Origin: Nonomuraea turcica
GTDB lineage: Bacteria; Actinomycetota; Actinomycetes; Streptosporangiales; Streptosporangiaceae
Length of the DNA: 64,000 nt
Assembly (NCBI RefSeq): GCF_030718205.1
Contig: NZ_JAUZQF010000001.1
Span: forward strand, 62,001-126,000
Direction of reading: 5' to 3'
In this document: positions 1-64,000 of the stretch, one piece after another
Position numbering within the stretch: the stretch's first letter is position 1
Layout: each line of letters begins with the position of its first letter
Translations under genes and position numbers: made by a program
Notes under the pieces: generated by a model
Databases searched by the model: none
What the model was told of the DNA's origin: nothing
What the model saw: only the letters and a program-made list of their open reading frames with translations

Positions 1-827
1 TCGATACGGAGAACGCGGTGCCCGCCGACTTCTCCCATACGAAGCTGGCCGTCATGGACGTCAACGGCACGGTCACGCTCTGGGACCTGCGTACCCGGGC
101 GAAGCTCTGGTCGGTGCGGATGCCCGGGAAGGGTGGCGCCCCCGTCGACGTGCACTTCGCCCCGGACGGGCGGCGGCTCGCGATGACCGTCATGTACGGG
201 CGGGTCCCGGTGTTCAAGAAAGTGGTGCTCGACGCCGCCGACGGGCACGTGCTGAGCTCGTTCGACACGAGTTCCCGAGGCGGGCCGTTCCTGCCGGGCG
301 GCACGGCGTACGTGTCGCCGGATGGCGGCAGGTTCATCGACGTCGGCACCGGCAAGCCGGTAGGTGCCGGGTTCGTGCCCACCGAAGCGGTCGCGATCAG
401 CAAGGGAGGGCTCCTCGCCGCGTACGAGAGCACCACCGGGCGGGTCGGGCTGTGGAACGTCGACGGGCCGAAGGCACTGCGCCCCGCCCTGCCCCGGGCC
501 GCCGCAGCAGTCGGTTTCCTGGCCTTCTCACCCGACGGCAGGACGCTCGCCACCGTCTCGATGAGCGGCGTGCTCCAGCTCTGGGACGTCGAGGCCAGGC
601 GACGGCTCGGCGGGTCCTACCTGCTGCAGGAGGGCCAGCCGTGGTCGCTCGCGTTCAGCGCCGATGGGGCGGCCGTGTACGTCGGGATGGGCGGGGCCGT
701 CCGCACGGTTTCCGTTGGCGGAGAACGGGTCGCGCGGGAGGTGTGCGCGCGGGTCGGGCGCTCGCTGTCGCCCGCCGAGTGGGAGCGGTACCTGGGCGGA
801 GCGCCGTACCAGAACGTCTGCCCCTGA
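1..827 (+). CDS. WD40-repeat protein, C-terminal part (5' end outside window)
   Basis: The frame is open from base 3, so this is the end of a longer gene and the first in-frame GTG at 18 is probably not its start. Repeated blades ending in LWD or LWN (TLWDL, GLWNV, QLWDV) with FSPDG/FAPDG turns show a WD40 beta-propeller. The tail, with VCARVGRSLSPAEWERYL and a final NVCP, is the ending usual in actinobacterial STAND-NTPase or kinase proteins that carry WD40 repeats. The missing N-terminus therefore may hold an NTPase or DNA-binding domain (inference). The propeller is a protein-binding platform. A hairpin follows the stop, and the next gene is convergent. Confidence 0.85.
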   Translation, partial: DTENAVPADFSHTKLAVMDVNGTVTLWDLRTRAKLWSVRMPGKGGAPVDVHFAPDGRRLAMTVMYGRVPVFKKVVLDAADGHVLSSFDTSSRGGPFLPGGTAYVSPDGGRFIDVGTGKPVGAGFVPTEAVAISKGGLLAAYESTTGRVGLWNVDGPKALRPALPRAAAAVGFLAFSPDGRTLATVSMSGVLQLWDVEARRRLGGSYLLQEGQPWSLAFSADGAAVYVGMGGAVRTVSVGGERVAREVCARVGRSLSPAEWERYLGGAPYQNVCP

Positions 828-834
828 CGGAAGG

Positions 835-855
835 GGCGGGCACGGGATGCCCGCC
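835..855. terminator. Bidirectional hairpin between convergent genes
   Basis: GGCGGGCA (835-842) and TGCCCGCC (848-855) form a perfect 8-bp stem with a 5-base loop. It lies 7 bases after the WD40 stop and 19 bases before the end of the convergent gene. There is no T run, as is common for actinobacterial terminators. Confidence 0.55.
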
Positions 856-874
856 TCACCAATTGGTGCGGGGT

Positions 875-1510
875 TCAGGGTTCCGCGTGCCGGTCGAGGC
901 CGAGCGTGGCGATGAGGTCTTCATGGAGCTCGAACCAGACACGATGGCAGGAGTCGACGTCGGTGCGGTCGACCCAGCTGCCGTCCCCGGCTCGGGCGCG
1001 CGCCAGGGCTGCGGTGAATCGTGTGTCGTATCCGCGGAACCGCGTCAGGACGCTCCCGAGCCGGTCCGCGAGCGGCCGGAGTGCGCGGTCGATGTCGGCG
1101 AGCTCGTGGAGGATTCTGGCGTCCCAGGCGGGATCGGAGTGGTCGTTGACGGCGAGCCGATCGCCGGCGGTGGGCCGGAGTTGCCAGTCGGTGCAGGCTC
1201 GTAGCAGGAGGGCGTTCAGCGGGAGGAATGCGCGGTAGACGTCACCGACCTCGTCGGCACCGTCGACGCGGGCGAGCTCGGCCGCGAGCTGGCGCTCGTT
1301 CTCGGCTCGGCCCGATCCGGTCAGCGACCAGCCTCCGGTGCCGGCGAAGGCGGTGTGTTCGACCCAGCCACATGCCTCGGCGTCGAGGAGCACCTCTTTC
1401 GTCTCGGCCGTGCTGAGGCCGTACCGGTGTGCGAGCACCGGGGTGTCGGCGAACCCGGTGATGCGCACGGCATGCAGGACCAGGAGGGCGGGCGGAGAGT
1501 CTGGCGTCAT
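875..1510 (-). CDS. Putative winged-helix regulator, first of the PEP-transferase locus
   Basis: 211 aa. The first 70 residues look like a winged helix: LLVLHAVRITGFADTPVLA, then a YGLSTAETKEVLLDAEACGW recognition-helix-like stretch and a GGWSLTGSGR wing. The rest is helical, with no membrane segment or recognised catalytic motif. Its ATG overlaps the stop of the 137-residue-frame neighbour by 4 bases (ATGA), so the two are translationally coupled. The pair diverges from the PEP-transferase gene across a 29-bp operator region, which suggests that one or both control that operon (inference). I do not recognise a named family. Confidence 0.6.
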   Translation of the reverse strand: MTPDSPPALLVLHAVRITGFADTPVLAHRYGLSTAETKEVLLDAEACGWVEHTAFAGTGGWSLTGSGRAENERQLAAELARVDGADEVGDVYRAFLPLNALLLRACTDWQLRPTAGDRLAVNDHSDPAWDARILHELADIDRALRPLADRLGSVLTRFRGYDTRFTAALARARAGDGSWVDRTDVDSCHRVWFELHEDLIATLGLDRHAEP

Positions 1511-1902
1511 GAGTCGGCGTCCTGTCGTGCTGTCAGGCGGGTGTAGTGCTGCTGGCAGGCCTGCGGGGAGTTGAATCCCATCGCCTGCGCCATCTGCGCC
1601 CAGGTCAGGCCTGCGCTCCGGGCCATGAACAGCAGGGCTGATTCAAGTCCTTCGACCTCGGCGCGTGCGGCGGGCAGGAAGGTGAGCGCGCTCAGGATGT
1701 CCTCCGGGTTCAGGTCGGCGTTGCGCCAGACGGCGAACTGCACAAGGTCGACCGCTGACGGCGGGGCGGGCGGGGGTCGCCACGGGCGGGCGTCGAGCGC
1801 GTCCGCGCCCAGGCTCAGGAGACGCTGACGCGCGTCCTGCTCACGTTGGGCCTGAGCGTGGTCGGCGTGCGCACTGTGAGCGATGTCCTGCTTGCGTGCC
1901 AT
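1507..1902 (-). CDS. Small HTH-like DNA-binding protein
   Basis: 131 aa from ATG 1902; a TTG at 1920 would add six residues. The C-terminal part, LTWAQMAQAMGFNSPQACQQ, resembles the helix-turn-helix of small actinobacterial proteins that judge whether to bind by a 'W..MA..MG..S.QA..QR' pattern. The N-terminus is charged (MARKQDIAHSAHADHAQAQ). A perfect -35 hexamer TTGACA (minus strand, 1938-1933) is followed 17 bases later by a weak -10 (CATCGT). Transcription would then start about at the ATG, giving a leaderless mRNA. The -35 lies inside the tandem palindromes, consistent with autorepression (inference). Confidence 0.6.
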   Translation of the reverse strand: MARKQDIAHSAHADHAQAQREQDARQRLLSLGADALDARPWRPPPAPPSAVDLVQFAVWRNADLNPEDILSALTFLPAARAEVEGLESALLFMARSAGLTWAQMAQAMGFNSPQACQQHYTRLTARQDADS

Positions 1903-1920
1903 ACGACTTACGATGCACAA

Positions 1921-1949
1921 TCAACGAAACGTTGTCAACAATCTGTTGA
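1921..1949. promoter_or_regulatory. Tandem palindromic operator in divergent promoter
   Basis: Two 15-bp inverted repeats abut: TCAACG-AAA-CGTTGT (1921-1935, 5 of 6 pairs) and TCAACA-ATC-TGTTGA (1935-1949, 6 of 6). Both fit TCAAC-N5-GTTG. The repeat region overlaps the minus-strand -35 TTGACA and ends 12 bases before the ATG of the phosphotransferase. A possible plus promoter is TGCACA (1914-1919), 17 bases, then AACAAT (1937-1942). A dimeric regulator binding twice is the natural reading. The likely binder is one of the two proteins encoded to the left. Confidence 0.6.
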
Positions 1950-1961
1950 AAGCGAGGGCGG

Positions 1962-3209
1962 ATGATCGTACCTCTCACGGAGGCTGTCGCCGATACCTGC
2001 GGGGGCAAGGCGGGCACACTTGGCGCATTGCTGCGCGCGGGTCTGCCGGTTCCTGACGGCTTCGTCGTCTCGTTCGCCGCCTACCTCGCCGCTGTCCGCG
2101 ACCTGGACCTCGGACGGTTCGCCGGGGAGCCAGACGATCTTGCTGTGGCACGGCAGGCGCTCGCGGCCCGCCCACTCCACGCCACCGTGATCGACGCACT
2201 GGGACGCGCGCTCGACGAACTCGGCGATCCGGCCGTGGCGGTAAGATCATCGGCGGCGGACGAGGACACCGGTCAGGCATCGGCGGCCGGTCAGTTCGAG
2301 AGCTTTCTCGCCGTGCACGGGATCAGCGACGTCGCCGATGCCGTACGTGCCTGCTGGGCCTCGCTGTTGTCTCCCCGCGCCATCTCCTACCGGGATGCCT
2401 CCGGCCGCGACGGCCGGCCGTCCGCCGATCTTGTGATGGCCGTCATCGTCCAACGTCATCTGGATGCCGAGGTATCCGGGGTCATGTTCACACCCGCAGG
2501 CCCGGACGACGCAACCGAGATCGAGGCCTCCTGGGGCCTGGGCCCCAGCATCGTCGGAGGCACGGTCACCCCTGACGCCTACCGCGTCGCCGAGGACGGG
2601 ACGGTCACTCGCACCATCGCCGACAAACGGACCCGCCTTGACCGGCGTGGCACGCAGCTCATCGTTCGCGACGTGCCCGCCCATGCCCGGCATCAACCGA
2701 CGATCGACGACGCGACCGCCACGCAGCTCGCCGAGCTGGGCAGGGAGATTGCCGGCGCACTCGGCGGACCGCAGGACATCGAGTGGGCGATCGTCGACGG
2801 TCGCACCTGGGTTCTGCAAGCACGGCCGATCACCGCCGCACCCCCACGGCGCCCTTCGCCTTCCGGCGCCTCGGACATCCCGGCCACCACACTCACCGGA
2901 ACACCGGGCAGCCGCGGGACCGTGACCGGCCCCGCGAGGATCGTCCGCGGTCCCGGCGACTTCGCGCGCGTGCACCCGGGCGACATCCTCGTCTGCCCCT
3001 TCACCGACCCCGCTTGGACACCGCTGCTGCGCATCGCCGCCGGCGTCGTCACCGAAACCGGAGGCGTACTGTCCCACGCCGCGATCGTCGCCCGCGAGCA
3101 CGCCATCCCCGCCGTCCTCGGCATCCCGAACGCGACAAGCAGGCTCCACGACGACACCCTCATCACCATCGACGGCACCACCGGCACCGTTGCGGCGACC
3201 AACGCGTGA
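1962..3209 (+). CDS. Short PEP-synthase/rifampicin-phosphotransferase-like enzyme
   Basis: 415 aa. Residues 1-290 are an ATP-grasp (PPDK N-terminal) domain with GGKAGTLG, AVRSSAADEDTG, SAAGQFES, DIEWA and QARPIT. A 20-residue Pro/Ser linker leads to a swivelling phosphohistidine domain containing GGVLSHAAIVARE, with H372 as the expected phosphorylated residue. PEP synthase adds a PEP-binding TIM barrel, and rifampicin phosphotransferase puts a large drug-binding domain between these two parts. Both are absent, so the acceptor of the phosphate is unknown. ATP use and the His intermediate are family knowledge. RBS AGCGAGGG precedes the ATG. A histidine phosphatase follows after 73 bases. Confidence 0.85.
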   Translation: MIVPLTEAVADTCGGKAGTLGALLRAGLPVPDGFVVSFAAYLAAVRDLDLGRFAGEPDDLAVARQALAARPLHATVIDALGRALDELGDPAVAVRSSAADEDTGQASAAGQFESFLAVHGISDVADAVRACWASLLSPRAISYRDASGRDGRPSADLVMAVIVQRHLDAEVSGVMFTPAGPDDATEIEASWGLGPSIVGGTVTPDAYRVAEDGTVTRTIADKRTRLDRRGTQLIVRDVPAHARHQPTIDDATATQLAELGREIAGALGGPQDIEWAIVDGRTWVLQARPITAAPPRRPSPSGASDIPATTLTGTPGSRGTVTGPARIVRGPGDFARVHPGDILVCPFTDPAWTPLLRIAAGVVTETGGVLSHAAIVAREHAIPAVLGIPNATSRLHDDTLITIDGTTGTVAATNA

Positions 3210-3282
3210 CCGATCACTTCCCCCACGGATCGAAAGGAGAAGGGGAAGCGGGTCCGCACGGGCATCGCGCCCCCAACGGCTG

Positions 3283-3897
3283 ATGACAACGCGACACCTC
3301 TACCTGGCCCGCCACGGCGCGGCCGACGCGTTCGGGGAACTCACCGCCATCGGGCGCCGGCAGGTGGGCCTGCTGGGCGAACGGCTCGCCGGCATACCGG
3401 TCGACGCCGTGTGGCACTCTCCGCTGCCCCGCGCCGTAGCGAGCGCGCACGAACTCGCCCGGCATCTGCCGAACGTGCCCGTGACCGAGGCCGCCGAACT
3501 CATCGACCACGTGCCGTACGTCCCCAGCGCGGCCGAAACGCCCCCGTCCTGGGCCGGCTTCTTCGACGGCTACGACGACACCGAGGCAGCCTCGGGCCAA
3601 AGTCTCGCCAAGGCCCTGGTCGCCCGGTTCGCGAAGGTCCCCGACACGACTGCAGGAGGGACCCAATCCGACACGCACGAGGTCCTGGTGACGCATGCCT
3701 ACCCGATCGCGTGGCTGGTGCGGCACGCACTGGACGCGCCGCCGCCCCGGTGGCTCGGACTGAACAGCGCCAACACCGCGCTGACGGTCATCGAGTACCG
3801 TACCGGTCTGCCGCCCACGATCGTGATGTTCAACGACATGAGCCACCTCCCGGCCGACCTGCGCTGGACCGGTTTCCCCGGAGGCGTGCGGCCGTGA
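3283..3897 (+). CDS. Histidine phosphatase family protein
   Basis: 204 aa. The N-terminal LARHGAAD carries the RHG motif whose His takes the phosphate. DAVWHSPLPRAVASA is the usual second motif, and LVTHAYPIAWLVRH supplies the second catalytic His. This is the phosphoglycerate-mutase-like phosphatase fold. The start is the ATG at 3283, just before TTRHLYLARHG. It has no clear RBS; an AAAGGAG lies about 45 bases upstream with no matching start. It sits in the same operon as the short phosphotransferase, so the pair may add and remove phosphate on one small molecule (inference). Confidence 0.8.
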   Translation: MTTRHLYLARHGAADAFGELTAIGRRQVGLLGERLAGIPVDAVWHSPLPRAVASAHELARHLPNVPVTEAAELIDHVPYVPSAAETPPSWAGFFDGYDDTEAASGQSLAKALVARFAKVPDTTAGGTQSDTHEVLVTHAYPIAWLVRHALDAPPPRWLGLNSANTALTVIEYRTGLPPTIVMFNDMSHLPADLRWTGFPGGVRP

Positions 3898-4013
3898 GGT
3901 GCCGGTGCCGCGCTTCGGGCTTCGGGCGCAAGGACAAGCACCCGCCGCAGTTCCGCGACCGACGGTGCACGACGACCTGGCGACCCGCCCATGCATCGAC
4001 GATGCTGTGACAC

Positions 4014-4853
4014 GTGGAGTACGTGTCCAGAGTGCCACGACCGCCGCTGGCCGGGCTGATCGACGACCTCTACTACCTGGAGGGCACACCGCCGTACCCC
4101 CGCCTGACGCTGCCGCCGACGCCGTCGGCGGTCCTCATCTTCAATCTCGGGGCGCCGTTCCGCATCCGCGCCGGCACCGACCTCGAGCCGGCCGAGTACG
4201 CCGACGGCTGCGTGGTCACCACACCCACCCGCGCCTTCGAGTTCGGCTACCCAGCGGGGACCCGGTCGGTCGGCGTGCACTTCAAGCCATGGGGGCTGGC
4301 GCCGTTCCTGCCGATGCCTGCGGCCGAGCTGTGCGACCGGCCGGTGACGGTGGAGCAGGTCTGGGGCCGCGCCACCAGCGCTGAGCTGCGAGACCGGCTG
4401 GCCACGGTGGCCAGGCCGCACGAGATGCTGACGCTCCTCGAGGAGGAGTTGATGCGACGGCTCCGCGAGACCGCGGGCTTGGGGCTGGTCCGCCACGCGA
4501 GCAGCGTCATCGCGGCGGCCACGGGAGCGTTGGCGATCGGCGACCTGAGCGTGGCGGCCGGCGTCAGCAGCACTCATCTGGCACAGCGGTTCAAGGAGCT
4601 CATCGGTGTCACGCCGAAGCGGCTCGCCCGCACCTACCGCTTCGCCGCCACCGTGCGCGCGATCGACCCCGCCGGACCGGTCAACTGGGTCGACCTCGCC
4701 GGTCGTACCGGCTACTTCGACCAGGCCCACTTCGGCCACGAGTTCCGGACGTTCACGGGGCTTACGCCGACCCGGTACGTCGACGTCCGGCGGCGGTTCC
4801 TACGCGAACATCCCGGCCATGCGCTCGACGTCGGGCCGCTGCCGGCCGATTGA
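4014..4853 (+). CDS. AraC-family transcriptional regulator
   Basis: 279 aa from GTG 4014. The N-terminal 150 residues form a cupin-like sensing domain of the kind found in actinobacterial AraC proteins (FGYPAGTRSVGVHFKPWGLAPFL). The C-terminus has two helix-turn-helices: LSVAAGVSSTHLAQRFKELI, then WVDLAGRTGYFDQAHFGHEF with the conserved GY.DQAHF signature. The DHFR-like reductase starts 69 bases downstream on the same strand and is the likely target or partner (inference). Confidence 0.88.
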   Translation: MEYVSRVPRPPLAGLIDDLYYLEGTPPYPRLTLPPTPSAVLIFNLGAPFRIRAGTDLEPAEYADGCVVTTPTRAFEFGYPAGTRSVGVHFKPWGLAPFLPMPAAELCDRPVTVEQVWGRATSAELRDRLATVARPHEMLTLLEEELMRRLRETAGLGLVRHASSVIAAATGALAIGDLSVAAGVSSTHLAQRFKELIGVTPKRLARTYRFAATVRAIDPAGPVNWVDLAGRTGYFDQAHFGHEFRTFTGLTPTRYVDVRRRFLREHPGHALDVGPLPAD

Positions 4854-4922
4854 TTTCTTACAAGAGCCGGCAACTCCCGACACGCCACCATGGGACTTCC
4901 CCAGCAGAGGAGGAAAGAGCCC

Positions 4923-5504
4923 ATGGGCAAGGTCGTCATGTACAGCACGGTGTCGGTGGACGGCTTCATCGCGGACGACAACGACCAGGTCGGACCGCTG
5001 TTCGACTGGATGTCCAGCGGTGACGTCCCGTTGGACGAGACGGGGGAGGTGAAGGTGTCGCAGGCGTCCTACGACTACACCCGGCCGTACTGGGACCAGA
5101 TCGGAGTGACGGTCGTCGGTCGCCACGTCTTCGACCTGACGGACGGCTGGGGTGGCAAGCCACCGGCCGGAATCGACCACGTGGTCGTCGTGTCGCACCG
5201 GCCGATGCCCGAGGGCTGGGACGCCGAGGCGCCGTACCACTTCGTCGACGGCGTCGAGGCCGCCATGGCCAAGGCACAGGAGCTTGCGGGCGAACGCACG
5301 GTCGAGGTCGCCGCCGGCGACGTCGGCGGCCAGGTGCTGGCCGCAGGGCTCGTCGACGAGGTCGCCATGGACGTCGCGCCCGTGGTGTTCGGGTCCGGCA
5401 AGCGCTACTTCGGGTCCGTCGACACACAGCACCTGCTGGAGGATCCTGACGTGGTGATCCAGGGCAACCGGGTACTCCACCTGCGCTATCGGGTGCGCCG
5501 ATGA
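4923..5504 (+). CDS. Dihydrofolate reductase family protein (RibD C-terminal fold)
   Basis: 193 aa from ATG 4923, chosen because AGAGGAGG lies 8 bases upstream; an earlier in-frame ATG at 4890 lacks this. The start MGKVVMYSTVSVDGFIADDN is typical of the YyaP/RibD_C group of NADPH-dependent reductases. The ERTVEVAAGDVGGQVLAAGLVDE stretch includes the G-G-x-x helix used in nucleotide binding. The PVVFGSGKRYF strand near the C-terminus is conserved in the family. The natural substrate is not known for most members. It lies directly behind an AraC regulator. Confidence 0.85.
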   Translation: MGKVVMYSTVSVDGFIADDNDQVGPLFDWMSSGDVPLDETGEVKVSQASYDYTRPYWDQIGVTVVGRHVFDLTDGWGGKPPAGIDHVVVVSHRPMPEGWDAEAPYHFVDGVEAAMAKAQELAGERTVEVAAGDVGGQVLAAGLVDEVAMDVAPVVFGSGKRYFGSVDTQHLLEDPDVVIQGNRVLHLRYRVRR

Positions 5505-5552
5505 CCGATCTGAGCGGGTATGCGAAGAAGCTCGCACTGCCAAACCCCCTCC

Positions 5553-5568
5553 CTTGATCCTTTATACT
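5553..5568 (+). promoter_or_regulatory. AT-rich candidate promoter before the DUF4189 gene
   Basis: The stretch 5553-5585 is strikingly AT-rich for this genome. It holds TATACT (5563-5568), a good -10 match. No convincing -35 lies 16-18 bases upstream, so activation or a non-housekeeping sigma factor is possible. Confidence 0.3.
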
Positions 5569-5665
5569 CTTTTATCGGTTTAAGTGATCTGCAAGTGGCA
5601 CACGGCAGGCTCTCCTCATCAGCGCAACGCTGCCGTCCGCTTGGATGGCACGAAGGGGAAACACC

Positions 5666-6082
5666 ATGCAGTTTGGCAAGAAGCTCACTGCCATCGCCGC
5701 TTGCGCCATCATGGCGACTGGGGTGCTGGCCACGGCGACCCCCGCAGCAGCTACGGCGGCTACTGCGGCTACGGCGGGGGAGAGTGCAGCACGTTACTAC
5801 TACGGCGCCATCGCCGTGTCGCGGGACGGCCGTGTCGGCAGGTCCTGGGACTACAGAACAGCGACTGCCGCCAAGAAGCGGGCACTGAGGGAATGCGGCC
5901 GCTCCAGCTGCAAAGTCCTCACCACCTTTGTCAACGGTTGTGGCGCTGTCGCCTACAACGCCAGGAGAAACGTCTACTGGGGCGGCAGGGGGAGCACACC
6001 CGCCAGAGCGAAGAGGAACGCCATCGCCAACGCGGGCGGCGGCCGCTGGATCGCCTATCAGTGCACCAGACGATACCGCTAG
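5666..6082 (+). CDS. Secreted DUF4189-type protein
   Basis: 138 aa from ATG 5666, with AAGGGGAAA ahead of it. A signal peptide is clear: KK at the start, a hydrophobic LTAIAACAIMATGVLA core and an Ala-rich cleavage region near ATPAAA. The mature part (YYYGAIAVSRDGRVGRSWDY, then KKRALRECG, KVLTTFVNGCGAVAYN and the final IAYQCTRR) matches the small DUF4189 fold, with three to four Cys likely in disulfides. Function is unknown in general. It is flanked by a strong hairpin shared with the convergent oxidoreductase gene. Confidence 0.75.
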   Translation: MQFGKKLTAIAACAIMATGVLATATPAAATAATAATAGESAARYYYGAIAVSRDGRVGRSWDYRTATAAKKRALRECGRSSCKVLTTFVNGCGAVAYNARRNVYWGGRGSTPARAKRNAIANAGGGRWIAYQCTRRYR

Positions 6083-6234
6083 CGCCCCGGTGAGCCAGCC
6101 GTTGCGATCATTGATCGTTTAACAGGTGCCGAGTCCCTGGAGATCGACGACTGGTTTCAGGCGCCCGAGCGCGCGTCGGCAGCTACAAACACGTGAGGGC
6201 CCGCTCAAGAGCGCGTGCCTGTGGAGATAGATCA

Positions 6235-6265
6235 AGTGGGGCCATCCTTCGCAGATGGCCCCACT
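6235..6265. terminator. Perfect 12-bp bidirectional hairpin
   Basis: AGTGGGGCCATC (6235-6246) and GATGGCCCCACT (6254-6265) pair perfectly over 12 bp around the loop CTTCGCA. It sits between the convergent DUF4189 and oxidoreductase genes, without a T run. Confidence 0.7.
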
Positions 6266-6302
6266 GCCAACCGCGAGACGCGGGTAACTCGTGCGCGAGG
6301 TG

Positions 6303-7427
6303 TCACGAAGGGAACCGCTCCGGGCGGAAGTCCGCAAGCATCCCGTCTCTCTTCCCGCTGAGGATCTCCGAAGCAAGCAGCCGGCCGATGACCGGCCCGA
6401 GCGTGATGCCGCTGTGGGAAACGGCCTCGTAGTAGCCCGGCACAGACGGCACCGCTCCCACCGAGGGGAAACCGTCGGCCGGGATGGGCCGCTCGACTAC
6501 CCGCGTCTGTACGATGCGGGAGTTGCCGAGCTCGGGAACGACGTGCCCCGCCGATTCGTGGAGCAGCCGTGCGAGTTCCGCTGGATCTTCGCCTGTGTCG
6601 ATGAGTGCGTCGATCTCGCGGCTGTGGAGGACCACCGAAGCGTCTCCGTCAGGACGGATCTCGATGTGAGGCGCGTGCATGGCCCGGTGAACCGGGACCT
6701 GAGCACAGCCGATCCGGGTGACGGCGCCGGGTTCCCGGCGCATCGGCAAGTGCCGTGCGACGAGCCCGGCAATGTGGGAGGCGCTGGGTCCTGCTGCATT
6801 CACGACGATGTCGACGTCGAGACAGCTCCCATCGGATAGAGCAACTGTCCGGATGCTCCCGTCTGCACCGGTGCCGATGTCACAGACCGCGGTGCCGAAC
6901 CGGTGCCCGGCGCCGGCTGCAACGGCCTGGCCGACCAGGCGGCCGACGAGATGACGTCCGTACACCCAGGCTTCGTCGGGGTAGAACACGACAGGAATCT
7001 CGCCGGGCATCGTGAGAGCAGGTTCGAGGCGTCGGCGCACCTCGGCCCCCGTCCACACCTCGACCCGGTAGTCCCAGCCAGCCAGCAGTGCGGCTGTTTC
7101 CAGGAGCTTCGCCTCTGCTACGGGATCGTCTGCCCAGCGCAGGTGGCCGCTGGGATACCACCATGAGTCTGGCCCGATGGTCCTGGCAAGCTCACGGTGC
7201 GCCGCCATGCCCGCGACGTTCAGGTCGAAGTAGGACTTGCGCGCGGTCTTGTTGCTGGCATTGACCCACGAGAAAGACCAGTTGGTGACGCCTTCGCCCG
7301 GCTGGCCTGAGTCGATGAAGATCACCTTGGCGCCGTGCCGGGACAGGTTCCAGCCCACGCTGGCTCCGAGGATGCCCACTCCGATGACAGCAACACGTTG
7401 AGGCCGCTTTCCGGACCCGATCCTCAC
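6303..7427 (-). CDS. FAD-dependent oxidoreductase, DAO (glycine/D-amino acid oxidase) family
   Basis: 374 aa. The N-terminal VAVIGVGILGASVGWNLSRHG is the Rossmann dinucleotide fold (GxGxxG), followed by FIDSG, the acidic end of beta-2. The C-terminal end (GYYEAVSHSGITLGPVIGRLLASEIL) is the second FAD contact typical of DadA/ThiO-like enzymes. No signal peptide or membrane segment is seen, so it is cytosolic. The substrate is probably a secondary or D-amino acid (family knowledge). The gene is monocistronic, convergent with DUF4189. Confidence 0.85.
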   Translation of the reverse strand: MRIGSGKRPQRVAVIGVGILGASVGWNLSRHGAKVIFIDSGQPGEGVTNWSFSWVNASNKTARKSYFDLNVAGMAAHRELARTIGPDSWWYPSGHLRWADDPVAEAKLLETAALLAGWDYRVEVWTGAEVRRRLEPALTMPGEIPVVFYPDEAWVYGRHLVGRLVGQAVAAGAGHRFGTAVCDIGTGADGSIRTVALSDGSCLDVDIVVNAAGPSASHIAGLVARHLPMRREPGAVTRIGCAQVPVHRAMHAPHIEIRPDGDASVVLHSREIDALIDTGEDPAELARLLHESAGHVVPELGNSRIVQTRVVERPIPADGFPSVGAVPSVPGYYEAVSHSGITLGPVIGRLLASEILSGKRDGMLADFRPERFPS

Positions 7428-7531
7428 GTACGCCGCCTTCCCAGATCACGGGCGAACTCCCGCTTCTAGCATGCACGCATGTGGAACGCCAGCGGCGGTT
7501 GCGCCGTGGGAGTCCTAGCAACCAAGGATCG

Positions 7532-8317
7532 CTAGGCGTATCCGCGTACCGCCCACGCCCTGGCGGTGAGCGCGATCGAGCCGTCCGGCCCCGTGGGCAG
7601 GCGGCGGCGCAGCGCGTCCCGCAGGGCGGTCCTGTGGTCCTCCGCGAGCGCCATGACGTACCCAGGCGCAGGTCCCTGGCCGCCGAGGAACGGCATCCAG
7701 TAGTCGTCGAAGTCCGCGAACACGGTCGGCACCTCGATCGGCTCGACCGCCACGCTGCTCAGCCCCGTTCCCGTCCACAGCTCGCCCAGCCGCTCCGGCC
7801 GGCACAGCGGGAAGCGCGCGCCCTCGTCCAGCGTCGCGGCGGCGGGGTCGAGGACGGTGGCCGCATCCCAGAAGTACCGCAGCATCGCCATGCCCTCGGC
7901 GTAGTCCCAGACGTAGGCGGCGACCGTCGCGCCAGGAGCGGCCACGCGTGCGAACTCGGCCACGGCGCGGGCCGGCTCGGGCACGAAGTTGAGCACCAGT
8001 CCGCTCACCACCGCATCGAACCGGCCGGCGGGAAAGGACAGCGAGGTGGCGTCGCCGACCTCGAACCTGGCCCGCGCATCGGCGATCTGGGCGCGGGCGT
8101 GCCCGATGAAGCCTTCCGCCGGATCGACGCCCGTCACCTCGGCGGGATCCGCGGCAGCGAGCACGGCGGCAGAGAGCGCGCCGGTGCCGCAGCCGGCGTC
8201 CAGCCACCGCCGGCCGGGCGGCACGCCGAGCCAGGGCACGAACGCCGCAGCCACCCGCCGGCTCCAGCGGCCCATGAAGAACCCGTAGGCGTCGCCGCGG
8301 GCCCACACCTCATGCAT
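7532..8317 (-). CDS. Class I SAM-dependent methyltransferase
   Basis: 261 aa from ATG 8317 (MHEVWARGDAYGFFMGRWSR); the frame stays open 24 codons upstream without family similarity. RRWLDAGCGTGALS is motif I, VTGVDPAEGF the acidic strand, FEVGDATSLSF motif II and RVAAPGATVAAYVWDY motif III. The 'GRWSR' start and this layout are typical of ubiquinone-biosynthesis-like (UbiE/COQ5 type) small-molecule methyltransferases. The substrate cannot be read from sequence. The flanking DNA at 8.4-8.9 kb holds only decayed fragments. Confidence 0.85.
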   Translation of the reverse strand: MHEVWARGDAYGFFMGRWSRRVAAAFVPWLGVPPGRRWLDAGCGTGALSAAVLAAADPAEVTGVDPAEGFIGHARAQIADARARFEVGDATSLSFPAGRFDAVVSGLVLNFVPEPARAVAEFARVAAPGATVAAYVWDYAEGMAMLRYFWDAATVLDPAAATLDEGARFPLCRPERLGELWTGTGLSSVAVEPIEVPTVFADFDDYWMPFLGGQGPAPGYVMALAEDHRTALRDALRRRLPTGPDGSIALTARAWAVRGYA

Positions 8318-8526
8318 CACGTCGCAAGAGTAGACCGCCGGAGCCCAGACGGCGCGAAAACGCGTTGCCGCAGATACCGCAAAACGCATGGTTGTGCGCT
8401 CGTGATCACAATGGTGGAGCGCCTCCTACCTGCCCCGCTGGGAACAGGATTCCGGTGGTTGCCGGCCTCGAGCTGGCTGACAAATCTCGGTGACGGAACC
8501 GCGGCCGCCGCGCCCGCTCCGGCCGC

Positions 8527-8616
8527 GTCGCCATCGTGTACGTCACCTTCACGCCGAACAACGACCGGCACCTGTTCGACACGCTGGACGCCGCCCTCTG
8601 CCACCCGTACGCCTGA
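8527..8616 (+). pseudogene. 3' end of a lost gene
   Basis: An open stretch reads VAIVYVTFTPNNDRHLFDTL, then 10 more residues to a stop at 8614-8616. It has natural codon use but no start or upstream domain. It faces a second fragment on the other strand, with a 7-bp hairpin at 8612-8630 between them, as expected of two once-real convergent genes. I cannot name the parent gene. Confidence 0.35.
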
Positions 8617-8630
8617 CCCGCCAGGTCAGG
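8612..8630. terminator. Hairpin between two convergent gene fragments
   Basis: CCTGACC (8612-8618) pairs perfectly with GGTCAGG (8624-8630) around CGCCA. It overlaps both stop codons of the neighbouring fragments. Confidence 0.4.
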
Positions 8631-8880
8631 CGAAGCCGTTCGACAGCCGCTGAAGGTTGGCGGCGTGGCCGAGCGGCGAGTCGTCCTCGAACCATCGGGT
8701 GAGCGTCGCGGGACTGAAGAGGTGCTCGATGGCGAGCAGCACGGCACCTGTGACGCCTTCCATGTGGTTCATCGACGCGGCCCGGATCTCCAGGTCCTGG
8801 GCCGCGAGGTCGGTTGGCCGCCACCATGGCGATGGTCCCCGCGGCGCGGTCGACCACGCAGCCCCGCATTCCCGTTGGAC
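8626..8880 (-). pseudogene. Frameshifted gene fragment
   Basis: The last 50 residues are protein-like (GVTGAVLLAIEHLFSPATLT, then RWFEDDSPLGHAANLQRLS). Upstream coding potential (MRGCVVDRAAGTIAMVAA) continues in another frame near 8820-8860, so the gene appears frameshifted. The ending faintly resembles the C-terminal domain of Xre/MbcA/ParS antitoxins, but this is weak. No valid start or RBS is seen. Confidence 0.35.
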
Positions 8881-8895
8881 AGCAGGATGTGAACA

Positions 8896-9504
8896 ATGAC
8901 GAACATGGAACAGGCTCTTCCCGCGGAGAACCAATGGGGCCTGCTGGTCGAGTACGGCCGCGGACTCGAGCTCGGCTTTCACGCCCTCTGGGTGGAGAGC
9001 GACGACCCGGAAGAACTGTCCAGCCGATTCCGCGTGGATCCGGGCACACGGCTGGAGTGCGACGTGACAACGCTCGCGGGAACGTACAAAGGCCCTCCGG
9101 CGAAAGGCATCTGGATCGGCCCTCACACGCCGGGCTGGACGCACCTCATCGTCTTCGGGCTGTCCTCGAACCATCCCGCGATCGGCAATCTCGGAAGGCG
9201 GCGAGCCTTCCAGATCAAATTCTGGGGCGAGGTGGGCGAAGGCCTCGAGCCGTTGTACCTCCATTACGACGGGGAACTGCTCGGCGATGTCAATCCGCCG
9301 TACGAGGAGGGCGGATACATGTCCCTCCCCGACTACCGGCCCTTCACCGAGGGGCTGGCACTCGACCCCGACGGTGACCTTGAGCATGACGTCCACACCT
9401 TGTGGTGCATGGTCGGCCGGATCACGGGACGCTTCGCAGATCCGGAGTGGTGGACGTCGGCCCGTACCTTCTACAGCATCCCCGCCGGAGCCTGGGAACG
9501 CTGA
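8896..9504 (+). CDS. Hypothetical protein, possibly immunity-like
   Basis: 202 aa from ATG 8896 (an alternative ATG is at 8905). I do not recognise the family. It is soluble and rich in aromatic residues and Gly (GIWIGPHTPGWTHLIVFGLS, DPEWWTSARTFYSIPAG), with an acidic N-terminus (WVESDDPEELSSRF). This composition resembles the small solitary proteins found in actinobacteria as immunity or DUF6461-like proteins, but no motif proves it. It stands alone, between decayed DNA on both sides, which fits accessory status. Confidence 0.6.
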   Translation: MTNMEQALPAENQWGLLVEYGRGLELGFHALWVESDDPEELSSRFRVDPGTRLECDVTTLAGTYKGPPAKGIWIGPHTPGWTHLIVFGLSSNHPAIGNLGRRRAFQIKFWGEVGEGLEPLYLHYDGELLGDVNPPYEEGGYMSLPDYRPFTEGLALDPDGDLEHDVHTLWCMVGRITGRFADPEWWTSARTFYSIPAGAWER

Positions 9505-9683
9505 ACAACGCCGACCTGGCCAGCATCACGGTCGCCACCGCGAGGGCCACCCCCGCTCCAGCGGTGGCGACGAGCCCGCCCAGCACCGCCACCCCGAGTT
9601 CTTGTAGGTATCAAGCGGCGCCGCTCCGCGCCGCCAGTGCGGCCCTGCGCTCGGCCGCAGGCCGCGTGCGGCCTGGAGGCAAC

Positions 9684-9812
9684 GTTGTTAGCGGCTTGTC
9701 TCTCGTGGCGTCTTGTCGCTGCGACCACGACCCACGCGATGATCGCGGCCACGATGCCGCCGATGACCGCAGAGAGCGCGCCCTGTAACAGGTTCGCCCA
9801 CCAACCTTGCAT
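9684..9812 (-). pseudogene. Truncated membrane-protein N-terminus
   Basis: From ATG 9812 the frame encodes MQGWWANLLQGALSAVIGG followed by VAAIIAWVVVAATRRHERQ. This is a well-formed transmembrane helix with a positive cytoplasmic end. Beyond residue 43 the frame loses protein character. A second hydrophobic stretch (VAVLGGLVATAGAGVALAVA) appears in another frame at about 9520-9600, consistent with a frameshifted small membrane protein. Confidence 0.35.
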
Positions 9813-9840
9813 GCGCCACTCCCGGGGCATCTCGTGACGA

Positions 9841-9890
9841 GGTCTCGTGGCTCAATGGCAGAGCTCACGTCGTTAGACTGACCTGTCCTC
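9841..9890 (+). other. tRNA-like 5' half (decayed)
   Basis: GGTCTCGTG is followed by GCTC-AATGGCA-GAGC, a standard D-arm at the right distance from a 7-base acceptor strand. The next bases (CACGTCGTTAGACTG) do not close an anticodon stem, and no T-arm or matching acceptor 3' strand is found. It is a tRNA fragment or chance resemblance, not a working tRNA. Confidence 0.35.
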
Positions 9891-9912
9891 TTAAAAGCCG
9901 CTGGCGCCGCAC

Positions 9913-10041
9913 ATGGCGGCGCCCGTGGGTGTGCGGTGTGCGGCCGGCCGTTGCCATACCAAGAGCGAACTGGTCAGCCGTGCCCTCGATGACGGGCTCA
10001 TCACCCTGGCCGAGCTCAACCAGACGGAGACCTCGTTGTAG
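9913..10041 (+). pseudogene. Short orphan gene fragment
   Basis: A 42-codon frame from ATG 9913 ends in SELVSRALDDGLITLAELNQ and a TAG. The second half looks like real helical protein, the first does not. It meets the FG-GAP remnant end to end, so 9.9-10.24 kb is a patchwork of gene pieces. Family unknown. Confidence 0.3.
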
Positions 10042-10082
10042 ACATTCGGCGGGCATCGGTACGCCCGATGCCTCCGTAGAAC

Positions 10083-10232
10083 AGCCAAGACCGTCCAGCC
10101 GGAGCTGATCGCGGTGGCCGGGCCGAACTTGTTGCCGCCTTCGCTGTTCCAGACAGTCAGCGTCCCGGTGGCGGCCGAGAAGATGTCGGCCACGCCGTCG
10201 GAGTTGAAGTCCGGCGTGGCCGATCCACTCAT
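10083..10232 (-). pseudogene. FG-GAP/VCBS repeat remnant in frame behind the lyase stop
   Basis: About 50 codons (TPDFNSDGVADIFSAATGTL, then TVWNSEGG and ISSGWTVLA) show the calcium-binding DxNxDGxxD loop of FG-GAP repeats. After residue 50 the repeat pattern ends abruptly at 10.08 kb. The frame is the same as that of the alginate-lyase-like gene upstream, separated by a single TAA (10241-10239) and two sense codons. The lyase therefore once probably carried a C-terminal FG-GAP domain now cut off by a nonsense change and a truncation (inference). Confidence 0.6.
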
Positions 10233-10238
10233 CGCGGC

Positions 10239-11390
10239 TTAGCGCGGGTTCTTCGCGTGGGTGAGGGTCTCCCAGGCCAGGAAGCGCGAGGCATTGACCG
10301 GGCGCTTCTGCTTCACCCACATCTCGGCTTGGGGCATGTCGTATCCGAGACGCTGGTGCAGCGCGTTGTAGCCGACTTCGAGGTTCGGCCCGAGGCCGAG
10401 GGTGACCTTTCCGCCGCACAGCCACGATGGCACCGTCGCGCCCAGTTGCAGGCGAGCGTGGAACTCCATCGCGAATCGCAGCCGGTGCTTGGCCTCGGCG
10501 TACAGGTCCACGCCCTGGTGGCGGGCCGTCTCTGCGACGTGGGAGATGGCCGCGATGCCCCATCCCGTGTGCCCGAAGTCGCGGCAGGTTTCCTGGGCCA
10601 GGCCGTTCACGAACTTGGTCTGCCCGTGCCAGTAGTCGATGATCTCGGCTTCGGTGTCGTGCTTGCTGTTCGGCGGCGCCTTGGGCAGCGAGCCATCCGT
10701 CGCGAGGTAGATGTAGGCGGGCAGCCTGCCGCGCCAGGTCGTGACCGCTCGGTCGAAGGAGGCGCGGTCGTCCAGGTGCACGGCGATGCCGATGGCGGCA
10801 TCGGTCATGATCAGTTCCCAGTTGCCTTGGTTGTTAGGCTTTCCGGCGATCACGGTCGGGAGGTACACGGTGCGCAGCTTGTCGGCGAACCGGCCGGCCT
10901 GGGTCCAGCCGGTGTAGGTGTGCTTGATGAGTTCGGCGGCGCGGGAGAAGTTGGCGCCCGCAAAGCCAGTCTGGAGCGGCGCGTTGCTCCCGGTGTGTTC
11001 AGTGATCACGGCCGACCAGGCGTCCATGATCTGGATCGCTTTCTTGGCGTAGCGGGAGTCCTTGGTGAGGTACCACCGCAGGGCGTGTGTGTAGGCCGCA
11101 TTGGCGTCCTCACGCTCGTCCGAGCAGCCGTGGTCGGGGTTCCCATACATACCGCACTCCACGACGGCGCGGGGCTTGGCCGTGTAGGACAGCGAGGCAT
11201 AGGAACTGCGTTGCAGGGCTTCCCAGGCAGACTTCCACGGTTCCTTGCCGAGGTTGGCTTTGACGAAGTCGAGCTGAGCACGGCTGACCAGGACGCCGGG
11301 ATGCTTGAATGCGGCCGCCTGCGCGGGCTGCGGGGTGGATAAGGCGGCGGCCACGAGCATGGTGGCGGCGAGAGGGCGAGCGAGACGCAC
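10239..11390 (-). CDS. Secreted alginate-lyase-family protein (PF05426-like)
   Basis: 383 aa from GTG 11390, with AAGGAAA upstream. A signal peptide (MRLARPLAATMLVAAALSTP, then AQAAA) marks export. HPGVLVSRAQLDFVKANLG is the usual start of this alpha/alpha-toroid family. NNQGNWELIMTDAAIGIAVH holds the N-x-N-W motif, and CRDFGHTGWGIAAISHVAET supplies a conserved DxxHT-type motif. Family members cleave uronic-acid polysaccharides by beta-elimination; the substrate here is not determined. An in-frame FG-GAP remnant follows the stop. A tandem 20-bp repeat lies 40 bp before the start, inside the likely promoter. Confidence 0.8.
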   Translation of the reverse strand: MRLARPLAATMLVAAALSTPQPAQAAAFKHPGVLVSRAQLDFVKANLGKEPWKSAWEALQRSSYASLSYTAKPRAVVECGMYGNPDHGCSDEREDANAAYTHALRWYLTKDSRYAKKAIQIMDAWSAVITEHTGSNAPLQTGFAGANFSRAAELIKHTYTGWTQAGRFADKLRTVYLPTVIAGKPNNQGNWELIMTDAAIGIAVHLDDRASFDRAVTTWRGRLPAYIYLATDGSLPKAPPNSKHDTEAEIIDYWHGQTKFVNGLAQETCRDFGHTGWGIAAISHVAETARHQGVDLYAEAKHRLRFAMEFHARLQLGATVPSWLCGGKVTLGLGPNLEVGYNALHQRLGYDMPQAEMWVKQKRPVNASRFLAWETLTHAKNPR

Positions 11391-11430
11391 GGGTTTCCTT
11401 CCAGGCGCGGACGTCCATTCAGCCAGCCGC

Positions 11431-11471
11431 CGACCCAGCTGTCAACATTTCCGACTCAGCTGTCAACATTT
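11431..11471. repeat. Two tandem 20-bp repeats upstream of the lyase gene
   Basis: CGACCCAGCTGTCAACATTT (11431-11450) and CGACTCAGCTGTCAACATTT (11452-11471) are 19/20 identical with a 21-bp period, that is two helical turns. Repeated TGTCAA-containing units of this type occur at the ends of IS21-like elements, but also as regulator half-sites. No transposase is nearby. Confidence 0.7.
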
Positions 11472-11616
11472 TCGCGCCGTGGACATCGGCCGCTATACCG
11501 CCGCATGCCGTACGCACGGTTGGACACCCCGCCGGGCAATCGTGGAGGCCTAACGTGCTCAGCCGACAGCGACGGTGAAGGTGTTAGCAAGATCCCGAGA
11601 TTGTCCTGACAAACAT

Positions 11617-11654
11617 AAAGGCCCGCTCCAGGATGTGCCTGGTGGCGGGCCTTT
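11617..11654 (-). terminator. tRNA-Arg terminator
   Basis: AAAGGCCCGC (11617-11626) pairs with GCGGGCCTTT (11645-11654), with an inner CCAGG/CCTGG stem. On the minus strand it follows the tRNA by 9 bases and ends in TTT. Confidence 0.8.
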
Positions 11655-11662
11655 CGTATGAG

Positions 11663-11735
11663 CGCGGCCGACAGGAGTCGAACCCGTAACCTTCTGATCC
11701 GTAGTCAGATGCTCTATCCATTGAGCTACGGCCGC
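11663..11735 (-). tRNA. tRNA-Arg (anticodon ACG)
   Basis: A complete cloverleaf reads on the minus strand: acceptor GCGGCCG/CGGCCGC, D-arm GCTC/GAGC, anticodon stem TCTGA/TCAGA with loop CTACGGA (ACG at 34-36), and T-arm ACGGG-TTCGACT-CCTGT. The discriminator is G at 11663 and CCA is not encoded. A34 would be edited to inosine to read CGU, CGC and CGA (established). Confidence 0.97.
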
Positions 11736-11820
11736 TCGTTGCGTAAGCCAGCATAGCGGGTTCTGGGGAGTGCCTCGAACCAGTTAACGCAATCATGGCC
11801 CCCGCGGCTGGTTCCCCCGC

Positions 11821-11854
11821 GCCTGTGGATACATCGAAGTGTGTATCCACAGGC
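11821..11854. promoter_or_regulatory. 34-bp perfect palindrome before the two-component operon
   Basis: GCCTGTGGATACA (11821-11833) and TGTATCCACAGGC (11842-11854) form perfect 13-bp arms around TCGAAGTG. It lies 49 bases upstream of the histidine kinase ATG and 85 bases beyond the divergent tRNA. It could be the operator of the response regulator or a leader hairpin. The absence of a T run and the position favour an operator. Confidence 0.6.
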
Positions 11855-11903
11855 AGGTCCCTCGCAGGAGGGCGACAGGGGGCTGGGGTGGTGGGATAGG
11901 AGC

Positions 11904-13109
11904 ATGAAGTGGGTCGTGTTCGGGGCTGTGGTGGCCTTCGCGGCGGGTGTGGTGCTGATCGCGGGTGGCGCCTATGTCGAGCGCGGGGTGCCCGAGTGGC
12001 TGCTCGTCCTGCCCTTGACGATCACTTGTGCTGGGGTTCTCGTGCGGCAGCGGGCGCCGCTCTTGTCTCTGGGGCTCGGGGTGGTCGCGGTCACCGTGGA
12101 CGGGTTCGTGGGGCCGTCCTTGGGGACCGTGCTCGTGTTCACCGACAACCTGTACGCGGCCGTGCTCTACGGGCCGGCCCGGTTTGCTCGGGTGCTGCTC
12201 GGGGTGACGGCCACGCTGGCGGTGGTGGGTGGGGCGGTGGCCGGGTTCATCGCCCAGGACTGGCGAGCGCTGGCCGTGATGGGGATCCAGGCGGGGTTGG
12301 TGCTGGTCACGCCGGTCACGACTGCGCTGGTGCTGCGGGAGCAGCGAGATCGGGCGGCGGCCGAGCGGCTGCGGGCGGAGCAGGTGGCGCATCTGGCGGA
12401 GCTCGATCGGCAGGCGGCCATCGCCGCGGAGCGTACGCGTATGGCGCGCGAACTGCATGACATGATCGCCAATCACTTCAGCGCGATAGCCATCCAGTCC
12501 ACGGCTGCGCTCTCTCGTACGGATCTCGATCCGGAGACGGTTCGGAAGGTCATGGAGTCCGTACGGGAGAACAGCGTCAAGGGGATGGCCGAGATGCGGT
12601 CCATGATCGGACTGTTGCGGCAGGAGGGGGAGGAGCCTGAGGCCACTCGGCCGCGGCTGGCCGATGCGGAGACCTTGGTGGAGCGGGTCAGGCGGGCGGG
12701 GCTCGTTGCCGGATTGCGGGTCGACGGGGATGCCCGTGAGGTGCCTGCCTCCGTTGACCTGGCCGGCTATCGGATTCTGCAGGAGGCGTTGACCAACGCG
12801 CTCAAGCATGGGGACTCGCCGGTTGACGTCGTGGTCTCCTATGAGGCCGGGCGCGTCGTGGTGACCGTTGACAACGTCGTGGGAGGGGCAGGCGCGGCGC
12901 GGTTGCCGGGGGCGAGGGCCGGGGTGATCGGCATGCGGGAGAGGGCCTCGTTGGTCGGAGGTTCCCTGGATGTCGGACCTGGTGGGCAGGACGGCATGGG
13001 GCGGGGCCGGTGGCGGGTGCTCGCCGTGCTGCCTACCTCTGACAATCAGACTTTCCACGGGAATGGGGCGGGGCCGATTGCGGTCGACGTACGGCAGGAA
13101 GGTGCGTGA
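11904..13109 (+). CDS. NarL-type sensor histidine kinase
   Basis: 401 aa from ATG 11904 (MKWVVFGAVVAFAAG). Four to five hydrophobic helices fill residues 1-150. A coiled stretch (REQRDRAAAERLRAEQVAHL) leads to the HisKA_3 box ARELHDMIANHFSAIAIQST, with the His in ELHD phosphorylated. The ATP-binding part has YRILQEALTNALKHG (N-box) and GVIGMRERASLVGG (G-box). There is no extracellular sensor domain, so the signal is likely felt in or at the membrane. The response-regulator GTG follows the stop by three bases. Confidence 0.92.
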   Translation: MKWVVFGAVVAFAAGVVLIAGGAYVERGVPEWLLVLPLTITCAGVLVRQRAPLLSLGLGVVAVTVDGFVGPSLGTVLVFTDNLYAAVLYGPARFARVLLGVTATLAVVGGAVAGFIAQDWRALAVMGIQAGLVLVTPVTTALVLREQRDRAAAERLRAEQVAHLAELDRQAAIAAERTRMARELHDMIANHFSAIAIQSTAALSRTDLDPETVRKVMESVRENSVKGMAEMRSMIGLLRQEGEEPEATRPRLADAETLVERVRRAGLVAGLRVDGDAREVPASVDLAGYRILQEALTNALKHGDSPVDVVVSYEAGRVVVTVDNVVGGAGAARLPGARAGVIGMRERASLVGGSLDVGPGGQDGMGRGRWRVLAVLPTSDNQTFHGNGAGPIAVDVRQEGA

Positions 13110-13112
13110 CAG

Positions 13113-13748
13113 GTGACGATCAAGGTGTTGGTCGCCGACGATCATGCGGCGGTCCGGGCCGGGATCGCCTTGATCCTCGGCGGCGTGCCGGACATCGAGG
13201 TGATCGGCGAGGCGGGTGACGGGGAGCAGGCTGTGGCCATGGCCAAGCAGCTCCGGCCCGATGTGGTGCTGATGGACGTACGCATGCCACGCCTCGACGG
13301 CATCTCGGCCACCAGGGAGCTGGCGGGGATCAGCGATGTGCTGATCCTGACGACGTTCGATGTCGACGAGTACGTTTTCGGCGCCCTGCGCGCGGGTGCG
13401 GCCGGTTTCCTGCTGAAGAACACCGACGCCGAGTCCCTGGTGGAGGCGGTCCGGCTGGTGGCGCGTGGTGATGGGCTGATCTCGCCGGCGGTCACGCGGA
13501 AGTTGATCGCGGCCTTCGCCGGGGAGGTGACGCCGTCGCGGCGGGAGCCGGCGGCCGGTCCGGACAGCCTGACGCCGCGCGAGCGGGAAGTGCTGGCCTG
13601 CATCGGGCGCGGCATGTCCAACGCCGAGATCGCCAGAGAGCTGGACATGGCGGAGGCCACGACGAAGACGCATGTCAGCCGGGTGCTGAACAAGCTGGGA
13701 CTGAAGAGCCGGGTACAGGCGGCGATTTACTACTCAGGCGGCACTTAG
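13113..13748 (+). CDS. NarL/LuxR-family response regulator
   Basis: 211 aa from GTG 13113. The receiver domain has the acidic pair in VLVADDHAAVR and phospho-acceptor Asp in DVVLMDVRMPRLDG, with T in LILTTFD and K in FLLKNTD. The C-terminal LuxR helix-turn-helix is LTPREREVLACIGRGMSNAE onward to THVSRVLNKLGLKSRVQA. It is cotranscribed with the kinase and is its cognate partner. The 34-bp palindrome before the operon is a candidate binding site. Confidence 0.94.
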   Translation: MTIKVLVADDHAAVRAGIALILGGVPDIEVIGEAGDGEQAVAMAKQLRPDVVLMDVRMPRLDGISATRELAGISDVLILTTFDVDEYVFGALRAGAAGFLLKNTDAESLVEAVRLVARGDGLISPAVTRKLIAAFAGEVTPSRREPAAGPDSLTPREREVLACIGRGMSNAEIARELDMAEATTKTHVSRVLNKLGLKSRVQAAIYYSGGT

Positions 13749-13766
13749 CGCCGTAATGTGTGCGAC

Positions 13767-14117
13767 GTGAGCATGCCGCCGCCGCCTGAGCCGCCTCAGG
13801 GGCCACCTCAAGGGCCACAGCAGGAGCCGCCTCGTCGTACGGGGCTGATCGTCGGGCTGGCGTTCGCCGGGTTCTTCGGCTATCTCGTCATCAATGTGAT
13901 CACCGGCTTCGTCGCCTTTGCGTTCGAGTCGGAGGTGGCGTTCGGGGTGGGGGCCGGGTTCCTGGCGCTCGTCGGCATCGGTGTGGGGTTGGTGTTCGTG
14001 CTGCTGCGGAGATCGTGGTCCCTGGGACTGGGGCTGGGTCTGATGATCGGCTGGGCGCTCACGTCGATCGTCACGGCCGGCTGGTGCACGGGGCTCAACC
14101 CGGGCCTGTACGCGTAG
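13767..14117 (+). CDS. Small three-helix membrane protein, copy 1
   Basis: 116 aa from GTG 13767, chosen to match the MSMPPP start of its paralogue. A Pro/Gln-rich cytoplasmic tail (PPEPPQGPPQGPQQEPPRRT) precedes three transmembrane helices. The end, GLGLGLMIGWALTS, a gap, then CTGLNPGLYA, is nearly identical to the next gene. Function unknown. It follows the response-regulator gene by 18 bases and may be part of the same transcript. Confidence 0.7.
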   Translation: MSMPPPPEPPQGPPQGPQQEPPRRTGLIVGLAFAGFFGYLVINVITGFVAFAFESEVAFGVGAGFLALVGIGVGLVFVLLRRSWSLGLGLGLMIGWALTSIVTAGWCTGLNPGLYA

Positions 14118-14197
14118 ATGGACGTTGTGATCCGATGGCAATCGCCCGCCCCTAGCCTGGCCTCCAGCCCGATGGCGACGTGGGGGAGAACCGACCG

Positions 14198-14575
14198 ATG
14201 AGCATGCCGCCGCCCGACCCGAACCACCGTTGGCAGCCCCCGTACGGACCACCGCCGCCTCCGCCCAGCGGGTCCTCCACCGGCGTCGTCGTCGCGCTCG
14301 CGTTCGCCGGCCTGGCGCTCTACAGCGTGGTCAACGTCATCGTCGGCTTCTTCGTCTTCTTCGCCGCCATGGGCTCGAACGGCTCCAACATCCTCCCCGT
14401 GGTGGCGGGTACGGCGGTCCTCGCCCTCGTCGGCCTGGGCGCTGGCATAGCCCTCGTGATCATCCGCCAACCCTGGACCCGGGGCCTCGGCCTAGGGCTC
14501 ATGATCGGGTGGGCGCTGTGGTCGATCCTGTCCGCCGGGATCTGCACCGGCCTGAACCCGGGCCTGTACGCCTGA
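14198..14575 (+). CDS. Small three-helix membrane protein, copy 2
   Basis: 125 aa from ATG 14198 (MSMPPPDPNHRWQPPYGPPP). Same plan as the upstream gene: Pro-rich tail, three membrane helices, and the identical ending CTGLNPGLYA. The pair is a tandem duplication that has diverged in the tail and helices 1-2. Its stop is one base before the Lgt-like gene start, so it is probably translated together with that operon. Function unknown. Confidence 0.72.
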   Translation: MSMPPPDPNHRWQPPYGPPPPPPSGSSTGVVVALAFAGLALYSVVNVIVGFFVFFAAMGSNGSNILPVVAGTAVLALVGLGAGIALVIIRQPWTRGLGLGLMIGWALWSILSAGICTGLNPGLYA

Positions 14576-14576
14576 C

Positions 14577-15311
14577 ATGCTTCCCCTTCACGAGATATTC
14601 GTCGGCCTGGGTGTCTTCGTGGCCTCCGTCGTCTTCGTACGGGAGGCCAGAAGACGCGGCGCCCTCAACGAGCAGTCGCTGATAGCCGTCACCGGCGCCC
14701 TGGTCGGCGGCGCCATCGGCATGCGCCTGGCCGGCTGGCTGGAGACGCTGGACCTCCAGAACCTCTGGCTGTACGGCTCCCGCAGCATCCTCGGCGGCCT
14801 GACCGGCGCGTACGTCGGCGTGCTCGCCGCCAAGAAGATCATCGGCTACAAGGAACGCACCGGCGACCTGTTCGCTCCGGCCGTGGCGCTCGGCATGGCG
14901 GTGGGCAGGATCGGCTGCCATCTCACCGAGGCCCCGGGCCGGCCCACCGACCTGCCCTGGGGCGTGCACGCCCCGGCGTCGACCCCCGAATGCCCCGGCT
15001 GCCTGGCCGGCCAGGCCATGCACCCGTCGTTCATCTACGAGATCATCTTCCAGCTCGCCGCATTCGCAGCGCTCATGTGGGCACGGAAGCGGCTCACACA
15101 GCCCGGCGAACTGCTCACCCTCTACCTCGCCGGGTATGCCGCCTTCCGTTTCCTCGTCGAGTTCACCAGAGCCAACGACACGCTCTGGCTCGGCCTGACC
15201 GGGCCACAGTGTTTCCTGCTCGTCGGGTTGCCGCTGCTCGCGTTCCGGCTCGCGTACGGCTGGCGGCGCGGTTATTACGATCCCCTTTTCCAGCGGAAGG
15301 TCATGGCATGA
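14577..15311 (+). CDS. Lgt-like (prolipoprotein diacylglyceryl transferase family) membrane protein
   Basis: 244 aa, six to seven membrane helices. GRIGCHLTEAPGRPTDLPWG aligns with the Lgt signature (GRIGNF.N.E..G.PTDLPWG), and HPSFIYE and RFLVEFTR are typical family stretches. The signature Asn is Cys here, and the catalytic-His motif HGG reads LGG (RSILGGLTG). It is thus unlikely to be the housekeeping Lgt. It may bind phosphatidylglycerol or a related lipid for another reaction (inference). Its TGA overlaps the ATG of a Tes-like radical SAM gene, which ties the two functionally. Confidence 0.82.
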   Translation: MLPLHEIFVGLGVFVASVVFVREARRRGALNEQSLIAVTGALVGGAIGMRLAGWLETLDLQNLWLYGSRSILGGLTGAYVGVLAAKKIIGYKERTGDLFAPAVALGMAVGRIGCHLTEAPGRPTDLPWGVHAPASTPECPGCLAGQAMHPSFIYEIIFQLAAFAALMWARKRLTQPGELLTLYLAGYAAFRFLVEFTRANDTLWLGLTGPQCFLLVGLPLLAFRLAYGWRRGYYDPLFQRKVMA

Positions 15312-16825
15312 ACACAGGGATGGGTCTGCGGGGCGACCGCATCCTCAGGTACGTCAACGCGTTCTGCCCGCACTGCCACGGCCAGGACCTGGACAAGGTC
15401 GAGCGCCTGAGCGGCTACCTGGCCGAACGCGACGGCCGCGTATGGCTGGAGCGGGGCTGCCGCGAGCACGGCCTGATCCGGACTTTGTACGACGAAGACC
15501 CAGAAATCCTCAAATACCTGGAGGAATGGACCGCCCCGACCAAGCACCACGTACCGGATCTGTCGGGAAACTTTGCTCCGATCCCCCTCGCGTACCTCAA
15601 CGGCCTCCCCGAGATGCAGACCCAGCACACCTGCATCCTCCTCGAGGACATCGCCGAGACCTGCAACCTGCGCTGCCCCACCTGCTTCGCCGACAGTTCC
15701 CCTGACCTCGCCGGCGTCGTCCCCGTCCCCGACATCCTCGCGAACGTGGACCAACGTCTCGAAAGGGAGAACGGCCGCCTCGACGTCCTCATGCTGAGCG
15801 GCGGCGAGCCCACCCTCCACCCCGAGCTCAAAACCCTGCTGACCGAGCTCGAACAGCGCCCGATCACCCGCATCCTGATCAACACCAACGGCGTCCTCAT
15901 CGCCAGGGACGATTCTCTCCTCGACCTCCTCACCGAGCACAGGGAGCGGGTGGAGGTCTATCTGCAGTACGACGGCTCCTCCGAGCACGCCTCGAGGCAC
16001 CACCGAGGCGGCGACCTGCGCCGGCTCAAGGCCGCGGCCCTCGAGCGCCTGTCGGCGCGCGAGATCTTCACCACCCTGGTCATGACGGCCGCGCTGGGCG
16101 TCAACGACGGCGAGATCGGCGACGTCGTACGCCTCGCGCTCGACACCCCGTACGTCGGAGGCGTCTCCCTGCAACCCCAGTTCGGTTCGGGCCGATCGGG
16201 CACCATCGACCCGATGAACCGGCTCACCCACACCGGCGTGCTCAAACGCCTCGGCCCGCAGACCGGTGGCCTGGTGACCTGGCGCGACCTCACCGCCCTG
16301 CCCTGCTCCCACCCCCACTGCTGCTCGGTCGGCTACCTGATCCGCGACGACGCCCAGCAGTGGCGCTCCCTCACCGCGCTGATCGGCCACGACCGGCTCA
16401 AGGAGAACCTGGGCCTGGTCTCCAACCGCATCGCCGACAGCGAAATCCCGAAGGAACTGCGGCTTGCCGTACAGGAATCCCTGCTCGGACTCCTGTCCGA
16501 GCAGTCGTCGCTGTCCCACCCGCAGATCGGCGACCTGTGGCGGAACATCTGCGAGAACTGCGACCTCGGCGTCTCCACCCTCCTCACCCTCGCCTCCTCA
16601 GCGCTCCCGGGCCGGCGCAGGAAACTGCGCAGGATGCTGGGGGAGCGGGTGGTACGCATCACGATCAAACCGTTCATGGACATCTCCACGATGATCGAGG
16701 AGCGGCTCACGCAGTGCTGCGTGCACGTGGGCACGCGGGCCGAGCAGGACCAGTGCGCGCCGTTCTGCGCCGTACAGGCCTGGCCGCAACTCTCCCGTCA
16801 ACGACTGTCGGCGGTGACGTCGTGA
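15308..16825 (+). CDS. Radical SAM enzyme of the MJ0619/Tes (tetraether lipid synthase) type
   Basis: 505 aa from ATG 15308. An N-terminal rubredoxin-like knuckle (CPHC at 20-23, CREHG at 51-55) precedes the radical SAM cluster motif C119-x3-C123-x2-C126 (TCNLRCPTCFAD) and SGGEPTLHPEL (SAM binding). More Cys follow (PCSHPHCCSVG, CENCD). The C-terminal FMD...ER...CCVHV...PFC pattern (C470, C471, C487) is that of the archaeal MJ0619 family. Archaeal Tes joins lipid tails and has three 4Fe-4S clusters plus a rubredoxin-like iron. A lipid substrate here is inferred from family and from the Lgt-like neighbour. Confidence 0.85.
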   Translation: MNTGMGLRGDRILRYVNAFCPHCHGQDLDKVERLSGYLAERDGRVWLERGCREHGLIRTLYDEDPEILKYLEEWTAPTKHHVPDLSGNFAPIPLAYLNGLPEMQTQHTCILLEDIAETCNLRCPTCFADSSPDLAGVVPVPDILANVDQRLERENGRLDVLMLSGGEPTLHPELKTLLTELEQRPITRILINTNGVLIARDDSLLDLLTEHRERVEVYLQYDGSSEHASRHHRGGDLRRLKAAALERLSAREIFTTLVMTAALGVNDGEIGDVVRLALDTPYVGGVSLQPQFGSGRSGTIDPMNRLTHTGVLKRLGPQTGGLVTWRDLTALPCSHPHCCSVGYLIRDDAQQWRSLTALIGHDRLKENLGLVSNRIADSEIPKELRLAVQESLLGLLSEQSSLSHPQIGDLWRNICENCDLGVSTLLTLASSALPGRRRKLRRMLGERVVRITIKPFMDISTMIEERLTQCCVHVGTRAEQDQCAPFCAVQAWPQLSRQRLSAVTS

Positions 16826-17136
16826 CGGCGGACGATCCTCGCTCTGGCGAGACTTCGGCGAAGGGCCAGCCGTACGATCCGCGCTCCAGCGGGACTCCGG
16901 CGAAGGGCCAGCCGTACGACCCGCTCAGGTTGTGCGTGTACGCGACCGTCGCCGTCCTGGCCTGGCTGCTCGGGCCGTGGGCGGTGCTGGGGTTCGCGGT
17001 GCTCGGGTTCGCCGGCTACTGGAAGGCGCGGCGAGCCGGGCTGACCCGAAGCAAGTGCCTGCTCAGGGACACCCGGCTCGTGCTGGCCTACCTCGGGCTT
17101 CTCGCCGTCGTGGCCGTCGTCGCGATCATCGTGTGA
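16822..17136 (+). CDS. Small two-helix membrane protein of the radical SAM operon
   Basis: 104 aa from GTG 16822, overlapping the radical SAM stop by 4 bases. The cytoplasmic N-terminus has a near-exact duplication of about 14 residues (SGETSAKGQPYDPR and SSGTPAKGQPYDPL), mirrored by a DNA repeat at about 16844-16920. Two membrane helices follow (AVLAWLLGPWAVLGFAVLGF and LVLAYLGLLAVVAVVAIIV), separated by a basic loop (KARRAGLTRSK). Function unknown. Tight coupling suggests an accessory subunit of the lipid-modifying operon (inference). Confidence 0.7.
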   Translation: MTADDPRSGETSAKGQPYDPRSSGTPAKGQPYDPLRLCVYATVAVLAWLLGPWAVLGFAVLGFAGYWKARRAGLTRSKCLLRDTRLVLAYLGLLAVVAVVAIIV

Positions 17137-17224
17137 CCACCGCATTGCCGGCGCCACGACGTCCTCGGAATGGCCGGACAGCACGCAGCCGTACCGTCGT
17201 CACTGTTGCACGTGAAACGCCGGG

Positions 17225-17683
17225 TTATTCGGCGGGTACGTACAAGCTCAGGGTCTCGGCCACACAGGCAGGGCGCCTCTCACCCTCGATCTCGACCGTC
17301 AGCTTCAGATTGGACAGATAGCCGGCCGGGGTGCCCTTGACGTCCGTGAGCTCGCCCACCGCCCTGATCCGCGCGCCCACGGGCACCGGCCTGGGAAAGC
17401 GGACCTTGTTCAGGCCGTAGTTGACGCCCATCGCGATGCCCTCGACCTTGACCATCTCGAACATGAACGCCGGCAGCAGCGACAGGGTCAGATAGCCGTG
17501 CGCGATCGTCCCGCCGAACGGTCCCTCCTTGGCCCGCTCCACGTCCACGTGGATCCACTGGTGGTCGTCGGTGGCCTCGGCGAAGAGATTGACCTGTTCC
17601 TGAGTGACGGTGCGCCACTCGGTCGGGCCGAACGTCTCGCCGACGGCCGCCTTGAGCTCCTGAACATTCGCGAAGGTCCGCAT
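17225..17683 (-). CDS. MaoC-like (R)-specific enoyl-CoA hydratase
   Basis: 152 aa. The hot-dog fold hydratase motif is clear: FAEATDDHQWIHVD, with the catalytic Asp/His pair, and GGTIAHGYLTLSLLP. The rest (MGVNYGLNKVRFPRPVPVGA) is the conserved core strand. It hydrates trans-2-enoyl-CoA to (R)-3-hydroxyacyl-CoA (family knowledge). It is a single cytosolic domain with no obvious operon partner. The tail-to-head neighbour is a sigma-factor partner gene 10 bases away. Confidence 0.9.
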   Translation of the reverse strand: MRTFANVQELKAAVGETFGPTEWRTVTQEQVNLFAEATDDHQWIHVDVERAKEGPFGGTIAHGYLTLSLLPAFMFEMVKVEGIAMGVNYGLNKVRFPRPVPVGARIRAVGELTDVKGTPAGYLSNLKLTVEIEGERRPACVAETLSLYVPAE

Positions 17684-17693
17684 GGTGCGAACG

Positions 17694-18923
17694 CTATTGC
17701 CCGGGTGGTACGGCTGCCAAGTTGAGCACCCGGAACGTGCCGGGCCTGCCTTCCCAGTAGATGATCGTGCTGGGCTCGGACGACGTGCCGATGCCCATCC
17801 ACGAACTTCCCATGCCGACGGTGGCCATTTTTCCGGTTGCGATGTCGTACACGCTGCTGGAGAGCGGGACGAACCGGTCGAGAATCGGGGTCAGCGACAT
17901 CCGGTGCCCAAAATCGGAACCCTTCACCGCGCGTGTCTCCGTGCCGTCGACCCGATGGACGAAGCCGCCTTTCGGGTTCCGCCCGAAGCACCAGGACGGT
18001 CCGCAGCGCAGCCCTTTCGTGCCCGGGCGTACGGCGATCTGCAGCGCGGTTCCGGAGGACAGATCGACCATCTTGGTCTGGTTGCGGTCGCCGGTGCCGG
18101 GCCCGGCGGCCACGTCACCAGCCCAGGGCCAGGTCAGCAAGTGCAGGCCGGCGCCACCAGGAATCTGTTCAGGGACGCCGCCCGCGATGGGGATCTCCCA
18201 GACGCCGCCCGGCTCCGACCAGACGATCCGGTCCCCGTCGATCGCGATCGCGTCGATTTCCGCCCGCTCGCCGGTCAGCGTGGTGACCAGTCTGGGCTTG
18301 CCGCCGGTCAGCGGAACCGTCCAGATCTCCCGCAGCCTCATGCCGTTCTTCCTGCCGAAGGAGAACCAGGCGATGGTCTTGCCGTCGGTCGTCATGGTCT
18401 GCGGTATGTAGTCCTTCAGCCCCGGTGTTCTCGGAACTTCGGTGACCACGCGGGACTTCCTGGTGGCGGAGTCGTACACCTCGATCTTGCCTGCCCGCTC
18501 GAACGACGACTCCGCCGAGAGCAGGACCTTCGTGGCGCTGAGGGAGGTGATCGGGCGATAGCGCCAGCCGTCGGCATTCTTGGCGGGCATGGTGAAGACC
18601 GCCTTGGGCCAGACCTTGTCCGCCGCCATCGCGTTCGGGGCCGGGCGAAGGGCTTCGGGGCTGACCGTCACCGTTCTGGTGGGGGTGGGAAGGACGTTCG
18701 AAGGGGGAGCGATCACGGGATCCGCGGCCCAGCCGGAGAAGAGACTCCTGGTCGCCAGCCCCACTCCGATCACCGCCGCCGCGCACGCGATCGCCATTGC
18801 TTGCGTGCGCCGCCGCTGCCTGCGGCGCTTGCGCATCGCGACCGCCTTCAGCAGGTCGCCTGCCTCGGGAGCACGCGTGGCAGCCGCTCGCAGCGCGCCT
18901 GCCAGTTCGTCCTCTGTCCTCAT
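17694..18923 (-). CDS. Membrane-anchored beta-propeller partner of a SigE-family sigma factor
   Basis: 409 aa. The N-terminal 40 residues are cytosolic and basic (LLKAVAMRKRRRQRRRTQA), then one membrane helix (MAIACAAAVIGVGLATRSLF). The rest is a TolB/WD40-like propeller outside the cell (AIDGDRIVWSEPGGVWEIPI, GTWKIAWFSFGRK-type blades). Its start overlaps the sigma-factor stop by 4 bases. This layout is the usual one for actinobacterial sigma/anti-sigma pairs, although no zinc-binding anti-sigma motif is present. An anti-sigma role is therefore an inference from position. Confidence 0.75.
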   Translation of the reverse strand: MRTEDELAGALRAAATRAPEAGDLLKAVAMRKRRRQRRRTQAMAIACAAAVIGVGLATRSLFSGWAADPVIAPPSNVLPTPTRTVTVSPEALRPAPNAMAADKVWPKAVFTMPAKNADGWRYRPITSLSATKVLLSAESSFERAGKIEVYDSATRKSRVVTEVPRTPGLKDYIPQTMTTDGKTIAWFSFGRKNGMRLREIWTVPLTGGKPRLVTTLTGERAEIDAIAIDGDRIVWSEPGGVWEIPIAGGVPEQIPGGAGLHLLTWPWAGDVAAGPGTGDRNQTKMVDLSSGTALQIAVRPGTKGLRCGPSWCFGRNPKGGFVHRVDGTETRAVKGSDFGHRMSLTPILDRFVPLSSSVYDIATGKMATVGMGSSWMGIGTSSEPSTIIYWEGRPGTFRVLNLAAVPPGQ

Positions 18924-19447
18924 GTCCGTTCCCTTTCGAGCACCGACGGCTTGACGCGCAGTGCGTTGAGCGCGTGGAATGCCTGACTTCTCACGGTGCC
19001 GCGGGAGATGCCGAGGATCTCGGCGATCTCCTTGTCCGGCAGGTCCTCGTAGTAACGCAGCACCAGGACGACCCGCTGCTTACGCGGCAGCGTGGCCAGT
19101 TCCTTCCACAGCTCGCCGAAGGAGTGGTCGTCGGTGTAGGAGCCCTCGGGCACCTCGTCCGTCACGTGCTCCCTGTGTCGCCGGCGCCACCAGCTGATGT
19201 GCTGGCGGGCCATGATCGTGCGCACGTAGGACTCCGGGTTGTCCTTGTTGCGGACCCTGCGCCAGGCGCCGCTCAGCTTGAGCAACGCCTCCTGGACCAG
19301 GTCGGCCGCGTCATCGGCGTTGCCGGAGAGCACGTAGCCGTACCGCAGCAGGGCCGTGCCGCGCGCACGGACGAAATCCTCGAACTCCACATCACCGAGA
19401 CGCACGAGAGGGTCCGCACTGTTGCAAAGATCTTTACTCGAAACCAT
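18920..19447 (-). CDS. SigE-family ECF RNA polymerase sigma factor
   Basis: 175 aa. Region 2 runs FEDFVRARGTALLRYGYVLS to ADDAADLVQEALLKL, and region 4 has LPRKQRVVLVLRYYEDLPDK followed by EIAEILGISRGTVRSQAFHA, the recognition helix. This matches the Streptomyces-type SigE-family set of group-4 sigma factors. It is coupled to a propeller membrane protein downstream. Its target promoter is not identifiable here; autoregulation from 19.45-19.6 kb is plausible. Confidence 0.93.
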   Translation of the reverse strand: MVSSKDLCNSADPLVRLGDVEFEDFVRARGTALLRYGYVLSGNADDAADLVQEALLKLSGAWRRVRNKDNPESYVRTIMARQHISWWRRRHREHVTDEVPEGSYTDDHSFGELWKELATLPRKQRVVLVLRYYEDLPDKEIAEILGISRGTVRSQAFHALNALRVKPSVLERERT

Positions 19448-19625
19448 CGCATAGGTGTTCGAGTCCGCGCTACAGTCTTAGGTACCGCAATCGAACAAGG
19501 GTTCGGCCTGGTGAGAGGGGGTGTGTCCGGTGACGGTGCTCGCGCCCGCCCCTGCTCGGACACGCCGTAGCACTTTCTTCCCAAATCTAAGACGGCCGCT
19601 ATATCCGGCAATAAAGTCCGAGAGC

Positions 19626-20807
19626 GTGGACCCTGTGCGAAACCCTTACGCCCCCGGAGCCGGACAGCGTCCCCCGGAGCTCGCCGGGCGTGACCGAGAG
19701 CTGCAGCAGTTCGAGGTCGTGCTCGAGCGTGTGGCCCGTGGCCGCCCCGAGCGGAGCATGGTCGTCACCGGTCTTCGGGGCGTCGGCAAGACCGTCCTGC
19801 TCAACACGTTCAAGTCCATGGCCATGCAGCGGCTGTGGGGCACGGGCAAGATCGAGGCCCGGCCCGACCAGTCGATCAGGCGGCCGGTCGCGGCCGCGCT
19901 GCACATGGCGATCAGGGAGCTGGCCCCGCGGCACCGCGCGCCCGAGCGGATCGAGGAGTTTCTCGGCGTGCTCAAGGCGTTCGCGATGCGCGATCCCGGG
20001 GCTGCCAAGGGCACCTCGCACTGGTCGCCCGGCATCGAGGTGCCCGCCAGCCGCGGGCGCGCCGACTCGGGCGACCTGGAGATCGACCTCACCGAGCTGT
20101 TCGTCGACGCCGCCAGTGTGGCCACCGACCTGGCCGTCGGCATCGCGTTGTTCATCGACGAGATGCAGGACGTGCCGGCCGCCGACGTCTCCGCGCTCTG
20201 CGCCGCCTGTCACGAGCTGTCGCAGACGGGCGGGCCGCTGATTGTGGTGGGCGCCGGGCTGCCGCACCTGCCCAGCGTGTTGTCGGCCAGCAAGAGCTAT
20301 TCCGAACGGCTCTTCCGCTACGCGCGCATCGACAAGCTCGACCGGGACGCGGCCGATCTCGCGTTGATCCTGCCGGCCCGGGAGGAGGAGGTGGAGTTCA
20401 CCCAGGACGCCCTGGATGCGCTCTACGAGGCGGCCGACGGCTATCCCTACTTCGTCCAGGCCTACGGCAAGGTCGCCTGGGACCTCGCGCCACGCAGCCC
20501 GATCACCATCGAGGACGTCAAGGTCTCCGCGCCCGAGGCCGAGGAAGAGCTCGCGGTCGGCTTCTTCGGCAGCCGCTACGAGCGGGCGACCCCAGCCGAG
20601 CGCGACTACATGCACGCCATGGCGCACATCGGCGACGAGCCGGTCGCCACTGCTGACGTGGCCGACGCCCTTGGGCGCAAGCCGTCCAGCCTCTCGCCCG
20701 CCCGTGACAGCCTCATCAAGAAAGGGCTCATCTACAGCGCCGAACGTGGGCTGATCGCGTTCACGGTGCCGCATTTCGGGAAGTTCCTGCGCGCTCAACC
20801 GGTCTGA
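19626..20807 (+). CDS. AAA family ATPase (Orc1/Cdc6-like fold)
   Basis: 393 aa from GTG 19626 (MDPVRNPYAPGAGQRPPELAG); the frame is open earlier but unlike protein. AGRDRELQQFEVVL leads to Walker A GLRGVGKTVLL, Walker B ALFIDEMQD and sensor-1-like LIVVGAGLPHLP. The C-terminal ATTRDPAERDY-like segment (ATPAERDYMHAMAHIG) and DALGRKPSSLSPARDSLIKK form a winged helix. The arrangement resembles Orc1/Cdc6 and STAND-like ATPases that are common but uncharacterised in actinobacteria. It probably couples ATP hydrolysis to DNA or partner binding. It has no operon partner. Confidence 0.85.
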   Translation: MDPVRNPYAPGAGQRPPELAGRDRELQQFEVVLERVARGRPERSMVVTGLRGVGKTVLLNTFKSMAMQRLWGTGKIEARPDQSIRRPVAAALHMAIRELAPRHRAPERIEEFLGVLKAFAMRDPGAAKGTSHWSPGIEVPASRGRADSGDLEIDLTELFVDAASVATDLAVGIALFIDEMQDVPAADVSALCAACHELSQTGGPLIVVGAGLPHLPSVLSASKSYSERLFRYARIDKLDRDAADLALILPAREEEVEFTQDALDALYEAADGYPYFVQAYGKVAWDLAPRSPITIEDVKVSAPEAEEELAVGFFGSRYERATPAERDYMHAMAHIGDEPVATADVADALGRKPSSLSPARDSLIKKGLIYSAERGLIAFTVPHFGKFLRAQPV

Positions 20808-20822
20808 GCGGCGCCCCTAGAC

Positions 20823-20866
20823 CTCTATTGGGCTGTCTAGTGGGGAAGCTAGACAGCCCAATAGAG
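20823..20866. terminator. 18-bp perfect hairpin between convergent genes
   Basis: CTCTATTGGGCTGTCTAG (20823-20840) and CTAGACAGCCCAATAGAG (20849-20866) pair without mismatch around TGGGGAAG. The stem is unusually long and AT-rich for this genome. It serves the AAA ATPase gene and the convergent MauE-like gene. Confidence 0.8.
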
Positions 20867-20919
20867 CTATATGACCATGCCTGCCTGCGTTGTCGAGAGA
20901 AATCTACGGCTCTCTAGCG

Positions 20920-21720
20920 TCAGGCCGATACTGGCGTATATTCCGGCAGACTGCCGCTGTCCTGCGCGCTCACCACGGCCATCCGCACCGCCGGGCGCCG
21001 CCCGCTGAGATAGACCGCGAAGACGACGTCGTCCTGCTCGTGGTTGCGGAAGGCGAAGAAGCGCCAGCACAGCTCGCGCCAGCTGTCGTACGGCTCGGCC
21101 GAGGACAGCTCGTCCCGATGAGCCCGCCAGGTGCCGCTTGCCCGGAGCAGGGCGAGGGTGACCGACTCGGCGGGGCCGCGGCGCTGCTCGCACGGCGCGC
21201 GGTAGCGTACCCGATCGATCATCTCCTCGATCTCCGGCGACAACACGACGAGGACGAGCAGCCCGGCGGCCGTCAGCCACGACGGCCGGGTCACCGCCAC
21301 CCAGCCCGTCACCGGCGCCCACAGCGAGAGCGAGGCCATCCCGGTCAGCACGACCGTCCGGGCGATCGAGCGCAGTCCGACCGGCGCCGAGCTCACCTCG
21401 CCGAAGCAGCCGCAGCCCGCATCGGGCCGCCGTCTGCGCAGCTCCAGCAGCACGTACGTGGACAGCGCGAAGAACGCGAGCGTACCCCACCGGAAGATCG
21501 CATGCGTGCTCAGCAGCAGCCCGACGGCCAGCACCATCTCACCGGCCGCGCAGACCAGCAGCGCGGGCGCCTGCATGCGGCCCGGCACCAGGACCGCCGG
21601 CCCCAGCCTGGACAGCGCCCCAGGCTCGCCGCCGGATCGTGCCGTGCTCACCTTGGCCACCGTGCCCAGGACGAGTAGCACGATCAGGATCGGCAACTGC
21701 GATTCCAACACGCGTGTCAC
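20920..21720 (-). CDS. MauE/DoxX-family redox-associated membrane protein
   Basis: 266 aa from GTG 21720, which overlaps the stop of the preceding gene. Four membrane helices (QLPILIVLLVLGTVAKVSTA, APALLVCAAGEMVLAVGLLL, TLAFFALSTYVLLEL, GWVAVTRPSWLTAAGLLVLV) surround the key DAGCGCFGE motif, a CxC pair facing the membrane. MauE-type proteins help make or transfer disulfides for exported partners. The cytosolic C-terminal 100 residues are not part of the core fold. Coupling to the Cys-rich protein upstream suggests that protein is its client (inference). Confidence 0.85.
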   Translation of the reverse strand: MTRVLESQLPILIVLLVLGTVAKVSTARSGGEPGALSRLGPAVLVPGRMQAPALLVCAAGEMVLAVGLLLSTHAIFRWGTLAFFALSTYVLLELRRRRPDAGCGCFGEVSSAPVGLRSIARTVVLTGMASLSLWAPVTGWVAVTRPSWLTAAGLLVLVVLSPEIEEMIDRVRYRAPCEQRRGPAESVTLALLRASGTWRAHRDELSSAEPYDSWRELCWRFFAFRNHEQDDVVFAVYLSGRRPAVRMAVVSAQDSGSLPEYTPVSA

Positions 21721-22664
21721 CCCAATCCGATCTGAGCGTTGAAGCAGCCTTTCACCAAATCGCCGCCGAGTTCCACATAGGCGAACGGCGACAACTCCGC
21801 GATCCGCCCGCGTGGCGAGGTGTCGCACTCAACGCAGCGGTCGCAGAACCGCCCGGCCACGCACCCGCACGCCACCACCGGCACGTTGGCGGAGCGGTTG
21901 GAGCAGACGTTCCTGATCTGCAGGAGGGAGCCGAGGGCGAGGTAGGGCAGGCCCGCGCACGACGCGCCGACGTCCGGGCAGCCCGTGTCGGCCCGCTCCA
22001 GCATGGGATAGGCCGCCCCCCGCTCTTCCTCGTCGAACGTGTCCGACCACGTCGCGGTGCCCGAGATCCGCGACTGCAGGCCGGCATACGCGGGCGGCGG
22101 GTCCGGCACGGCCCGCGCCGGGTACGCCGGCTGCGAGGTCGCCGGCAGCAGGGCCAATCCTGCGCCGTCGCGCCTGACGCCGATCGCGTCGAACAGGTAG
22201 CCGGGCTCGAACTTGGGATGTCGCACCTGCAGCCGGCCCGACGCCCGGTAGGGGATGACGATCGTACGGTGCCCGCGATGCGGCCCGCAGTCGAGCTCCA
22301 CCGTCAGGTCCTTGCGCCCGCTGATCGACAGGATCGTCCCGGTGATGCGCGTGGTGTCCGCCCAGATCCGCTCGACCACGCGCCCGTCGCGCAGGGCCCG
22401 CATCATGACCATGGAGCCCACGGGCAGATCGGCGGGTGCGGTGTCGCCGCCGTGCCAGGCGGTGGCCCACGGCGCGATGACGAGTCGCTCCTCCGTGCCG
22501 TCCGGGGTCTCGATGATGATGAGATGCGGGCTGACGTCAAGGACCTCCCCGGTGACCGCGTTGATGGGTTGTCCATCGCCTGGGTCAGGACCTGGTATGC
22601 CCGGATCGCGGCCGAGCGCGGCCGCGGCGAGCACCCGGCGGCGCTCGACGCTCGGATAGCCCAT
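21717..22664 (-). CDS. Cys-rich protein with RlpA/double-psi-like C-terminus
   Basis: 315 aa. No classical signal peptide is visible; the N-terminus is MGYPSVERRRVLAAAALG, which may be a short Tat-like or unprocessed segment. The middle is beta-rich (TGEVLDVSPHLIIIETPDGT). The last 90 residues are Cys-rich (CPDVGASCAG, VCSNRSANVPVVACGCVAGR, FCDRCVECDTSPRGR, ELGGDLVKGCFN). They resemble a double-psi beta-barrel, with 'DRCVEC.TSPRGRI..LSP..F..L' being RlpA-like. About a dozen Cys suggest disulfides, fitting the coupled MauE gene. Exact function unknown. Confidence 0.65.
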   Translation of the reverse strand: MGYPSVERRRVLAAAALGRDPGIPGPDPGDGQPINAVTGEVLDVSPHLIIIETPDGTEERLVIAPWATAWHGGDTAPADLPVGSMVMMRALRDGRVVERIWADTTRITGTILSISGRKDLTVELDCGPHRGHRTIVIPYRASGRLQVRHPKFEPGYLFDAIGVRRDGAGLALLPATSQPAYPARAVPDPPPAYAGLQSRISGTATWSDTFDEEERGAAYPMLERADTGCPDVGASCAGLPYLALGSLLQIRNVCSNRSANVPVVACGCVAGRFCDRCVECDTSPRGRIAELSPFAYVELGGDLVKGCFNAQIGLG

Positions 22665-22775
22665 CCGCCCCTCCCTCGCTCGCTACTAGGTTCACACGAC
22701 TCGGGGACCGCTCACGCCGGGTGGCGCAGAAGAGAGCAAAATACGCATCCCCTGGAGAAGGAGTTGACATCCCTC

Positions 22776-22846
22776 GGCGGAGAATCCGCCACCGACCTTG
22801 GCTTACCTTTATCGTCGGCGGGCCGAAACCTGAATTCCGGTTCAGG
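22776..22846 (+). promoter_or_regulatory. Two small inverted repeats before the second SigE-family gene
   Basis: GGCGGA-GAA-TCCGCC (22776-22790) and CCTGAA-TTCCGG-TTCAGG (22829-22846) are perfect. A TTGACA at 22764-22769 has no good -10 at standard spacing. One or both may regulate the sigma-factor gene at 22881. No gene is seen in 22665-22880. Confidence 0.35.
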
Positions 22847-22880
22847 CCTAATAGGGCATGAGGCTGCGATTCTGGCCACG

Positions 22881-23372
22881 ATGCAGACCACCGGTTGGGA
22901 AGAAGAGTTCCGCGAGTACGTCAGGACCCGCGGTCCGGCGTTGCTGCGCGCCGCTCACCAGCTCACCGGGCACCCGCTGGACGCGGAGGATTTGCTCCAG
23001 AACGCGCTGACCAAGACGTACCTGGCGTGGGAGCGCATCGAGGACCGGGGCGCGCTGGACGGGTACGTGCGGCGGGCGATGGTGAACATCAACATCTCGC
23101 AGTGGCGGCGGCGCAAGCTGGAGGAGTATCCCTCCGACGAGCTGCCGGAGATCGTCACCGACCCCGTGGTGTGGGGGGAGGTGCACGAACGGCTGGAGCA
23201 GGCGCTGGAGGAGCTGCCGGAGCGGATGCGGGCGGCGATCGTGCTGCGGTATTACGAGGACATGACGGAGCCGGAGATCGCCAGGAAGCTCGGGATCAGC
23301 GTCGGCACGGTCAAGAGCACGGTGTCGCGGGGGATGGCCAAGCTGCGGACCGCTTTGGGACTGGGAGGATGA
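22881..23372 (+). CDS. SigE-family ECF RNA polymerase sigma factor, second copy
   Basis: 163 aa from ATG 22881 (MQTTGWEEEFREYVRTRGPA). Region 2 is LLRAAHQLTGHPLDAEDLLQ, region 4 ELPERMRAAIVLRYYEDMTE followed by PEIARKLGISVGTVKSTVSR. It belongs to the same SigE-family group as the 18.9 kb gene but is only moderately similar. No anti-sigma candidate is adjacent; the next gene is convergent. Regulation may come from the inverted repeats ahead. Confidence 0.92.
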   Translation: MQTTGWEEEFREYVRTRGPALLRAAHQLTGHPLDAEDLLQNALTKTYLAWERIEDRGALDGYVRRAMVNINISQWRRRKLEEYPSDELPEIVTDPVVWGEVHERLEQALEELPERMRAAIVLRYYEDMTEPEIARKLGISVGTVKSTVSRGMAKLRTALGLGG

Positions 23373-23394
23373 TCCGCTTCGGGTCTGGGCGTGG

Positions 23395-24012
23395 TCAGGA
23401 GGTGGAGGAAGAAGCCGAGTCGACCGCGACCTCGCGCTCGGCGGGGGTGGGGGCGGGGACGTGGGCCCTTTGGGCCCTTTGGTCCGGCGAACCTGCCGTC
23501 AGAGCCTCCACGCAGGCCTCCACCCCGCCCTCCACTCCGGCCTCCCCCGCGCCGGCGGTGGCGCAGGGCCGCACCACATCCCGGATCTTCCGCAAAGTAG
23601 CCAGAAACGCCTCCAGCTCCTCCGCGTCGAGCAGGCTCGTGAAGGTGTCGTCGATGTCCTGCAGGTGCTGTGGCAGCACGGACTGCAGCCGCTCGCGCCC
23701 GGCATCGGTCAGCACGGCGTAGGACGCTCGGCGGTCACTGGGACACGCCCGCCTCCTCACCACCCCTTCGCGCTCGAGCCGGTCGACGACGCGGGTCACG
23801 CCACTCGTGGACAGCCCGGTCTGCGCCGCGAGATCACTCATCCGCAGCTGCTCCCCTGGGGACCGGGCCAGCCGCAGGACAGCCTCGAAGTCGATCTCCG
23901 ACAACCTCGCCGCCGCGATCGCCGGCTGGAGCCTGGCCATGAGACCGGCATGCACTTCCGCCAGCAGCCCGACAGCCGTCAGCCGGGGGTCGTCAAAGTT
24001 CATCACGTTCAT
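23395..24012 (-). CDS. MarR-family transcriptional regulator
   Basis: 205 aa, starting at ATG 24012 or 24003. The winged helix reads MSDLAAQTGLSTSGVTRVVD, RLEREGVVRRRACPSDRRAS (wing with DRR) and YAVLTDAGRERL. The C-terminal 55 residues are an unusual low-complexity tail (AGEAGVEGGVEACVEALTAG and beyond), longer than the family norm of about 150 aa. It diverges from a YceI gene, and the shared 14-bp palindrome is its likely operator. Confidence 0.9.
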   Translation of the reverse strand: MNVMNFDDPRLTAVGLLAEVHAGLMARLQPAIAAARLSEIDFEAVLRLARSPGEQLRMSDLAAQTGLSTSGVTRVVDRLEREGVVRRRACPSDRRASYAVLTDAGRERLQSVLPQHLQDIDDTFTSLLDAEELEAFLATLRKIRDVVRPCATAGAGEAGVEGGVEACVEALTAGSPDQRAQRAHVPAPTPAEREVAVDSASSSTS

Positions 24013-24036
24013 ACCTTAACCGACGATAGTTGACGA

Positions 24037-24050
24037 GAGGAATATTCCTC
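24037..24050. promoter_or_regulatory. Palindromic operator in the yceI promoter
   Basis: GAGGAATATTCCTC is a perfect 14-bp palindrome between TTGACG (24030-24035, -35 for yceI) and TAGACA (24054-24059, weak -10, 18-bp spacer). A MarR dimer there would block RNA polymerase. It lies 25 bases before the MarR gene start on the other strand. Confidence 0.65.
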
Positions 24051-24109
24051 GTGTAGACATTTGTTGCCGCAGACATCCGCAGTGCAACCTTCCTAATAAG
24101 GAGAACCCC

Positions 24110-24673
24110 ATGACCACCCGCACCTGGGAGGCCCTGGCCATCCCCGCCGCCGGCACCTACAACCTGGACGCCGCCCACACCACCATCGGCTTCTCGGTCA
24201 AGCACATGATGGTCAGCAAGGTCCGCGGCCACTTCGGCGACTTCAGTGGCTCGGTCACGATTGCCGAGAACCCCTTGGAGTCCACCGCCGAGCTCACGAT
24301 CAAGACCGCCAGCATCCACACCGGCGTCGCCGACCGCGACGGCCACCTGCGCAGCGACGACTTCCTGTCCGTCGAGAAGTTCCCGGAGATCACCTTCAAG
24401 AGCGCCCGCGTGGTCAGCCACTCCGGCGACGAGTTCACCGTGGTCGGCGACCTCACCGTCCGTGACGTCACCAAGGAGGTCGAGCTCACCGTCGAGTACG
24501 GCGGCGCGGGCACGAACCCGTGGGGTGCCGAGGTGTGGGGCTACTCGATCAGCGCCGAGATCGACCGCGAGGACTTCGGCCTGACCTGGAACCAGGCCCT
24601 GGAGACCGGCGGCGTGCTGGTAGGCAAGAAGATCAAGATCGAGATCGAGGGCGAGGCCAACCCCGCCGCCTGA
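24110..24673 (+). CDS. YceI family protein
   Basis: 187 aa, ATG preceded by AAGGAGAA. The lipocalin-like YceI fold is shown by YNLDAAHTTIGFSVKHMMVS, KVRGHFGDFSGSVTI, DGHLRSDDFLSVEKFPEI and the GDLTVRDVTKEVELTVEY strand. Members bind polyisoprenoids or other hydrophobic molecules. There is no signal peptide, so unlike E. coli YceI this one is cytosolic. A MarR operator controls it, and a strong hairpin at 24712-24740 ends it. Confidence 0.92.
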   Translation: MTTRTWEALAIPAAGTYNLDAAHTTIGFSVKHMMVSKVRGHFGDFSGSVTIAENPLESTAELTIKTASIHTGVADRDGHLRSDDFLSVEKFPEITFKSARVVSHSGDEFTVVGDLTVRDVTKEVELTVEYGGAGTNPWGAEVWGYSISAEIDREDFGLTWNQALETGGVLVGKKIKIEIEGEANPAA

Positions 24674-24696
24674 GCCCATGCTCTGTCCGGCTACGG

Positions 24697-24796
24697 TTAT
24701 CCACAGCCCGTGAAGCCCGCCCACGCTCTGGGCGGGCTTCATCCACAACCAGTTACCCACAGCCTGTTGATAACTCTTGGTGAACGCTGTGGATAG
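24697..24796. promoter_or_regulatory. Cluster of five DnaA-box-like 9-mers
   Basis: Sites are TTATCCACA (24697-24705, perfect consensus), TCATCCACA (24739-24747), TTACCCACA (24753-24761), TGTTGATAA (24765-24773, reverse TTATCAACA) and TGTGGATAG (24788-24796, reverse CTATCCACA). Five sites in 100 bp in an intergenic space is far above chance at this GC content. No dnaA, dnaN or rpmH is near, so it is not oriC. A titration or regulatory DnaA site is possible (inference). Confidence 0.55.
24712..24740 (+). terminator. yceI terminator
   Basis: GAAGCCCGCCCA (24712-24723) pairs perfectly with TGGGCGGGCTTC (24729-24740) around CGCTC, 39 bases after the YceI stop. Confidence 0.8.
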
Positions 24797-24866
24797 GTGG
24801 GGAGTGGAATCGCTTTGCCGCCTCGCCAGAAGGCCGGTACGCTGTGCTGAGCCACAACGGCTTCCG

Positions 24867-24955
24867 GGAGGATTCGCCTAGTCAGGTCTATGGCGCCGCA
24901 CTGCTAATGCGGTTTGGTGGCAACACCATCCGGGGTTCAAATCCCCGATCCTCCG
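24867..24955 (+). tRNA. tRNA-Ser (anticodon GCT)
   Basis: Acceptor GGAGGAT pairs with ATCCTCC. The anticodon stem CCGCA/TGCGG encloses CTGCTAA (GCT), a long class-II variable arm (TGGTGG/ACACCAT region) follows, and the T-arm is CGGGG-TTCAAAT-CCCCG. The discriminator is G24955; CCA is not encoded. It reads AGC/AGU. Integrase remnants and a degenerate 3' copy at 27.3 kb show it has been used as an integration site. Confidence 0.97.
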
Positions 24956-24961
24956 CTGGCG

Positions 24962-25000
24962 AAAGGCCCTCTACCGAACTTCGGTAGAGGGCCTTTTTTT
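24962..25000 (+). terminator. tRNA-Ser terminator with T7 tail
   Basis: AAAGGCCCTCTACCGAA (24962-24978) pairs with TTCGGTAGAGGGCC (24980-24993), followed by seven T. This is one of few classical rho-independent terminators in the window. Confidence 0.92.
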
Positions 25001-25059
25001 GATCTCTGTGGTCGCCAGGTTTGCAGTTGCCCGTCACGGGGCGTCCCAGAGGCCCCCTG

Positions 25060-25122
25060 GTCCATGCGATCGCTGGCGGCCTTCATCTGGAGCGTCGCTA
25101 CATGGGTGTAGCGCTCTGTAGT
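25060..25122 (-). pseudogene. Tyrosine recombinase (integrase) C-terminal remnant
   Basis: The minus strand reads TTERYTHVATLQMKAASDRM, which is the end of an actinobacterial phage/ICE integrase. The Tyr at 25110-25108 is in the position of the catalytic nucleophile (T.RYTHV). The catalytic domain upstream (R, H-x-x-R) is missing and the reading frame runs on into the tRNA terminator. It points at the tRNA 3' end, as integrases next to attL/attR do. Confidence 0.7.
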
Positions 25123-25192
25123 TCCGGTCGGGCCGCAGGCCGGCGGGTAATTGGGTGGCTCGTGCCCGCCCGTGTTCCCTACTGTTTCCGCC

Positions 25193-26056
25193 ATGCCGTC
25201 CTACGCTCATCCGCTGGCCTGGCTCTTGGCACTGGAAGGCGTGGCGCTGCTGCGTACGCAGGCCGGCGATCTCGGTGATGCGGCGTTCGTGGAGCAGCGG
25301 ATCGCCGAGATCCGCAGACTTACCGCCGATCGGGACCTGGCGCTGAGCGCGGGCGCGGTCGTCGGCCGCGCCACCACGGTGGAGGGATATGCGCAGTGGG
25401 CCGATCAGTACGACTCCGAGGTCAACCCACTGATCGTGGCAGAGGAGCCACGAGTTCAGCACATCCTCAGCACGCTGCCGCCGGGCCGGGCTCTGGACGC
25501 CGCGTGCGGCACGGGAAGGCACGCCGCGTTCCTGGCAGGATTGGGGCATGAGGTCGTCGGCGTCGACTCCTCGGCGGAAATGCTCGCCCTGGCCAAGGCC
25601 AAGACGCCGGACGGCACGTTTCACCAGGCGGACCTGCGCGCCATGCCGGTCGAGCCTGCGAGCTTCGACCTGGTGGTCTGTGCGCTGGCCCTGACCCACC
25701 AGCCGGCTCTCGGGCCGGCGCTGAGCGAGTTCGCCCGGGTGACCCGGCCCGGCGGCCACATCGTGCTGTCGGACATTCATGTGCTGTCGCTGTACCTGGG
25801 GGGCGTGGCCAAGGTGGGCGGGCAGGACGGGGGCGTCCGGGCGATGCCGGCCAGCCGCTTCCTGGCCAGCGACTACATCGCCGCGATCCACGAGGCCGGG
25901 CTGGAGATAGAGGCATGTCATGAGCCCAGGTGGGGCGAGGTGCCCGGCGGGCACGGCGGCCCGCTGGCCCAGCAATGGTGCCCCGAGGCGGCCGCGGCCG
26001 CGTACCACGACACCCCCGCTCTGATCATCTGGCATCTCCGCCGCCCCCGGAAATGA
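25193..26056 (+). CDS. Class I SAM-dependent methyltransferase
   Basis: 287 aa from ATG 25193 (MPSYAHPLAWLLALEGVALL). An N-terminal helical extension of about 60 residues precedes the Rossmann domain: GRALDAACGTGRHAAFLAGL (motif I), VVGVDSSAEML, FHQADLRAMPV (motif II), LVVCALALTH, TRPGGHIVLSD (motif III). It is a UbiE-like small-molecule methyltransferase. It is the first gene of a 2.4-kb islet bounded by tRNA-Ser and its degenerate copy, so it was probably acquired. A 49-codon ORF overlaps its stop by 4 bases. Confidence 0.85.
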   Translation: MPSYAHPLAWLLALEGVALLRTQAGDLGDAAFVEQRIAEIRRLTADRDLALSAGAVVGRATTVEGYAQWADQYDSEVNPLIVAEEPRVQHILSTLPPGRALDAACGTGRHAAFLAGLGHEVVGVDSSAEMLALAKAKTPDGTFHQADLRAMPVEPASFDLVVCALALTHQPALGPALSEFARVTRPGGHIVLSDIHVLSLYLGGVAKVGGQDGGVRAMPASRFLASDYIAAIHEAGLEIEACHEPRWGEVPGGHGGPLAQQWCPEAAAAAYHDTPALIIWHLRRPRK

Positions 26057-26202
26057 GGCGACGAGGTGGGGTGTGGCGTGTGCGGTTCGGTGGCTCGGAC
26101 GCGCGGAACTGGCAGAACTGGGCTGTGTACGGCAAAGCCGCCCGTGCCCTGATTACGAGGGCAATCAAAGTAGTGGACGAGCAGACGTCAGCTTCACCCT
26201 GA
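26053..26202 (+). CDS. Possible 49-aa protein in the tRNA islet
   Basis: ATG 26053 overlaps the methyltransferase stop (ATGA). The product is MRRRGGVWRVRF... with a C-terminal helix-like stretch (AARALITRAIKVVDEQTSAS). No family is recognised. It may be a fragment of a larger gene, or chance. The rest of 26203-26322 shows no gene; it should hold the promoter of the next one. Confidence 0.3.
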   Translation: MRRRGGVWRVRFGGSDARNWQNWAVYGKAARALITRAIKVVDEQTSASP

Positions 26203-26322
26203 CGAAAGCTGTCGCCCTTGCGTGAAACCGTCGAGGCGGTCATTTAGGGAGACCCGACCAGGTGTCGCGCCTGCAATCCTCCGGTGACAAGGTCGAGATC
26301 AGCGGTCGACGAAAATGATCCC

Positions 26323-27108
26323 ATGAGAAGCTTATGCGCGCTGCTAGGCGTCCTGGCCCTGCTGCTCACGTCACCTCTGGCAGGCGCGGCACACGCACAG
26401 GCCAGCGGTTCACTGGCCCAGGTGATATCCGCGCTCAAGGGCGAGTTCGCAAAGAAGAGTAGTGTGCTGTTCTCTCAGAACACCCGCCGAGGCTTGACCT
26501 CGGACGCCAGCCTCACGGTTGCCCATGGCAAGCACCGCTTCGCCGCAAGGACAGGTGTTTACGCCAGCGATGTGACGGAGGCTTTCACAGCAGGTGATCA
26601 GGATGACCCGGTACCCTTCCGCGTGGTCAACATCGGTCGCGATAGCTACACCCAAAGCGGCTGGGACAGCCTGCCCAAGGGCAAGAAATGGAACCACTGG
26701 CGAGACAAGGAGGCTTTTCTCTGGTCACAAAACCTGGTGGACGCTCTTAACCCGAAATTCCTGCAACTGATCGCCGCTAGCGCCAAGAAGGTGCCCACCA
26801 AGGACCGTTACGACGGCGTACGCACATCCCGCTATGACGGCTCGGTGGAGGTCGGTTCCATTGGCTCGCGCAAGGCCGGCATCTACTACAGCGAGCGAGA
26901 AGGAGATTGGGACGGAGGCCGCGTCCAGTGGAAGCTCTGGTTGGGCCCGGATAACCTGCCCAGGCGTTTCCAAGCCGAGATCGTGTACGAGCCCTATGGC
27001 GCGGAGCAGAGAGCTGACACCGTGAGGATGAACGTCCTCTACAAAGGCTGGGGAACGCCTGTGCACATCACCGCCCCTCCCAAGAGGCTCGTGGTCGAGG
27101 CTGAATGA
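26323..27108 (+). CDS. Secreted LppX/LolA-like hypothetical protein
   Basis: 261 aa from ATG 26323. A clear Sec signal peptide (MRSLCALLGVLALLLTSPLA, then AAHAQA) is followed by a mature protein dominated by beta strands: VLFSQNTRRGL, KHRFAARTGVYASDV, VGSIGSRKAGIYYSEREGDW, VQWKLWLGPDNLPRRFQAEI. The last stretch ('LW...D..PRR......Y') is the pattern of the unclosed beta-barrel LppX/LolA fold used to carry lipids, but there is no lipobox. A specific function is not known. It lies in the tRNA-bounded islet. Confidence 0.7.
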   Translation: MRSLCALLGVLALLLTSPLAGAAHAQASGSLAQVISALKGEFAKKSSVLFSQNTRRGLTSDASLTVAHGKHRFAARTGVYASDVTEAFTAGDQDDPVPFRVVNIGRDSYTQSGWDSLPKGKKWNHWRDKEAFLWSQNLVDALNPKFLQLIAASAKKVPTKDRYDGVRTSRYDGSVEVGSIGSRKAGIYYSEREGDWDGGRVQWKLWLGPDNLPRRFQAEIVYEPYGAEQRADTVRMNVLYKGWGTPVHITAPPKRLVVEAE

Positions 27109-27293
27109 GCCCACCGCCGAGGTGTCCCGAGCGCCGCCAACATCACCCTCATGTCGCTGTGCCAGATGGCACCGTGATGGCACAAACGACCCCGCACCGT
27201 GCCATCGGAGTCCCAACCAAACAAGCAGTAGCCCTTGACCTCCTGAAACGCCATGAGGCCGAACGGAAACGAACACGTCATAACGAGGTTTAA

Positions 27294-27354
27294 GGGACTG
27301 CCAATGCGGTTTGGGTCTACCGCCCATCCGGGGTTCCAACCCCCGATCCTGCCC
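27294..27354 (+). repeat. Degenerate copy of the tRNA-Ser 3' part (att-like scar)
   Basis: These 61 bases align with the tRNA-Ser(GCT) from anticodon stem to acceptor end: GACTGCCAATGCGGTTTGG matches the stem and anticodon region, CATCCGGGGTTC the T-arm start, CCCCGATCCT the T-arm and acceptor. About four in five positions are kept, with changes that break the anticodon and acceptor pairing. Just beyond, GCTACATGGGTG (27369-27380) repeats 12 bases of the integrase remnant next to the intact tRNA (at about 25098). This is a second integration scar. Confidence 0.65.
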
Positions 27355-27448
27355 GTGCTCGGGGCTGTGGCTACATGGGTGAGTTCTCACGACCACGTCA
27401 GGTGTCTGTTTGCGGAGATATCGCGGCTACCTGGCAGACTGGGCGCCC

Positions 27449-27973
27449 GTGACCCGCTCTGACCTGGCTCGCAGAATTCATTCCGCATCCCACCTCACTG
27501 GCCACTTCGTGCTCCGCTCGGGACGTACCACCACCGAGTACTTCGACAAGTACAAGTTCGAGGGCGATCCCGTCCTCCTAGATGACATCGCTCGAGCGAT
27601 GACTCCCCTGGTCCCGGGGGATATCGAGGTGTTGGCCGGGCTCGAGATGGGCGGGATCCCGGTGGTGACTGCCCTCGGCCGGCATACCGGTTTGCCGTGC
27701 GCTTTCGTACGCAAGCAGGCCAAGACGTACGGGACCTGCCGCCTGGCCGAAGGTGCCGATGTGTCGGGACGGCGGGTTCTGGTCGTTGAGGACGTCGTCA
27801 CCAGCGGTGGCCAGATTGTTTTGTCCACCGCCGATCTTCGTGGCCTAGGGGCGCAGATTAGCGAGGCATTGTGCGTCATCGACCGCGAACAGAGAGGTGC
27901 GGCAGCGCTGGCCGCAGAAGGCATCAGGCTTTCGTCACTGTTGACGGCCACCGACCTGCACGCGATCAGGTGA
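27449..27973 (+). CDS. pyrE: Orotate-phosphoribosyltransferase-like protein
   Basis: 174 aa from GTG 27449 (MTRSDLARRIHSASHLTGHF). FVLRSGRTTTEYFDKYKFEG is the usual N-terminal OPRTase segment. VLAGLEMGGIPVVTALG is the flexible substrate loop, AFVRKQAKTYGTCRLAEGAD the catalytic lysine region, and VLVVEDVVTSGGQIVLST the PRPP-binding loop (D-V-x-T-S-G-G). It makes orotidine monophosphate from orotate and PRPP. It is isolated from other pyrimidine genes, immediately beyond the tRNA scar, so it may be a second PyrE or a PRTase for another base. Confidence 0.85.
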   Translation: MTRSDLARRIHSASHLTGHFVLRSGRTTTEYFDKYKFEGDPVLLDDIARAMTPLVPGDIEVLAGLEMGGIPVVTALGRHTGLPCAFVRKQAKTYGTCRLAEGADVSGRRVLVVEDVVTSGGQIVLSTADLRGLGAQISEALCVIDREQRGAAALAAEGIRLSSLLTATDLHAIR

Positions 27974-28075
27974 TCCACAGGGCCGACAACCAACTCCTCG
28001 TTCGGGGATCGGCTCCATGCACATGCCGTCCAACCGGACGACCATTAGCAGGGCGAAGCAGAAGGCGTGCAGTAG

Positions 28076-28231
28076 AGGTCACTGGCACTGTGCGTCCCCC
28101 TAGTTCAGGACGCGATTGCGGCCTTCGGCGAGGAGATGCTGCACGCGGCCCACGAGCTGAACGGGCCGACCTACGCACACGCCATCGTGACGACGGCGGA
28201 ACTCCTCACGGCGATTCGGCCGGCGCGATGA
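28076..28231 (+). pseudogene. 3' fragment of an unknown gene
   Basis: After a TAG at 28073 the frame encodes about 51 residues of real-looking protein (VQDAIAAFGEEMLHAAHELN, then TYAHAIVTTAELLTAIR) ending TGA 28229-28231. No start or RBS is present, so it is the tail of a broken gene. Family not recognised. Confidence 0.35.
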
Positions 28232-28255
28232 AGAGAGGCGGGCGGTTGGGCGGGG

Positions 28256-28984
28256 TCAGGGGCCGGGCATCGGCAGCAGGGCCAGGTGATCGCTGGTCAC
28301 CAGGTTGAACTTCAGCGCGAGGGAGACCAGCGCGTGGCGCTGCCAGTCGGCCTTGCCCTCGCCGCCCTGCGGGCCTTTGACATGGAGCTTGTTCTCGGCC
28401 AGGTAACCGATGTGGAAGCCGATGGCGCTCCGGCTCAGCCCCAGGTCGGGGAGTCTTTCGATGATCTCGGGGATCGTCGGTATGCGGGAGGTCGACGGGT
28501 CGCGCAGGCGTGGCTCACACAGTGCCACCAGGATGCGGAAATACTTGGCGTTCTGGTCGAGGGGGTAGGCGACCTGCGTGGCCGTCCCGCCATCGGTGTC
28601 GGGTGACGGCACGTGTACGTGCTGCGGCGCGAACACCAGGAACGAGATCGTGCCGTCGACCGCGGGCAGGCACACTCGGGAGAACTCGAACGGGATCGGC
28701 GCGCCCATCCGGCCCGGCGGTACCTTCACGAACTCTCCGCCGCCCTCGGGGTTCTCCACGACGTACGTCTTCGACGTACTGAGGTTGGAGAGCAGCCAGT
28801 AGTCGCCCACTGCGACGATCTTGCCGGCCCGGCGGGAGACCGCGGGGTCGTCGAGCATGATGTCCACTGGGGAGCCGGGAGTCCCGCGCCCGAAGAACGC
28901 CTGCTCTCCGGGCGCGAGCTCCAGCGAGTACGGCCGGTCGCCGGTCGGCGCCGCCGCCATCTGGATCAAGATCGTGCTGTGCAT
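28256..28984 (-). CDS. FHA-domain protein with a C-terminal winged-helix-like domain
   Basis: 242 aa. Residues 20-120 are an FHA domain (QAFFGRGTPGSPVDIMLDDP, AVSRRAGKIVAVGDYWLLSN, LSTSKTYVVENPEGGG), with the usual G-R, S-R and N-x-S positions that bind phosphothreonine. The C-terminal 80 residues (FRILVALCEPRLRDPSTSRI, IIERLPDLGLSRSAIGFHIG, YLAENKLHVKG) look like a helix-turn-helix. It may thus read a Thr phosphorylation mark and act on DNA. The nearby Ser/Thr kinase at 29.6 kb is a candidate partner (inference). Confidence 0.8.
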   Translation of the reverse strand: MHSTILIQMAAAPTGDRPYSLELAPGEQAFFGRGTPGSPVDIMLDDPAVSRRAGKIVAVGDYWLLSNLSTSKTYVVENPEGGGEFVKVPPGRMGAPIPFEFSRVCLPAVDGTISFLVFAPQHVHVPSPDTDGGTATQVAYPLDQNAKYFRILVALCEPRLRDPSTSRIPTIPEIIERLPDLGLSRSAIGFHIGYLAENKLHVKGPQGGEGKADWQRHALVSLALKFNLVTSDHLALLPMPGP

Positions 28985-29023
28985 CGGCGGGACCCTACTC
29001 GCATGCCGGTGACGGTGTCCAGG

Positions 29024-29452
29024 TCATTCGGGCAGCGGCTTGCCGCCCGGGCGCGGGCACGTGCGCAGGCCGGCGTCGGGCTCGTTGTTGCCGCCGCCGC
29101 GGAAGTAGACCTCGCTGACGTATCCCCATTGATTGTTGTCGGCCATGGTGGAGGCCCACCAGTAGTTGCGGTAGCCGCCGCGCTCGTAACTGGCGCCCGT
29201 TTTCTGGCACAGGTACCAGTCGCCCCCCGCCGGATTGATGGTGCCGACGATCCTGCCCTTCGCGGGTGACGCATAGACCGGGATGCTCCCGCTCGGTGAC
29301 CAGTCGGGGCAGTTCTGAACCGTACGGCCGTTGTGCTGGTACTGCCGGCCGCACGGCTGTGCGTCTCCCGCGGCGGCCTGCGCGGCCGGAGCGGCGGTGG
29401 CCAGGCCCGCCAGCGCGACGGACATGGCGATCGCGGCCTGTCGCTTTCTCAT
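29024..29452 (-). CDS. Secreted SH3-like small protein
   Basis: 142 aa from ATG 29452, chosen because GGGAGGGAA lies upstream and MRKRQAAIAMSVALAGLATA is a signal peptide (cleaved near AQAAA). The mature part has four Cys (QPCGRQYQHN, VQNCPDWSPS, DWYLCQKTGA, RTCPRPG) and the strands of a bacterial SH3 domain (SIPVYASPAKGRIVGTINPA, NQWGYVSEVYFRGG). It is typical of small actinobacterial secreted proteins, with likely peptidoglycan contact. It diverges from the kinase-transglycosylase gene. Confidence 0.75.
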   Translation of the reverse strand: MRKRQAAIAMSVALAGLATAAPAAQAAAGDAQPCGRQYQHNGRTVQNCPDWSPSGSIPVYASPAKGRIVGTINPAGGDWYLCQKTGASYERGGYRNYWWASTMADNNQWGYVSEVYFRGGGNNEPDAGLRTCPRPGGKPLPE

Positions 29453-29573
29453 GATGATTCCCTCCCCGTTTCGGTGTCGCTGCGTCGATCCTGCGGGCGG
29501 AGGGCGGATTCCGTAACCTGGCAGCTGCCAGGGCACGTGGACGAAGCCCTGACCATCGGCCATGATGAGCTGA

Positions 29574-31088
29574 ATGACGGCTCCTTCCCACGCAGGTCGT
29601 TACCGGATCGAGCAGCTCATCGGCGTCGGGGGTTTCGCCTCCGTCCATCTGGCCCACGATGACGAGTTGCGCTCGCCGGTGGCGGTCAAGATCCTCGCAG
29701 AGAACTGGGCCCGGCAGACCGACGTGCGTGAGCGCTTCCTCCAGGAGGCGCGGCTGCTGCGCAGGGCCGACTCCCACCTGCTCGTGCAGGTCTTCGACAT
29801 CGGCGAGCTCGACGACGGCAGGCCGTACTTCGTGATGACGTACGCCGACCGCGGCACCCTCGAGGAGCGCCTGGCCGGCCGGCTGTTCACCATCGACGAG
29901 ACGCTTGGCTTGATGCGCGACATCTGCCAGGGCGTGGCCGTGCTGCACAGCATCGGGGTCGTCCACCGCGACCTGAAACCGTCGAACGTGCTGTTCTGCT
30001 CGCGGCCGGAGGGCGGTGAGCGGATGATGGTGGCCGACCTCGGCATCGCCAGGTCCACCGCCCACCTGAGCGGGCTGACGCTGCCCGCGGGCTCGCCCGG
30101 CTATCAGGCCCCCGAGCAGCTCTACTTCGACGGGGCGCCGGACGCGCGCGCCGACGTGCACGGACTGGGGGCGCTGACGTATCACATGCTCACCGGCCAG
30201 GTGCCTGCCAAGCCGGAGCAGCGGGTGCCACCGAGCGCGCTGCGGCCCGAGGTGCCGGAGGTGATCGACGCCGCGGTGATGCGCGCCCTGGATCTTGACA
30301 GGGAGGCACGCTGGAACGATGCCGCTGCCTATGCCGCGGCCCTGTCGTCGTCGACGACCGTCTCCCCGCCGGAGACCCCGCCCGGAGCGGCCCCAGCCGG
30401 AGCGGTCCCGTCCGGAGCCGTCTCGTCCAGGGCGGTCCCGTCCGAAAGCGAGCTGCCGCGCGAGGGGCGCAGGCCGGGGCGGCGGATCGCGATCGTCGGT
30501 GGCACGGCGGCGGCCGTCGTTGCCGCAGCGGCCGTCACCGCCGTGGTCGTCAACAGTGCCCAGAGCCCCGATTCGCCCGGCGGTATCGATGCGACGACGA
30601 GCCCGCCGCCCGCGAACGCCGATACCAGCACCTGGCTGCGCGACGACTCCGACATCCCCCGCCAGTATCGCGGGCCGATCGTCCAGGCGGGCACGTACTG
30701 CGAGCTGCCCGGCCTGAGCCCCGCCCTGATCGCCGCGATGCTCAAGGCGGAGTCGGGCTACGATCCCGGCCTGTCCGATCCTGAGAACAACGAGTACGGC
30801 ATCGCCAGGTGGACACCCGAGGTGCTGTGGCACTGGCAGCCGGGCGGCCTGCAGAGTCCGAAGCCCACGCCGCCGCTCAGCCCCGAGCCGTCGATCGTGT
30901 CCATGGGGCGGTTCATGTGCACCCTGGGCCCTCGGGTCCAGGATCTGCCCGGAGACCCCGCGCTAAAGCTCGCCGCCCTCTACCGCAGCGGCGTCGACCC
31001 GCTGAAGCGGGCAGGCGGCATACCCGAGCGGTGGCGCGCATACACCGACAAGGTCTCCCGCTACATGCGCGACTACCAGCCGGCCTGA
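29574..31088 (+). CDS. Hanks-type Ser/Thr kinase fused to a lytic-transglycosylase-like ectodomain
   Basis: 504 aa. Kinase domain 1-260: glycine loop IGVGGFASV, K39 in VAVKIL, HRDLKPSN at 131-138, DLG 155-157, APEQ 179-182. A Pro/Ala linker and a single membrane helix (about 305-327) lead to an outside domain. There LSPALIAAMLKAESGYDPGL, EYGIARWTP and LAALYRSG resemble the SLT lysozyme-like fold, with E393 as the possible catalytic acid. Most actinobacterial kinases carry PASTA or other binding modules here. The ectodomain may bind or cut peptidoglycan and signal inward (inference). Confidence 0.85.
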   Translation: MTAPSHAGRYRIEQLIGVGGFASVHLAHDDELRSPVAVKILAENWARQTDVRERFLQEARLLRRADSHLLVQVFDIGELDDGRPYFVMTYADRGTLEERLAGRLFTIDETLGLMRDICQGVAVLHSIGVVHRDLKPSNVLFCSRPEGGERMMVADLGIARSTAHLSGLTLPAGSPGYQAPEQLYFDGAPDARADVHGLGALTYHMLTGQVPAKPEQRVPPSALRPEVPEVIDAAVMRALDLDREARWNDAAAYAAALSSSTTVSPPETPPGAAPAGAVPSGAVSSRAVPSESELPREGRRPGRRIAIVGGTAAAVVAAAAVTAVVVNSAQSPDSPGGIDATTSPPPANADTSTWLRDDSDIPRQYRGPIVQAGTYCELPGLSPALIAAMLKAESGYDPGLSDPENNEYGIARWTPEVLWHWQPGGLQSPKPTPPLSPEPSIVSMGRFMCTLGPRVQDLPGDPALKLAALYRSGVDPLKRAGGIPERWRAYTDKVSRYMRDYQPA

Positions 31089-31152
31089 GCGTGACGCCGT
31101 TGAAGTACTGCAGCCGCACGCCAGTGAGATACAAGCACGACCGCCTAGCGTC

Positions 31153-32187
31153 ATGCCCATGCGAAGAGTGGGCGTGGCGCTGGCGGCGCTGCTGGTCCTG
31201 ACGGGGTGTGCGCGAGAGGCCGCGGACGAACGCCCCCAGGGCGCGCCGTCACCGAGTGCCTCAAGAACGTCCGATACCACCAGAAACAGGCTGCTGGGCG
31301 CGCTGGCCGACGTCTCTGGCGAGGGGCCCGCCGCGGCATACCTCGAATACGGCGAACCGGCCTGGTGGCGCGGCTTCGGTGGCTCCGGCGATAGGCGCCG
31401 ATGGCTGCCCGCGGCCGGTTCCGGTCTCGGGAGCTTGGCCCATGCCGCGGCGGCGCTGCCGAAGACCACGGGCATGACGCCCGAGGCGGGTGCGCGGGCG
31501 ATCGCGATCGGCGTGCCGCCGCAGCAGGCATTCCGGTTCGACGGCGGTGTCGACCCAGGCGCCGTACGGGCGAAGCTGGCCGCCCTCGGCGCCAAGCCCG
31601 GACGCTTGGGCGGCCACGACGGGTTCTCCTTCGCTCCCGATACCGAGATAGACCCCTCCCGCACGATCGTCCCCGGGGTGACCAACCAGCTCAACAAGGT
31701 CGTGGTCACCGACACCACGGTGGCGACGGCCACCGCCACCGGGCCGCTGGCGGCCGTCATGGGAAGTGGACCCTCGCTGGCCGACAGCCCGGATCATGCC
31801 GCGATGGCCGCCTGCCTCGGCGATGTCGCCGCCGCCACGATCATGGCGCCGTCGGTGCCGGGCTCCGTCACGCTGTACGGCGTGGGGCTGCGCCGCCCGG
31901 CCGGCCTGGGTGACCGGCCGGTCAACATCATCTGCGTGCTGCCCTCCGCGTCCACCGCCGCTGAGGTGGAGCAGTCGCTGACGACTCGGCTCACCCCGAC
32001 GGCGAACACGCGCAACGGCGGGACGTACGGCGACTACGCAGCGGAGATCACCCACGACCGGGTCCGCGCCGACGGGCGCACGGTGCTGAGGACCGTCCTG
32101 ACGCTGAACGACAGGGCAGACGTGCTATTCGTCAACCGGCTGCTGTACCAGGGCGAACTGGAGGCGCTGAGCAACCCATCCCGGTGA
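31153..32187 (+). CDS. Hypothetical lipoprotein
   Basis: 344 aa. MPMRRVGVALAALLVLTGCA is a lipoprotein signal peptide with lipobox LTGC. The mature part begins with a Ser/Pro-rich linker (PQGAPSPSASRTSDTTRN) and folds into a repeated alpha/beta pattern (YLEYGEPAWWRGFG, GTNPTQVAFRF-like strands). No domain is recognised. Mature residues show no Cys pair pattern or catalytic motif. It follows the kinase gene by 64 bases and is probably exported to the same face of the membrane, but a functional link is unproven. Confidence 0.75.
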   Translation: MPMRRVGVALAALLVLTGCAREAADERPQGAPSPSASRTSDTTRNRLLGALADVSGEGPAAAYLEYGEPAWWRGFGGSGDRRRWLPAAGSGLGSLAHAAAALPKTTGMTPEAGARAIAIGVPPQQAFRFDGGVDPGAVRAKLAALGAKPGRLGGHDGFSFAPDTEIDPSRTIVPGVTNQLNKVVVTDTTVATATATGPLAAVMGSGPSLADSPDHAAMAACLGDVAAATIMAPSVPGSVTLYGVGLRRPAGLGDRPVNIICVLPSASTAAEVEQSLTTRLTPTANTRNGGTYGDYAAEITHDRVRADGRTVLRTVLTLNDRADVLFVNRLLYQGELEALSNPSR

Positions 32188-32254
32188 GGCTCCCGCTGAT
32201 TATGGGCTCTCGCAGGTGAGGCGGGTCGCAGCCACGTGAGGAGGGCTGTGCATG

Positions 32255-32260
32255 TAAAAT
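32255..32260 (+). promoter_or_regulatory. -10 of the toxin-antitoxin operon
   Basis: TAAAAT lies 7 bases before the antitoxin ATG (32267), so transcription would start at or near the ATG, although GAAGG in between could serve as a weak RBS. No clear -35 is seen. Confidence 0.45.
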
Positions 32261-32266
32261 GAAGGC

Positions 32267-32545
32267 ATGGCCAGGAACATGCAGATCCGCGATGTTCCCG
32301 ACGACGTCGCCGACGCTATCGCGGCACGAGCTCGCGCCAAGGGGCAGTCCGCGCAGGCGTACATGCTGTCCCTTTTGGTGGCGGACACGCGCCGTTCTCG
32401 CAACATCGACCTCATAGCCCAGTTCGAAGGGCGTGACGACGGCATGCACAGCGCTCCGGGCCAGACTGCGGATCTCGTCCGCCAGTCGCGGGCCGAACGG
32501 GAGGAGCAGCTGGCTGAGTCCACCGGAGACTGCCGGTGCTCGTGA
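32267..32545 (+). CDS. FitA-like ribbon-helix-helix antitoxin
   Basis: 92 aa. MARNMQIRDVPDDVADAIAA is the N-terminal strand and helix of the FitA/CopG-like ribbon-helix-helix DNA-binding fold, continued by RARAKGQSAQAYMLSLLVAD. The C-terminal part is charged (FEGRDDGMHSAPGQ onward, SRAEREEQLAE) and would wrap the toxin. The toxin gene starts 10 bases before its stop. Antitoxins of this kind repress their own operon together with the toxin (family knowledge). Confidence 0.85.
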   Translation: MARNMQIRDVPDDVADAIAARARAKGQSAQAYMLSLLVADTRRSRNIDLIAQFEGRDDGMHSAPGQTADLVRQSRAEREEQLAESTGDCRCS

Positions 32546-32931
32546 TCGATGCCTCTGTCATGATCAACGCGCTGACTGACGACGGAGAAGCCGGTCGCGC
32601 TGCTCGTAAGGCCATCATGACCGACCCCGCCTGGATCGCGCCCGGCCACATGCCGAGCGAAGTCGCCCACGTCATCACCCGCCTCGTCAGGCAAGAACTG
32701 ATCACCCAAGCGCGTGGGCGGAGCGCCTTCGAAGCGCTTGCCCAGACGGAGATCGAATTGGCCGATATCCGGCCTCTTCTGCCCCGTATTTGGCAACTGC
32801 GCGGCAATATCAAGGCCTACGACGCCGCCTACGTAGCCCTGGCCGAAATTGAGGGCTGCACCCTGGTGACCAGTGATGCGAAGCTCGGCGGCCTGCCGGT
32901 GGGCATCGGTTGCGACATTCGCCTCGTTTGA
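32536..32931 (+). CDS. vapC: PIN-domain (VapC/FitB-type) toxin ribonuclease
   Basis: 131 aa from GTG 32536, overlapping the antitoxin by 10 bases. LVIDASVMINAL holds the first acidic residue, PGHMPSEVAHVI the second (Glu), YDAAYVALAE the third (Asp) and LVTSDAKL the fourth (Asp). All four Mg-binding positions are intact, so it should be active. Such toxins cut tRNA or rRNA when the antitoxin is lost (family knowledge). Confidence 0.9.
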   Translation: MLVIDASVMINALTDDGEAGRAARKAIMTDPAWIAPGHMPSEVAHVITRLVRQELITQARGRSAFEALAQTEIELADIRPLLPRIWQLRGNIKAYDAAYVALAEIEGCTLVTSDAKLGGLPVGIGCDIRLV

Positions 32932-32988
32932 GCGCTCGGAGGCGGTGCGCAGGCGGGCGGGACTGATCGGTCCGACAACGTCAGCGCG

Positions 32989-33870
32989 TCATTCGAGGGG
33001 GATCAGGCGAGCCAGTTGGGCGGCGTTGATCTGGGCGTAGTCGCGGTAGCAGTTGTTCATGAGGACGTGGGTCGACTCGGCGTCCTCGGCAAGGCGCCGG
33101 AGTTTCGGCGCCCACTCCCGCAGTTCCTTCTCCTGATAGAGGTAGCCGAACCGCTCGTGGATGTCCTTGCTCGTCCATTTCTCCGAATGGCCATGGAAGC
33201 GCACCACGGCCAGGTCTGCCGTGGCCGCGAGGACGGGCGGGATGGAGTCGGGGTAGCCCTGGGGCATGTCCACACTCACGTACGGCAAGCCATAGGAAGT
33301 GAGGAAGTCCAGCGTCTCGGCCTGGTTCTCCTTGCTCATCCAGGTGTGGTTGCGGAACTCGACGCAGATGCGCAGCGGATCGCAGCGGGCCTTGCACTCC
33401 AGGATGTACTGCTTGTTGCCCTTGCTGATGGGGAACCAGCGCGGAAACTGGAACAGGATCGTGCCCAGCCGGCTCGAGTCGTGGAGCGGGGCCAGCGCCG
33501 TCAGGAAACGATCCCATACCTGATCGACCAGCTGCGGATCGAGGTCGCGGAGATAGAGGTTCTTCTTCGGCGCCTCTCCCAGTTGTTCGCGCAGGTCCTT
33601 GTACAGCGCCGTCGGCTTGGTCGGGTGCTGGGTCAGCAGGGAGAACGCCTTGATGTCGAAGGTGAAGCCGGCCGGGGTCCGGTCACGCCACAGCGAGACC
33701 GTGCTTTCCGCGGGCGGCGAGTAGTAGGACGAGTCCACCTCCACCAGGGGAAACCGGCTCGCGTAGTAGCTCAGTCTCTCCTGGGCGGAGGTGACATCGT
33801 CGGGATACCACCCCGAGGCCAGCAGTGTCTTGTCGGTCCACGAAGCGGTCCCCACCAGGATGCGGCCCAT
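32989..33870 (-). CDS. DUF72 family protein
   Basis: 293 aa. The start MGRILVGTASWTDKTLLASG and the core stretches (RLSYYASRFPLVEVDSSYYS, TFDIKAFSLLTQHP, LRICVEFRNHTWMSKENQAE, DMPQGYPDSIPP and VRFHGHSEKW) match DUF72, a TIM-barrel family of unknown function. The conserved E in EVDSSYY and the HG pair are in place. Length fits the family (about 240-300 aa). It is a single gene, tail-on to xylB. Confidence 0.92.
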   Translation of the reverse strand: MGRILVGTASWTDKTLLASGWYPDDVTSAQERLSYYASRFPLVEVDSSYYSPPAESTVSLWRDRTPAGFTFDIKAFSLLTQHPTKPTALYKDLREQLGEAPKKNLYLRDLDPQLVDQVWDRFLTALAPLHDSSRLGTILFQFPRWFPISKGNKQYILECKARCDPLRICVEFRNHTWMSKENQAETLDFLTSYGLPYVSVDMPQGYPDSIPPVLAATADLAVVRFHGHSEKWTSKDIHERFGYLYQEKELREWAPKLRRLAEDAESTHVLMNNCYRDYAQINAAQLARLIPLE

Positions 33871-33906
33871 GTCCGCACCCGTACCCGAACCCTCAGTGTC
33901 GAGACG

Positions 33907-35358
33907 TCAGTCGAGGATGTGGGCGGTGGCGCGGGCGTAGCGGTGGCGGATTTCCGGGACGGCCTCGCCTTCGTACGTCGCCGTGTCCTCCACCTGCCAG
34001 TCCGGGGTGGTGAGGAGGGTCGCGGCCTGGTGTGCGGCGCCGTTGGCGACGTATTCGGCCGGTGGCGGCACGGTGATCGGGACGCCGAAGATCGTGGGGG
34101 CGATGCGGCGGACGGCCTCCGAGCGGGCGGCGCCGCCGATCAGGAGGACCCGCTCCGGGCGCATGGCCAGCGCGTCCAGGGCGTCGGCCAGGCCGCACAG
34201 CATGCCCTCGATGGCTGCCCGGGCCAGGTGGGCGGGGGTGGAGGTGGACAGGGTCAGGCCGTGGATGGAGCCGGTGGCGGTGGGGCGGTTGGGAGTGCGC
34301 TCGCCCTCCAAGTACGGCACCAGCGTCAGTCCGTCCGCCCCCGGAGGAGCCTGGAGGGCGAGGTCGCTCAGGTCGTTGAGACCGACTCCGGTGATGCGGG
34401 CGGCGGCATCCAAGACCCTTGCGGCGTTGAGCGTGGCCAGCAGCGGCAAGAACCGTCCCGTCGCGTCCGCGAAGCCGGCGACCGCGCCCGTGGGGTCGGC
34501 GCTGGGAGTATCCGCGACCGCGAAGACGGTGCCGGAGGTGCCGAGCGACACGACGACGTCACCGGGCTTGGCGCCCACGCCCAGAGCGGCGGCCATGTTG
34601 TCACCGGTGCCGGGGGCGATGAGCACCCGTCCCGGTCCGGCATCCGCACCCTGCGCGCCGGTGACCGCCGTGATGGCCTCTTCCGCCGGTCCCAGCACGC
34701 GCGGCAGCAGCGGCACCGCTCCGAAGGCGGCCTTCAGCAGGTCCGTACGGTAAGCGCCGGTGAAGGGCGACCAGTAGCCGGTGCCCGAGGCGTCGCCCCG
34801 GTCCGTGGTGAGGTGGGAGAGGGGTGGGAGCGGGGCGTCCTGCCAGCCCTCCCGGGAGAACGGCACACCTGAGGTGAGCGCGCCGGCCAGCCGCCACGTG
34901 AGCCAGTCGTGCGGCAGGCACACCGCCGCCGTGCGCCGCGCGTTGGCAGGCTCGTGCTCGGCCAGCCACCGCAGCTTGGTGACCGTGAACGAGGCCACCG
35001 GCACCGAACCGGCCGCGTCCGCCCACGCCTGCGGGCCGCCCAGCTCCGCGATCAGGTCGAGGGCGGCCTGGGCGGAGCGGGTGTCGTTCCAGAGGAGGGC
35101 GTCGCGTACGACATTTCCGGACTCGTCCAGGCAGACCATGCCGTGCTGCTGCCCGGCGACACTGATGGCCGCCACGCCGTCCAGCCCGCCGGCCTCCTCG
35201 ATGGCCTGCAGCAACGCCGACCACCAGTGCGACGGGTGCACCTCCGTGCCGTCCGGATGCGGTGCCCGGCCCTGCCGCACCAGCGTGCCCGTCTCCGCGT
35301 CACGAATGACGACCTTGCAACTTTGTGTCGAAGAATCGACCCCTGCGACCAGCGTCAC
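33907..35358 (-). CDS. xylB: Xylulokinase
   Basis: 483 aa, FGGY family. The start [20 protein letters not shown] is the first ATP-site loop, with HPSHWWSAL typical of xylulokinases. [20 protein letters not shown] is the family signature, LLWNDTRSA the catalytic Asp region, [15 protein letters not shown] the phosphate loop, and [14 protein letters not shown] the FGGY signature region. It phosphorylates D-xylulose to xylulose 5-phosphate in the cytosol. Its ATG overlaps the xylA stop (4 bases), so the pair is one operon. Confidence 0.95.
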
Positions 35359-36500
35359 CCACGAACTCCTAACAAGTGCTCCAGCGCAAGCTGGTTGAGA
35401 TGCGTGAAATGGTATCCGCGCTGAGCGGCCATGTCGGGATCGAAGTCGTCCCCGGACAGATCGGCCAGCGTCTCGCCACGGTTGAGCGTGGGCAGGCCGA
35501 GCTCCTCGACGCGGGCGGCCCGCAGGGCTTCACGGACCTCCGGGTCGGCCCGGAAGGTGCGCGCCTTTTCCCGCAGAATGAGGTAGGTGCGCATGTTGGC
35601 CGCCGCCGACACCCACACGTCGGAGGGGTCCTCCGTGCGCAACGGTTTGTAGTCGAAGTGGCGCGGGCCGTCGTAGCCGCCGTGCTCCAGCAGGTCCACC
35701 AGGTGGAACGCGCTCATCACGTCGCCGTGCCCGAAGACCAGGTCCTGGTCGAAGCGGGGGCCGTGCTGCCCGTTGAGGTCGATGTGGAACAGCTTGCCGT
35801 GCCACAACGCCTGCGCGATGCCGTGCACGAAGTTGAGCCCGGCCATCTGCTCGTGGCCGACCTCGGGGTTGAGTCCCACCATGTCGGGAAACTCGAGCTC
35901 GCCGATGAACGCCAGCGCGTGCCCGATCGTCGGCAGCAGGATGTCCCCGCGCGGCTCGTTGGGCTTGGGCTCGATGGCTAAGCGGAGGTCATAACCGCGC
36001 TCGCGTACGTAGCCGCACAGCAGGTCGATGGCCTCCTTGTAGCGGGCGAGCGCGGCCCGCACGTCCTTGGCCGCGTCGGACTCGGCACCCTCGCGTCCGC
36101 CCCAGCACACATACGTGCGGGCGCCCAGCGAGGCGGCCAGGTCGAGGTTGCGCGTCACCTTGCGCAGGGCGTATCGCCGCACGTCACGGTCGTTGCTGGT
36201 GAACGCGCCGTCGCGGAAGACGGGATGCGTGAACAGGTTGGTGGTGGCCATGGGCACTTTCAGCCCGGTCTCGGCAAGCGCTTTCCGGAAGGCCGCGATC
36301 GCCCGGTCGCGATCCGGCTCGACGGCGAGCAGGTCGTCGTCGTGGAAAGTGACGCCATAGGCTCCGAGCTCCGCCAGCCGGTGCACGCTCTCCACGGGAT
36401 CGAGAGGCGCCCGGGTGGCGTCCCCGAACGGATCGCGTGCCTGCCAGCCGACCGTCCACAGACCGAACGTGAATCGATCATCAGGGGTTGGCTCGTACAT
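35355..36500 (-). CDS. xylA: Xylose isomerase
   Basis: 381 aa from ATG 36500 ([20 protein letters not shown]). [18 protein letters not shown] has the catalytic His/Asp pair. [18 protein letters not shown] holds the metal-binding Glu and the conserved Lys. [16 protein letters not shown] has a second metal-site His, [20 protein letters not shown] a third metal ligand region, and [14 protein letters not shown] the end of the barrel. This is the short class I form typical of actinobacteria such as Streptomyces. It converts D-xylose to D-xylulose with two divalent cations. Cotranscribed with xylB. Confidence 0.96.
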
Positions 36501-36529
36501 GATTCGATGCTCCCCTGGCGATCAGTTGT

Positions 36530-36724
36530 TCACAAGCCCGACGGATCCCGTCCCACGCTGATCTCCTCGGCGATCTTGCGTAGCTCTGCCACCTCGAGGC
36601 CGGGAGCCTTGGGCAGGTCGCGCAGCAGCGCGTCCATGACCACGGGCACGGGCTGGCCGGCGAAGCGGCCCGCAATGCCATGGACGGCCCTGAACAGCGC
36701 CTCTTCGGTGTCGCGCATCGGCAT
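36530..36724 (-). CDS. Small hypothetical protein ahead of xylA
   Basis: 64 aa from ATG 36724 (or the Met two codons on). MPMRDTEEALFRAVHGIAGR, then PVPVVMDALLRDLPKAPGLE. It is predicted helical, slightly acidic, without a membrane segment or Cys. Third codon positions look coding. It is 29 bases before xylA and shares its strand, so it may be translated with the xylose genes. I do not recognise a family. Confidence 0.5.
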   Translation of the reverse strand: MPMRDTEEALFRAVHGIAGRFAGQPVPVVMDALLRDLPKAPGLEVAELRKIAEEISVGRDPSGL

Positions 36725-36778
36725 CTCCTCGATCGGCTACGCCGAGAACGCTACGGCCTCCGCCCGACAGTTTTCTCG

Positions 36779-37243
36779 CTATCGCTCCAGCGTGTTCCCG
36801 TCGGCCGCGGAAACGATGGCCGAACAGATCTCGTCCAGTTCCCTTACCTGCTCGGGCTTGAGCACGTCGAACAGGGCGCGCCGCACCTCCTCCGCGTGCC
36901 CGGGAGCGGCGGAGGCGAGCGCGGCGTACCCCTCGTCGGTAAGCACGGCGAGGTTGCCGCGGCGGTCGGACGCGGCACGCTCGCGGCGCACCCAGCCGCG
37001 CTCCTCCAGGCGCGCCACCGCGTGCGAGAGGCGGCTCTGGGAGCACTGCGCCTGGGCGGCCAGCTCAGTCATCCGCATCGCCCGCCCGGGCGTCTCGGAC
37101 AGGCGTACGAGGATCACGTAGTAGGCGTGCGGCATGTTCGCCTCCCGCTGGAGCTGGCGATCGAGCGCCTCGTTGATCAGCTGCGTCGCCGCCAGGAATC
37201 TCCGCCAGGTCTGCTGTTCGTCCTCATCCAGCCATCTGGTCAC
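36779..37243 (-). CDS. MarR-family transcriptional regulator
   Basis: 154 aa. Winged helix: AMRMTELAAQAQCSQSRLSH, AVARLEERGWVRRERAASDR (D-R wing) and NLAVLTDEGYAAL. The N- and C-terminal helices (LLAATQLINEALDRQLQREA; AEEVRRALFDVLKPEQVREL) form the dimer. It diverges from a VOC gene over a 61-base gap. A -10-like TAAAAT on its strand is 7 bases from the ATG, so its transcript may be leaderless. The VOC gene is the probable target. Confidence 0.9.
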   Translation of the reverse strand: MTRWLDEDEQQTWRRFLAATQLINEALDRQLQREANMPHAYYVILVRLSETPGRAMRMTELAAQAQCSQSRLSHAVARLEERGWVRRERAASDRRGNLAVLTDEGYAALASAAPGHAEEVRRALFDVLKPEQVRELDEICSAIVSAADGNTLER

Positions 37244-37304
37244 GGTCCCATTTTAGTTGAACTCTCATATACTTAGGGCGGGACTCTGCTGAAAGGGGAT
37301 CACC
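37244..37304. promoter_or_regulatory. Divergent MarR/VOC promoter region
   Basis: TATACT (37268-37273) is a -10 candidate for the VOC gene and TAAAAT (37255-37250, minus) for marR. The AT-rich stretch TTTTAGTTGAACTCTCATAT is unusual here. No perfect palindrome is visible, only loose half-sites. AAAGGGG at 37290-37296 is the VOC gene's RBS. Confidence 0.4.
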
Positions 37305-37814
37305 ATGCCGGTCCATCGGCTCAACCACGCCGTCCTTTACGTCCGTGACGTGGAGCGCAGCGTCGCCTTCTACCGGGAGGCGCTCGGCTTCGAGGTCGTG
37401 ATGGGCATGCGGGGCGCCGCGTTCCTGCAGGCCCCCGGCTCGACGAACGACCATGACCTGGGCCTGTTCGAGATCGGCGAGAACGCCGCGCCGTCGCCGG
37501 CCGGCCGCACCTCCGTGGGCCTCTACCACCTGGCCTGGGAGGTCGACACCCTCGAGGAGCTGGAGCGGGTCGCCGCCAAGCTGGGCGAGCTCGGCGCGCT
37601 GGTCGGCGCGTCCGACCACGGCACCACCAAGGCGCTCTACGCCAAGGACCCGGACGGGCTGGAGTTCGAGGTGTCATGGCTGGTGCCGGCCTCGCTGCTG
37701 ACCGACGAGATCCTGGCCTCCCGCGCCAGCATCCGCCCGCTCGACCTCAACGCCGACAAGGAGCGCTACGGCCCCCAGACGCGGGGCGGCGTGGGCGTGT
37801 CCATCCCGGCCTGA
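37305..37814 (+). CDS. VOC family protein (glyoxalase/dioxygenase superfamily)
   Basis: 169 aa. MPVHRLNHAVLYVRDVERSV gives the first metal-site His, LYHLAWEVDTLEEL the second, and FEVSWLV the Glu. Two paired beta-alpha-beta-beta-beta modules make the VOC fold, as in catechol dioxygenase-like and glyoxalase proteins. RBS AAAGGGG is 8 bases upstream. It diverges from a MarR gene, an arrangement common for aromatic-compound or aldehyde detoxification, but the substrate is unknown. Confidence 0.88.
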   Translation: MPVHRLNHAVLYVRDVERSVAFYREALGFEVVMGMRGAAFLQAPGSTNDHDLGLFEIGENAAPSPAGRTSVGLYHLAWEVDTLEELERVAAKLGELGALVGASDHGTTKALYAKDPDGLEFEVSWLVPASLLTDEILASRASIRPLDLNADKERYGPQTRGGVGVSIPA

Positions 37815-37858
37815 AGTACCGTGGCTGTATCGACTCCTTCTCGTCCCGGAGAACGGTC

Positions 37859-38092
37859 ATGCAAAGCGATCCTGATCACCTGCTCGACGCCATCGACGGC
37901 GTCGTCGACGAGTGGGAGACGCTGAGCGCCGACGCCATGCGCTGGGCGCCTCCCGAGAGCAAGAGTCCCGATTTGGTGACCGAGATGACGGAGATCTTCG
38001 GTCCGCTGGTCAACGCGTTCTCCGAGGCGCTGCGGCCGGTCAGCGACGCGTTCGAGCGCGTCCTGCACGCCCTGGACGAGGACGACGACTAG
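37859..38092 (+). CDS. Small acidic hypothetical protein
   Basis: 77 aa from ATG 37859 (MQSDPDHLLDAIDGVVDEWE). It is strongly acidic, ending in HALDEDDD, and predicted helical throughout (FGPLVNAFSEALRPVSDAFE). There is no Cys, membrane segment or known domain. Its stop overlaps the end of the convergent B12-radical SAM gene by 4 bases. It may be a DNA-mimic or partner-binding peptide, but this is only a guess from its charge. Confidence 0.6.
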   Translation: MQSDPDHLLDAIDGVVDEWETLSADAMRWAPPESKSPDLVTEMTEIFGPLVNAFSEALRPVSDAFERVLHALDEDDD

Positions 38093-39369
38093 CCCGTACG
38101 CCGCCGCCGGGCCCGCCGGGGGTAGGCCTTGGCCGTCTCGGCCAGCCGCGCGGAGTGTTCGGCCTGCTTGCGCCAGTGCCCGTACGCGTCACCGCGCTGC
38201 GCCAGCCTGTCGAGCTCGCGCATGGTCGTGAGCGGGATGAACGCCGGCTCGGCGTCCCGCCACGGCGTGCCGGGCAGCGGCATGAACGTGTGCGTGTGAA
38301 TGCGCGCCCCGAGATCGGCCAGATCCTCGGCCAGCTTGAGCGAGGCGGCCTGATCGCTCTCGTCCTCGCCGGGCATCCCGAAGATGAAGTCGACGTTGGG
38401 CCGGAAGCCGTGCTCGACCGCGATCCTGACCGCATCGCGCACCGGCGAGGTGTCGTGCCCGCGCCCCGAGGCCGCCAGCACCTTGTCGGATCCCGACTGG
38501 GCGCCGATGATCAGGTTGTCGTTGGCCACGTACTTCTTGAGCAGCCGCATGGCCTCCGGCGTGACATGCTCGGGGCGCACCTCGGACGGGAAACTCCCGA
38601 AGAACACCCGCCCGTGCGGCGGCAGCTCCTCCTTGACCCCGGCCAGCAGCTCCTCCACCGCGCCGAGATCGGGGTCGGGGCCGGGGGAGCCGTAGGAGAG
38701 CGAGGTCGGCGTGATGAACCGGATGTCGCGCAGCCCTCTGTCCACCATGCCCCGCACGTGCTCACGCACGCTGTCGACCGACCGGTGCCGGAACTGGCCG
38801 CCGAACATGAAGGGCGTCTGACAGAAGCGGCATGTATAACGGCAGCCTCGGGTGATCTCGATCGGCCCGTTCCTGCCGACGAAGGACGGGAACGCGTCCA
38901 GCGGCAGCTGCGGCGCGGGCCTGGTGCGGAGCGCGACCCCGTCCTCGTCCTTGATCGCCAGCCCGGGGACCGTGGTGAGCGGCCGGTCGTCCTGCAGCGC
39001 GCGGACCAGCGCGATGATCGTCGACTCGCCCTCGCCGATCCCCGCCAGGTCCCAGCCCGCGTCGATGACCTGCTGCGGCTCCGCGGTCGCGTGCACACCG
39101 CCCGCGATGTGCAGCCCTCGGCCGCCGCTCAGTGCCTTGACCGTGGCCAGCTCGGCCGCCATGTCCTCGGCGTCCGGCGAGTAGAAGGACCAGAGCACCA
39201 GCACCCGGTCGGCCTCACTGGCCGTGATGTGCTCGGCGGTCTCCTCGGGAGTGGTGCCGAGCCGCAGGTCGTGCTCGATCTCCGCGGTCTCCAGGGCGGC
39301 GAGCAGCGCGTGCACGCCGTACGTCACCGCCTTGCGGTATCGGACCACCACACTGACGTCAGCCACCAT
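38089..39369 (-). CDS. B12-binding-domain radical SAM protein (MJ_1487-like family)
   Basis: 426 aa. A cobalamin-binding-like Rossmann domain comes first (ADRVLVLWSFYSPDAEDMAA, GGRGLHIAGGVHATAEPQQV, GIGEGEST), although it lacks the DxHxxG of base-off B12 proteins. Next is the radical SAM motif GCRYTCRFCQTPF (C-x3-C-x2-C), the RFITPTSLSYGSPG strand and NDNLIIGAQSGSDKVLAASG. The final GMPGEDESDQAASL and FMPLPGTPW are typical of this B12/radical SAM group (TIGR04013-like). The natural substrate is unknown. It is a single gene with GTG/ATG start at 39369. Confidence 0.85.
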   Translation of the reverse strand: MVADVSVVVRYRKAVTYGVHALLAALETAEIEHDLRLGTTPEETAEHITASEADRVLVLWSFYSPDAEDMAAELATVKALSGGRGLHIAGGVHATAEPQQVIDAGWDLAGIGEGESTIIALVRALQDDRPLTTVPGLAIKDEDGVALRTRPAPQLPLDAFPSFVGRNGPIEITRGCRYTCRFCQTPFMFGGQFRHRSVDSVREHVRGMVDRGLRDIRFITPTSLSYGSPGPDPDLGAVEELLAGVKEELPPHGRVFFGSFPSEVRPEHVTPEAMRLLKKYVANDNLIIGAQSGSDKVLAASGRGHDTSPVRDAVRIAVEHGFRPNVDFIFGMPGEDESDQAASLKLAEDLADLGARIHTHTFMPLPGTPWRDAEPAFIPLTTMRELDRLAQRGDAYGHWRKQAEHSARLAETAKAYPRRARRRRTG

Positions 39370-39455
39370 TGGACTCTATGACAGGGCTGGGGACGCTCCG
39401 TGCACGCTGGAACGCCGCCCCTCCCCGCGCCGGGATTGACGCTAGACTCGTGCCA

Positions 39456-39473
39456 TGCACTGGCGACATTGAT
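39456..39473 (+). CDS. Five-codon leader ORF (MHWRH) before the MFS gene
   Basis: ATG CAC TGG CGA CAT TGA follows a -10-like TAGACT (39444-39449) by 6 bases, so the transcript would begin on this ATG. Between it and the MFS start lie 86 bases with CTCCGAG...CTCGGAG (about 39511-39535) stem potential. This is the layout of ribosome-mediated attenuation upstream of drug exporters. It is inference; no peptide evidence exists. Confidence 0.4.
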
Positions 39474-39559
39474 GACTGACCAGAGGCCGGCGCGGGGCGC
39501 GCGGACCTCCGAGGCGACGAGCACTCGGAGTCCTCGTTCGTCCTCAGCTGGAAGGCCTC

Positions 39560-40714
39560 ATGTTCGTCGCGAAACTTTACGCCTACGCATTCGTAGGCGA
39601 ATTCATCCTGCTCTACCCGGTGTACACGCTGTTGTTCATCGACACCGGGCTGTCCGTGGCCGAGACCTCGTCCCTGTTCGTCATCTGGTCGGTGACCGGC
39701 ATGGTGCTGGAGGTCCCGTCCGGCGCGTGGGCCGACGCCGTGTCCCGGCGTCTGCTCCTGTGCCTCGGCCCGCTCTTGGCCGGTGCCGGTTACGCCCTGT
39801 GGATCCTCTTCCCCTCCTATTGGGCGTTCGCCGTGGGCTTCGTGTTGTGGGGCGCTCAGGGCGCCCTCGTCTCAGGCGCCTACGAGGCCCTCGCGTACGA
39901 GGAGCTGGAGTGTCTCGGCCATGAGAGCCGGTACGCCACCGTCATGGGCAGGGCCGAGTCCGCCGGTCTCGTTGCGGCGGCGGCGTCGATCGGGCTCGCC
40001 ACGCCGGTGTTCGCGGTCGGCGGGTATCCCGCCGTGGGGGTGGCCAGCGTGCTGGCCTGCGTTCTCGGCGCCGCCGTCGCCCTGACGCTCCCCGAGCACA
40101 GAACCCCCGGCGCCGTTACGGAGGGCAGCTATTTGGCGGTGTTGCGGGCCGGCATCGCGGAGACCCGCAGGGATCGAGGCGTGCTCCACGCGGTGCTGCT
40201 GGTCTCCTTCGTCACGGCGATCTGGGGAGCCCTGGAGGAGTACGTCCCTTACCTAGGCGTCGAGACCGGCGTGGCCAAGGCTGCCATCCCCTTACTGGTG
40301 CTCGTCGTCTGGATCGGCGCTACGGCCGGCGGCCTGCTGGCCGGCAGGGCGCAGGGCATGTCCGCCCGCGCCTACGCCCTGACGATCGGAGGAGCGGCGC
40401 TCGCCATGGCGGCGGGGGCCGTGAGCGGGCATCCGGCCGGGTTCGCGCTGATCGCGGTGGCGTTCGGGGCGTTCCAGTTGGCCGGCGTGGTGGCCGACGC
40501 GCGGCTCCAGGAGCGGATCACCGGTCCTTCCCGGGCCACCGTGACGTCGGTCGCCGGCCTGGGGACGAATGTGGTCACCCTGGCGGTCTACATGGCCTAC
40601 GGGGCCGCCTCGTCGGGCTTGCCGCATGGTGTCGCGTTCGCCGTCCTGGTGGCTCCGTACGTGCTGATCGCCCTGCTGGCGGCCCGCCCGCCGACGCCGG
40701 CACCAGTTCAGTAG
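39560..40714 (+). CDS. MFS transporter
   Basis: 384 aa, about 11-12 membrane helices (YAYAFVGEFILLYPVYTLLF, LFVIWSVTGMVLEVPSGAWA, GVLHAVLLVSFVTAIWGALE, YGAASSGLPHGVAFAVLVAP). The loop-2/3 segment G-x-W-A-D-x-x-x-R-R (SGAWADAVSRRLL) is the MFS signature. It is likely a small-molecule or drug exporter. RBS GGAAGG is a few bases before the ATG. A five-codon leader ORF lies 86 bases upstream. The 3' end overlaps the convergent gene by 7 bases. Confidence 0.9.
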   Translation: MFVAKLYAYAFVGEFILLYPVYTLLFIDTGLSVAETSSLFVIWSVTGMVLEVPSGAWADAVSRRLLLCLGPLLAGAGYALWILFPSYWAFAVGFVLWGAQGALVSGAYEALAYEELECLGHESRYATVMGRAESAGLVAAAASIGLATPVFAVGGYPAVGVASVLACVLGAAVALTLPEHRTPGAVTEGSYLAVLRAGIAETRRDRGVLHAVLLVSFVTAIWGALEEYVPYLGVETGVAKAAIPLLVLVVWIGATAGGLLAGRAQGMSARAYALTIGGAALAMAAGAVSGHPAGFALIAVAFGAFQLAGVVADARLQERITGPSRATVTSVAGLGTNVVTLAVYMAYGAASSGLPHGVAFAVLVAPYVLIALLAARPPTPAPVQ

Positions 40715-41214
40715 CGGGACGGGATCCGCTTGGGCAGAGGCGGCGGTTCCGGGGCCGCCGCCTCCACCGGCCCCTCTTCGGGCGGCGGTACGACCGGCTT
40801 CACCGCCGCCCGCCATCGGGATGGAAAGACCGAGGCGGTGAGCAGGATGCAGCCGACCACGGGGGACCAGGTGTGGAGCAGCGTTTCGTAGCCCTGGAGA
40901 TATTCGGCCGGCACGAACGCGTACCACAGCCGGTGGTCGCCCCCCATGCCCATGCGCACCTGCACCGTCACCCAGAAACCCGTGAAGGCCAGGCCGGGCA
41001 GCAGCGAGGCGAGCGGCGACACCCTCGACCCGGCCAGGACGCCGACGGTGACCACGGCGCCGAAGAACGCGGTCAGCGCTATCCAGCCAGCGATCGGCTG
41101 GGGCTTGTTGAGCCCGTACCCGAGCCCCGCGGCGATCAGTGGTGTGGCCAGCAGGCCCGCGCCCGCACCGAGCAAGTGACGAACACCGTTTCGCAAAGAG
41201 AACACCTCCAGCAA
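40708..41214 (-). CDS. Hypothetical four-helix membrane protein
   Basis: 168 aa. Four membrane helices (VRHLLGAGAGLLATPLIAAG, AGWIALTAFFGAVVTVGVLA, SLLPGLAFTGFWVTVQVRMG, LHTWSPVVGCILLTASVFPS) are followed by a cytosolic Pro/Glu-rich tail (VVPPPEEGPVEAAAPEPPPL). The segment YAFVPAEYLQGYETLLHTW faces outside. No family is recognised with confidence. Convergent with the MFS gene. Confidence 0.7.
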   Translation of the reverse strand: MLEVFSLRNGVRHLLGAGAGLLATPLIAAGLGYGLNKPQPIAGWIALTAFFGAVVTVGVLAGSRVSPLASLLPGLAFTGFWVTVQVRMGMGGDHRLWYAFVPAEYLQGYETLLHTWSPVVGCILLTASVFPSRWRAAVKPVVPPPEEGPVEAAAPEPPPLPKRIPSRY

Positions 41215-41379
41215 TGGGACCTTACCGACCCGCCTCCCCGTTCACCTTTAAGGCGGTAAATGTCCGGTTCGAGACACGGCCAAAACCCGGCCATATCACC
41301 GAAATAGGGTCTCTTTGGTATCTGAACGGCCTTCGTACCCAGCCGTTACCTTGACAGCACCCCCACCCGAGGAGTGCAC

Positions 41380-42513
41380 ATGTTGAGAAAGCGCTCTGCG
41401 CTGGTAGGCGGCGTCATCTTAGCCGTCAGCCTGGCAACCCCGCTCAGCCCAGCAGCAGCTGACCCTGGAGCTCCGGCGTCTCAATCCGCCTCCCCAGCAC
41501 CCCCCGCCATGGTCGACGCGCTCGAGCGCGACCTCGGCCTCTCCGAGGCGCAAGTCGTCACCCGGCTGGCCAACGAGGAACGCGCCGCGGCCGCGGAGTC
41601 CACGCTGACCGCCGAGCTCGGCGGGTCGTTCGGCGGCGCCTGGCTGAACGACGACGCCTCCAAGCTCATGGTCGCCACCACCGACCCCAACGCCGCCCCC
41701 GCCATCGAGGCGAAGGGCGCGCAGCCGGTCCTCGTCAAGCGCCCGCTGGCCGACCTCAACGCGGTCATGCAGAAGCTCGACGCGGCCCCGCGGCGGGCCA
41801 CCGCCGCCGCCTCCCTCTGGTTCGTCGACGTCAAGACGAACACCGTCTCCGTCCAGGCGCCCACGGTCGAGGCCGCCGACGCCCTCGTCGCGGCCGCCGG
41901 CGTCGACCGGAGCCTGGTCACCGTGGCGGCGACGGCCGAGCGGCCGGGGACGTACATCGACATCATCGGCGGCGCGCCGTACTACATCGGCTCCAGCCGC
42001 TGCAGCGTCGGCTTCTCCGTCACCAGGGGCAGCACTCCCGGCTTCGTCACCGCCGGGCACTGTGGCCGGGCCGGCGCCAGGACCACCAACCCCACGGGCA
42101 CCTTCCAGGGCTCGTCCTTCCCCGGCAACGACTACGCCTGGGTCGCCGCCCCCGGCAACAACGCGACGCCGTACGTACGTGGCTCCGGCGGCTCGCTCGT
42201 GACCGTCCGCGGCTCCACCCAGGCCTCGGTCGGCGCGTCCATCTGCCGCTCCGGCTCGACCACCGGCTGGCGCTGCGGCCTCATCCAGCAGCACAACGCC
42301 ACCGTCCGGTACGCGCAGGGCACCGTCACCGGCCTGACCAGGACCAGTGCCTGCGCCCAGCCGGGCGACTCTGGCGGCTCGTTCATCTCGGGCAGCCAGG
42401 CCCAGGGCGTGACCTCCGGCGGCTCGGGCAACTGCACCACCGGCGGCACGACGTACCACCAGCCGGTCAATGAGATCTTGAGCGCTTACGGTCTCACGCT
42501 CCGAATCGGCTGA
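41380..42513 (+). CDS. Secreted alpha-lytic-type (S1E) serine protease with pro-region
   Basis: 377 aa from ATG 41380, with GAGGAG 8 bases upstream; the GTG at 41374 is too close. The signal peptide is RKRSALVGGVILAVSLATPL. Residues about 30-185 are the folding pro-region (ALERDLGLSEAQVVTRLANE, VKRPLADLNAVMQKLDAAPR). The mature domain, from about IDIIGGAPYYIGSSRCSVGF, has the triad His in FVTAGHCG, Asp in GNDYAWV and Ser in PGDSGGSF, plus disulfide Cys. It is a streptogrisin-like extracellular endopeptidase. A 14-bp hairpin follows. Confidence 0.94.
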   Translation: MLRKRSALVGGVILAVSLATPLSPAAADPGAPASQSASPAPPAMVDALERDLGLSEAQVVTRLANEERAAAAESTLTAELGGSFGGAWLNDDASKLMVATTDPNAAPAIEAKGAQPVLVKRPLADLNAVMQKLDAAPRRATAAASLWFVDVKTNTVSVQAPTVEAADALVAAAGVDRSLVTVAATAERPGTYIDIIGGAPYYIGSSRCSVGFSVTRGSTPGFVTAGHCGRAGARTTNPTGTFQGSSFPGNDYAWVAAPGNNATPYVRGSGGSLVTVRGSTQASVGASICRSGSTTGWRCGLIQQHNATVRYAQGTVTGLTRTSACAQPGDSGGSFISGSQAQGVTSGGSGNCTTGGTTYHQPVNEILSAYGLTLRIG

Positions 42514-42524
42514 CCGAAAACCCT

Positions 42525-42561
42525 CGCGCAGCGTGCCCCCCAGACCCGGGCACGCTGCGCG
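42525..42561 (+). terminator. 14-bp hairpin after the protease gene
   Basis: CGCGCAGCGTGCCC (42525-42538) pairs perfectly with GGGCACGCTGCGCG (42548-42561), loop of 9. It follows the protease stop by 11 bases and precedes the VOC gene, so it separates the two transcripts. Confidence 0.8.
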
Positions 42562-42638
42562 GCCGTTGTCGCGATGAGTTTTCGCCCGCCGCCCGGTCTG
42601 TCCCTCGAACGCGCATTCAACGCACAGAGGAGACAGTC

Positions 42639-43016
42639 ATGACGCGACCTGCCCTGGGCAGTCTGCTGCTCGCCAGCACCGACCCCGACCGCCTCCGCAG
42701 CTGGTACGCCGCCGCCCTCGACCCCGAGAGCGACACCGACGCCAACGGTTACCGCATCCTCAAGTTCGGCGAAATCTTCCTGCTCATTGACACGCGGGAC
42801 GACGTGGCGGACAAGAGTCCCGAGCCCGGCCGGGTGATCCTGAACTTCGATGTGGAGGACGCCCGGGCCGTGGCGGCCCGCATGGAGAGCGCGGGCGTGA
42901 CGTGGCTGGCGGAGCTGGAGGACCGCGACGGCAGCCTCTTCGCCACCGCGATCGACCCGGACGGCAACTACGTCCAGATCATCCAGCTCAGCGAGGAGCA
43001 CAGGAAGGCGATGTGA
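42639..43016 (+). CDS. VOC family protein, first of a pair
   Basis: 125 aa, with AGAGGAGACAGTC as RBS region. [20 protein letters not shown] begins module 1, [20 protein letters not shown] follows, and the second module has [20 protein letters not shown] and the end [20 protein letters not shown] (the D-P-D-G-N loop with Glu/Gln ligand). This is the glyoxalase/dioxygenase-like VOC fold, one subunit of a likely dimer. The stop overlaps or abuts the next VOC gene, so the pair is co-made. Confidence 0.88.
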
Positions 43017-43018
43017 CG

Positions 43019-43387
43019 ATGTTCGGCACGACGAAAGCGTTCAGCGGGTTCTCGGTGAACGACATCGCGGCGGCGAAGAAGTTCTACGGCGAGACGCTGG
43101 GGCTCCGGGTCTCCGAAGAGCACGGCCTGCTGACCCTCCATATAGCGGGCGGCACCGACATCCTGGTCTACCCGAAGGACAATCACACCCCGGCCACGTT
43201 CACGATTCTCAACTTCCCGGTGGAGGACATCGACAAGGCCGTGGACGGGCTGGTGGCACGTGGCGTGCGCTTCGAGCGCTACCCGAACTTCAAAACCGAC
43301 GAGAAAGGCATCCTCCGGGAGGAGGGGCCGCCGATCGCCTGGTTCACCGACCCGGCCGGAAACATCCTTTCGGTCTTGCAGCCGTAG
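43019..43387 (+). CDS. VOC family protein, second of a pair
   Basis: 122 aa from ATG 43019; a GTG at 43013 overlapping the previous stop is equally possible. [20 protein letters not shown] is the first module start, [20 protein letters not shown] the substrate cleft, [20 protein letters not shown] the second module, and [17 protein letters not shown] the end loop. Related to but not closely similar to the upstream VOC gene. Substrate unknown. A hairpin at 43402 ends the operon. Confidence 0.88.
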
Positions 43388-43401
43388 AAGGCGCAGAGGG
43401 G

Positions 43402-43421
43402 CCTCCCGGGATTCCGGGAGG
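43402..43421. terminator. Bidirectional hairpin
   Basis: CCTCCCGG (43402-43409) and CCGGGAGG (43414-43421) form a perfect 8-bp stem around GATT, between the VOC operon and the convergent lipoprotein gene. Confidence 0.7.
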
Positions 43422-43432
43422 TGACCGGCGCC

Positions 43433-44107
43433 TCACTTGGGCACGCGGGCCAGGTTTTGGTCGGCCAGGCCGGCCAGCTCGTACAGGCCGGACGGCTTCA
43501 CCTGCTTGCCGACCACCAGCATGCTCATGACCACGGTGCCGCGCCTGATCATGACGGAGCCGATCTGGGCGTTCTTGTCCCCGCCCGCGGCCGTGGTCAG
43601 GTAGGCCCGCGACTGATCGCCCTTGGTCGGCATGGGCAGTGTTCGCGTCTTGTACGAGATCTTCGCGCCGCCGACGTCTGCGGAGTAGGAGGCGCACTGC
43701 TCGGGGAGCGGCGCGGGGAACGATGCCGACGGGAGCCGCACCACGGCCTGGGTGATCGAGCCGCGTTCCGCGGCGTAGGCGATCACCGCGGCCGGCGCCT
43801 TGGCGACGTCCGGCTTGGCGGCGTCGAGCTGGGCAGCCCCGGCGCACTCCGGCCGCTCCAGCTTGGCCTCGCGCACGGCGGCCAGCCCTTGCTGGGTGGA
43901 CTTGAGCGAGCCGAAGGCGCCCAGCTCCGGGCCGTACGAGACGCGCATGCCCGCGGGCGCGGGGATCAGTGCGGCCTTGAGCTGGGCCGCGTCGGCGGAT
44001 GACGCCGTCGCCGGCTGCCCGGCGGCCGACGCCGCCCCGGTCTTGTCGGACGAACATCCGGCAACCGCCACCATGCTCAGACATATGCCGGAAATGGCCT
44101 TGCGCAT
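43433..44107 (-). CDS. PknH-ectodomain-like lipoprotein
   Basis: 224 aa. MRKAISGICLSMVAVAGCSS is a lipoprotein signal with lipobox VAGC. After an Ala/Ser linker, the mature domain (LKAALIPAPAGMRVSYGPEL, LERPECAGAAQL, LPEQCASYSADVGGAKISYK, GSVMIRRGTVVMSMLVVGKQ) resembles the extracellular sensor domain of mycobacterial PknH (PF14032-like), with two Cys likely paired. Such stand-alone lipoproteins are common in actinobacteria, ligand unknown. It is a single gene. Confidence 0.7.
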   Translation of the reverse strand: MRKAISGICLSMVAVAGCSSDKTGAASAAGQPATASSADAAQLKAALIPAPAGMRVSYGPELGAFGSLKSTQQGLAAVREAKLERPECAGAAQLDAAKPDVAKAPAAVIAYAAERGSITQAVVRLPSASFPAPLPEQCASYSADVGGAKISYKTRTLPMPTKGDQSRAYLTTAAGGDKNAQIGSVMIRRGTVVMSMLVVGKQVKPSGLYELAGLADQNLARVPK

Positions 44108-44182
44108 GAGCCCTCCCCTTCACTCCAGCGGCATTTTCGAAAACGCTAGAGGAATTCCGGGCCGCGCATCCGTGTAACGTCG

Positions 44183-45514
44183 CTATTCGCGGAATTCAGG
44201 GGTTTTAGGAATGATTTCCGATTCGCCGTTGTTCGGGTTTCCGCCGTTAAGCAATGCCCTGGCCAGGCCCAGTCCGGTGCCGCCCAGCGTGAGCGCCTTG
44301 GCGAGCATTTCCTCGATGCCCTGGGCGCCGTTCAGCACCACCATGTGCTCCACGTTCCCGAAGGCCTTCCCCGCGGCGTCGACGATTTCCGGCCAGCGCT
44401 CGGCGAGCTGCTGGGCGACGACCGCCTCCTGGTTCTGCGCCAGCGCGTCGGCGCGCGCCTTGATGGCCTCCGCCTGGGCCAGGCCCTTGGCCTTGGCCGC
44501 ATCGGCCTCAGCCATGCCGCGCAGCCTGGTCGCCTCGGCCTCCGCCTCGCCGCGCAGCCTGATGCCCTCGGCCTCGGCCTGCGCCTGGGCGACGGACGCC
44601 CGCCGCGCCGCGTCGGCGAGGGTGACCTGCTCGTACGCCTTCGCGTCCGCCGGCCTGCGCACCTCCCCCTCGAGCCGCTTCTCGGCCAGGTCGGCCTCCC
44701 GCTGCGCCGCGGCTGTCTGCTGGACCACGACCTCTTGGCGGGCGGAGGCCTCGGCCAGGGGGCCCGCCTGCTTGGCCATGGCCCCCGCGCGGTCGATCTC
44801 GGCCTGGTAGCCGGCTTGTTGAATGCGTGCCTCGCGGACCGCGGCGGCCTTCTTGATGTTGGCCTCCTGCTCGGCGGCGGTGGCCTCCTGGTCGCGCTGC
44901 GCCTCGGCGATCCTGGCCAGGGAGGCCACGGCGGCCGCGTGCGGGCGGCCGAGGTTGATGATGTAGCCGGTGGCGTCCTCGATCTCCTGGATCTGCAGGG
45001 AGTCCACGACCAGGCCGAGCTTGCTCATCTCGTCGGCCGACGACGTGCGGATCTCGTTGGTGAGCGCGTCGCGGTTGACGATCAGGTCCTCGACCGTGAG
45101 GTTGCCGATGATCGAGCGCAGGTGGCCGGAGAAGAGCTGGTGCGTCTTGTCGTCCACGGTCTTCTGCTGGTCGAGGAAGCGCCGCGCGGCGTTGGCGATG
45201 GAGGCGATGTCGTCGCCGACCTTGTAGATCACCACACCGCGTACGTGCACCGGGATGCCCTGCTTGGTCACGCATTTGACCTCGAGCTGAGAGTCCCTGC
45301 TGTCGAGCGACATGCGGCGCGCGATCTGGAAGCCGGGGACGACCAGAGCACCCTTCCCCGTGACGATCTTGAATCCGAGTGTGTCTCTGCCCCGCGCGCC
45401 GAGCCCGGAGATGAGGACGGCCTCATTGGGCTCGGCGACTCGCCAGACTAACTTGAAGGCCACGACGCAGAAGATCGCGATTGCCACGATGATGCCTGCG
45501 AGGAGCATGTCCAT
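44183..45514 (-). CDS. Flotillin-like SPFH/band 7 protein
   Basis: 443 aa from ATG 45514, chosen over an upstream frame extension because GGGAGA lies 6 bases ahead. One N-terminal membrane anchor (LLAGIIVAIAIFCVVAFKLV) precedes the SPFH domain (GALVVPGFQIARRMSLDSRD, QGIPVHVRGVVIYKVGDDIA, EIRTSSADEMSKLGLVVDSL). A long coiled coil with AEA repeats (RLRGEAEAEATRLRGMAEAD) follows, then a conserved end (EHMVVLNGAQGIEEML). Such proteins form membrane scaffolds of lipid domains. Third gene of the operon. Confidence 0.9.
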   Translation of the reverse strand: MDMLLAGIIVAIAIFCVVAFKLVWRVAEPNEAVLISGLGARGRDTLGFKIVTGKGALVVPGFQIARRMSLDSRDSQLEVKCVTKQGIPVHVRGVVIYKVGDDIASIANAARRFLDQQKTVDDKTHQLFSGHLRSIIGNLTVEDLIVNRDALTNEIRTSSADEMSKLGLVVDSLQIQEIEDATGYIINLGRPHAAAVASLARIAEAQRDQEATAAEQEANIKKAAAVREARIQQAGYQAEIDRAGAMAKQAGPLAEASARQEVVVQQTAAAQREADLAEKRLEGEVRRPADAKAYEQVTLADAARRASVAQAQAEAEGIRLRGEAEAEATRLRGMAEADAAKAKGLAQAEAIKARADALAQNQEAVVAQQLAERWPEIVDAAGKAFGNVEHMVVLNGAQGIEEMLAKALTLGGTGLGLARALLNGGNPNNGESEIIPKTPEFRE

Positions 45515-45589
45515 GATGTCTCCCGGGACGCGGTCGGACCTGTCGCCGACCAGCCTTCCCGGCACGCCCTGCCTCGAAGGTACGTGTGC

Positions 45590-47062
45590 TCAGGGCGTTT
45601 TACCAGACATTTCTGGATCGGCTCCGTTGGGGGTCGCGCCGTTGAGCAGGGCCCTGGCGAGCCCCAGTCCGGTGCCGCCCAGCGTGAGCGCCTTGGCCAG
45701 GAGCTCCTCCACACCCTGGGCGCCGTTGAGCACCACCATGTGGTCCACGTTCCCGAACGCCTTCGCGCCTGCCTCCACGACCTCCGGCCAGCGCTCGGCG
45801 AGCTGCTGGGCGATGACCGCCTCCTGGTTCTCCTTCAGCGCCTGGGCCCGCGCGCTGATCGCCTTGGCCTCCGCCAGGCCCTTGGCCTGCGACGCCTCGG
45901 CCTCGGCCAGGCCCAGCGCCTTCGCGGCCTCGGCGCTCGCCAGCCCGCGGGCACGGGCGGCCTGGGCCTCGGCCTCGCCGGCGATCTTCGTGGCCGCGCC
46001 GGCCGCCTCGCCGCGCAGCCGCACGGCCTCCGCCTCGGCCGCGGCGGCCTGCTTGACCTGCGAGGCCTGCGCGGCCGCGCGCAGCTCGGTCTCCCTGGCC
46101 TCGGCCTCCGCCTGGGCGATGCGGGCGTCGCGCTCGGCCTGGGAGAGCGTGACGGTCTCGTACGCCTTGGCGTCGGCGGGCTTGCGTACCTGTGACTGCA
46201 GGCGCTGCTCGGACAGCTGGGCCTCCAGCTCCGCGGCCCTGGTCTCCTGGACCACCACCTCCTGGCGGGCGGTGGCATCCGACAGCGGGCCCGCCTGCCT
46301 GGAGGTGGCCTGAGCCCGGTCGATCTCGGCCTGGTAGGAGGCCTCCTTGATGCGGGCGTCGCGCCGGGCGGCGGCCATGTTGGCGGCGGCGATCTGCTCG
46401 GCCTCGGTGGCCTCCTGGTCGCGCTGGGCCTGGGCGATGCGGGCGGTGGCGGCGACCTTGGCGGCGTGGGGCTTGCCGAGGTTGACGATGTAGCCGGTCT
46501 CGTCGTCGATCTCCTGGATCTGCAGCGAGTCCACGATCAGGCCGAGCTTGCTCATCTCGTCGGCCGCCGACGCCCGGGTCTCGCTGGTCAGGCGCTCACG
46601 GTTGAGAATCAGGTCCTCGATCGTGAGGTTGCCGATGATGGAGCGCAGATGTCCGGTGAACAGCTCGTGGATCGCGCTGGTCATGAAGTCCTGCTGGTCG
46701 AGGAAGCGGCGGGCGGCGTTGGCGATGGAGGAGAAGTCGTCGCCGACCTTGTAGATCACCACACCGCGGATCTGCACCGGGATGCCCTGCTGGGTGACGC
46801 AGGCGACCTGGAGGTTGGCGGCCCTGGTGTCGAGGCGCAGCCGCCTGGCGGTCTGGAAGCCCGGCAGCACCGCCGTGCCCTTGCCCGTGATGATCTTGAA
46901 GCCGAGGCTGTCGAGGCCCTCACTCCGCCGGCGCGCGCCCAGGCCGGAGATGATCAGGGCCTCGTTGGGCTCCGCGACCCGCCACACGGCCTTGAACAGC
47001 AGAGTGATGACGACAATGGCGGCGATGACGGCGCCGCCGATGATGTAGAGCTCAGGGGACAT
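45590..47062 (-). CDS. Flotillin-like SPFH/band 7 protein, larger copy
   Basis: 490 aa. Same plan as its paralogue: anchor (YIIGGAVIAAIVVITLLFKA), SPFH domain (IITGKGTAVLPGFQTARRLR, DEMSKLGLIVDSLQIQEIDD), a coiled coil longer by about 40 residues of AEA-type repeats (AEAQAARARGLASAEAAKAL), and the same end (VDHMVVLNGAQGVEELLAKA). The two copies probably assemble together. Its gene follows an NfeD-like gene by 10 bases, the classic NfeD/flotillin arrangement. Confidence 0.9.
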   Translation of the reverse strand: MSPELYIIGGAVIAAIVVITLLFKAVWRVAEPNEALIISGLGARRRSEGLDSLGFKIITGKGTAVLPGFQTARRLRLDTRAANLQVACVTQQGIPVQIRGVVIYKVGDDFSSIANAARRFLDQQDFMTSAIHELFTGHLRSIIGNLTIEDLILNRERLTSETRASAADEMSKLGLIVDSLQIQEIDDETGYIVNLGKPHAAKVAATARIAQAQRDQEATEAEQIAAANMAAARRDARIKEASYQAEIDRAQATSRQAGPLSDATARQEVVVQETRAAELEAQLSEQRLQSQVRKPADAKAYETVTLSQAERDARIAQAEAEARETELRAAAQASQVKQAAAAEAEAVRLRGEAAGAATKIAGEAEAQAARARGLASAEAAKALGLAEAEASQAKGLAEAKAISARAQALKENQEAVIAQQLAERWPEVVEAGAKAFGNVDHMVVLNGAQGVEELLAKALTLGGTGLGLARALLNGATPNGADPEMSGKTP

Positions 47063-47072
47063 CGACCCCTCC

Positions 47073-47276
47073 CTAGACGAGTGCTTTGGCCACGTAGACC
47101 GTGCGCGGGGGGAAGTAATCCACGACGACGACGATGGCCCCGACGGGGATCTCCTCGTCTGTCACGCTCGGATGGGCGTAGAAGGCCTCGACGCCGCCCC
47201 TGATCGGGATCATGACCTCGCCGACGAGGCCAGGGCCGATCTTTCCTGTGACCCTGCCCTGTTTGCCGACCACCGG
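47073..47276 (-). CDS. Short NfeD-like OB-fold protein
   Basis: 67 aa from GTG 47276, chosen because GGGGGGAG is 4 bases ahead; upstream in-frame ATGs lack an RBS. The product is one OB-fold: GRVTGKIGPGLVGEVMIPIR, VEAFYAHPSVTDEEIPVGAI, VVVVDYFPPRTVYVAKAL. This is the C-terminal soluble domain of NfeD without its membrane helices or protease part. NfeD partners with flotillin in bacteria, and here it leads a three-gene operon with two flotillins. Confidence 0.75.
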   Translation of the reverse strand, partial: PVVGKQGRVTGKIGPGLVGEVMIPIRGGVEAFYAHPSVTDEEIPVGAIVVVVDYFPPRTVYVAKALV

Positions 47277-47405
47277 ACTCCCCCCGTTGGTGATATTCCG
47301 GACGGTACTCCAAACCGGCATTCGCGGTAATAGGCCGCGCAAAATGTTTCTCGAGACGCTGCGCGTCTCTCATCCCATTTGGCCGGACCTGCTGATGATC
47401 GCGCC

Positions 47406-49040
47406 ATGAGCTTGAGCCCGCGCGACCTCGGGATGAACCGGCCCATTTCCCGCCGTGACTTCTTCGACGGCATCGCCGTCGGCGCTGTCGTGTCCTCGGG
47501 GAAAGCCGAGAAGGCCCAGGCGAGCGCGGTTCTGCCCGCGCCGGGTGGATTCCGCGGCGGCGCAGCCCAGGCGCTCAGCGTGCCGCACGCGCTGCGGGAC
47601 GGCCGTTTCTGGCAGTACGCGGACCCGCCCGAGCCCACCGGCGAGAGCTACGACCTCGTGGTGGTCGGCGGCGGGCTCAGCGGGGTGAGCGCGGCCTGCG
47701 AGTGGCTGCGCCGCGATCCCGGCGCGGCCGTGCTCGTCCTCGACAACCACGACGAGATCGGCGGGCAGGCGCGGCGCGCGCTCTTCCACCGGCAGAGCGG
47801 CCCGGCGCACGCCGACCCCGGCCTGGCCGACGGCGTGATGTGCGACGCGGAGACCTTCGGCGCGGACACGCTGGTCAGGCTCCAGTCCGACTGGGTGGCC
47901 AGGCTGCCGATCGACGGGCGGGCCAGGGAGGACCTGCGCATGCTGCACCGGGAGCCGCCCGACTGGCTTCCCGGGCTCTCGGCCGAGGGCAAGCAGGAGC
48001 GGCTGGCGGAGCTGACGTACTCGGCCTTCCTGCTGGAGGTCTGCGGCGTGCACCCGGACGTGGAGCGGTTCTACCGCAGCATGTCGTGCCCGGAATGGGG
48101 GTACGACACGCGGGCGCTCGGTGCGATCGACGCCTGGGGCACCGGATATCCGGGATTCGCGGGCCTGGGACTCGATGCGAACAAGCCGTCGCGGTTCAAC
48201 TCGCCCACCGTGAAAAAGCAGTGGGGAATGGCGGATCCGGACCTTTATCTCTTTCCCGAGGGAAATCAGGCATTGGTGCGGACAATGGTGCAACGGGCGC
48301 TCGACCGGCCCGGCAACCGGGTGCGCTTCCGGCTGTCCAGCCCCGTGGTGTCGGTACGCGACGGCGCCGCGTCGGCGACCGTGGGCTACTTCGACGGCCA
48401 CCAGGTCATGACCGTCACGGCCGGGGCGGTGATCCTGGCCTGCTGGAGCGCGGTCATCCCTTACCTGGTGCCGGAGCTGCCCACCGAGCAGCGGCAGGCG
48501 CTGAGCGCGGCCGTCCGGGTGCCGCTGCTGCACGCCACGGTACGGGTGCGCGACGAGGACGCATGGCGGCGGGCCGGCGTGGGCCGGGTGCGCTGGACCG
48601 GCGCGTACTGGTCGCTGACCGAGCTGGAGCCGCCCCGCCGTCCGGGCGGGCCGGCCGCGGTGCACCTGCTGGCCACGCCGTGCCGGTCGGAGCTGGGTCC
48701 TGAGGCGGGCGCCGTGGCGGGCCGGCGCGAGCTCATCAAGACGCCGTACGAGCAGCTGGAGCACACGATCCGGGACCAGCTCACCCGGCTGCTGGGGCCC
48801 GGTGGGTTCGATCCGGCCGGGGACATCGAGGCGATCACGGTCAATCGGTGGGGGCACGGGAACGCGCCCGAGTACTGCCGGCCGTGGCACCCGTTCTATC
48901 CCGACGGGCCGTTCCCCGCGGACACGGCGCGCAGGCGCTTCGGCAGGATCGCGATCGCGGGCTCGGACTCGGCGCCGGCCGCCCGCGCCGACGCCGCCGT
49001 CACCGCGGCGTTCCGCGCGGTGGAGGAGCTGGCCCGATGA
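47406..49040 (+). CDS. Spermidine-dehydrogenase-like FAD oxidoreductase with Tat-like leader
   Basis: 544 aa from ATG 47406. MNRPISRRDFFDGIAVGAVV is a twin-arginine-type leader. YDLVVVGGGLSGVSAACEWL (GxGxxG, residues about 80-100) and VLVLDNHDEIGGQARR bind FAD, and the second half has PEWGYDTRALGAIDAWGTGY and the end GRIAIAGSDSAPAARADAAV. The match is to the SpdH-like group in which a flavin oxidises polyamines outside the cell. The PrsW gene overlaps the stop by 4 bases. Substrate not proven. Confidence 0.78.
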   Translation: MSLSPRDLGMNRPISRRDFFDGIAVGAVVSSGKAEKAQASAVLPAPGGFRGGAAQALSVPHALRDGRFWQYADPPEPTGESYDLVVVGGGLSGVSAACEWLRRDPGAAVLVLDNHDEIGGQARRALFHRQSGPAHADPGLADGVMCDAETFGADTLVRLQSDWVARLPIDGRAREDLRMLHREPPDWLPGLSAEGKQERLAELTYSAFLLEVCGVHPDVERFYRSMSCPEWGYDTRALGAIDAWGTGYPGFAGLGLDANKPSRFNSPTVKKQWGMADPDLYLFPEGNQALVRTMVQRALDRPGNRVRFRLSSPVVSVRDGAASATVGYFDGHQVMTVTAGAVILACWSAVIPYLVPELPTEQRQALSAAVRVPLLHATVRVRDEDAWRRAGVGRVRWTGAYWSLTELEPPRRPGGPAAVHLLATPCRSELGPEAGAVAGRRELIKTPYEQLEHTIRDQLTRLLGPGGFDPAGDIEAITVNRWGHGNAPEYCRPWHPFYPDGPFPADTARRRFGRIAIAGSDSAPAARADAAVTAAFRAVEELAR

Positions 49041-49894
49041 CGCTCTGGCTCCGGGTCTTCCTGGTCGGGCTCGCGCTCTGGGTGGCCACCGTCGTGGTGA
49101 CGGCCTGGACGCACAACTCCAACCTCGTCCCGACCGTGGTGCTGTTCGGCAGTTTCTTGGTGCCGGTGACGTTCGTGGTGTGGGCGTACGGGCGGGGCCG
49201 CTCACCGCGGGTCACGGTCGAGATGATGTTCACGGCGTTCGTGGTGGGCGGCGTGCTGGGCGTGCTCGGCGCCTCGGTCCTGGAGGCCTGGCTCATCCGG
49301 CCGTCGATCATCATGTACGTGCTGGTCGGGCTGATCGAGGAGGGCGCGAAGCTGGCCGCGCTGATCTTCGTCACCCGGCGCATGACCACGCGCGGCACCA
49401 TGGACGGCGTCATCCTCGGCGCGACCGTCGGCTTCGGCTTCGCCGCGTTCGAGAGCGCTGGTTACGCCTTCAACGCCCTCTTCACCTCCGAGGGCCTGTC
49501 GCTGTTCCAACTGGTCGAGACCGAGGTGCTGCGCGGCATCCTGACGCCCGTCGGGCACGGCCTGTGGACGGCCATCGCCGGCGGTGTCCTGTTCGCCGCC
49601 CGCGGCCGGATCACGGTTCCCGTGGTGCTGACCTACCTCGGCGTCTCGCTGCTGCACGCGCTGTGGGACTCGATGACCGCCATCGCCATCGCCATCACGC
49701 TTGTGCTGACCGGCCGGCCGTGGCAATTCGAGTTGCTGCGGATCGGCCGGGTGCCGCGGGTGACCGCGTGGCAGGTGCACATCTTCACGCTGCTGAACTG
49801 GGCGGGGCTCAGCACGATCTCGCTGGTCGCGCTGGTCTGGCTGTGGACGGTCGTACGATCGGGCAAGCACCGGCGAGAGATCGCGTCCCAATAA
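49037..49894 (+). CDS. PrsW-type intramembrane metalloprotease
   Basis: 285 aa, eight or so membrane helices. GLIEEGAKLAALIFV has the EExxK catalytic motif of PrsW, RRMTTRGTMDGVILGATVGF followed by GFAAFESAGY the second (E/S), and ILTPVGHGLWTAIAGGVL and SLLHALWDS carry the His residues. Members cut anti-sigma factors or other membrane proteins within the bilayer. It is translated with the upstream flavoprotein, which may mark that product or a linked protein as its target (inference). Confidence 0.88.
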   Translation: MTLWLRVFLVGLALWVATVVVTAWTHNSNLVPTVVLFGSFLVPVTFVVWAYGRGRSPRVTVEMMFTAFVVGGVLGVLGASVLEAWLIRPSIIMYVLVGLIEEGAKLAALIFVTRRMTTRGTMDGVILGATVGFGFAAFESAGYAFNALFTSEGLSLFQLVETEVLRGILTPVGHGLWTAIAGGVLFAARGRITVPVVLTYLGVSLLHALWDSMTAIAIAITLVLTGRPWQFELLRIGRVPRVTAWQVHIFTLLNWAGLSTISLVALVWLWTVVRSGKHRREIASQ

Positions 49895-50016
49895 TCACGG
49901 TAATGAACGTCTTCCTCCCACTGCGCCGGAGCCATAAACGGTGCTAGTCTCCTGTGCGATCTTCCGGAGGTGTATTTACACAAGGTGTGGAAATGCCCCC
50001 GACTCGAGGTTGGGAC

Positions 50017-52158
50017 ATGGGCTCGCGAAACCGGTCTATTCGGTTCAAGATCTTTCTGTTGCTGCTGCTACCCCTCCTGTCTCTGAGCGCGCTTTGGGGT
50101 TTCGTCCTCAACCTCACCATGGGCGACGCCCAGTCACTGCTCCGGGCCGGCACGCTGTACCAGACCCTCGGCGTCACCTCCACCGACCTGGGCTTGCAAC
50201 TTCAGGCCGAGCGAGTGCGCTCCGCCGAGGCACTCACCACGCGTGAGCTCACCGAGGCGCTCGGCGGCCAGCGCGCCCGCACCGACCGGTCCGTCGGCGA
50301 GTTCCGTCAGGCCGTCACGGAGGCCGGCGACGCGGCCGGCAACCTGGGCCGCCCGCTGGGCACGCTGATGGGTGCGCTCGATCAGCTCGGTTCGATCAGG
50401 GCCGACATAGACAACGGCCTCAGTTCCCGCCTGTCTGGGCTGAACGAGTACAACCGCATCCTCGATTCGATCTTCCTGCTCTACGACCACCTGGTCTCCG
50501 TCTCCGACCTGGGCATACTCCAGCAGGCATCCTCGCTGCAGGCCATGGGCATGGCCAGGGAGCAGATCGCGAGGGAGCACGCGCTGGTCATCGGGGCGCT
50601 GGCCGACGGGCGGCTCACCGAGCCCGAGACCGCGGCGTTCACCGAGTACGCCGCCTCCAGGAGGTTCCTGCACGCGCGCGGGCTGGCGGGCCTCGAGGTG
50701 ACGCTGCGCAGACCGTACGAGCAGATCTTCGCTTCCGAGTCGTTTCAGACCTTCCTCAGCCTGGAAGCCAGGATCGTCAGGACCGGCGCCCCGCCGCCCG
50801 ACGCCGCCGGCTGGACGGAGACGATCAGCAGCCTGACCTCTCAGCTGGACAAACACGGCCTGGCCGCAGCCGAGGTGCTGGCCGCGCGCACGTCCGAGGC
50901 CGCCACGGCCACGGTCGCCGAGATCGCGATCGCGGGCGGCGTCGGCTTGATCGCAGTGCTCGCGTCGATCATCATCTCTGTACGCTTCGGTCGTCGCCTG
51001 GCCCGAGAGCTCGGCGGGCTGCGCGCGGCCGCGGTCGAGCTGTCGGAGCAGCGGCTCCCCGACATCGTGGAGCGGTTGCGCAAGGGCGAGGACATCGACG
51101 TGCGGAAGGAGGCCAAGGCGATCAAGGTGAGCGGTTCCGCTGAGATCACCGACGTGGCCAGGGCCTTCGGTTCCGTGCAGCGCACCGCCGTGACGGCGGC
51201 GGTCGGCCAGGCCGCGCTGCGGCGCGGGGTCGGCCAGGTCTTCCTCAACCTCGCCCGGCGCAAGCAGGGGCTGCTGCACCGGCAGCTGGCGCTGCTCGAC
51301 GGCATGCAGCGGCGCACGCACGACCCTGACCGGCTGGAGGAGCTCTTCCGGCTCGACCACCTCACCACCCGCATGCGGCGGCACGCCGAGAGCCTGATCG
51401 TCCTGTCCGGGTCCGCGCCCGGGCGGGCGTGGCGCAAGCCCGTGCCCGTGATCGACATCGTCCGGGCCGCGGTCGCCGAGGTCGAGGACTACACCAGGGT
51501 CGCCGTCGAGGCGATGCCGGTCAGCGCGTTCGATGGGGGCGCCGCGGCCGACCTCACGCACCTGCTCGCCGAGCTGGTCGAGAACGCCACGATCTATTCA
51601 CCGCCGGACACTCAGGTCCAGGTGCGCGGCGACCAGGTGAGCAATGGCTACGCCGTCGAGATCGAGGACAAGGGCCCGGGCCTGTCGGCCCCCGAGTACG
51701 CCGCGTTCAACACGCTGCTGGCCGACCCCCCGGAGTTCGACCTGGCCGACAGCGACAGGCTCGGCCTGTTCGTGGTGGCCAGGCTGGCCGCGCGGCACGG
51801 GATCAAGGTGCTGCTGCGGCGCTCGCCCTTCGGCGGCACGACCGCCATCGTGCTCGTGCCGCGCGAGATGGTGACCGAGCAGACGGCGCTGACGGCCGGC
51901 GACAGCGGGGAGGAGATGGCCGCGCTGCCGAGCCGTACCAGGAAGAAGGCGCTCGCGGTGGTCACCTCGGGCACCCACGCCGGACTGCCCAGGCGAGTGC
52001 GCCAGGCCGGCCCGTCGTCACGGCTCCAGCCGTCCGAGGAGCCTGCGCCCGGGCAGCCGGCCGACCGCTCTCCCGACGAGGTACGCGACCTGTTCTCCGC
52101 CTTCCAGCGGGGAACCCAACGCGCCCGAGAAGAAGCCCAGGATGAGGGGGACAAATGA
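50017..52158 (+). CDS. Conservon sensor histidine kinase with nitrate/nitrite-sensing-like ectodomain
   Basis: 713 aa from ATG 50017 (MGSRNRSIRFKIFLLLLLPL); alternatives are ATG 49993 and 49954. One membrane helix, an outside helical domain (residues about 45-310, LSLEARIVRTGAPPPDAAGW) like the NIT domain, a second helix (IAIAGGVGLIAVLASIIISV), HAMP, then the kinase core LDHLTTRMRRHAESLIVLSG and ATP-binding LLAELVENATIYSPP, EDKGPGLS. Its DHp box lacks a clean H-box and resembles conservon kinases (Streptomyces cvnA). The C-terminal tail is disordered. Roadblock, DUF742 and GTPase genes follow with overlaps. Confidence 0.9.
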   Translation: MGSRNRSIRFKIFLLLLLPLLSLSALWGFVLNLTMGDAQSLLRAGTLYQTLGVTSTDLGLQLQAERVRSAEALTTRELTEALGGQRARTDRSVGEFRQAVTEAGDAAGNLGRPLGTLMGALDQLGSIRADIDNGLSSRLSGLNEYNRILDSIFLLYDHLVSVSDLGILQQASSLQAMGMAREQIAREHALVIGALADGRLTEPETAAFTEYAASRRFLHARGLAGLEVTLRRPYEQIFASESFQTFLSLEARIVRTGAPPPDAAGWTETISSLTSQLDKHGLAAAEVLAARTSEAATATVAEIAIAGGVGLIAVLASIIISVRFGRRLARELGGLRAAAVELSEQRLPDIVERLRKGEDIDVRKEAKAIKVSGSAEITDVARAFGSVQRTAVTAAVGQAALRRGVGQVFLNLARRKQGLLHRQLALLDGMQRRTHDPDRLEELFRLDHLTTRMRRHAESLIVLSGSAPGRAWRKPVPVIDIVRAAVAEVEDYTRVAVEAMPVSAFDGGAAADLTHLLAELVENATIYSPPDTQVQVRGDQVSNGYAVEIEDKGPGLSAPEYAAFNTLLADPPEFDLADSDRLGLFVVARLAARHGIKVLLRRSPFGGTTAIVLVPREMVTEQTALTAGDSGEEMAALPSRTRKKALAVVTSGTHAGLPRRVRQAGPSSRLQPSEEPAPGQPADRSPDEVRDLFSAFQRGTQRAREEAQDEGDK

Positions 52159-52562
52159 GTGTGCCGACCACCAACACCGGTGAACTTAACTGGCTGCTGG
52201 ACGACCTGACCGCCAGGGTGGCCGCCGTGCGCCAGGCGGTCATCCTGTCGACCGACGGCCTGGCGATCGGCTACTCCAAGGGGCTGATGCGGGAGGACGC
52301 CGAGCACCTGTCGGCCGTGGCGGCCGGTTTCCAGAGCCTGGCCCGGGGCACCGGCCGCCATTTCGGCGGCGGCGACGTGCGCCAGACCATTGTGGAGATG
52401 GAGTCGGCGTTCCTGTTCGTCACGGCGGCGGGACAGGGCACCTGCCTGGCCGTGATCGCCGATGCGAACGTGGATGTCGGCCACATCGCCTACGAGATGG
52501 CGATGCTGGTCAAGCGGGTGGGCCAGCACATCACGACCAATCCGCGCGCTGGAGCGTCATGA
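52155..52562 (+). CDS. Roadblock/LC7 domain protein (conservon CvnB-like)
   Basis: 135 aa, overlapping the kinase stop by 4 bases (ATGA). NWLLDDLTARVAAVRQAVIL, then STDGLAIGYSKGLMREDAEH, and VVEMESAFLFVTAAGQGTCL form the roadblock fold, which binds small GTPases as a regulator or GAP. In conservons it joins the kinase and GTPase at the membrane (established for Streptomyces cvn9). The DUF742 gene starts 4 bases before its stop. Confidence 0.93.
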   Translation: MSVPTTNTGELNWLLDDLTARVAAVRQAVILSTDGLAIGYSKGLMREDAEHLSAVAAGFQSLARGTGRHFGGGDVRQTIVEMESAFLFVTAAGQGTCLAVIADANVDVGHIAYEMAMLVKRVGQHITTNPRAGAS

Positions 52563-52921
52563 GCGACAGCCCGCAGTGGTTCGATGAGGAGGCGGGGCCC
52601 GTGGTCCGGCCCTACGCCCTCATCCGCGGCCGCACGCGTTCCTCCGGGGACACGTTCGACCTCGTCGCGACCGTGCGCGCCATCGGCGACCCGACGGATG
52701 CGCTCGGTCCGGAGCAGCAACTGATCCTGCGGGCTGCTCGCAGTCCTATCTCGGTGGCCGATCTGGCCGTCGAGCTCGACCTGCCCATCGGCGTCGTCCG
52801 AGTCCTGCTCGGCGACATGCGTGACCACGGTCTCATCTCGGTGTCGTCGTCCTCGGCCGGAGGAACGCGGTCGAATGAGCGCATTCTCAAGGAAGTGATC
52901 AATGGACTCCGTGCTCTCTGA
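52559..52921 (+). CDS. DUF742 domain protein (conservon CvnC-like)
   Basis: 120 aa. FDEEAGPVVRPYALIRGRTR is the conserved N-terminal motif, SVADLAVELDLPIGVVRVLL a winged-helix-like middle, GDMRDHGLISVS the wing and ILKEVINGLRAL the end. It is nearly the same size and order as the copy at 53.5 kb. Family members are found only in conservon-like cassettes. Function is thought to link kinase and GTPase. It overlaps its neighbours on both sides. Confidence 0.93.
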   Translation: MSDSPQWFDEEAGPVVRPYALIRGRTRSSGDTFDLVATVRAIGDPTDALGPEQQLILRAARSPISVADLAVELDLPIGVVRVLLGDMRDHGLISVSSSSAGGTRSNERILKEVINGLRAL

Positions 52922-53474
52922 GGACCCCGTCGCGCTGAAGATCCTCGTTGCCGGCGGGTTCGGCGTGGGCAAGACCACCCTGGTCGGATCGATCAGCGAG
53001 ATCAAACCGCTGCGTACGGAGGAGGTGCTCTCCGACCGCGGGATCGGCGTGGACGATCTCGACGGCGTGGAGGCCAAGACCACCACGACCGTGGCGATGG
53101 ACTTCGGCCGCATCACGATCCGCGAAGGGCTGGTGGTTTACCTGTTCGGCACGCCCGGGCAGGAGCGGTTCTGGTTCATGTGGGACGAGCTGTCCTACGG
53201 CGCGCTGGGCGCGGTCGTGATCGCCGACACCCGGCGGCTGACCGACTGCTTCCCCTCCGTCGACTACTTCGAGCAGCGCGGCACGCCGTTCGTGGTGGCC
53301 GTCAACTGCTTCGACGGGGCCGAGCGGCACAGCGTGGACGACGTGCGCATCGCGCTCGACCTGGACGACAACGTGCCGGTGATGCTGTGCGACGTGCGGC
53401 GGCGCACGTCGGCCAAGGAAGTCATGATCACCCTGGTCGAGCACTCCCTGCGCACGCTGACCTCGGCGAACTGA
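52902..53474 (+). CDS. Conservon small GTPase-like protein (CvnD-like)
   Basis: 190 aa from ATG 52902, 20 bases inside the DUF742 end. P-loop GGFGVGKTTLVGSI, switch-2-like LFGTPGQERFWFMWDEL, and NCFDGAERHS in place of the NKxD motif, so base specificity may differ from Ras. It belongs to the MglA-like branch in actinobacterial conservons. It acts with the roadblock protein. The next gene is convergent, 18 bases away. Confidence 0.93.
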   Translation: MDSVLSEDPVALKILVAGGFGVGKTTLVGSISEIKPLRTEEVLSDRGIGVDDLDGVEAKTTTTVAMDFGRITIREGLVVYLFGTPGQERFWFMWDELSYGALGAVVIADTRRLTDCFPSVDYFEQRGTPFVVAVNCFDGAERHSVDDVRIALDLDDNVPVMLCDVRRRTSAKEVMITLVEHSLRTLTSAN

Positions 53475-53492
53475 GGCGCACCGAGGTCGGCG

Positions 53493-53867
53493 TCAGAGCG
53501 CTCTGAGGCCGTTGATCACTTCACGGAGCAGGCTCTCGGTCGCCGTGGACGCCTGGTCGCGCTGCGGGCGTACCGAGACCAGGCCGTGCTCCAGCAGGTC
53601 CCCCAGCAGCACCCGTAGCACGCCGACCGGCAGGCTCACCTCCGAGGCGAGCTCGGCGACGGGCTTGCCCTGGCCGGACACGCAGCTGACCACCCTCCGG
53701 TGCTGAGCACTGAGCTCGGCGTTGGACGGGGCGGGCAACCCGGTCGCGACGACGGTCGCCAGCAGGTCGAGCGCGGAGGACGCGGGCCTGGTGCGCCCGC
53801 GCGCGACCGCGTACGGCCGGACGACGGGTCCCGCCTCCTCGTCGACCCACTCGTGCTCGCGGCTCAC
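53493..53867 (-). CDS. DUF742 domain protein of a second, half conservon
   Basis: 124 aa. WVDEEAGPVVRPYAVARGRT, VAELASEVSLPVGVLRVLLG, DLLEHGLVSVRPQRDQ and LLREVINGLRAL are the same motifs as in the forward copy, with a diverged middle. Its ATG overlaps the kinase stop upstream by 4 bases. No roadblock or GTPase gene follows on this strand; the forward conservon's GTPase stops 18 bases away. Confidence 0.93.
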   Translation of the reverse strand: MSREHEWVDEEAGPVVRPYAVARGRTRPASSALDLLATVVATGLPAPSNAELSAQHRRVVSCVSGQGKPVAELASEVSLPVGVLRVLLGDLLEHGLVSVRPQRDQASTATESLLREVINGLRAL

Positions 53868-56212
53868 GGCTGAGATCCCCCATCCTGGTCGCTGTCCTGC
53901 CGCCCGCGCTGCCAGCCGGACTGGAGCGAGGAGAGCAATGCCCTGGCCTCCTCGGGCGAACGCTCCTCGGCGGGCGGGGTGGGGGGCGGCTGCTGCTGAA
54001 GCCGCTCCGGCAGGTTGGTCTGCCGCTGGCGGCGGGGCAGGCTCGTCTGCCGTTCGGCGGCCGGCCTGCCTGTCTGCTCGTCGGGGTGCTCGTGCCGTTC
54101 GCGGCGGGGGAGGCCGGTCGTCCCATTACGCTGCGGGAGGCCGGTCGTCCCATTAGGTTGCGGGAGGCCGGTCGGCCGCTCCCGCTCCGCGAGCTCCGCG
54201 GGCTGCGCCTGCTGTGGCAGCGCGGGACCCTCGCCGCGCTTGGCGGTACGGACCCGGCGCGGCAAGTCGCCGGGCCCCGTGGTGTCCGGCCGGACCACCG
54301 ACACGGAGATGGACTCGAACTCCAGCGGCTGCACGGGGGGCGCCATGGGCTCGACCAGCGATCCCGGGACCAGCACGATCGCGGTGGTGCCGCCGTACGG
54401 CGAGGGCTTGAGCGTCACCTTGATGCCGTGCCGGGCCGCGAGCATGCCGACCACCGCGAACCCGAGCCGCTCGGTCTGGGCGGCGTCGAACTCCGGCGGG
54501 CTGGCCAGGCGCTCGTTGATGATCCTCCGGGTGGCCTCGTCCATGCCGAGGCCGCGGTCCTCGATCTCGACGGCGAAGCCCCTGCCGACCATCTCGCCGC
54601 GTACCGAGACCTCGTTGCTGGGCGAGGAGAAGGCGGCGGCGTTCTCGATCAGCTCGGCGAACAGGTGCATGAGGTCGGCCACCGCCGTGCCGGAGACGCC
54701 GCACTCGGTCATCGGGTAGACGCGGACCCGGGTGTACTCCTCCACCTGGGCCGCGGCGCCGCTGAGCACGTCCTCGATCGGGATGACGCCGCGCCACCTG
54801 CGGCCCGCGGAACCGCCGGAGAGCAGCACCAGGCCCTCGGCGTGGCGGCGCATGCGGGTGGTCAGGTGGTCGAGCTTGAACAGCCGCTCCAGGGCCTCGG
54901 GCTCTTCCGTCTGGTTCTGCATCTCGTCGAGCAGCTTGAGCTGGCGCTGCAGCAGCGACTGGCTGCGCCGCGCCAGGTTACGCAGCGCCTCGGACAGCCC
55001 CTCGCGCATCCTGGCCTGCTCGACGGCCGCGTCGACGGCCGTGCTCTGCACGCTGTCGAACGCCGCGGCCAGGTCGCTGACCTCGCTGGTGGCGTTGCGG
55101 GCCACCTTGATGGGCGGCGCCTCGGCCTCGATGTCGACGCTCTCGCCCTTGCGCAGCTTGGCCACGACGTCGGGCAGCCTGATCTCGGCCAGGTCGAGAG
55201 CGGTACGGCGGAGCGTCGCCAGCTCGCGGGTGATCCTGCGGCCGACCCGGACCGAGATGAAGATCGAGAAGATGACCGCGATCAGCCCGGCCGCGCCCGC
55301 GATGGCGGCCCGCACCACGATGGCGATGCCGGCGGGCTCCATCCTGGCCAGCAGCTTGTCGCCGGTGCGCCAGATGGCCTCTTGGTATTCCTTCTGCACC
55401 TGGTCGGCGACGCCCCGCCAGAGCTCGACGTCCAGCGGCCGGCCGGAGACGTAGCCCTCCACCAGGTTCTCCATGGTGACGTACCGGGAGGAGTAGTAGA
55501 TCTTCTCGAACGGGGCCCGCAGCTCGCTGTCGAGGTTGGCCAGAGCCTTCGGGAACAGGTAGGTGCGGGCGCCGTCGATCCCCGCCAGCATGTGGACGTC
55601 GCGCATGTTCGCCTGGCCGTTCGCGGCGATGATCAGGGCGTGCTCGCGGCTCAGCAGCTCGCGCACCTCGTCGGCGGCGATCAGGCCCTGCGCCTGCAGC
55701 GAGAGCTCGACGTCCGTGCCCATTGTCAGCCGGGAGTAGAGCAGGTGGACCTCATCGGAGATCTTCGCGTACTCCGTCACCAGACCGCCGGGGGTGAGGC
55801 TGCGCTCATCCACCTTGCGCCTGATGTCAGGGAGCCGGTCGATCGCCGCGAACACGCTTTGGAGCTGGTTCTGCATGTCCAGCGTGAGCGCGTCCTGCGT
55901 GTCCTGCGACTGCGCCTGCTGCGTCAGGTCTTTCCTGTTCGCGTCGACCTTGGCCCGTGCCTTGCTCAGCGCGTCCGGGTCCGTGACGGCGCCTGCGATC
56001 TGCTCGGCCGAGGCCAGCCGCTCGGCCTGCAGGTTGCCGGTCAGACCGTCGGCGTGGTTGATGACACCGGTCCAGATCGTCTCGACCTTGAGCAGGTCGA
56101 GCGCCTCTCCCGACGTGGTGCTCGCGGCGAAGCCCCAGAGCGCGACCAGGGAGACCAAGGGGATGACGAGCAGCGTCGAGATCTTGAATCGGATGGATCT
56201 GCCCGATGCCAT
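53864..56212 (-). CDS. Conservon sensor histidine kinase, second copy
   Basis: 782 aa from ATG 56212 (MASGRSIRFKISTLLVIPLV); the frame extends to 56254 without an RBS. Two membrane helices flank an extracellular helical sensor domain (about 45-310). HAMP, DHp (LDHLTTRMRRHAEGLVLLSG), ATPase (LFAELIENAAAFSSPSNEVS, EDRGLGMDEA) follow. A low-complexity C-tail of about 110 residues has tandem NGTTGLPQR units (DNA about 54.11-54.18 kb). It is paralogous to the forward kinase, sharing the RSIRFK start. It pairs with DUF742 only. Confidence 0.9.
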   Translation of the reverse strand: MASGRSIRFKISTLLVIPLVSLVALWGFAASTTSGEALDLLKVETIWTGVINHADGLTGNLQAERLASAEQIAGAVTDPDALSKARAKVDANRKDLTQQAQSQDTQDALTLDMQNQLQSVFAAIDRLPDIRRKVDERSLTPGGLVTEYAKISDEVHLLYSRLTMGTDVELSLQAQGLIAADEVRELLSREHALIIAANGQANMRDVHMLAGIDGARTYLFPKALANLDSELRAPFEKIYYSSRYVTMENLVEGYVSGRPLDVELWRGVADQVQKEYQEAIWRTGDKLLARMEPAGIAIVVRAAIAGAAGLIAVIFSIFISVRVGRRITRELATLRRTALDLAEIRLPDVVAKLRKGESVDIEAEAPPIKVARNATSEVSDLAAAFDSVQSTAVDAAVEQARMREGLSEALRNLARRSQSLLQRQLKLLDEMQNQTEEPEALERLFKLDHLTTRMRRHAEGLVLLSGGSAGRRWRGVIPIEDVLSGAAAQVEEYTRVRVYPMTECGVSGTAVADLMHLFAELIENAAAFSSPSNEVSVRGEMVGRGFAVEIEDRGLGMDEATRRIINERLASPPEFDAAQTERLGFAVVGMLAARHGIKVTLKPSPYGGTTAIVLVPGSLVEPMAPPVQPLEFESISVSVVRPDTTGPGDLPRRVRTAKRGEGPALPQQAQPAELAERERPTGLPQPNGTTGLPQRNGTTGLPRRERHEHPDEQTGRPAAERQTSLPRRQRQTNLPERLQQQPPPTPPAEERSPEEARALLSSLQSGWQRGRQDSDQDGGSQP
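54108..54180 (-). repeat. Short tandem repeat in the kinase tail
   Basis: About 27-bp units (GTCGTCCCATTACGCTGC and near-copies on the plus strand) recur two to three times and encode NGTTGLPQR/P. They lie in the disordered C-tail, so length change there would not upset folding. Confidence 0.5.
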
Positions 56213-56268
56213 GACACCTGCTCCCGGATAGAAGATCGCGGGAGAGAATAGCATCGAAACGCATGGTT

Positions 56269-56955
56269 TTAAGATCGACTAGCGATAAATCTGTGATATG
56301 TCGGGATTTTTAGGGCCTCGACCTGGCTTGGCGATGTCCTCCGCCGCCAGGCGAGCCGCACCAGCCAGGCCGCCAGCACGGCGAGCAACGCCACCTCCGC
56401 GCCCAGCAGCAACCTCTCCACGAGCCCGATCATCACCCGCTCGCCCGGCAGGGCCACGTACGTGATCGCCAGCAGTCCGAACCCCCCGGCCAGCGCCACC
56501 CACTCCACGGCCCGCGCCACGGGCTTCCAGTCGGCGTCGGCGGCCAGTCGGGGGACCAGCAGCGCCCCGGCCGCCGGAAGGCTGATGAAGGCCGCCACGG
56601 ACGCGTACCGATGGATCTGTGCCGCCAGGTCGAGGTCCGTGCCGATCGGCGTGGTCGGGACGATCGCGGCCACCACGAGCGCCCCCGACCACACCATCAG
56701 CAACCGCTCGGGCATCCCCCGGACGGGCGCCCCCGCCGCCCTGAGGCCCGCCAGCAACGCCAGGGACCCGATCCCCAGGACCGCCATCGCGACCTCCGTG
56801 ACGCCCCCGCGGTCCGACACGGCGTACTCGCTGACGGTCACGTTCATGGGGTCGAGGTAAGGGTCGGGGCCGAACTGCCCGACCACCACCGCGACCACGG
56901 CGAACATGATCGATCCACAGGCGATCAGCGGAAAGAGCCTCTTTGCTGCGGTCAT
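56269..56955 (-). CDS. DUF998 membrane protein
   Basis: 228 aa, six membrane helices (LFPLIACGSIMFAVVAVVVG, VAMAVLGIGSLALLAGLRAA, LLMVWSGALVVAAIVPTTP, YASVAAFISLPAAGALLVPR, WVALAGGFGLLAITYVALPG, LLLGAEVALLAVLAAWLVRL). The second loop (DPMNVTVSEYAVSDRGG) and IGTDLDLAAQIHRYAS are the DUF998 hallmarks (N-x-S...EY; D...H). Function unknown. It lies between the conservon pair and the polysaccharide locus. Confidence 0.85.
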   Translation of the reverse strand: MTAAKRLFPLIACGSIMFAVVAVVVGQFGPDPYLDPMNVTVSEYAVSDRGGVTEVAMAVLGIGSLALLAGLRAAGAPVRGMPERLLMVWSGALVVAAIVPTTPIGTDLDLAAQIHRYASVAAFISLPAAGALLVPRLAADADWKPVARAVEWVALAGGFGLLAITYVALPGERVMIGLVERLLLGAEVALLAVLAAWLVRLAWRRRTSPSQVEALKIPTYHRFIASRS

Positions 56956-57064
56956 GCCGCAACTCTCCCGCTGTGCCCCCCTTCCTCACATCCGGCCCCG
57001 CCCCCGAGCCGTCCCTGACCCGACCCTGACTTCTCAGGGTCTTGCTGAAGAGAACCCTCGGGGC

Positions 57065-59101
57065 TCAGATCAGGACGTGGGCGTCCGGGCGGCCGACGAA
57101 CGAGAACTGGGCGTTGCGGGTCAGCTTGATGTGGTCCGCCTGCCAGGTGTGCATCGAGGCGTCGGCGCTGCGCCAGTAGACGAAGTTGAAGCGGTCCGCC
57201 GAGTAGATCTTGACGGAGTCCGCCTTCAGCCGCCGCACCAGCTCGGTGTCCTCGCCCCGGGTGATGTCCGCGAACCCGTAGGAGCGGAACATGTCCACCT
57301 TGCCGAGGAACGTGCCGCCCTGGACGAGGAACGAGTAGCGGTGCTCCAGGCCGGGCAGCCGGAGCATCGTGGTGTCGCTGCCCTCGAAGTACGCGTAGTG
57401 CGCACCCTTGCCCACCAGCTCCGCGTCCGAATAGTCGAACGCCCGGACCAGGTCCGACAGGTAGTGCTCGCCGTACAGGTTGTCGTCGTCCATCTTGGCG
57501 ATCAGGTCGCCTTCGGCGGCCGCGATGCCCAGGTTCATGCAGGCGCCGAGCGACAGCGAGGCGTCGGCGGGCAGGACCGCGACGTCCGTGATGCCCGCCA
57601 TGCGGGCCTTGTCGGCGACCACGACGGGGTCGATGTCGAGGCCGTGCAGCACCATGATCAGCTGCAGCGGGCGGTGGATCTGCCGGGCCACCGACGAGAT
57701 CGCGTGCTCGATCTGGGAGGCGCGGTTGGTGGGCAGCACGACCGAGATCGACCGGGTCCTGGGCGTCACCTGGTGCCCGAGGTCCTGGAGGATCTGGTCC
57801 ACGCGGTGGGAGAACAGGTGCTTGTCGAACACCTCGCGCATCGCCAGGTGCCCCATCCTGGCCCGCAGCTCGGGGCTGTTGATCAGGTGCAGGACCTGGT
57901 TGTACGACTCGAGCGGCTCCCGCGCGATGGGAACGAGGCTGCCGAAGGTCTCCTCGATCGCCCGCGACCACCCCGACACGACCGGCGTCGCGCAGGCGGA
58001 CAGCTCGAAGACCCGCCGCGCGCACATGGTCGGCGAGTCCAGCACCGAGTTGACGTTGAGGAAGACCTTGTACATCCGGTACGCGGCCAGCATCTGGTCG
58101 TAGGGCAGCTCGCCCACGATGTGCGGGCGGTACTTCTCCGGCCAGGCGTACTTCTCGTCCACCTCGCCGTTGCGCGCGAAGATGTGCAGGCCCAGCTCGC
58201 GTACCGGGTCGAGGACGGTCTCCATCTGCTCGCGGCGCTCGGGATGCTTGTCCCGGAAGTACATCCCGGCGAACACCACGTCGTGCAGCCGGCCCTGCTT
58301 CTGCTGGATCGGATTGTGCACACGAGGCTGGGCGGCGAACTGCAGCACATCAACGCGGTCGTGTCCCAAAATTTCCCGATATTTGGGCAGCATGTCACCG
58401 TCGCAGGTGAACACGTAATCGAACAACTTGGCCGTGTCGATGAAGAAGTCGAAGTTCGGCGGGTCTTCTTTGTTCCAGAAAACCGTTGGGATGCCCTCTT
58501 GCCGGCACCAGGCCACCAGATCGCGCAGGGGCTCCTTGGGCGCGTTGGTGCCGGTCATCTGGTAGCGCCAGCGGCCCTGGTTCCCATGCCAGGCCGACTC
58601 GCAGAAGAGCAGGTCGGGCCGCTTCTCCGCGAAGATTTCCGGCCAGTCCTTGAGCCCGAACTCGATCTGGTCCCACTCGTAGCGGAAGGCCATCCTGGAG
58701 AAGTCGTCCAGGATCACCGCGACCTTGAGGTCCGGCCGGTTCACCGGCCCGGCCGGCCACTTCACCGGCGGCACCTCGGCCAGCGGGGGCCGGTTGTTCG
58801 CGATCTGGGTCGCCTCGGTGACAGGGATCGGCGGCTTCGGCGCCTTCTCCTTGGAGCGGACCGCCTCCATGATCTTCCCCGGGCTCTTGGAGCCCAGGGC
58901 CTCACCCAGCTTGAACGTGCGCTTGGCCTGCGTGGCCTCGAGCTTCCACGTGGCGTACGCGGCCTTGGCCTCGGCGATCTCCAACCGCCGCCGCAGCTCC
59001 CTGACCTCCGCTTCGTAGCGCTCGACGAGCTTGCGCTCCTCGGGCAGCCAGTTGACGGGTCCCAGTCTTTGAAACGCAGGGGGCTCGGGGGTATCGGCCA
59101 T
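57065..59101 (-). CDS. CgeB-like/GT2 two-domain glycosyltransferase with coiled-coil N-terminus
   Basis: 678 aa. Residues 15-70 form a coiled coil (EERKLVERYEAEVRELRRRL). Residues about 125-430 are CgeB-like (VAVILDDFSRMAFRYEWDQI, VFWNKEDPPNFDFFID, VFACMYF-like strand, ECFLNVNSVLDSPTMCARRV and FELSACATPVVSGW). Residues about 450-678 are a GT2 domain (ISVVLPTNRASQIEHAISSV, LIAKMDDDNLYG with the DxD, GEDTELVRRL). It is a probable surface-glycan transferase of the locus to its left, working at the inner membrane face or in the cytosol. Sugar unknown. Confidence 0.85.
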   Translation of the reverse strand: MADTPEPPAFQRLGPVNWLPEERKLVERYEAEVRELRRRLEIAEAKAAYATWKLEATQAKRTFKLGEALGSKSPGKIMEAVRSKEKAPKPPIPVTEATQIANNRPPLAEVPPVKWPAGPVNRPDLKVAVILDDFSRMAFRYEWDQIEFGLKDWPEIFAEKRPDLLFCESAWHGNQGRWRYQMTGTNAPKEPLRDLVAWCRQEGIPTVFWNKEDPPNFDFFIDTAKLFDYVFTCDGDMLPKYREILGHDRVDVLQFAAQPRVHNPIQQKQGRLHDVVFAGMYFRDKHPERREQMETVLDPVRELGLHIFARNGEVDEKYAWPEKYRPHIVGELPYDQMLAAYRMYKVFLNVNSVLDSPTMCARRVFELSACATPVVSGWSRAIEETFGSLVPIAREPLESYNQVLHLINSPELRARMGHLAMREVFDKHLFSHRVDQILQDLGHQVTPRTRSISVVLPTNRASQIEHAISSVARQIHRPLQLIMVLHGLDIDPVVVADKARMAGITDVAVLPADASLSLGACMNLGIAAAEGDLIAKMDDDNLYGEHYLSDLVRAFDYSDAELVGKGAHYAYFEGSDTTMLRLPGLEHRYSFLVQGGTFLGKVDMFRSYGFADITRGEDTELVRRLKADSVKIYSADRFNFVYWRSADASMHTWQADHIKLTRNAQFSFVGRPDAHVLI

Positions 59102-59157
59102 GGTGGTACGCCTATCGCTCAGCGGAGGAGGTTGTCATGTTACGTCGGAAGCGAAGG

Positions 59158-60288
59158 CTATTCGGGGCGTTTGGCCTGGGAAGCGGGTGCCAGGTTGTCG
59201 CCCTTCAGCCAGGCCGCGATCACCGTGGCGATCCGCGGGCCCGCCTTGCCGTCCCAGAGCACCGGCAGCTCCCCGGCCGGCGTGGCGGCGCCGTCGGCCA
59301 GCGCCTTCTCCGCGGCCGCGGGCAGAAGGGCGGGCGTGACCAGCCGGTTCGTGCCATGCGTGATCGTGATCGGCCGCTCGGTGTTGGGCCGCAGCGTCAG
59401 GCAGGGCACGCCCAGCATGGTCGTCTCCTCCTGCACGCCGCCGGAGTCCGTGACCACCAGAGCGGCGCCGCGGACGAGTGAGAGAAAGTCCACATAGCCG
59501 AGCGGCTCGATGACCTTGATCGTCTCGCCGTCGACCAGGCCCGCCTCGGCCAGCCGCGCCTTGCCGCGCGGGTGCACCGGAATCACGATCGGGACCTGCC
59601 GCGACACCTCCAGCACGGCCTCGACCAGCTCCTTGGCGGCTTCGGCGGTGTCCACGTTCGCGGGGCGGTGCAACGTCGCGACGGCATAGCGAGCCGGCAC
59701 GCCCAGCCGCGCCACCACGGGAGCCGGGTCCAGCGTCGGCAGTGCGGAGAACAAGCTGTCGATCATGGGGTTGCCGACCAGGTGCACCTTGGACGGCGGC
59801 ACCCCCTCGGCCGACAGGTAGGCAAGCGCCTCGGGAGAGGTGGCGAAGAGCAGGTCGGCCAGCGCGTCGGTGACGACCCGGTTGACCTCCTCGGGCATGC
59901 CCCGGTCGAACGAGCGCAGCCCCGCCTCCACGTGCGCGGTCGGCACGCCCAGCTTGGCGCAGACGAGGATCGCGGCCAGCGTGGAGTTCACGTCGCCGTA
60001 CACCACGACGAGGTCGGGATCGTGCTCCTGGACGACCTCCTCCAGACCGACGAGCAGGGCCGCGGTCTGCTTGGCGTGGCTGCCCGAGCCGACCCCCAGG
60101 TTCGCCACCGGATCCGGCAGGCCGAGGTCGGCGAAGAAGACGTCGGACATCAGCGCGTCGTAGTGCTGGCCAGTGTGGATGATGCCCTGCCGCACGCCGA
60201 GTTCACCGAGTGCCCGCACCACCGGAGCCGCTTTCACGAAATTGGGACGAGCACCCAAAACGTGCAGGACCAGGGGGTTCTCCCTCAT
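59158..60288 (-). CDS. wecB: UDP-N-acetylglucosamine 2-epimerase (non-hydrolysing)
   Basis: 376 aa. HVLGARPNFVKAAPVVRALG, IIHTGQHYD, GTVVYGDVNSTLAAILVCAK-type motif (VVYGDVNSTLAAILVCAKLG), HVEAGLRSFDRGMPEEVNRV and VTDSGGVQEETTMLGVPCLT are the active-site stretches, with conserved His, Arg and Glu residues. It interconverts UDP-GlcNAc and UDP-ManNAc. The sugar dehydrogenase 1.8 kb away would turn the product into UDP-ManNAcA for a wall or capsule polymer (inference). Confidence 0.94.
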   Translation of the reverse strand: MRENPLVLHVLGARPNFVKAAPVVRALGELGVRQGIIHTGQHYDALMSDVFFADLGLPDPVANLGVGSGSHAKQTAALLVGLEEVVQEHDPDLVVVYGDVNSTLAAILVCAKLGVPTAHVEAGLRSFDRGMPEEVNRVVTDALADLLFATSPEALAYLSAEGVPPSKVHLVGNPMIDSLFSALPTLDPAPVVARLGVPARYAVATLHRPANVDTAEAAKELVEAVLEVSRQVPIVIPVHPRGKARLAEAGLVDGETIKVIEPLGYVDFLSLVRGAALVVTDSGGVQEETTMLGVPCLTLRPNTERPITITHGTNRLVTPALLPAAAEKALADGAATPAGELPVLWDGKAGPRIATVIAAWLKGDNLAPASQAKRPE

Positions 60289-60344
60289 TGACCTCGCCTT
60301 TCATAGCGGAAGGGAAAAAGCGTTGCCTATGGTACGGTCACGGC

Positions 60345-62015
60345 GTGGCATCCGACGCCAGTCGTCAAGACTCCTCTAAGGTTTCCGCGAAGTCCGCCCG
60401 TGCCGGCGTCGGTGGACTTCTCAAGGGCTTCGTCCAGCACCCCATCATCGTCACCCGCGTCGTCGTGACGAAGGTCAAGTCCGATCCCGTCCGCGTGGCC
60501 CAGGCCGCCGCCGACGCGCTCCCGCCCCGGCTGCGCCCCATCGTGGGCAGCGTGGCCTGGCCGGCCGCGCGCCGGGCCCGGCACATCGTGCGCAAGCTTG
60601 GCATGCGCGTGATCAAGGGACCGTGGAACGAGGCCAAGGAGCACTGGGACGCCGGCCGGGTCAGCCAGGCCGCCGCCGTGCTCGAGGCCCACACCAAATA
60701 CCCGTTCGTCAAGCGCAGGGCCGCCTACTACCGGGGCGAGCTGGGCGCCATCAGCCCCGACCCGATCCCGCCCGGGCCCAAGGTGGCCATACTGGAGCGG
60801 GTCCAGGGCCGGGTCATGCACCTGGTCACCAACGCGTTGCCGTACACGCAGGCCGGTTACACCGTCCGCACCCACCGCATCGTCACCTCGCAGAAGGCCG
60901 CGGGGCTCGACCCGCACGTGGTCACGAGCTGGGGCTGGCCGATGATGCAGGGGCACGCGGACGCGCCGCCGTTCGAGGAGCTCGACGGCATCCCCTACTA
61001 CCGGCTGCTGCCCGACGGGCACGGCGAGGTGCCGTTCGAGATGCGCGGGCGCATGATCAGGGGCGCCGACGCGGTCACCAAGCTCGTCACCCAGCTGCGG
61101 CCGCAGGTGCTGCACGCCGCCACCGACCACCGCAACGGCTCGGTCGCGCACGCCGTGCGCGACCGCACGGGCACGCCGTTCGTCTATGAGGTACGCGGCT
61201 TCCTGGAGGAGACCTGGGCCTCCCGCGACCCGATCAGGGTCGGCAGCGAGCGGCACGTGCTCCAGCGCGAGCGCGAGGCGTTCCTGATGCGCGAGGCCGA
61301 CGCGGTGGTCACGCTGGCCGAGACCATGGCCGCCGAGATCGTCGAGCGCGGCGTGCCCAGGGAGAAGATCCACCTGGCGCCCAACGCGGTGGACGACTCG
61401 CTGCTGACGGCCCACTACGACGGCGCCTCGTTCCGGGACGCGTACGGCATCAAGCCCCATGAGGTCGTCGTCGGCTCGGTGTCCAGCATCGTGGCCTACG
61501 AGGGGTTCGCCACCCTGCTGCGGGCCGCCGCGCTGCTGCGTGACCAGGGCACGCCTGTGCGAGTCCTCATCGTCGGCGACGGCACCGAGCGCGACAACCT
61601 GCTGGAGCTCGTCGGCGAGCTCGGTCTGAGCGACGCCATCCTGCCCGGCAGGGTCGGGCCCGAGGAGGCGCTGCAGGCGCAGGACGCCATCGACGTCTTC
61701 GCCTGCCCGCGCGAGGACCTGCGGGTATGCCGACTTGTTACGCCATTGAAACCCGTCGAGGCGATGGCGCTCGGAAAGCCCGTGGTGCTCAGCGATCTGC
61801 CGGCCCTGTCCGAGCTCGTCGGCTCCGACGGCGCCGGGCTGCTGGTGCCGCCGGGCGATCCCGAGGCGCTCGCCAAGGCCATCGCCGGGCTCAGGGAGGA
61901 CCCCGCCAAGCGGGCCGAGATGGGGGAGGCGGGTCGCGCCGAAGTGGCCGCGAAGCGCACCTGGAGCCGCGTTGCCGAGACTTATCAAGCTCTGTACCGA
62001 TCCTTGGCTGAATGA
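60345..62015 (+). CDS. GT4-family glycosyltransferase
   Basis: 556 aa from GTG 60345 (MASDASRQDSSKVSAKSARA); a TACGGT six bases ahead could be a -10 of a leaderless start. The first 150 residues are a family-unusual helical region (RVAQAAADALPPRLRPIVGS). Domain 1 of GT-B follows (RVMHLVTNALPYTQAGYTVR, QVLHAATDHRNGSVAHAVRD, ETWASRDPIRVGSERH). Domain 2 has VVVGSVSSIVAYEGFATLLR and VLIVGDGTERDNLLELVGEL, then the EDLRVCRLVTPLKPVEAMAL loop where the E-x7-E motif of retaining GT4 enzymes sits. It acts on a lipid-linked glycan at the membrane. Confidence 0.88.
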   Translation: MASDASRQDSSKVSAKSARAGVGGLLKGFVQHPIIVTRVVVTKVKSDPVRVAQAAADALPPRLRPIVGSVAWPAARRARHIVRKLGMRVIKGPWNEAKEHWDAGRVSQAAAVLEAHTKYPFVKRRAAYYRGELGAISPDPIPPGPKVAILERVQGRVMHLVTNALPYTQAGYTVRTHRIVTSQKAAGLDPHVVTSWGWPMMQGHADAPPFEELDGIPYYRLLPDGHGEVPFEMRGRMIRGADAVTKLVTQLRPQVLHAATDHRNGSVAHAVRDRTGTPFVYEVRGFLEETWASRDPIRVGSERHVLQREREAFLMREADAVVTLAETMAAEIVERGVPREKIHLAPNAVDDSLLTAHYDGASFRDAYGIKPHEVVVGSVSSIVAYEGFATLLRAAALLRDQGTPVRVLIVGDGTERDNLLELVGELGLSDAILPGRVGPEEALQAQDAIDVFACPREDLRVCRLVTPLKPVEAMALGKPVVLSDLPALSELVGSDGAGLLVPPGDPEALAKAIAGLREDPAKRAEMGEAGRAEVAAKRTWSRVAETYQALYRSLAE

Positions 62016-62133
62016 TGACCTTCAAGTTGCCTGTCTTTTGTGACGGTTTCCGTCGCATAAGGCGTGAGCTAGGTGGACTTGAGATAACCTTTGCGACCAT
62101 GAAGTGTTGTTTCCGGCTCCTCAAGGCACAGCT

Positions 62134-63396
62134 GTGACAGAAATAGACTTGGCTGTCATCGGCCTGGGCTACGTCGGCATGCCACTCGCCAAGGAGGCGG
62201 TGGGCGCCGGCCTGCGAGTCGTCGGCGTGGACGTCGACCCCGCCAAGGTGGACGCGCTCAACGCCGGCCGGTCCTACATCGATGACCTGACCGATGCCGA
62301 CCTCGAGCACATGCTGGCCCACGGGTTCAGCGCCACGCTCGACGAGACCGTGCTGGCCCGGAGCAACACGATCGTCATCTGCGTGCCCACTCCGCTGGAC
62401 GAGGACCACCGGCCGGACCTGTCCGCCGTGGAGGGTGCGACCAAGGCCGTCGCCCGCAACCTGAGCAAGGGCACGCTCGTCGTGCTCGAGTCCACCACCT
62501 GGCCGGGCACCACCGACGAGGTGGCCAGGCCCTTGCTGGAGAGCTCGGGGCTGGTCGCCGGCCAGGACTTCCACCTGGCCTTCTCGCCCGAGCGCATCGA
62601 CCCGGGCAACGCCAAGTTCGGCCTGCGCAACACCCCCAAGGTCGTGGGCGGCTACACCGCGACCTGCCGGGACCGCGCGACCGACTTCTACGCGCAGTTC
62701 ATCGAGCAGGTGGTGCCGGTCAGCGGCACCCGCGAGGCCGAGATGGCCAAGCTGCTGGAAAACACCTACCGGCACGTCAACATCGCGCTCGTCAACGAGA
62801 TGGCGATCTTCTGTGACGAGCTGGGGATCGACCTGTGGGAAGCCATCGAGGCGGCGGCCACCAAGCCGTTCGGCTTCCAAAAGTTCCTGCCGGGGCCGGG
62901 CGTCGGCGGGCACTGCATCCCCGTCGACCCGTCGTACCTGTCGTACACCGTGCGCAAGCTGGGCTACCCCTTCCGGTTCGTGGAGCTGGCGCAGGAGATC
63001 AACGAGCGGATGCCGTCCTACGTGGTGGCCCGTGTCCAGCGTCTGCTGAACAGGCATAAGAAGCCCGTGAACGGCGCCAGAGTCGTTATGCTCGGCGTCA
63101 CGTACAAGCCGGATATCGCCGACGAACGGGAAACCCCGGCCCTGCCGGTGGCGCGTGCGCTGCTGGAACTGGGCGCCGAGCTCTCGTTCGCGGACCCGTA
63201 CGTCAAGGAGTGGTCGGTAGACGGCACCCCGGTGCCGCGTGAGGAGGACCTGGCCGAAGCCGTGGTCAACGCCGACGTGACGCTGCTCATGCAGCAGCAC
63301 GCCGCGTTCGACCTCGCCATGGTCGAGGCGAAGGCCAGACTCGTGCTGGACACCCGCGGCGTGCTCGCCGAGGGCGAACGCGTCGAGCGGCTGTAG
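62134..63396 (+). CDS. wecC: UDP-sugar dehydrogenase (UDP-ManNAc/UDP-Glc DH family)
   Basis: 420 aa from GTG 62134 (MTEIDLAVIGLGYVGMPLAK), NAD-binding GxGxxG. VCVPTPLDEDHRPDLSAVEG and LVVLESTTWPGTTDEVARPL are the sugar-NAD contacts. FSPERIDPGN, GPGVGGHCIPVDPSYLSY (catalytic Cys) and RVVMLGVTYKPDIADERETP complete the family. It oxidises a UDP-sugar to its uronic acid in two steps. The epimerase neighbour makes WecC the likeliest role, though UDP-Glc dehydrogenase is not excluded. The symbol is by context. Confidence 0.85.
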   Translation: MTEIDLAVIGLGYVGMPLAKEAVGAGLRVVGVDVDPAKVDALNAGRSYIDDLTDADLEHMLAHGFSATLDETVLARSNTIVICVPTPLDEDHRPDLSAVEGATKAVARNLSKGTLVVLESTTWPGTTDEVARPLLESSGLVAGQDFHLAFSPERIDPGNAKFGLRNTPKVVGGYTATCRDRATDFYAQFIEQVVPVSGTREAEMAKLLENTYRHVNIALVNEMAIFCDELGIDLWEAIEAAATKPFGFQKFLPGPGVGGHCIPVDPSYLSYTVRKLGYPFRFVELAQEINERMPSYVVARVQRLLNRHKKPVNGARVVMLGVTYKPDIADERETPALPVARALLELGAELSFADPYVKEWSVDGTPVPREEDLAEAVVNADVTLLMQQHAAFDLAMVEAKARLVLDTRGVLAEGERVERL

Positions 63397-63415
63397 CGAC
63401 GGAGGGCTGCGCGCA

Positions 63416-64000
63416 GTGCACGTGCTCGTCATGACGGTGGTGCATAACCCCGAGGATGCTCGGATCCTGCATCGGCAGATCCGTGCCCTCGTGGATGCCG
63501 GTCATGAGGTCACGTATGCCGCCGCCTTCACCGCCTTCGGCGTCGTCCCGCGTCCCTGGGTCACCGGGGTGGACCTGCCGAGGGCGGCCCAGCGCAATCG
63601 GATCTCGGCGACGTGGGCCGCGCGGCGGGTGTTCAAGCGCATGCGCGACAAGGTCGACCTCGTCCTCGTCCACGACCCCGAGCTGCTGTTCGCCGTGTGG
63701 GGCATGCGCGGCAGACCGCCCGTGGTGTGGGACGTGCACGAGGACACGCCGGCCACGCTGTCGCTCAAGCCCTGGCTGCCCTCGCTGCTGCGGCCGCCGG
63801 TGCGGTTCCTGGCCCGCCTGCTGGAGGGCACGGCCGAGCGTCACCTGCACCTGATGCTGGCCGAGACGGCGTACGCGGGCCGCTTCAAGCACGCCCATCC
63901 GATCGTCCCCAACGAGACGTGGGTGCCCGACTCCGTGACGCCGCCCGGCGACGACCGGGTGGTCTACCTCGGCTGGTTGTCCAGGGCCAGGGGCGTGATC
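63416..64000 (+). CDS. Glycosyltransferase, GT4-like (partial, 3' end outside window)
   Basis: GTG 63416 follows GGAGGG by about 9 bases. The 195 residues seen form the N-terminal GT-B domain: VHVLVMTVVHNPEDARILHR, then LVDAGHEVTYAAAF, VDLVLVHDPELLFAVWGMRG and VVWDVHEDTPATLSLKPWLP. The HDPE loop is that of GT4 members using nucleotide sugars on prenyl-linked acceptors. The UDP-binding domain lies beyond the window. It belongs to the same polysaccharide operon as wecC. Confidence 0.85.
   Translation, partial: MHVLVMTVVHNPEDARILHRQIRALVDAGHEVTYAAAFTAFGVVPRPWVTGVDLPRAAQRNRISATWAARRVFKRMRDKVDLVLVHDPELLFAVWGMRGRPPVVWDVHEDTPATLSLKPWLPSLLRPPVRFLARLLEGTAERHLHLMLAETAYAGRFKHAHPIVPNETWVPDSVTPPGDDRVVYLGWLSRARGVI

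Follow-up and report, generated by a model that had tools for sequence, protein, structure and literature searches.

What does an actinobacterium do with a gene for an Lgt-like membrane protein that overlaps a gene for a Tes-like radical SAM enzyme? The question is raised by a locus within a 64,000-nucleotide stretch of Nonomuraea turcica DNA (the window), where a sequence-only reading had described a run of three genes at 14577-17136 joined by 4-base overlaps, with two duplicated small membrane proteins lying upstream as mere neighbours. The run is as described: all three frames are open (Lgt-like 14577-15311, radical SAM 15308-16825, P3 16822-17136), and each neighbouring pair shares 4 bases. 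The duplication upstream of the Lgt-like gene is also real, the two proteins (M1 and M2) being 57% identical over their C-terminal domain. Their status as mere neighbours did not survive, and the co-occurrence of M with the enzymes is now our main lead. The features are as follows.

13758..14117, plus strand: M1, a small membrane protein with a Pro-rich N-terminus, about three predicted TM segments and the C-terminus GWCTGLNPGLYA; its start codon is uncertain (13758, 13767 or 13773)
14085..14101, plus strand: C-T-G-L-N-P codons of M1, a candidate modification site
14180..14575, plus strand: M2, the second of the two M copies, with the C-terminus GICTGLNPGLYA; its start is uncertain (14180 or 14198)
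14543..14559, plus strand: C-T-G-L-N-P codons of M2
14577..15311, plus strand: Lgt-like membrane protein, 244 aa (Pfam LGT, 6.7e-31)
15308..16825, plus strand: Tes/TrsS-like radical SAM enzyme, 505 aa, assigned from NCBIfam TrsS/Tes scores, 7tol, AF2 and Foldseek, and alignment invariants
16822..17136, plus strand: P3, a small membrane protein whose two conserved cysteines lie in the motifs DPLxLC and SxC-x-L-x-DTR

The radical SAM gene product belongs to the Tes/TrsS group over its whole length, in sequence and in predicted fold. Its best NCBIfam match is TrsS (NF045646; E 8.5e-57, 192.6 bits, where the cut-off is 490), it scores 149.3 bits against Tes (NF045702), under the curated cut-off of 450, and it matches PDB 7tol in sequence (E 3.5e-31). 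The AF2 model (pLDDT 83.5, pTM 0.89) aligns with 7tom over its full length in Foldseek (E 1.7e-31, TM 0.74), with 21-22% identity in the structural alignment. The protein had been credited with every landmark of the Tes/MJ0619 family, and this is true in part. With Tes (GDGT-MAS; MJ0619, 7tol/7tom) it shares the full-length fold, a rubredoxin-like knuckle (C20/C23/C51/H54), the radical SAM core with its CxxxCxxC cluster motif (C119/C123/C126), SGGEP, and the FMD..ER..CC..PFC pattern, with C470/C471/C487 in the C-terminal domain. Missing are the N-terminal auxiliary cluster motif of Tes (also CxxxCxxC), where the aligned stretch is cysteine-free, and Met439 and Tyr459, which are Lys and Val in the alignment. 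In Tes, C73, C77, C80 and a His are the ligands of the auxiliary [Fe4S4] cluster, and Met439 and Tyr459 are described in excerpts of the same source as completely conserved among 1,000 archaeal homologues (PMC9433317). The window enzyme also has three extra cysteines (C333/C338/C418) and differs from Tes in its partners, the Lgt-like protein, M and P3. Judged by its residues, it is not Tes.

Nor does its setting resemble that of TrsS. A PC..P.C stretch is common to the window enzyme and TrsS-like proteins in the alignment, but a methyltransferase adjoins the TrsS-like genes, a feature that we take from the loci we fetched and not from a published definition, whereas the neighbours of the window enzyme are the Lgt-like protein, M and P3. 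The methyltransferase is present in six of eight actinobacterial TrsS-like loci (L163 shows none, and L164 is cut by its contig end), in all five haloarchaeal plasmid loci and on the M. vanbaalenii plasmid, and no Lgt match at E<=1e-3 was found in the fetched TrsS-like loci. We take this methyltransferase partner to be the one named TrsM. TrsS itself appears in the excerpted text of one paper as a table entry (PMC13188914). In a tree from which the eight paralogs of this genome were left out, in which bootstrap values are unsettled and in which MJ0619 alone represents Tes, the window protein and its kin form a clade of their own; MJ0619 sits with haloarchaeal TrsS-like rows, apart from this clade, and a grouping of Persicobacter with it is supported at only 73/65. 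Two other identities were considered and rejected. The enzyme does not place with the peptide-maturase clades, its best sequence and fold matches being TrsS, Tes and 7tol/7tom, and an anti-phage role of the viperin kind is discounted because the PADLOC match (pVip, E 2.4e-9) is confined to residues 115-201, the radical SAM core.

The second enzyme of the pair has the fold of an Lgt and altered key residues. It falls below every NCBIfam lgt cut-off and matches E. coli Lgt (PDB 5azb) in sequence at 1.3e-7; the AF2 model (mean pLDDT 76.6) finds 5azb in Foldseek (E 4.2e-6, TM 0.66), and we regard the fold as that of Lgt. Phosphatidylglycerol is held in Lgt by two arginines, and the Lgt-like protein keeps both. 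In an alignment made without row L029, R111 (E. coli R143), R191 (R239) and E195 (E243) are retained, as is the HPxxxYE region. L72 aligns to H103 and C114 to N146, so that the earlier claim of a lost HGG histidine and signature Asn is correct, and it extends to the relatives, 84 of 84 of which have H103L/I and N146C. H5 aligns to a Tyr of the genome's canonical Lgt, which is taken as the equivalent of E. coli Y26, hence Y26H. Y26, H103, R143, N146, G154 and R239 are reported to be essential in E. coli Lgt (PMC13251419); of this set R143 and R239 are kept and Y26, H103 and N146 are replaced. The sequence-only reading had called the protein an Lgt-like lipid binder that is not an Lgt. The first half stands, with fold and altered residues as described; the second goes too far, because Lgts with Y, W or F at H103 and with N146C are reported in excerpts of the same source (PMC13251419), and the losses are therefore not proof of a dead enzyme. 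With both H103 and N146 replaced, transferase activity is putative.

Could this simply be a second, weak lipoprotein Lgt, with an unrelated radical SAM gene as its neighbour by chance? Two further Lgts are encoded in the genome (one of them, C28, has Trp at the H103 position and Asn at that of N146), and M. smegmatis has a second Lgt homologue, MSMEG_5408, that is described in excerpts as Y26H N146C and presumed to be of low activity (PMC13251419). By that published description MSMEG_5408 resembles the Lgt-like protein in both replacements, and orthology between the two is a lead. However, among 151 Mycobacteriaceae genomes one and the same set of 8 holds the radical SAM, M and Lgt-like genes (E<=1e-80, E<=1e-6 and E<=1e-40, respectively), the association is kept across classes, and the same Lgt-like/radical SAM pairing is found in Bacteroidota, on one plasmid (Persicobacter), phyla beyond Actinomycetota having been sampled through plasmids only. 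A chance pairing is thus very unlikely. The trio itself is not chance, because homologues of the Lgt-like, radical SAM and P3 genes lie together in other actinobacterial classes at 45-70% identity (L011-L014, L022). P3 follows the enzyme closely: at E<=1e-6 it is present in 31 of 34 Streptosporangiales genomes with the radical SAM gene and in none of the 116 others. Among 63 P3 matches, the 62 holding DTR were aligned, and the first Cys is present in all of them and the second in 61, the remaining one having a gap.

M1 and M2 belong to the cassette as well, because M co-occurs with the enzymes in genomes of two groups. M was seen in every Streptosporangiales and Mycobacteriaceae genome found with the enzyme, including 34 of 34 in Streptosporangiales (of 150 genomes searched). 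Among loci L032-L111, the best 80 of 357 relatives and weighted towards near relatives (one stretch is shared unchanged by L057 and L058), M is present in 79, the exception (L045) being a contig end, and 21 of the 80 have two copies. Joint inheritance of adjacent genes would by itself also produce matching presence.

What sets M apart is its C-terminus, which carries the motif G-x-C-T-G-[LIV]-N-P-x-x-Y. The cysteine is present in all 31 genomes examined among the 34 with the radical SAM enzyme, and absent from all ten M relatives of genomes without it, "without" meaning within the order no radical SAM match at E<=1e-80; the search for Lgt-like genes around these ten covered the fetched 7-12 kb. 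Nine of the ten are distant, with 27-33% identity in those that tblastn matched and no match for three, and could represent a different family. The one closer relative is that of G322 (E 1.2e-18, 37-39% identity), in which Gly replaces the cysteine. The relatives in G390 and G398 are identical in sequence. Across loci L010-L111 (tblastn E<=1e-4) we counted 101 M proteins, of which 95 fit the motif, two more read CTGVNT and four have no cysteine, the last being second copies beside an intact cassette (L084, L089, L092, L095). Further substrates sharing the motif were sought and not found: the DNA pattern TGYACNGGNNTNAAYCCN has exactly two matches in the 12.66 Mb genome, at 14085-14101 and 14543-14559, so that CTGxNP occurs only in M1 and M2, and a reversed-pattern control gave 0. 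Known families offer M little by way of a home. The best Pfam match is MscL for M1 (E 0.24) and Ctr for M2 (E 0.022, under its cut-off), and matches for M in general are weak, the commonest being Mycobacteriophage_TM, which 18 of 36 members match at E<=0.1 (4e-4 at best); no solved structure matches at E <= 1 and the pattern has no match in IMG/VR. Phage relatives were discarded, as the matches cover at most 47% of the query (10 of 12 matches listed).

Where does this cysteine lie? In the 95 motif-bearing proteins, on which rows the column counts were taken, the last Lys/Arg stands 20 residues (66 proteins) or 24 residues (29) before the cysteine, and residue -1 is F, I, Y, L or W in 93 of 95; a canonical lipobox is not matched. 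Averages of 2.6 Lys/Arg and 0.14 Asp/Glu are found in the loop that precedes the last helix, and of 0.18 and 0.43 in the C-tail (n=84 for both), so that by loop charges and the positive-inside rule the cysteine is predicted to face outward. Lgt works at the outer face (PMC4728403, in excerpt).

A short conserved terminal motif, two M copies in 21 of 80 loci and a cysteine linked to the presence of the enzyme could all suggest protein maturation, in which M is the membrane-bound substrate of a RiPP-like system: the radical SAM enzyme would modify it, for example by placing a thioether or a C-C crosslink within the CTGLNPxLY tail, and a later step, or guidance at the membrane, would fall to the Lgt-like protein. 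The lipid idea of the earlier reading was to fall if a RiPP precursor gene lay near the enzyme, and M, with its co-occurrence and terminal cysteine motif, goes part of the way towards one. But a tail predicted to face outward would be out of the reach of a cytosolic SAM enzyme, the best relatives of the radical SAM protein are lipid enzymes or uncharacterised proteins, not peptide maturases, and several enzyme-bearing genomes have no M; we consider maturation of this kind rather unlikely. Conserved cysteines in M, in P3 and at C114 of the Lgt-like protein, together with the replaced H103 and N146, could also be read as a thiol or redox system, in which the cysteines of M and P3, with the additional ones of the enzyme, serve as carriers of electrons or sulfur, the Lgt-like protein having lost transferase activity and acting as a scaffold. 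We give this little credence, since the phospholipid-binding residues of Lgt are kept and a single outward cysteine would probably make a poor electron carrier.

A third alternative is that the product is a bulk membrane lipid: the radical SAM enzyme would couple or alter phospholipid tails, the Lgt-like protein would present or transfer the lipid, and M and P3 would be accessory subunits. The full-length Tes fold favors it, and bacterial Tes homologues, 456 of them in one survey (PMC8941075), have been proposed to make membrane-spanning lipids and are used for guessing which organisms do so in soils and waters (PMC11868695), as far as excerpts of these papers go. The absence of Met439, Tyr459 and the N-terminal cluster motif counts against a Tes-like reaction, yet the Tes variants M439A, Y459F and Y459L are reported to have stayed active (PMC9433317, in excerpt). 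The enzyme pair also occurs without M: M was not found at E<=1e-5 in four pair-bearing genomes of other classes (G103, G124, G162, G253), nor was its motif in a 17 kb Persicobacter stretch (L118). A bulk lipid does not account for the tie between the enzymes and the terminal cysteine of M, and we regard it as possible though doubtful. The idea of unusual lipids, raised from the sequence at the outset, is in part supported by the Tes-like fold and the Lgt-like partner, with C-C joined membrane lipids only one possible product. A full-text literature search revealed no link between an Lgt homologue and a Tes-like enzyme in the titles and abstract starts of the matches listed, most subscription papers lying outside its coverage.

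We think it probable that the cassette acts on the terminal cysteine of M, and speculate that the cassette serves the dedicated lipid anchoring of a protein. The cytosolic radical SAM enzyme, which P3 perhaps keeps at the membrane, would alter one or more acyl chains of a phospholipid. At the outer face the Lgt-like protein would then pass the glyceryl lipid on to M, whose conserved cysteine at the end of the last membrane helix would receive it. This two-step scheme is tentative, and it is the reading that we pursue. What the analysis itself shows is that the genes co-occur and in which order they stand, the folds, the states of the residues and the tie between cysteine and enzyme; that a lipid is the substrate and the cysteine its acceptor, which step comes first and what the radical enzyme does chemically are inferred. 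Against anchoring, M is dispensable for the pair in the four genomes of other classes and in Persicobacter. A more specific version, in which the C-terminal cysteine anchors the small protein to a lipid that is altered by the radical SAM enzyme or coupled at its tails, perhaps membrane-spanning, by a route separate from the lipobox pathway, appears unlikely as a whole.

At least one actinobacterial Tes-like branch, then, goes together with an Lgt-like enzyme and one particular protein, and for this reason Tes-like matches in Actinomycetota should not simply be equated with tetraether makers. The cassette is small and has many cultured hosts, and the cysteine of M offers a single-residue test. 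If the inferred acceptor is true, a lipoprotein would here be modified at a C-terminal cysteine that lies in no lipobox.

Five genes in the Nonomuraea turcica window run in the same direction with little spacing, M1, M2, an Lgt-like gene, a radical SAM gene and P3, with M2 ending at 14575 and the last three overlapping by 4 bases at both joints, as the sequence-only reading had claimed.

G000:C1:62001-126000, the window, in a genome of 12.66 Mb
14577-15311, Lgt-like gene
15308-16825, radical SAM gene
16822-17136, P3
11841-13748, histidine kinase and LuxR-type regulator pair, upstream of M1

The regulatory pair also occurs in many Nonomuraea loci and in Thermoactinospora, but it is weak or absent in the remaining loci and therefore probably reflects local synteny. 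The N-terminus of P3 carries a short tandem duplication (AKGQPYDP twice, 16855-16925) that was not seen in the relatives whose P3 sequences were compared. The closest named relative of the radical SAM protein is from Nonomuraea turkmeniaca (96%).

The check on conservation across actinobacteria, asked for by the sequence-only reading, found the genes kept together: among the best 80 of 357 radical SAM relatives, 78 loci hold the Lgt-like, M and radical SAM genes together, and the other two (L045 and L074) are interrupted by contig ends. Within these best 80, M, in one or two copies, lies upstream of the Lgt-like gene in 33 loci, mostly Nonomuraea, and between the Lgt-like and radical SAM genes in 45, from other Streptosporangiaceae, Nocardia and mycobacteria. 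The radical SAM gene is found in 34 of 150 genomes of the order; every one of these also has a strong M (E <= 6.4e-21), and P3 is present in 31 of them. Among the 150, ten have M relatives without the radical SAM gene, none has P3 without it, and one genome of the same genus (G329) lacks all three. In Mycobacteriaceae, radical SAM, M and Lgt-like genes each occur in 8 of 151 genomes, the identical eight. Radical SAM and Lgt-like genes also travel together on two mycobacterial plasmids, and M is present in the M. branderi stretch, the sole one checked for it.

L121, M. branderi plasmid pJCM12687
NZ_CP076860, M. avium plasmid

A TnpA/TnpB element lies directly downstream in pJCM12687. A Nocardia aurea contig of 3762 bases (L059) carries a cassette 87% identical to the query, as close as that of Nonomuraea lactucae, and could represent contamination or transfer; the two N. 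lactucae loci (L057 and L058) are one stretch on two scaffolds. In one Streptosporangiaceae locus (L187, G362:C1:5866944-5868474) the radical SAM gene falls into two reading frames, through either disruption of the gene or a mistake in sequencing, and the Lgt-like gene, P3 and M with its cysteine are still there.

At its C-terminus M has a hydrophobic segment and then the motif G-x-C-T-G-[LIV]-N-P-x-x-Y, with 20 or 24 residues between the last Lys/Arg and the cysteine in 95 motif-bearing proteins. Based on loop charges in 84 of these, the loop before the last helix is predicted to lie inside and the tail outside. The cysteine is present in M in 31 of 31 examined radical SAM genomes of the order (G298, G302 and G406 left out) and absent from the M relatives found in ten genomes without the gene, a pattern that ties it to the enzymes but not to a particular one. 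Nine of these ten relatives are remote; the nearer one (G322, 37-39% identity) carries Gly at the cysteine position, and 12 kb around it contain neither an Lgt-like nor a radical SAM match. Counting against a strict rule, one of two M copies in four mycobacterial loci (L084, L089, L092 and L095, 7992 end) lacks the CTGxNP tail, while the other retains it. Weak Pfam Mycobacteriophage_TM matches in 18 of the 36 M proteins of alignment A2 (best E 4e-4) might hint at a phage link.

Sequence search, modelling and structure comparison all give the Lgt-like protein an Lgt fold. It keeps R143, R239 and E243 (E. coli numbering) and has, as first noticed, lost the histidine and the signature Asn: H103 is Leu (80/84 relatives) or Ile (4/84), and N146 is Cys in 84/84, while H5 sits at the position of the canonical Tyr. 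PMC13251419 describes MSMEG_5408 of M. smegmatis with the same Y26H and N146C changes and presumes its Lgt activity to be low. Two further Lgts are encoded elsewhere in the N. turcica genome.

The radical SAM protein combines a radical SAM domain with an HMPTM zinc ribbon (Pfam). The best NCBIfam match is TrsS (8.5e-57), followed by Tes (1.4e-43), and the scores of both fall far below the cut-offs. Tes (7tol) is its sole convincing full-length solved relative (profile E 3.7e-117), and the proposed comparison of an AlphaFold model (pLDDT 83.5, pTM 0.89, 36 sequences) with the Tes structure gave a full-length match, 539 columns to 7tom (TM 0.74/0.75). The lipid-enzyme fold is thus complete in the model; the runner-up, SkfB, covers 218 columns (E 3.4e-8). 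Among 36 relatives C333, C338, C470 and C487 are invariant, and C418 and C471 nearly so. Assignment to Tes itself did not hold: in a tree built without an outgroup, the 12 rows of the window branch, from four families, form a single clade (100/100) on a long stem, joined weakly by Persicobacter (73/65), and MJ0619 groups apart from it with haloarchaeal TrsS-like rows and L163 (99/97). Loss of Met439 and Tyr459 likewise counts against Tes membership, but not against lipid coupling as such, because both are described as dispensable for Tes activity (PMC9433317). The Lgt-like partner sets the window cassette apart: a methyltransferase gene, and no Lgt match, accompanies the majority of the other Tes/TrsS-like genes that were fetched from Actinomycetota and 5/5 of those from haloarchaeal plasmids. 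This second branch with its methyltransferase gene occurs on an M. vanbaalenii plasmid, haloarchaeal plasmids and several actinobacterial genomes.

L119, 7968-10336, second-branch locus
L120, 5926-8204, second-branch locus
L165, L166, L167, L168, second-branch loci
L157-L162, second-branch loci

DUF547 and redoxin-type genes lie near in three haloarchaeal loci of this branch (L120, L165 and L168). The radical SAM gene of L114 (genome G162) has an in-frame run of repeated segments at about 9545-9763, near the equivalent of residue 348, and similar arginine/proline/glycine-rich repeats occur inside another nearby gene (5322-7487), possibly a protein-embedded repeat element.

Lgt is described as taking the diacylglyceryl group of phosphatidylglycerol and attaching it to a thiol on the outer side (PMC4728403), and Tes as working on lipid tails with SAM and several clusters (PMC9433317); M apparently presents an outward thiol at a helix end. 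The coupling of the parts is observed in the genomes; the chemistry is inferred: in the simplest scheme using all parts, a lipid would be altered inside and then transferred to M outside. Phylum-wide, this radical SAM type occurs in 6 of 296 genomes, four of the six outside the class; the Lgt-like gene adjoins it in 6/6 fetched loci, and M (E <= 1e-5) was found only in G000 and G038 among the six. In Persicobacter (Bacteroidota) the Lgt-like gene overlaps the Tes/TrsS-like gene by 11 bases. Branches without M would need a different acceptor, or none, which keeps alive the rival idea that the enzymes serve bulk-lipid synthesis. No known family fits in full. The parts themselves are related to enzymes already known, and the literature searched did not yield, among the matches listed, a case in which they occur together with a cysteine-tailed membrane protein.
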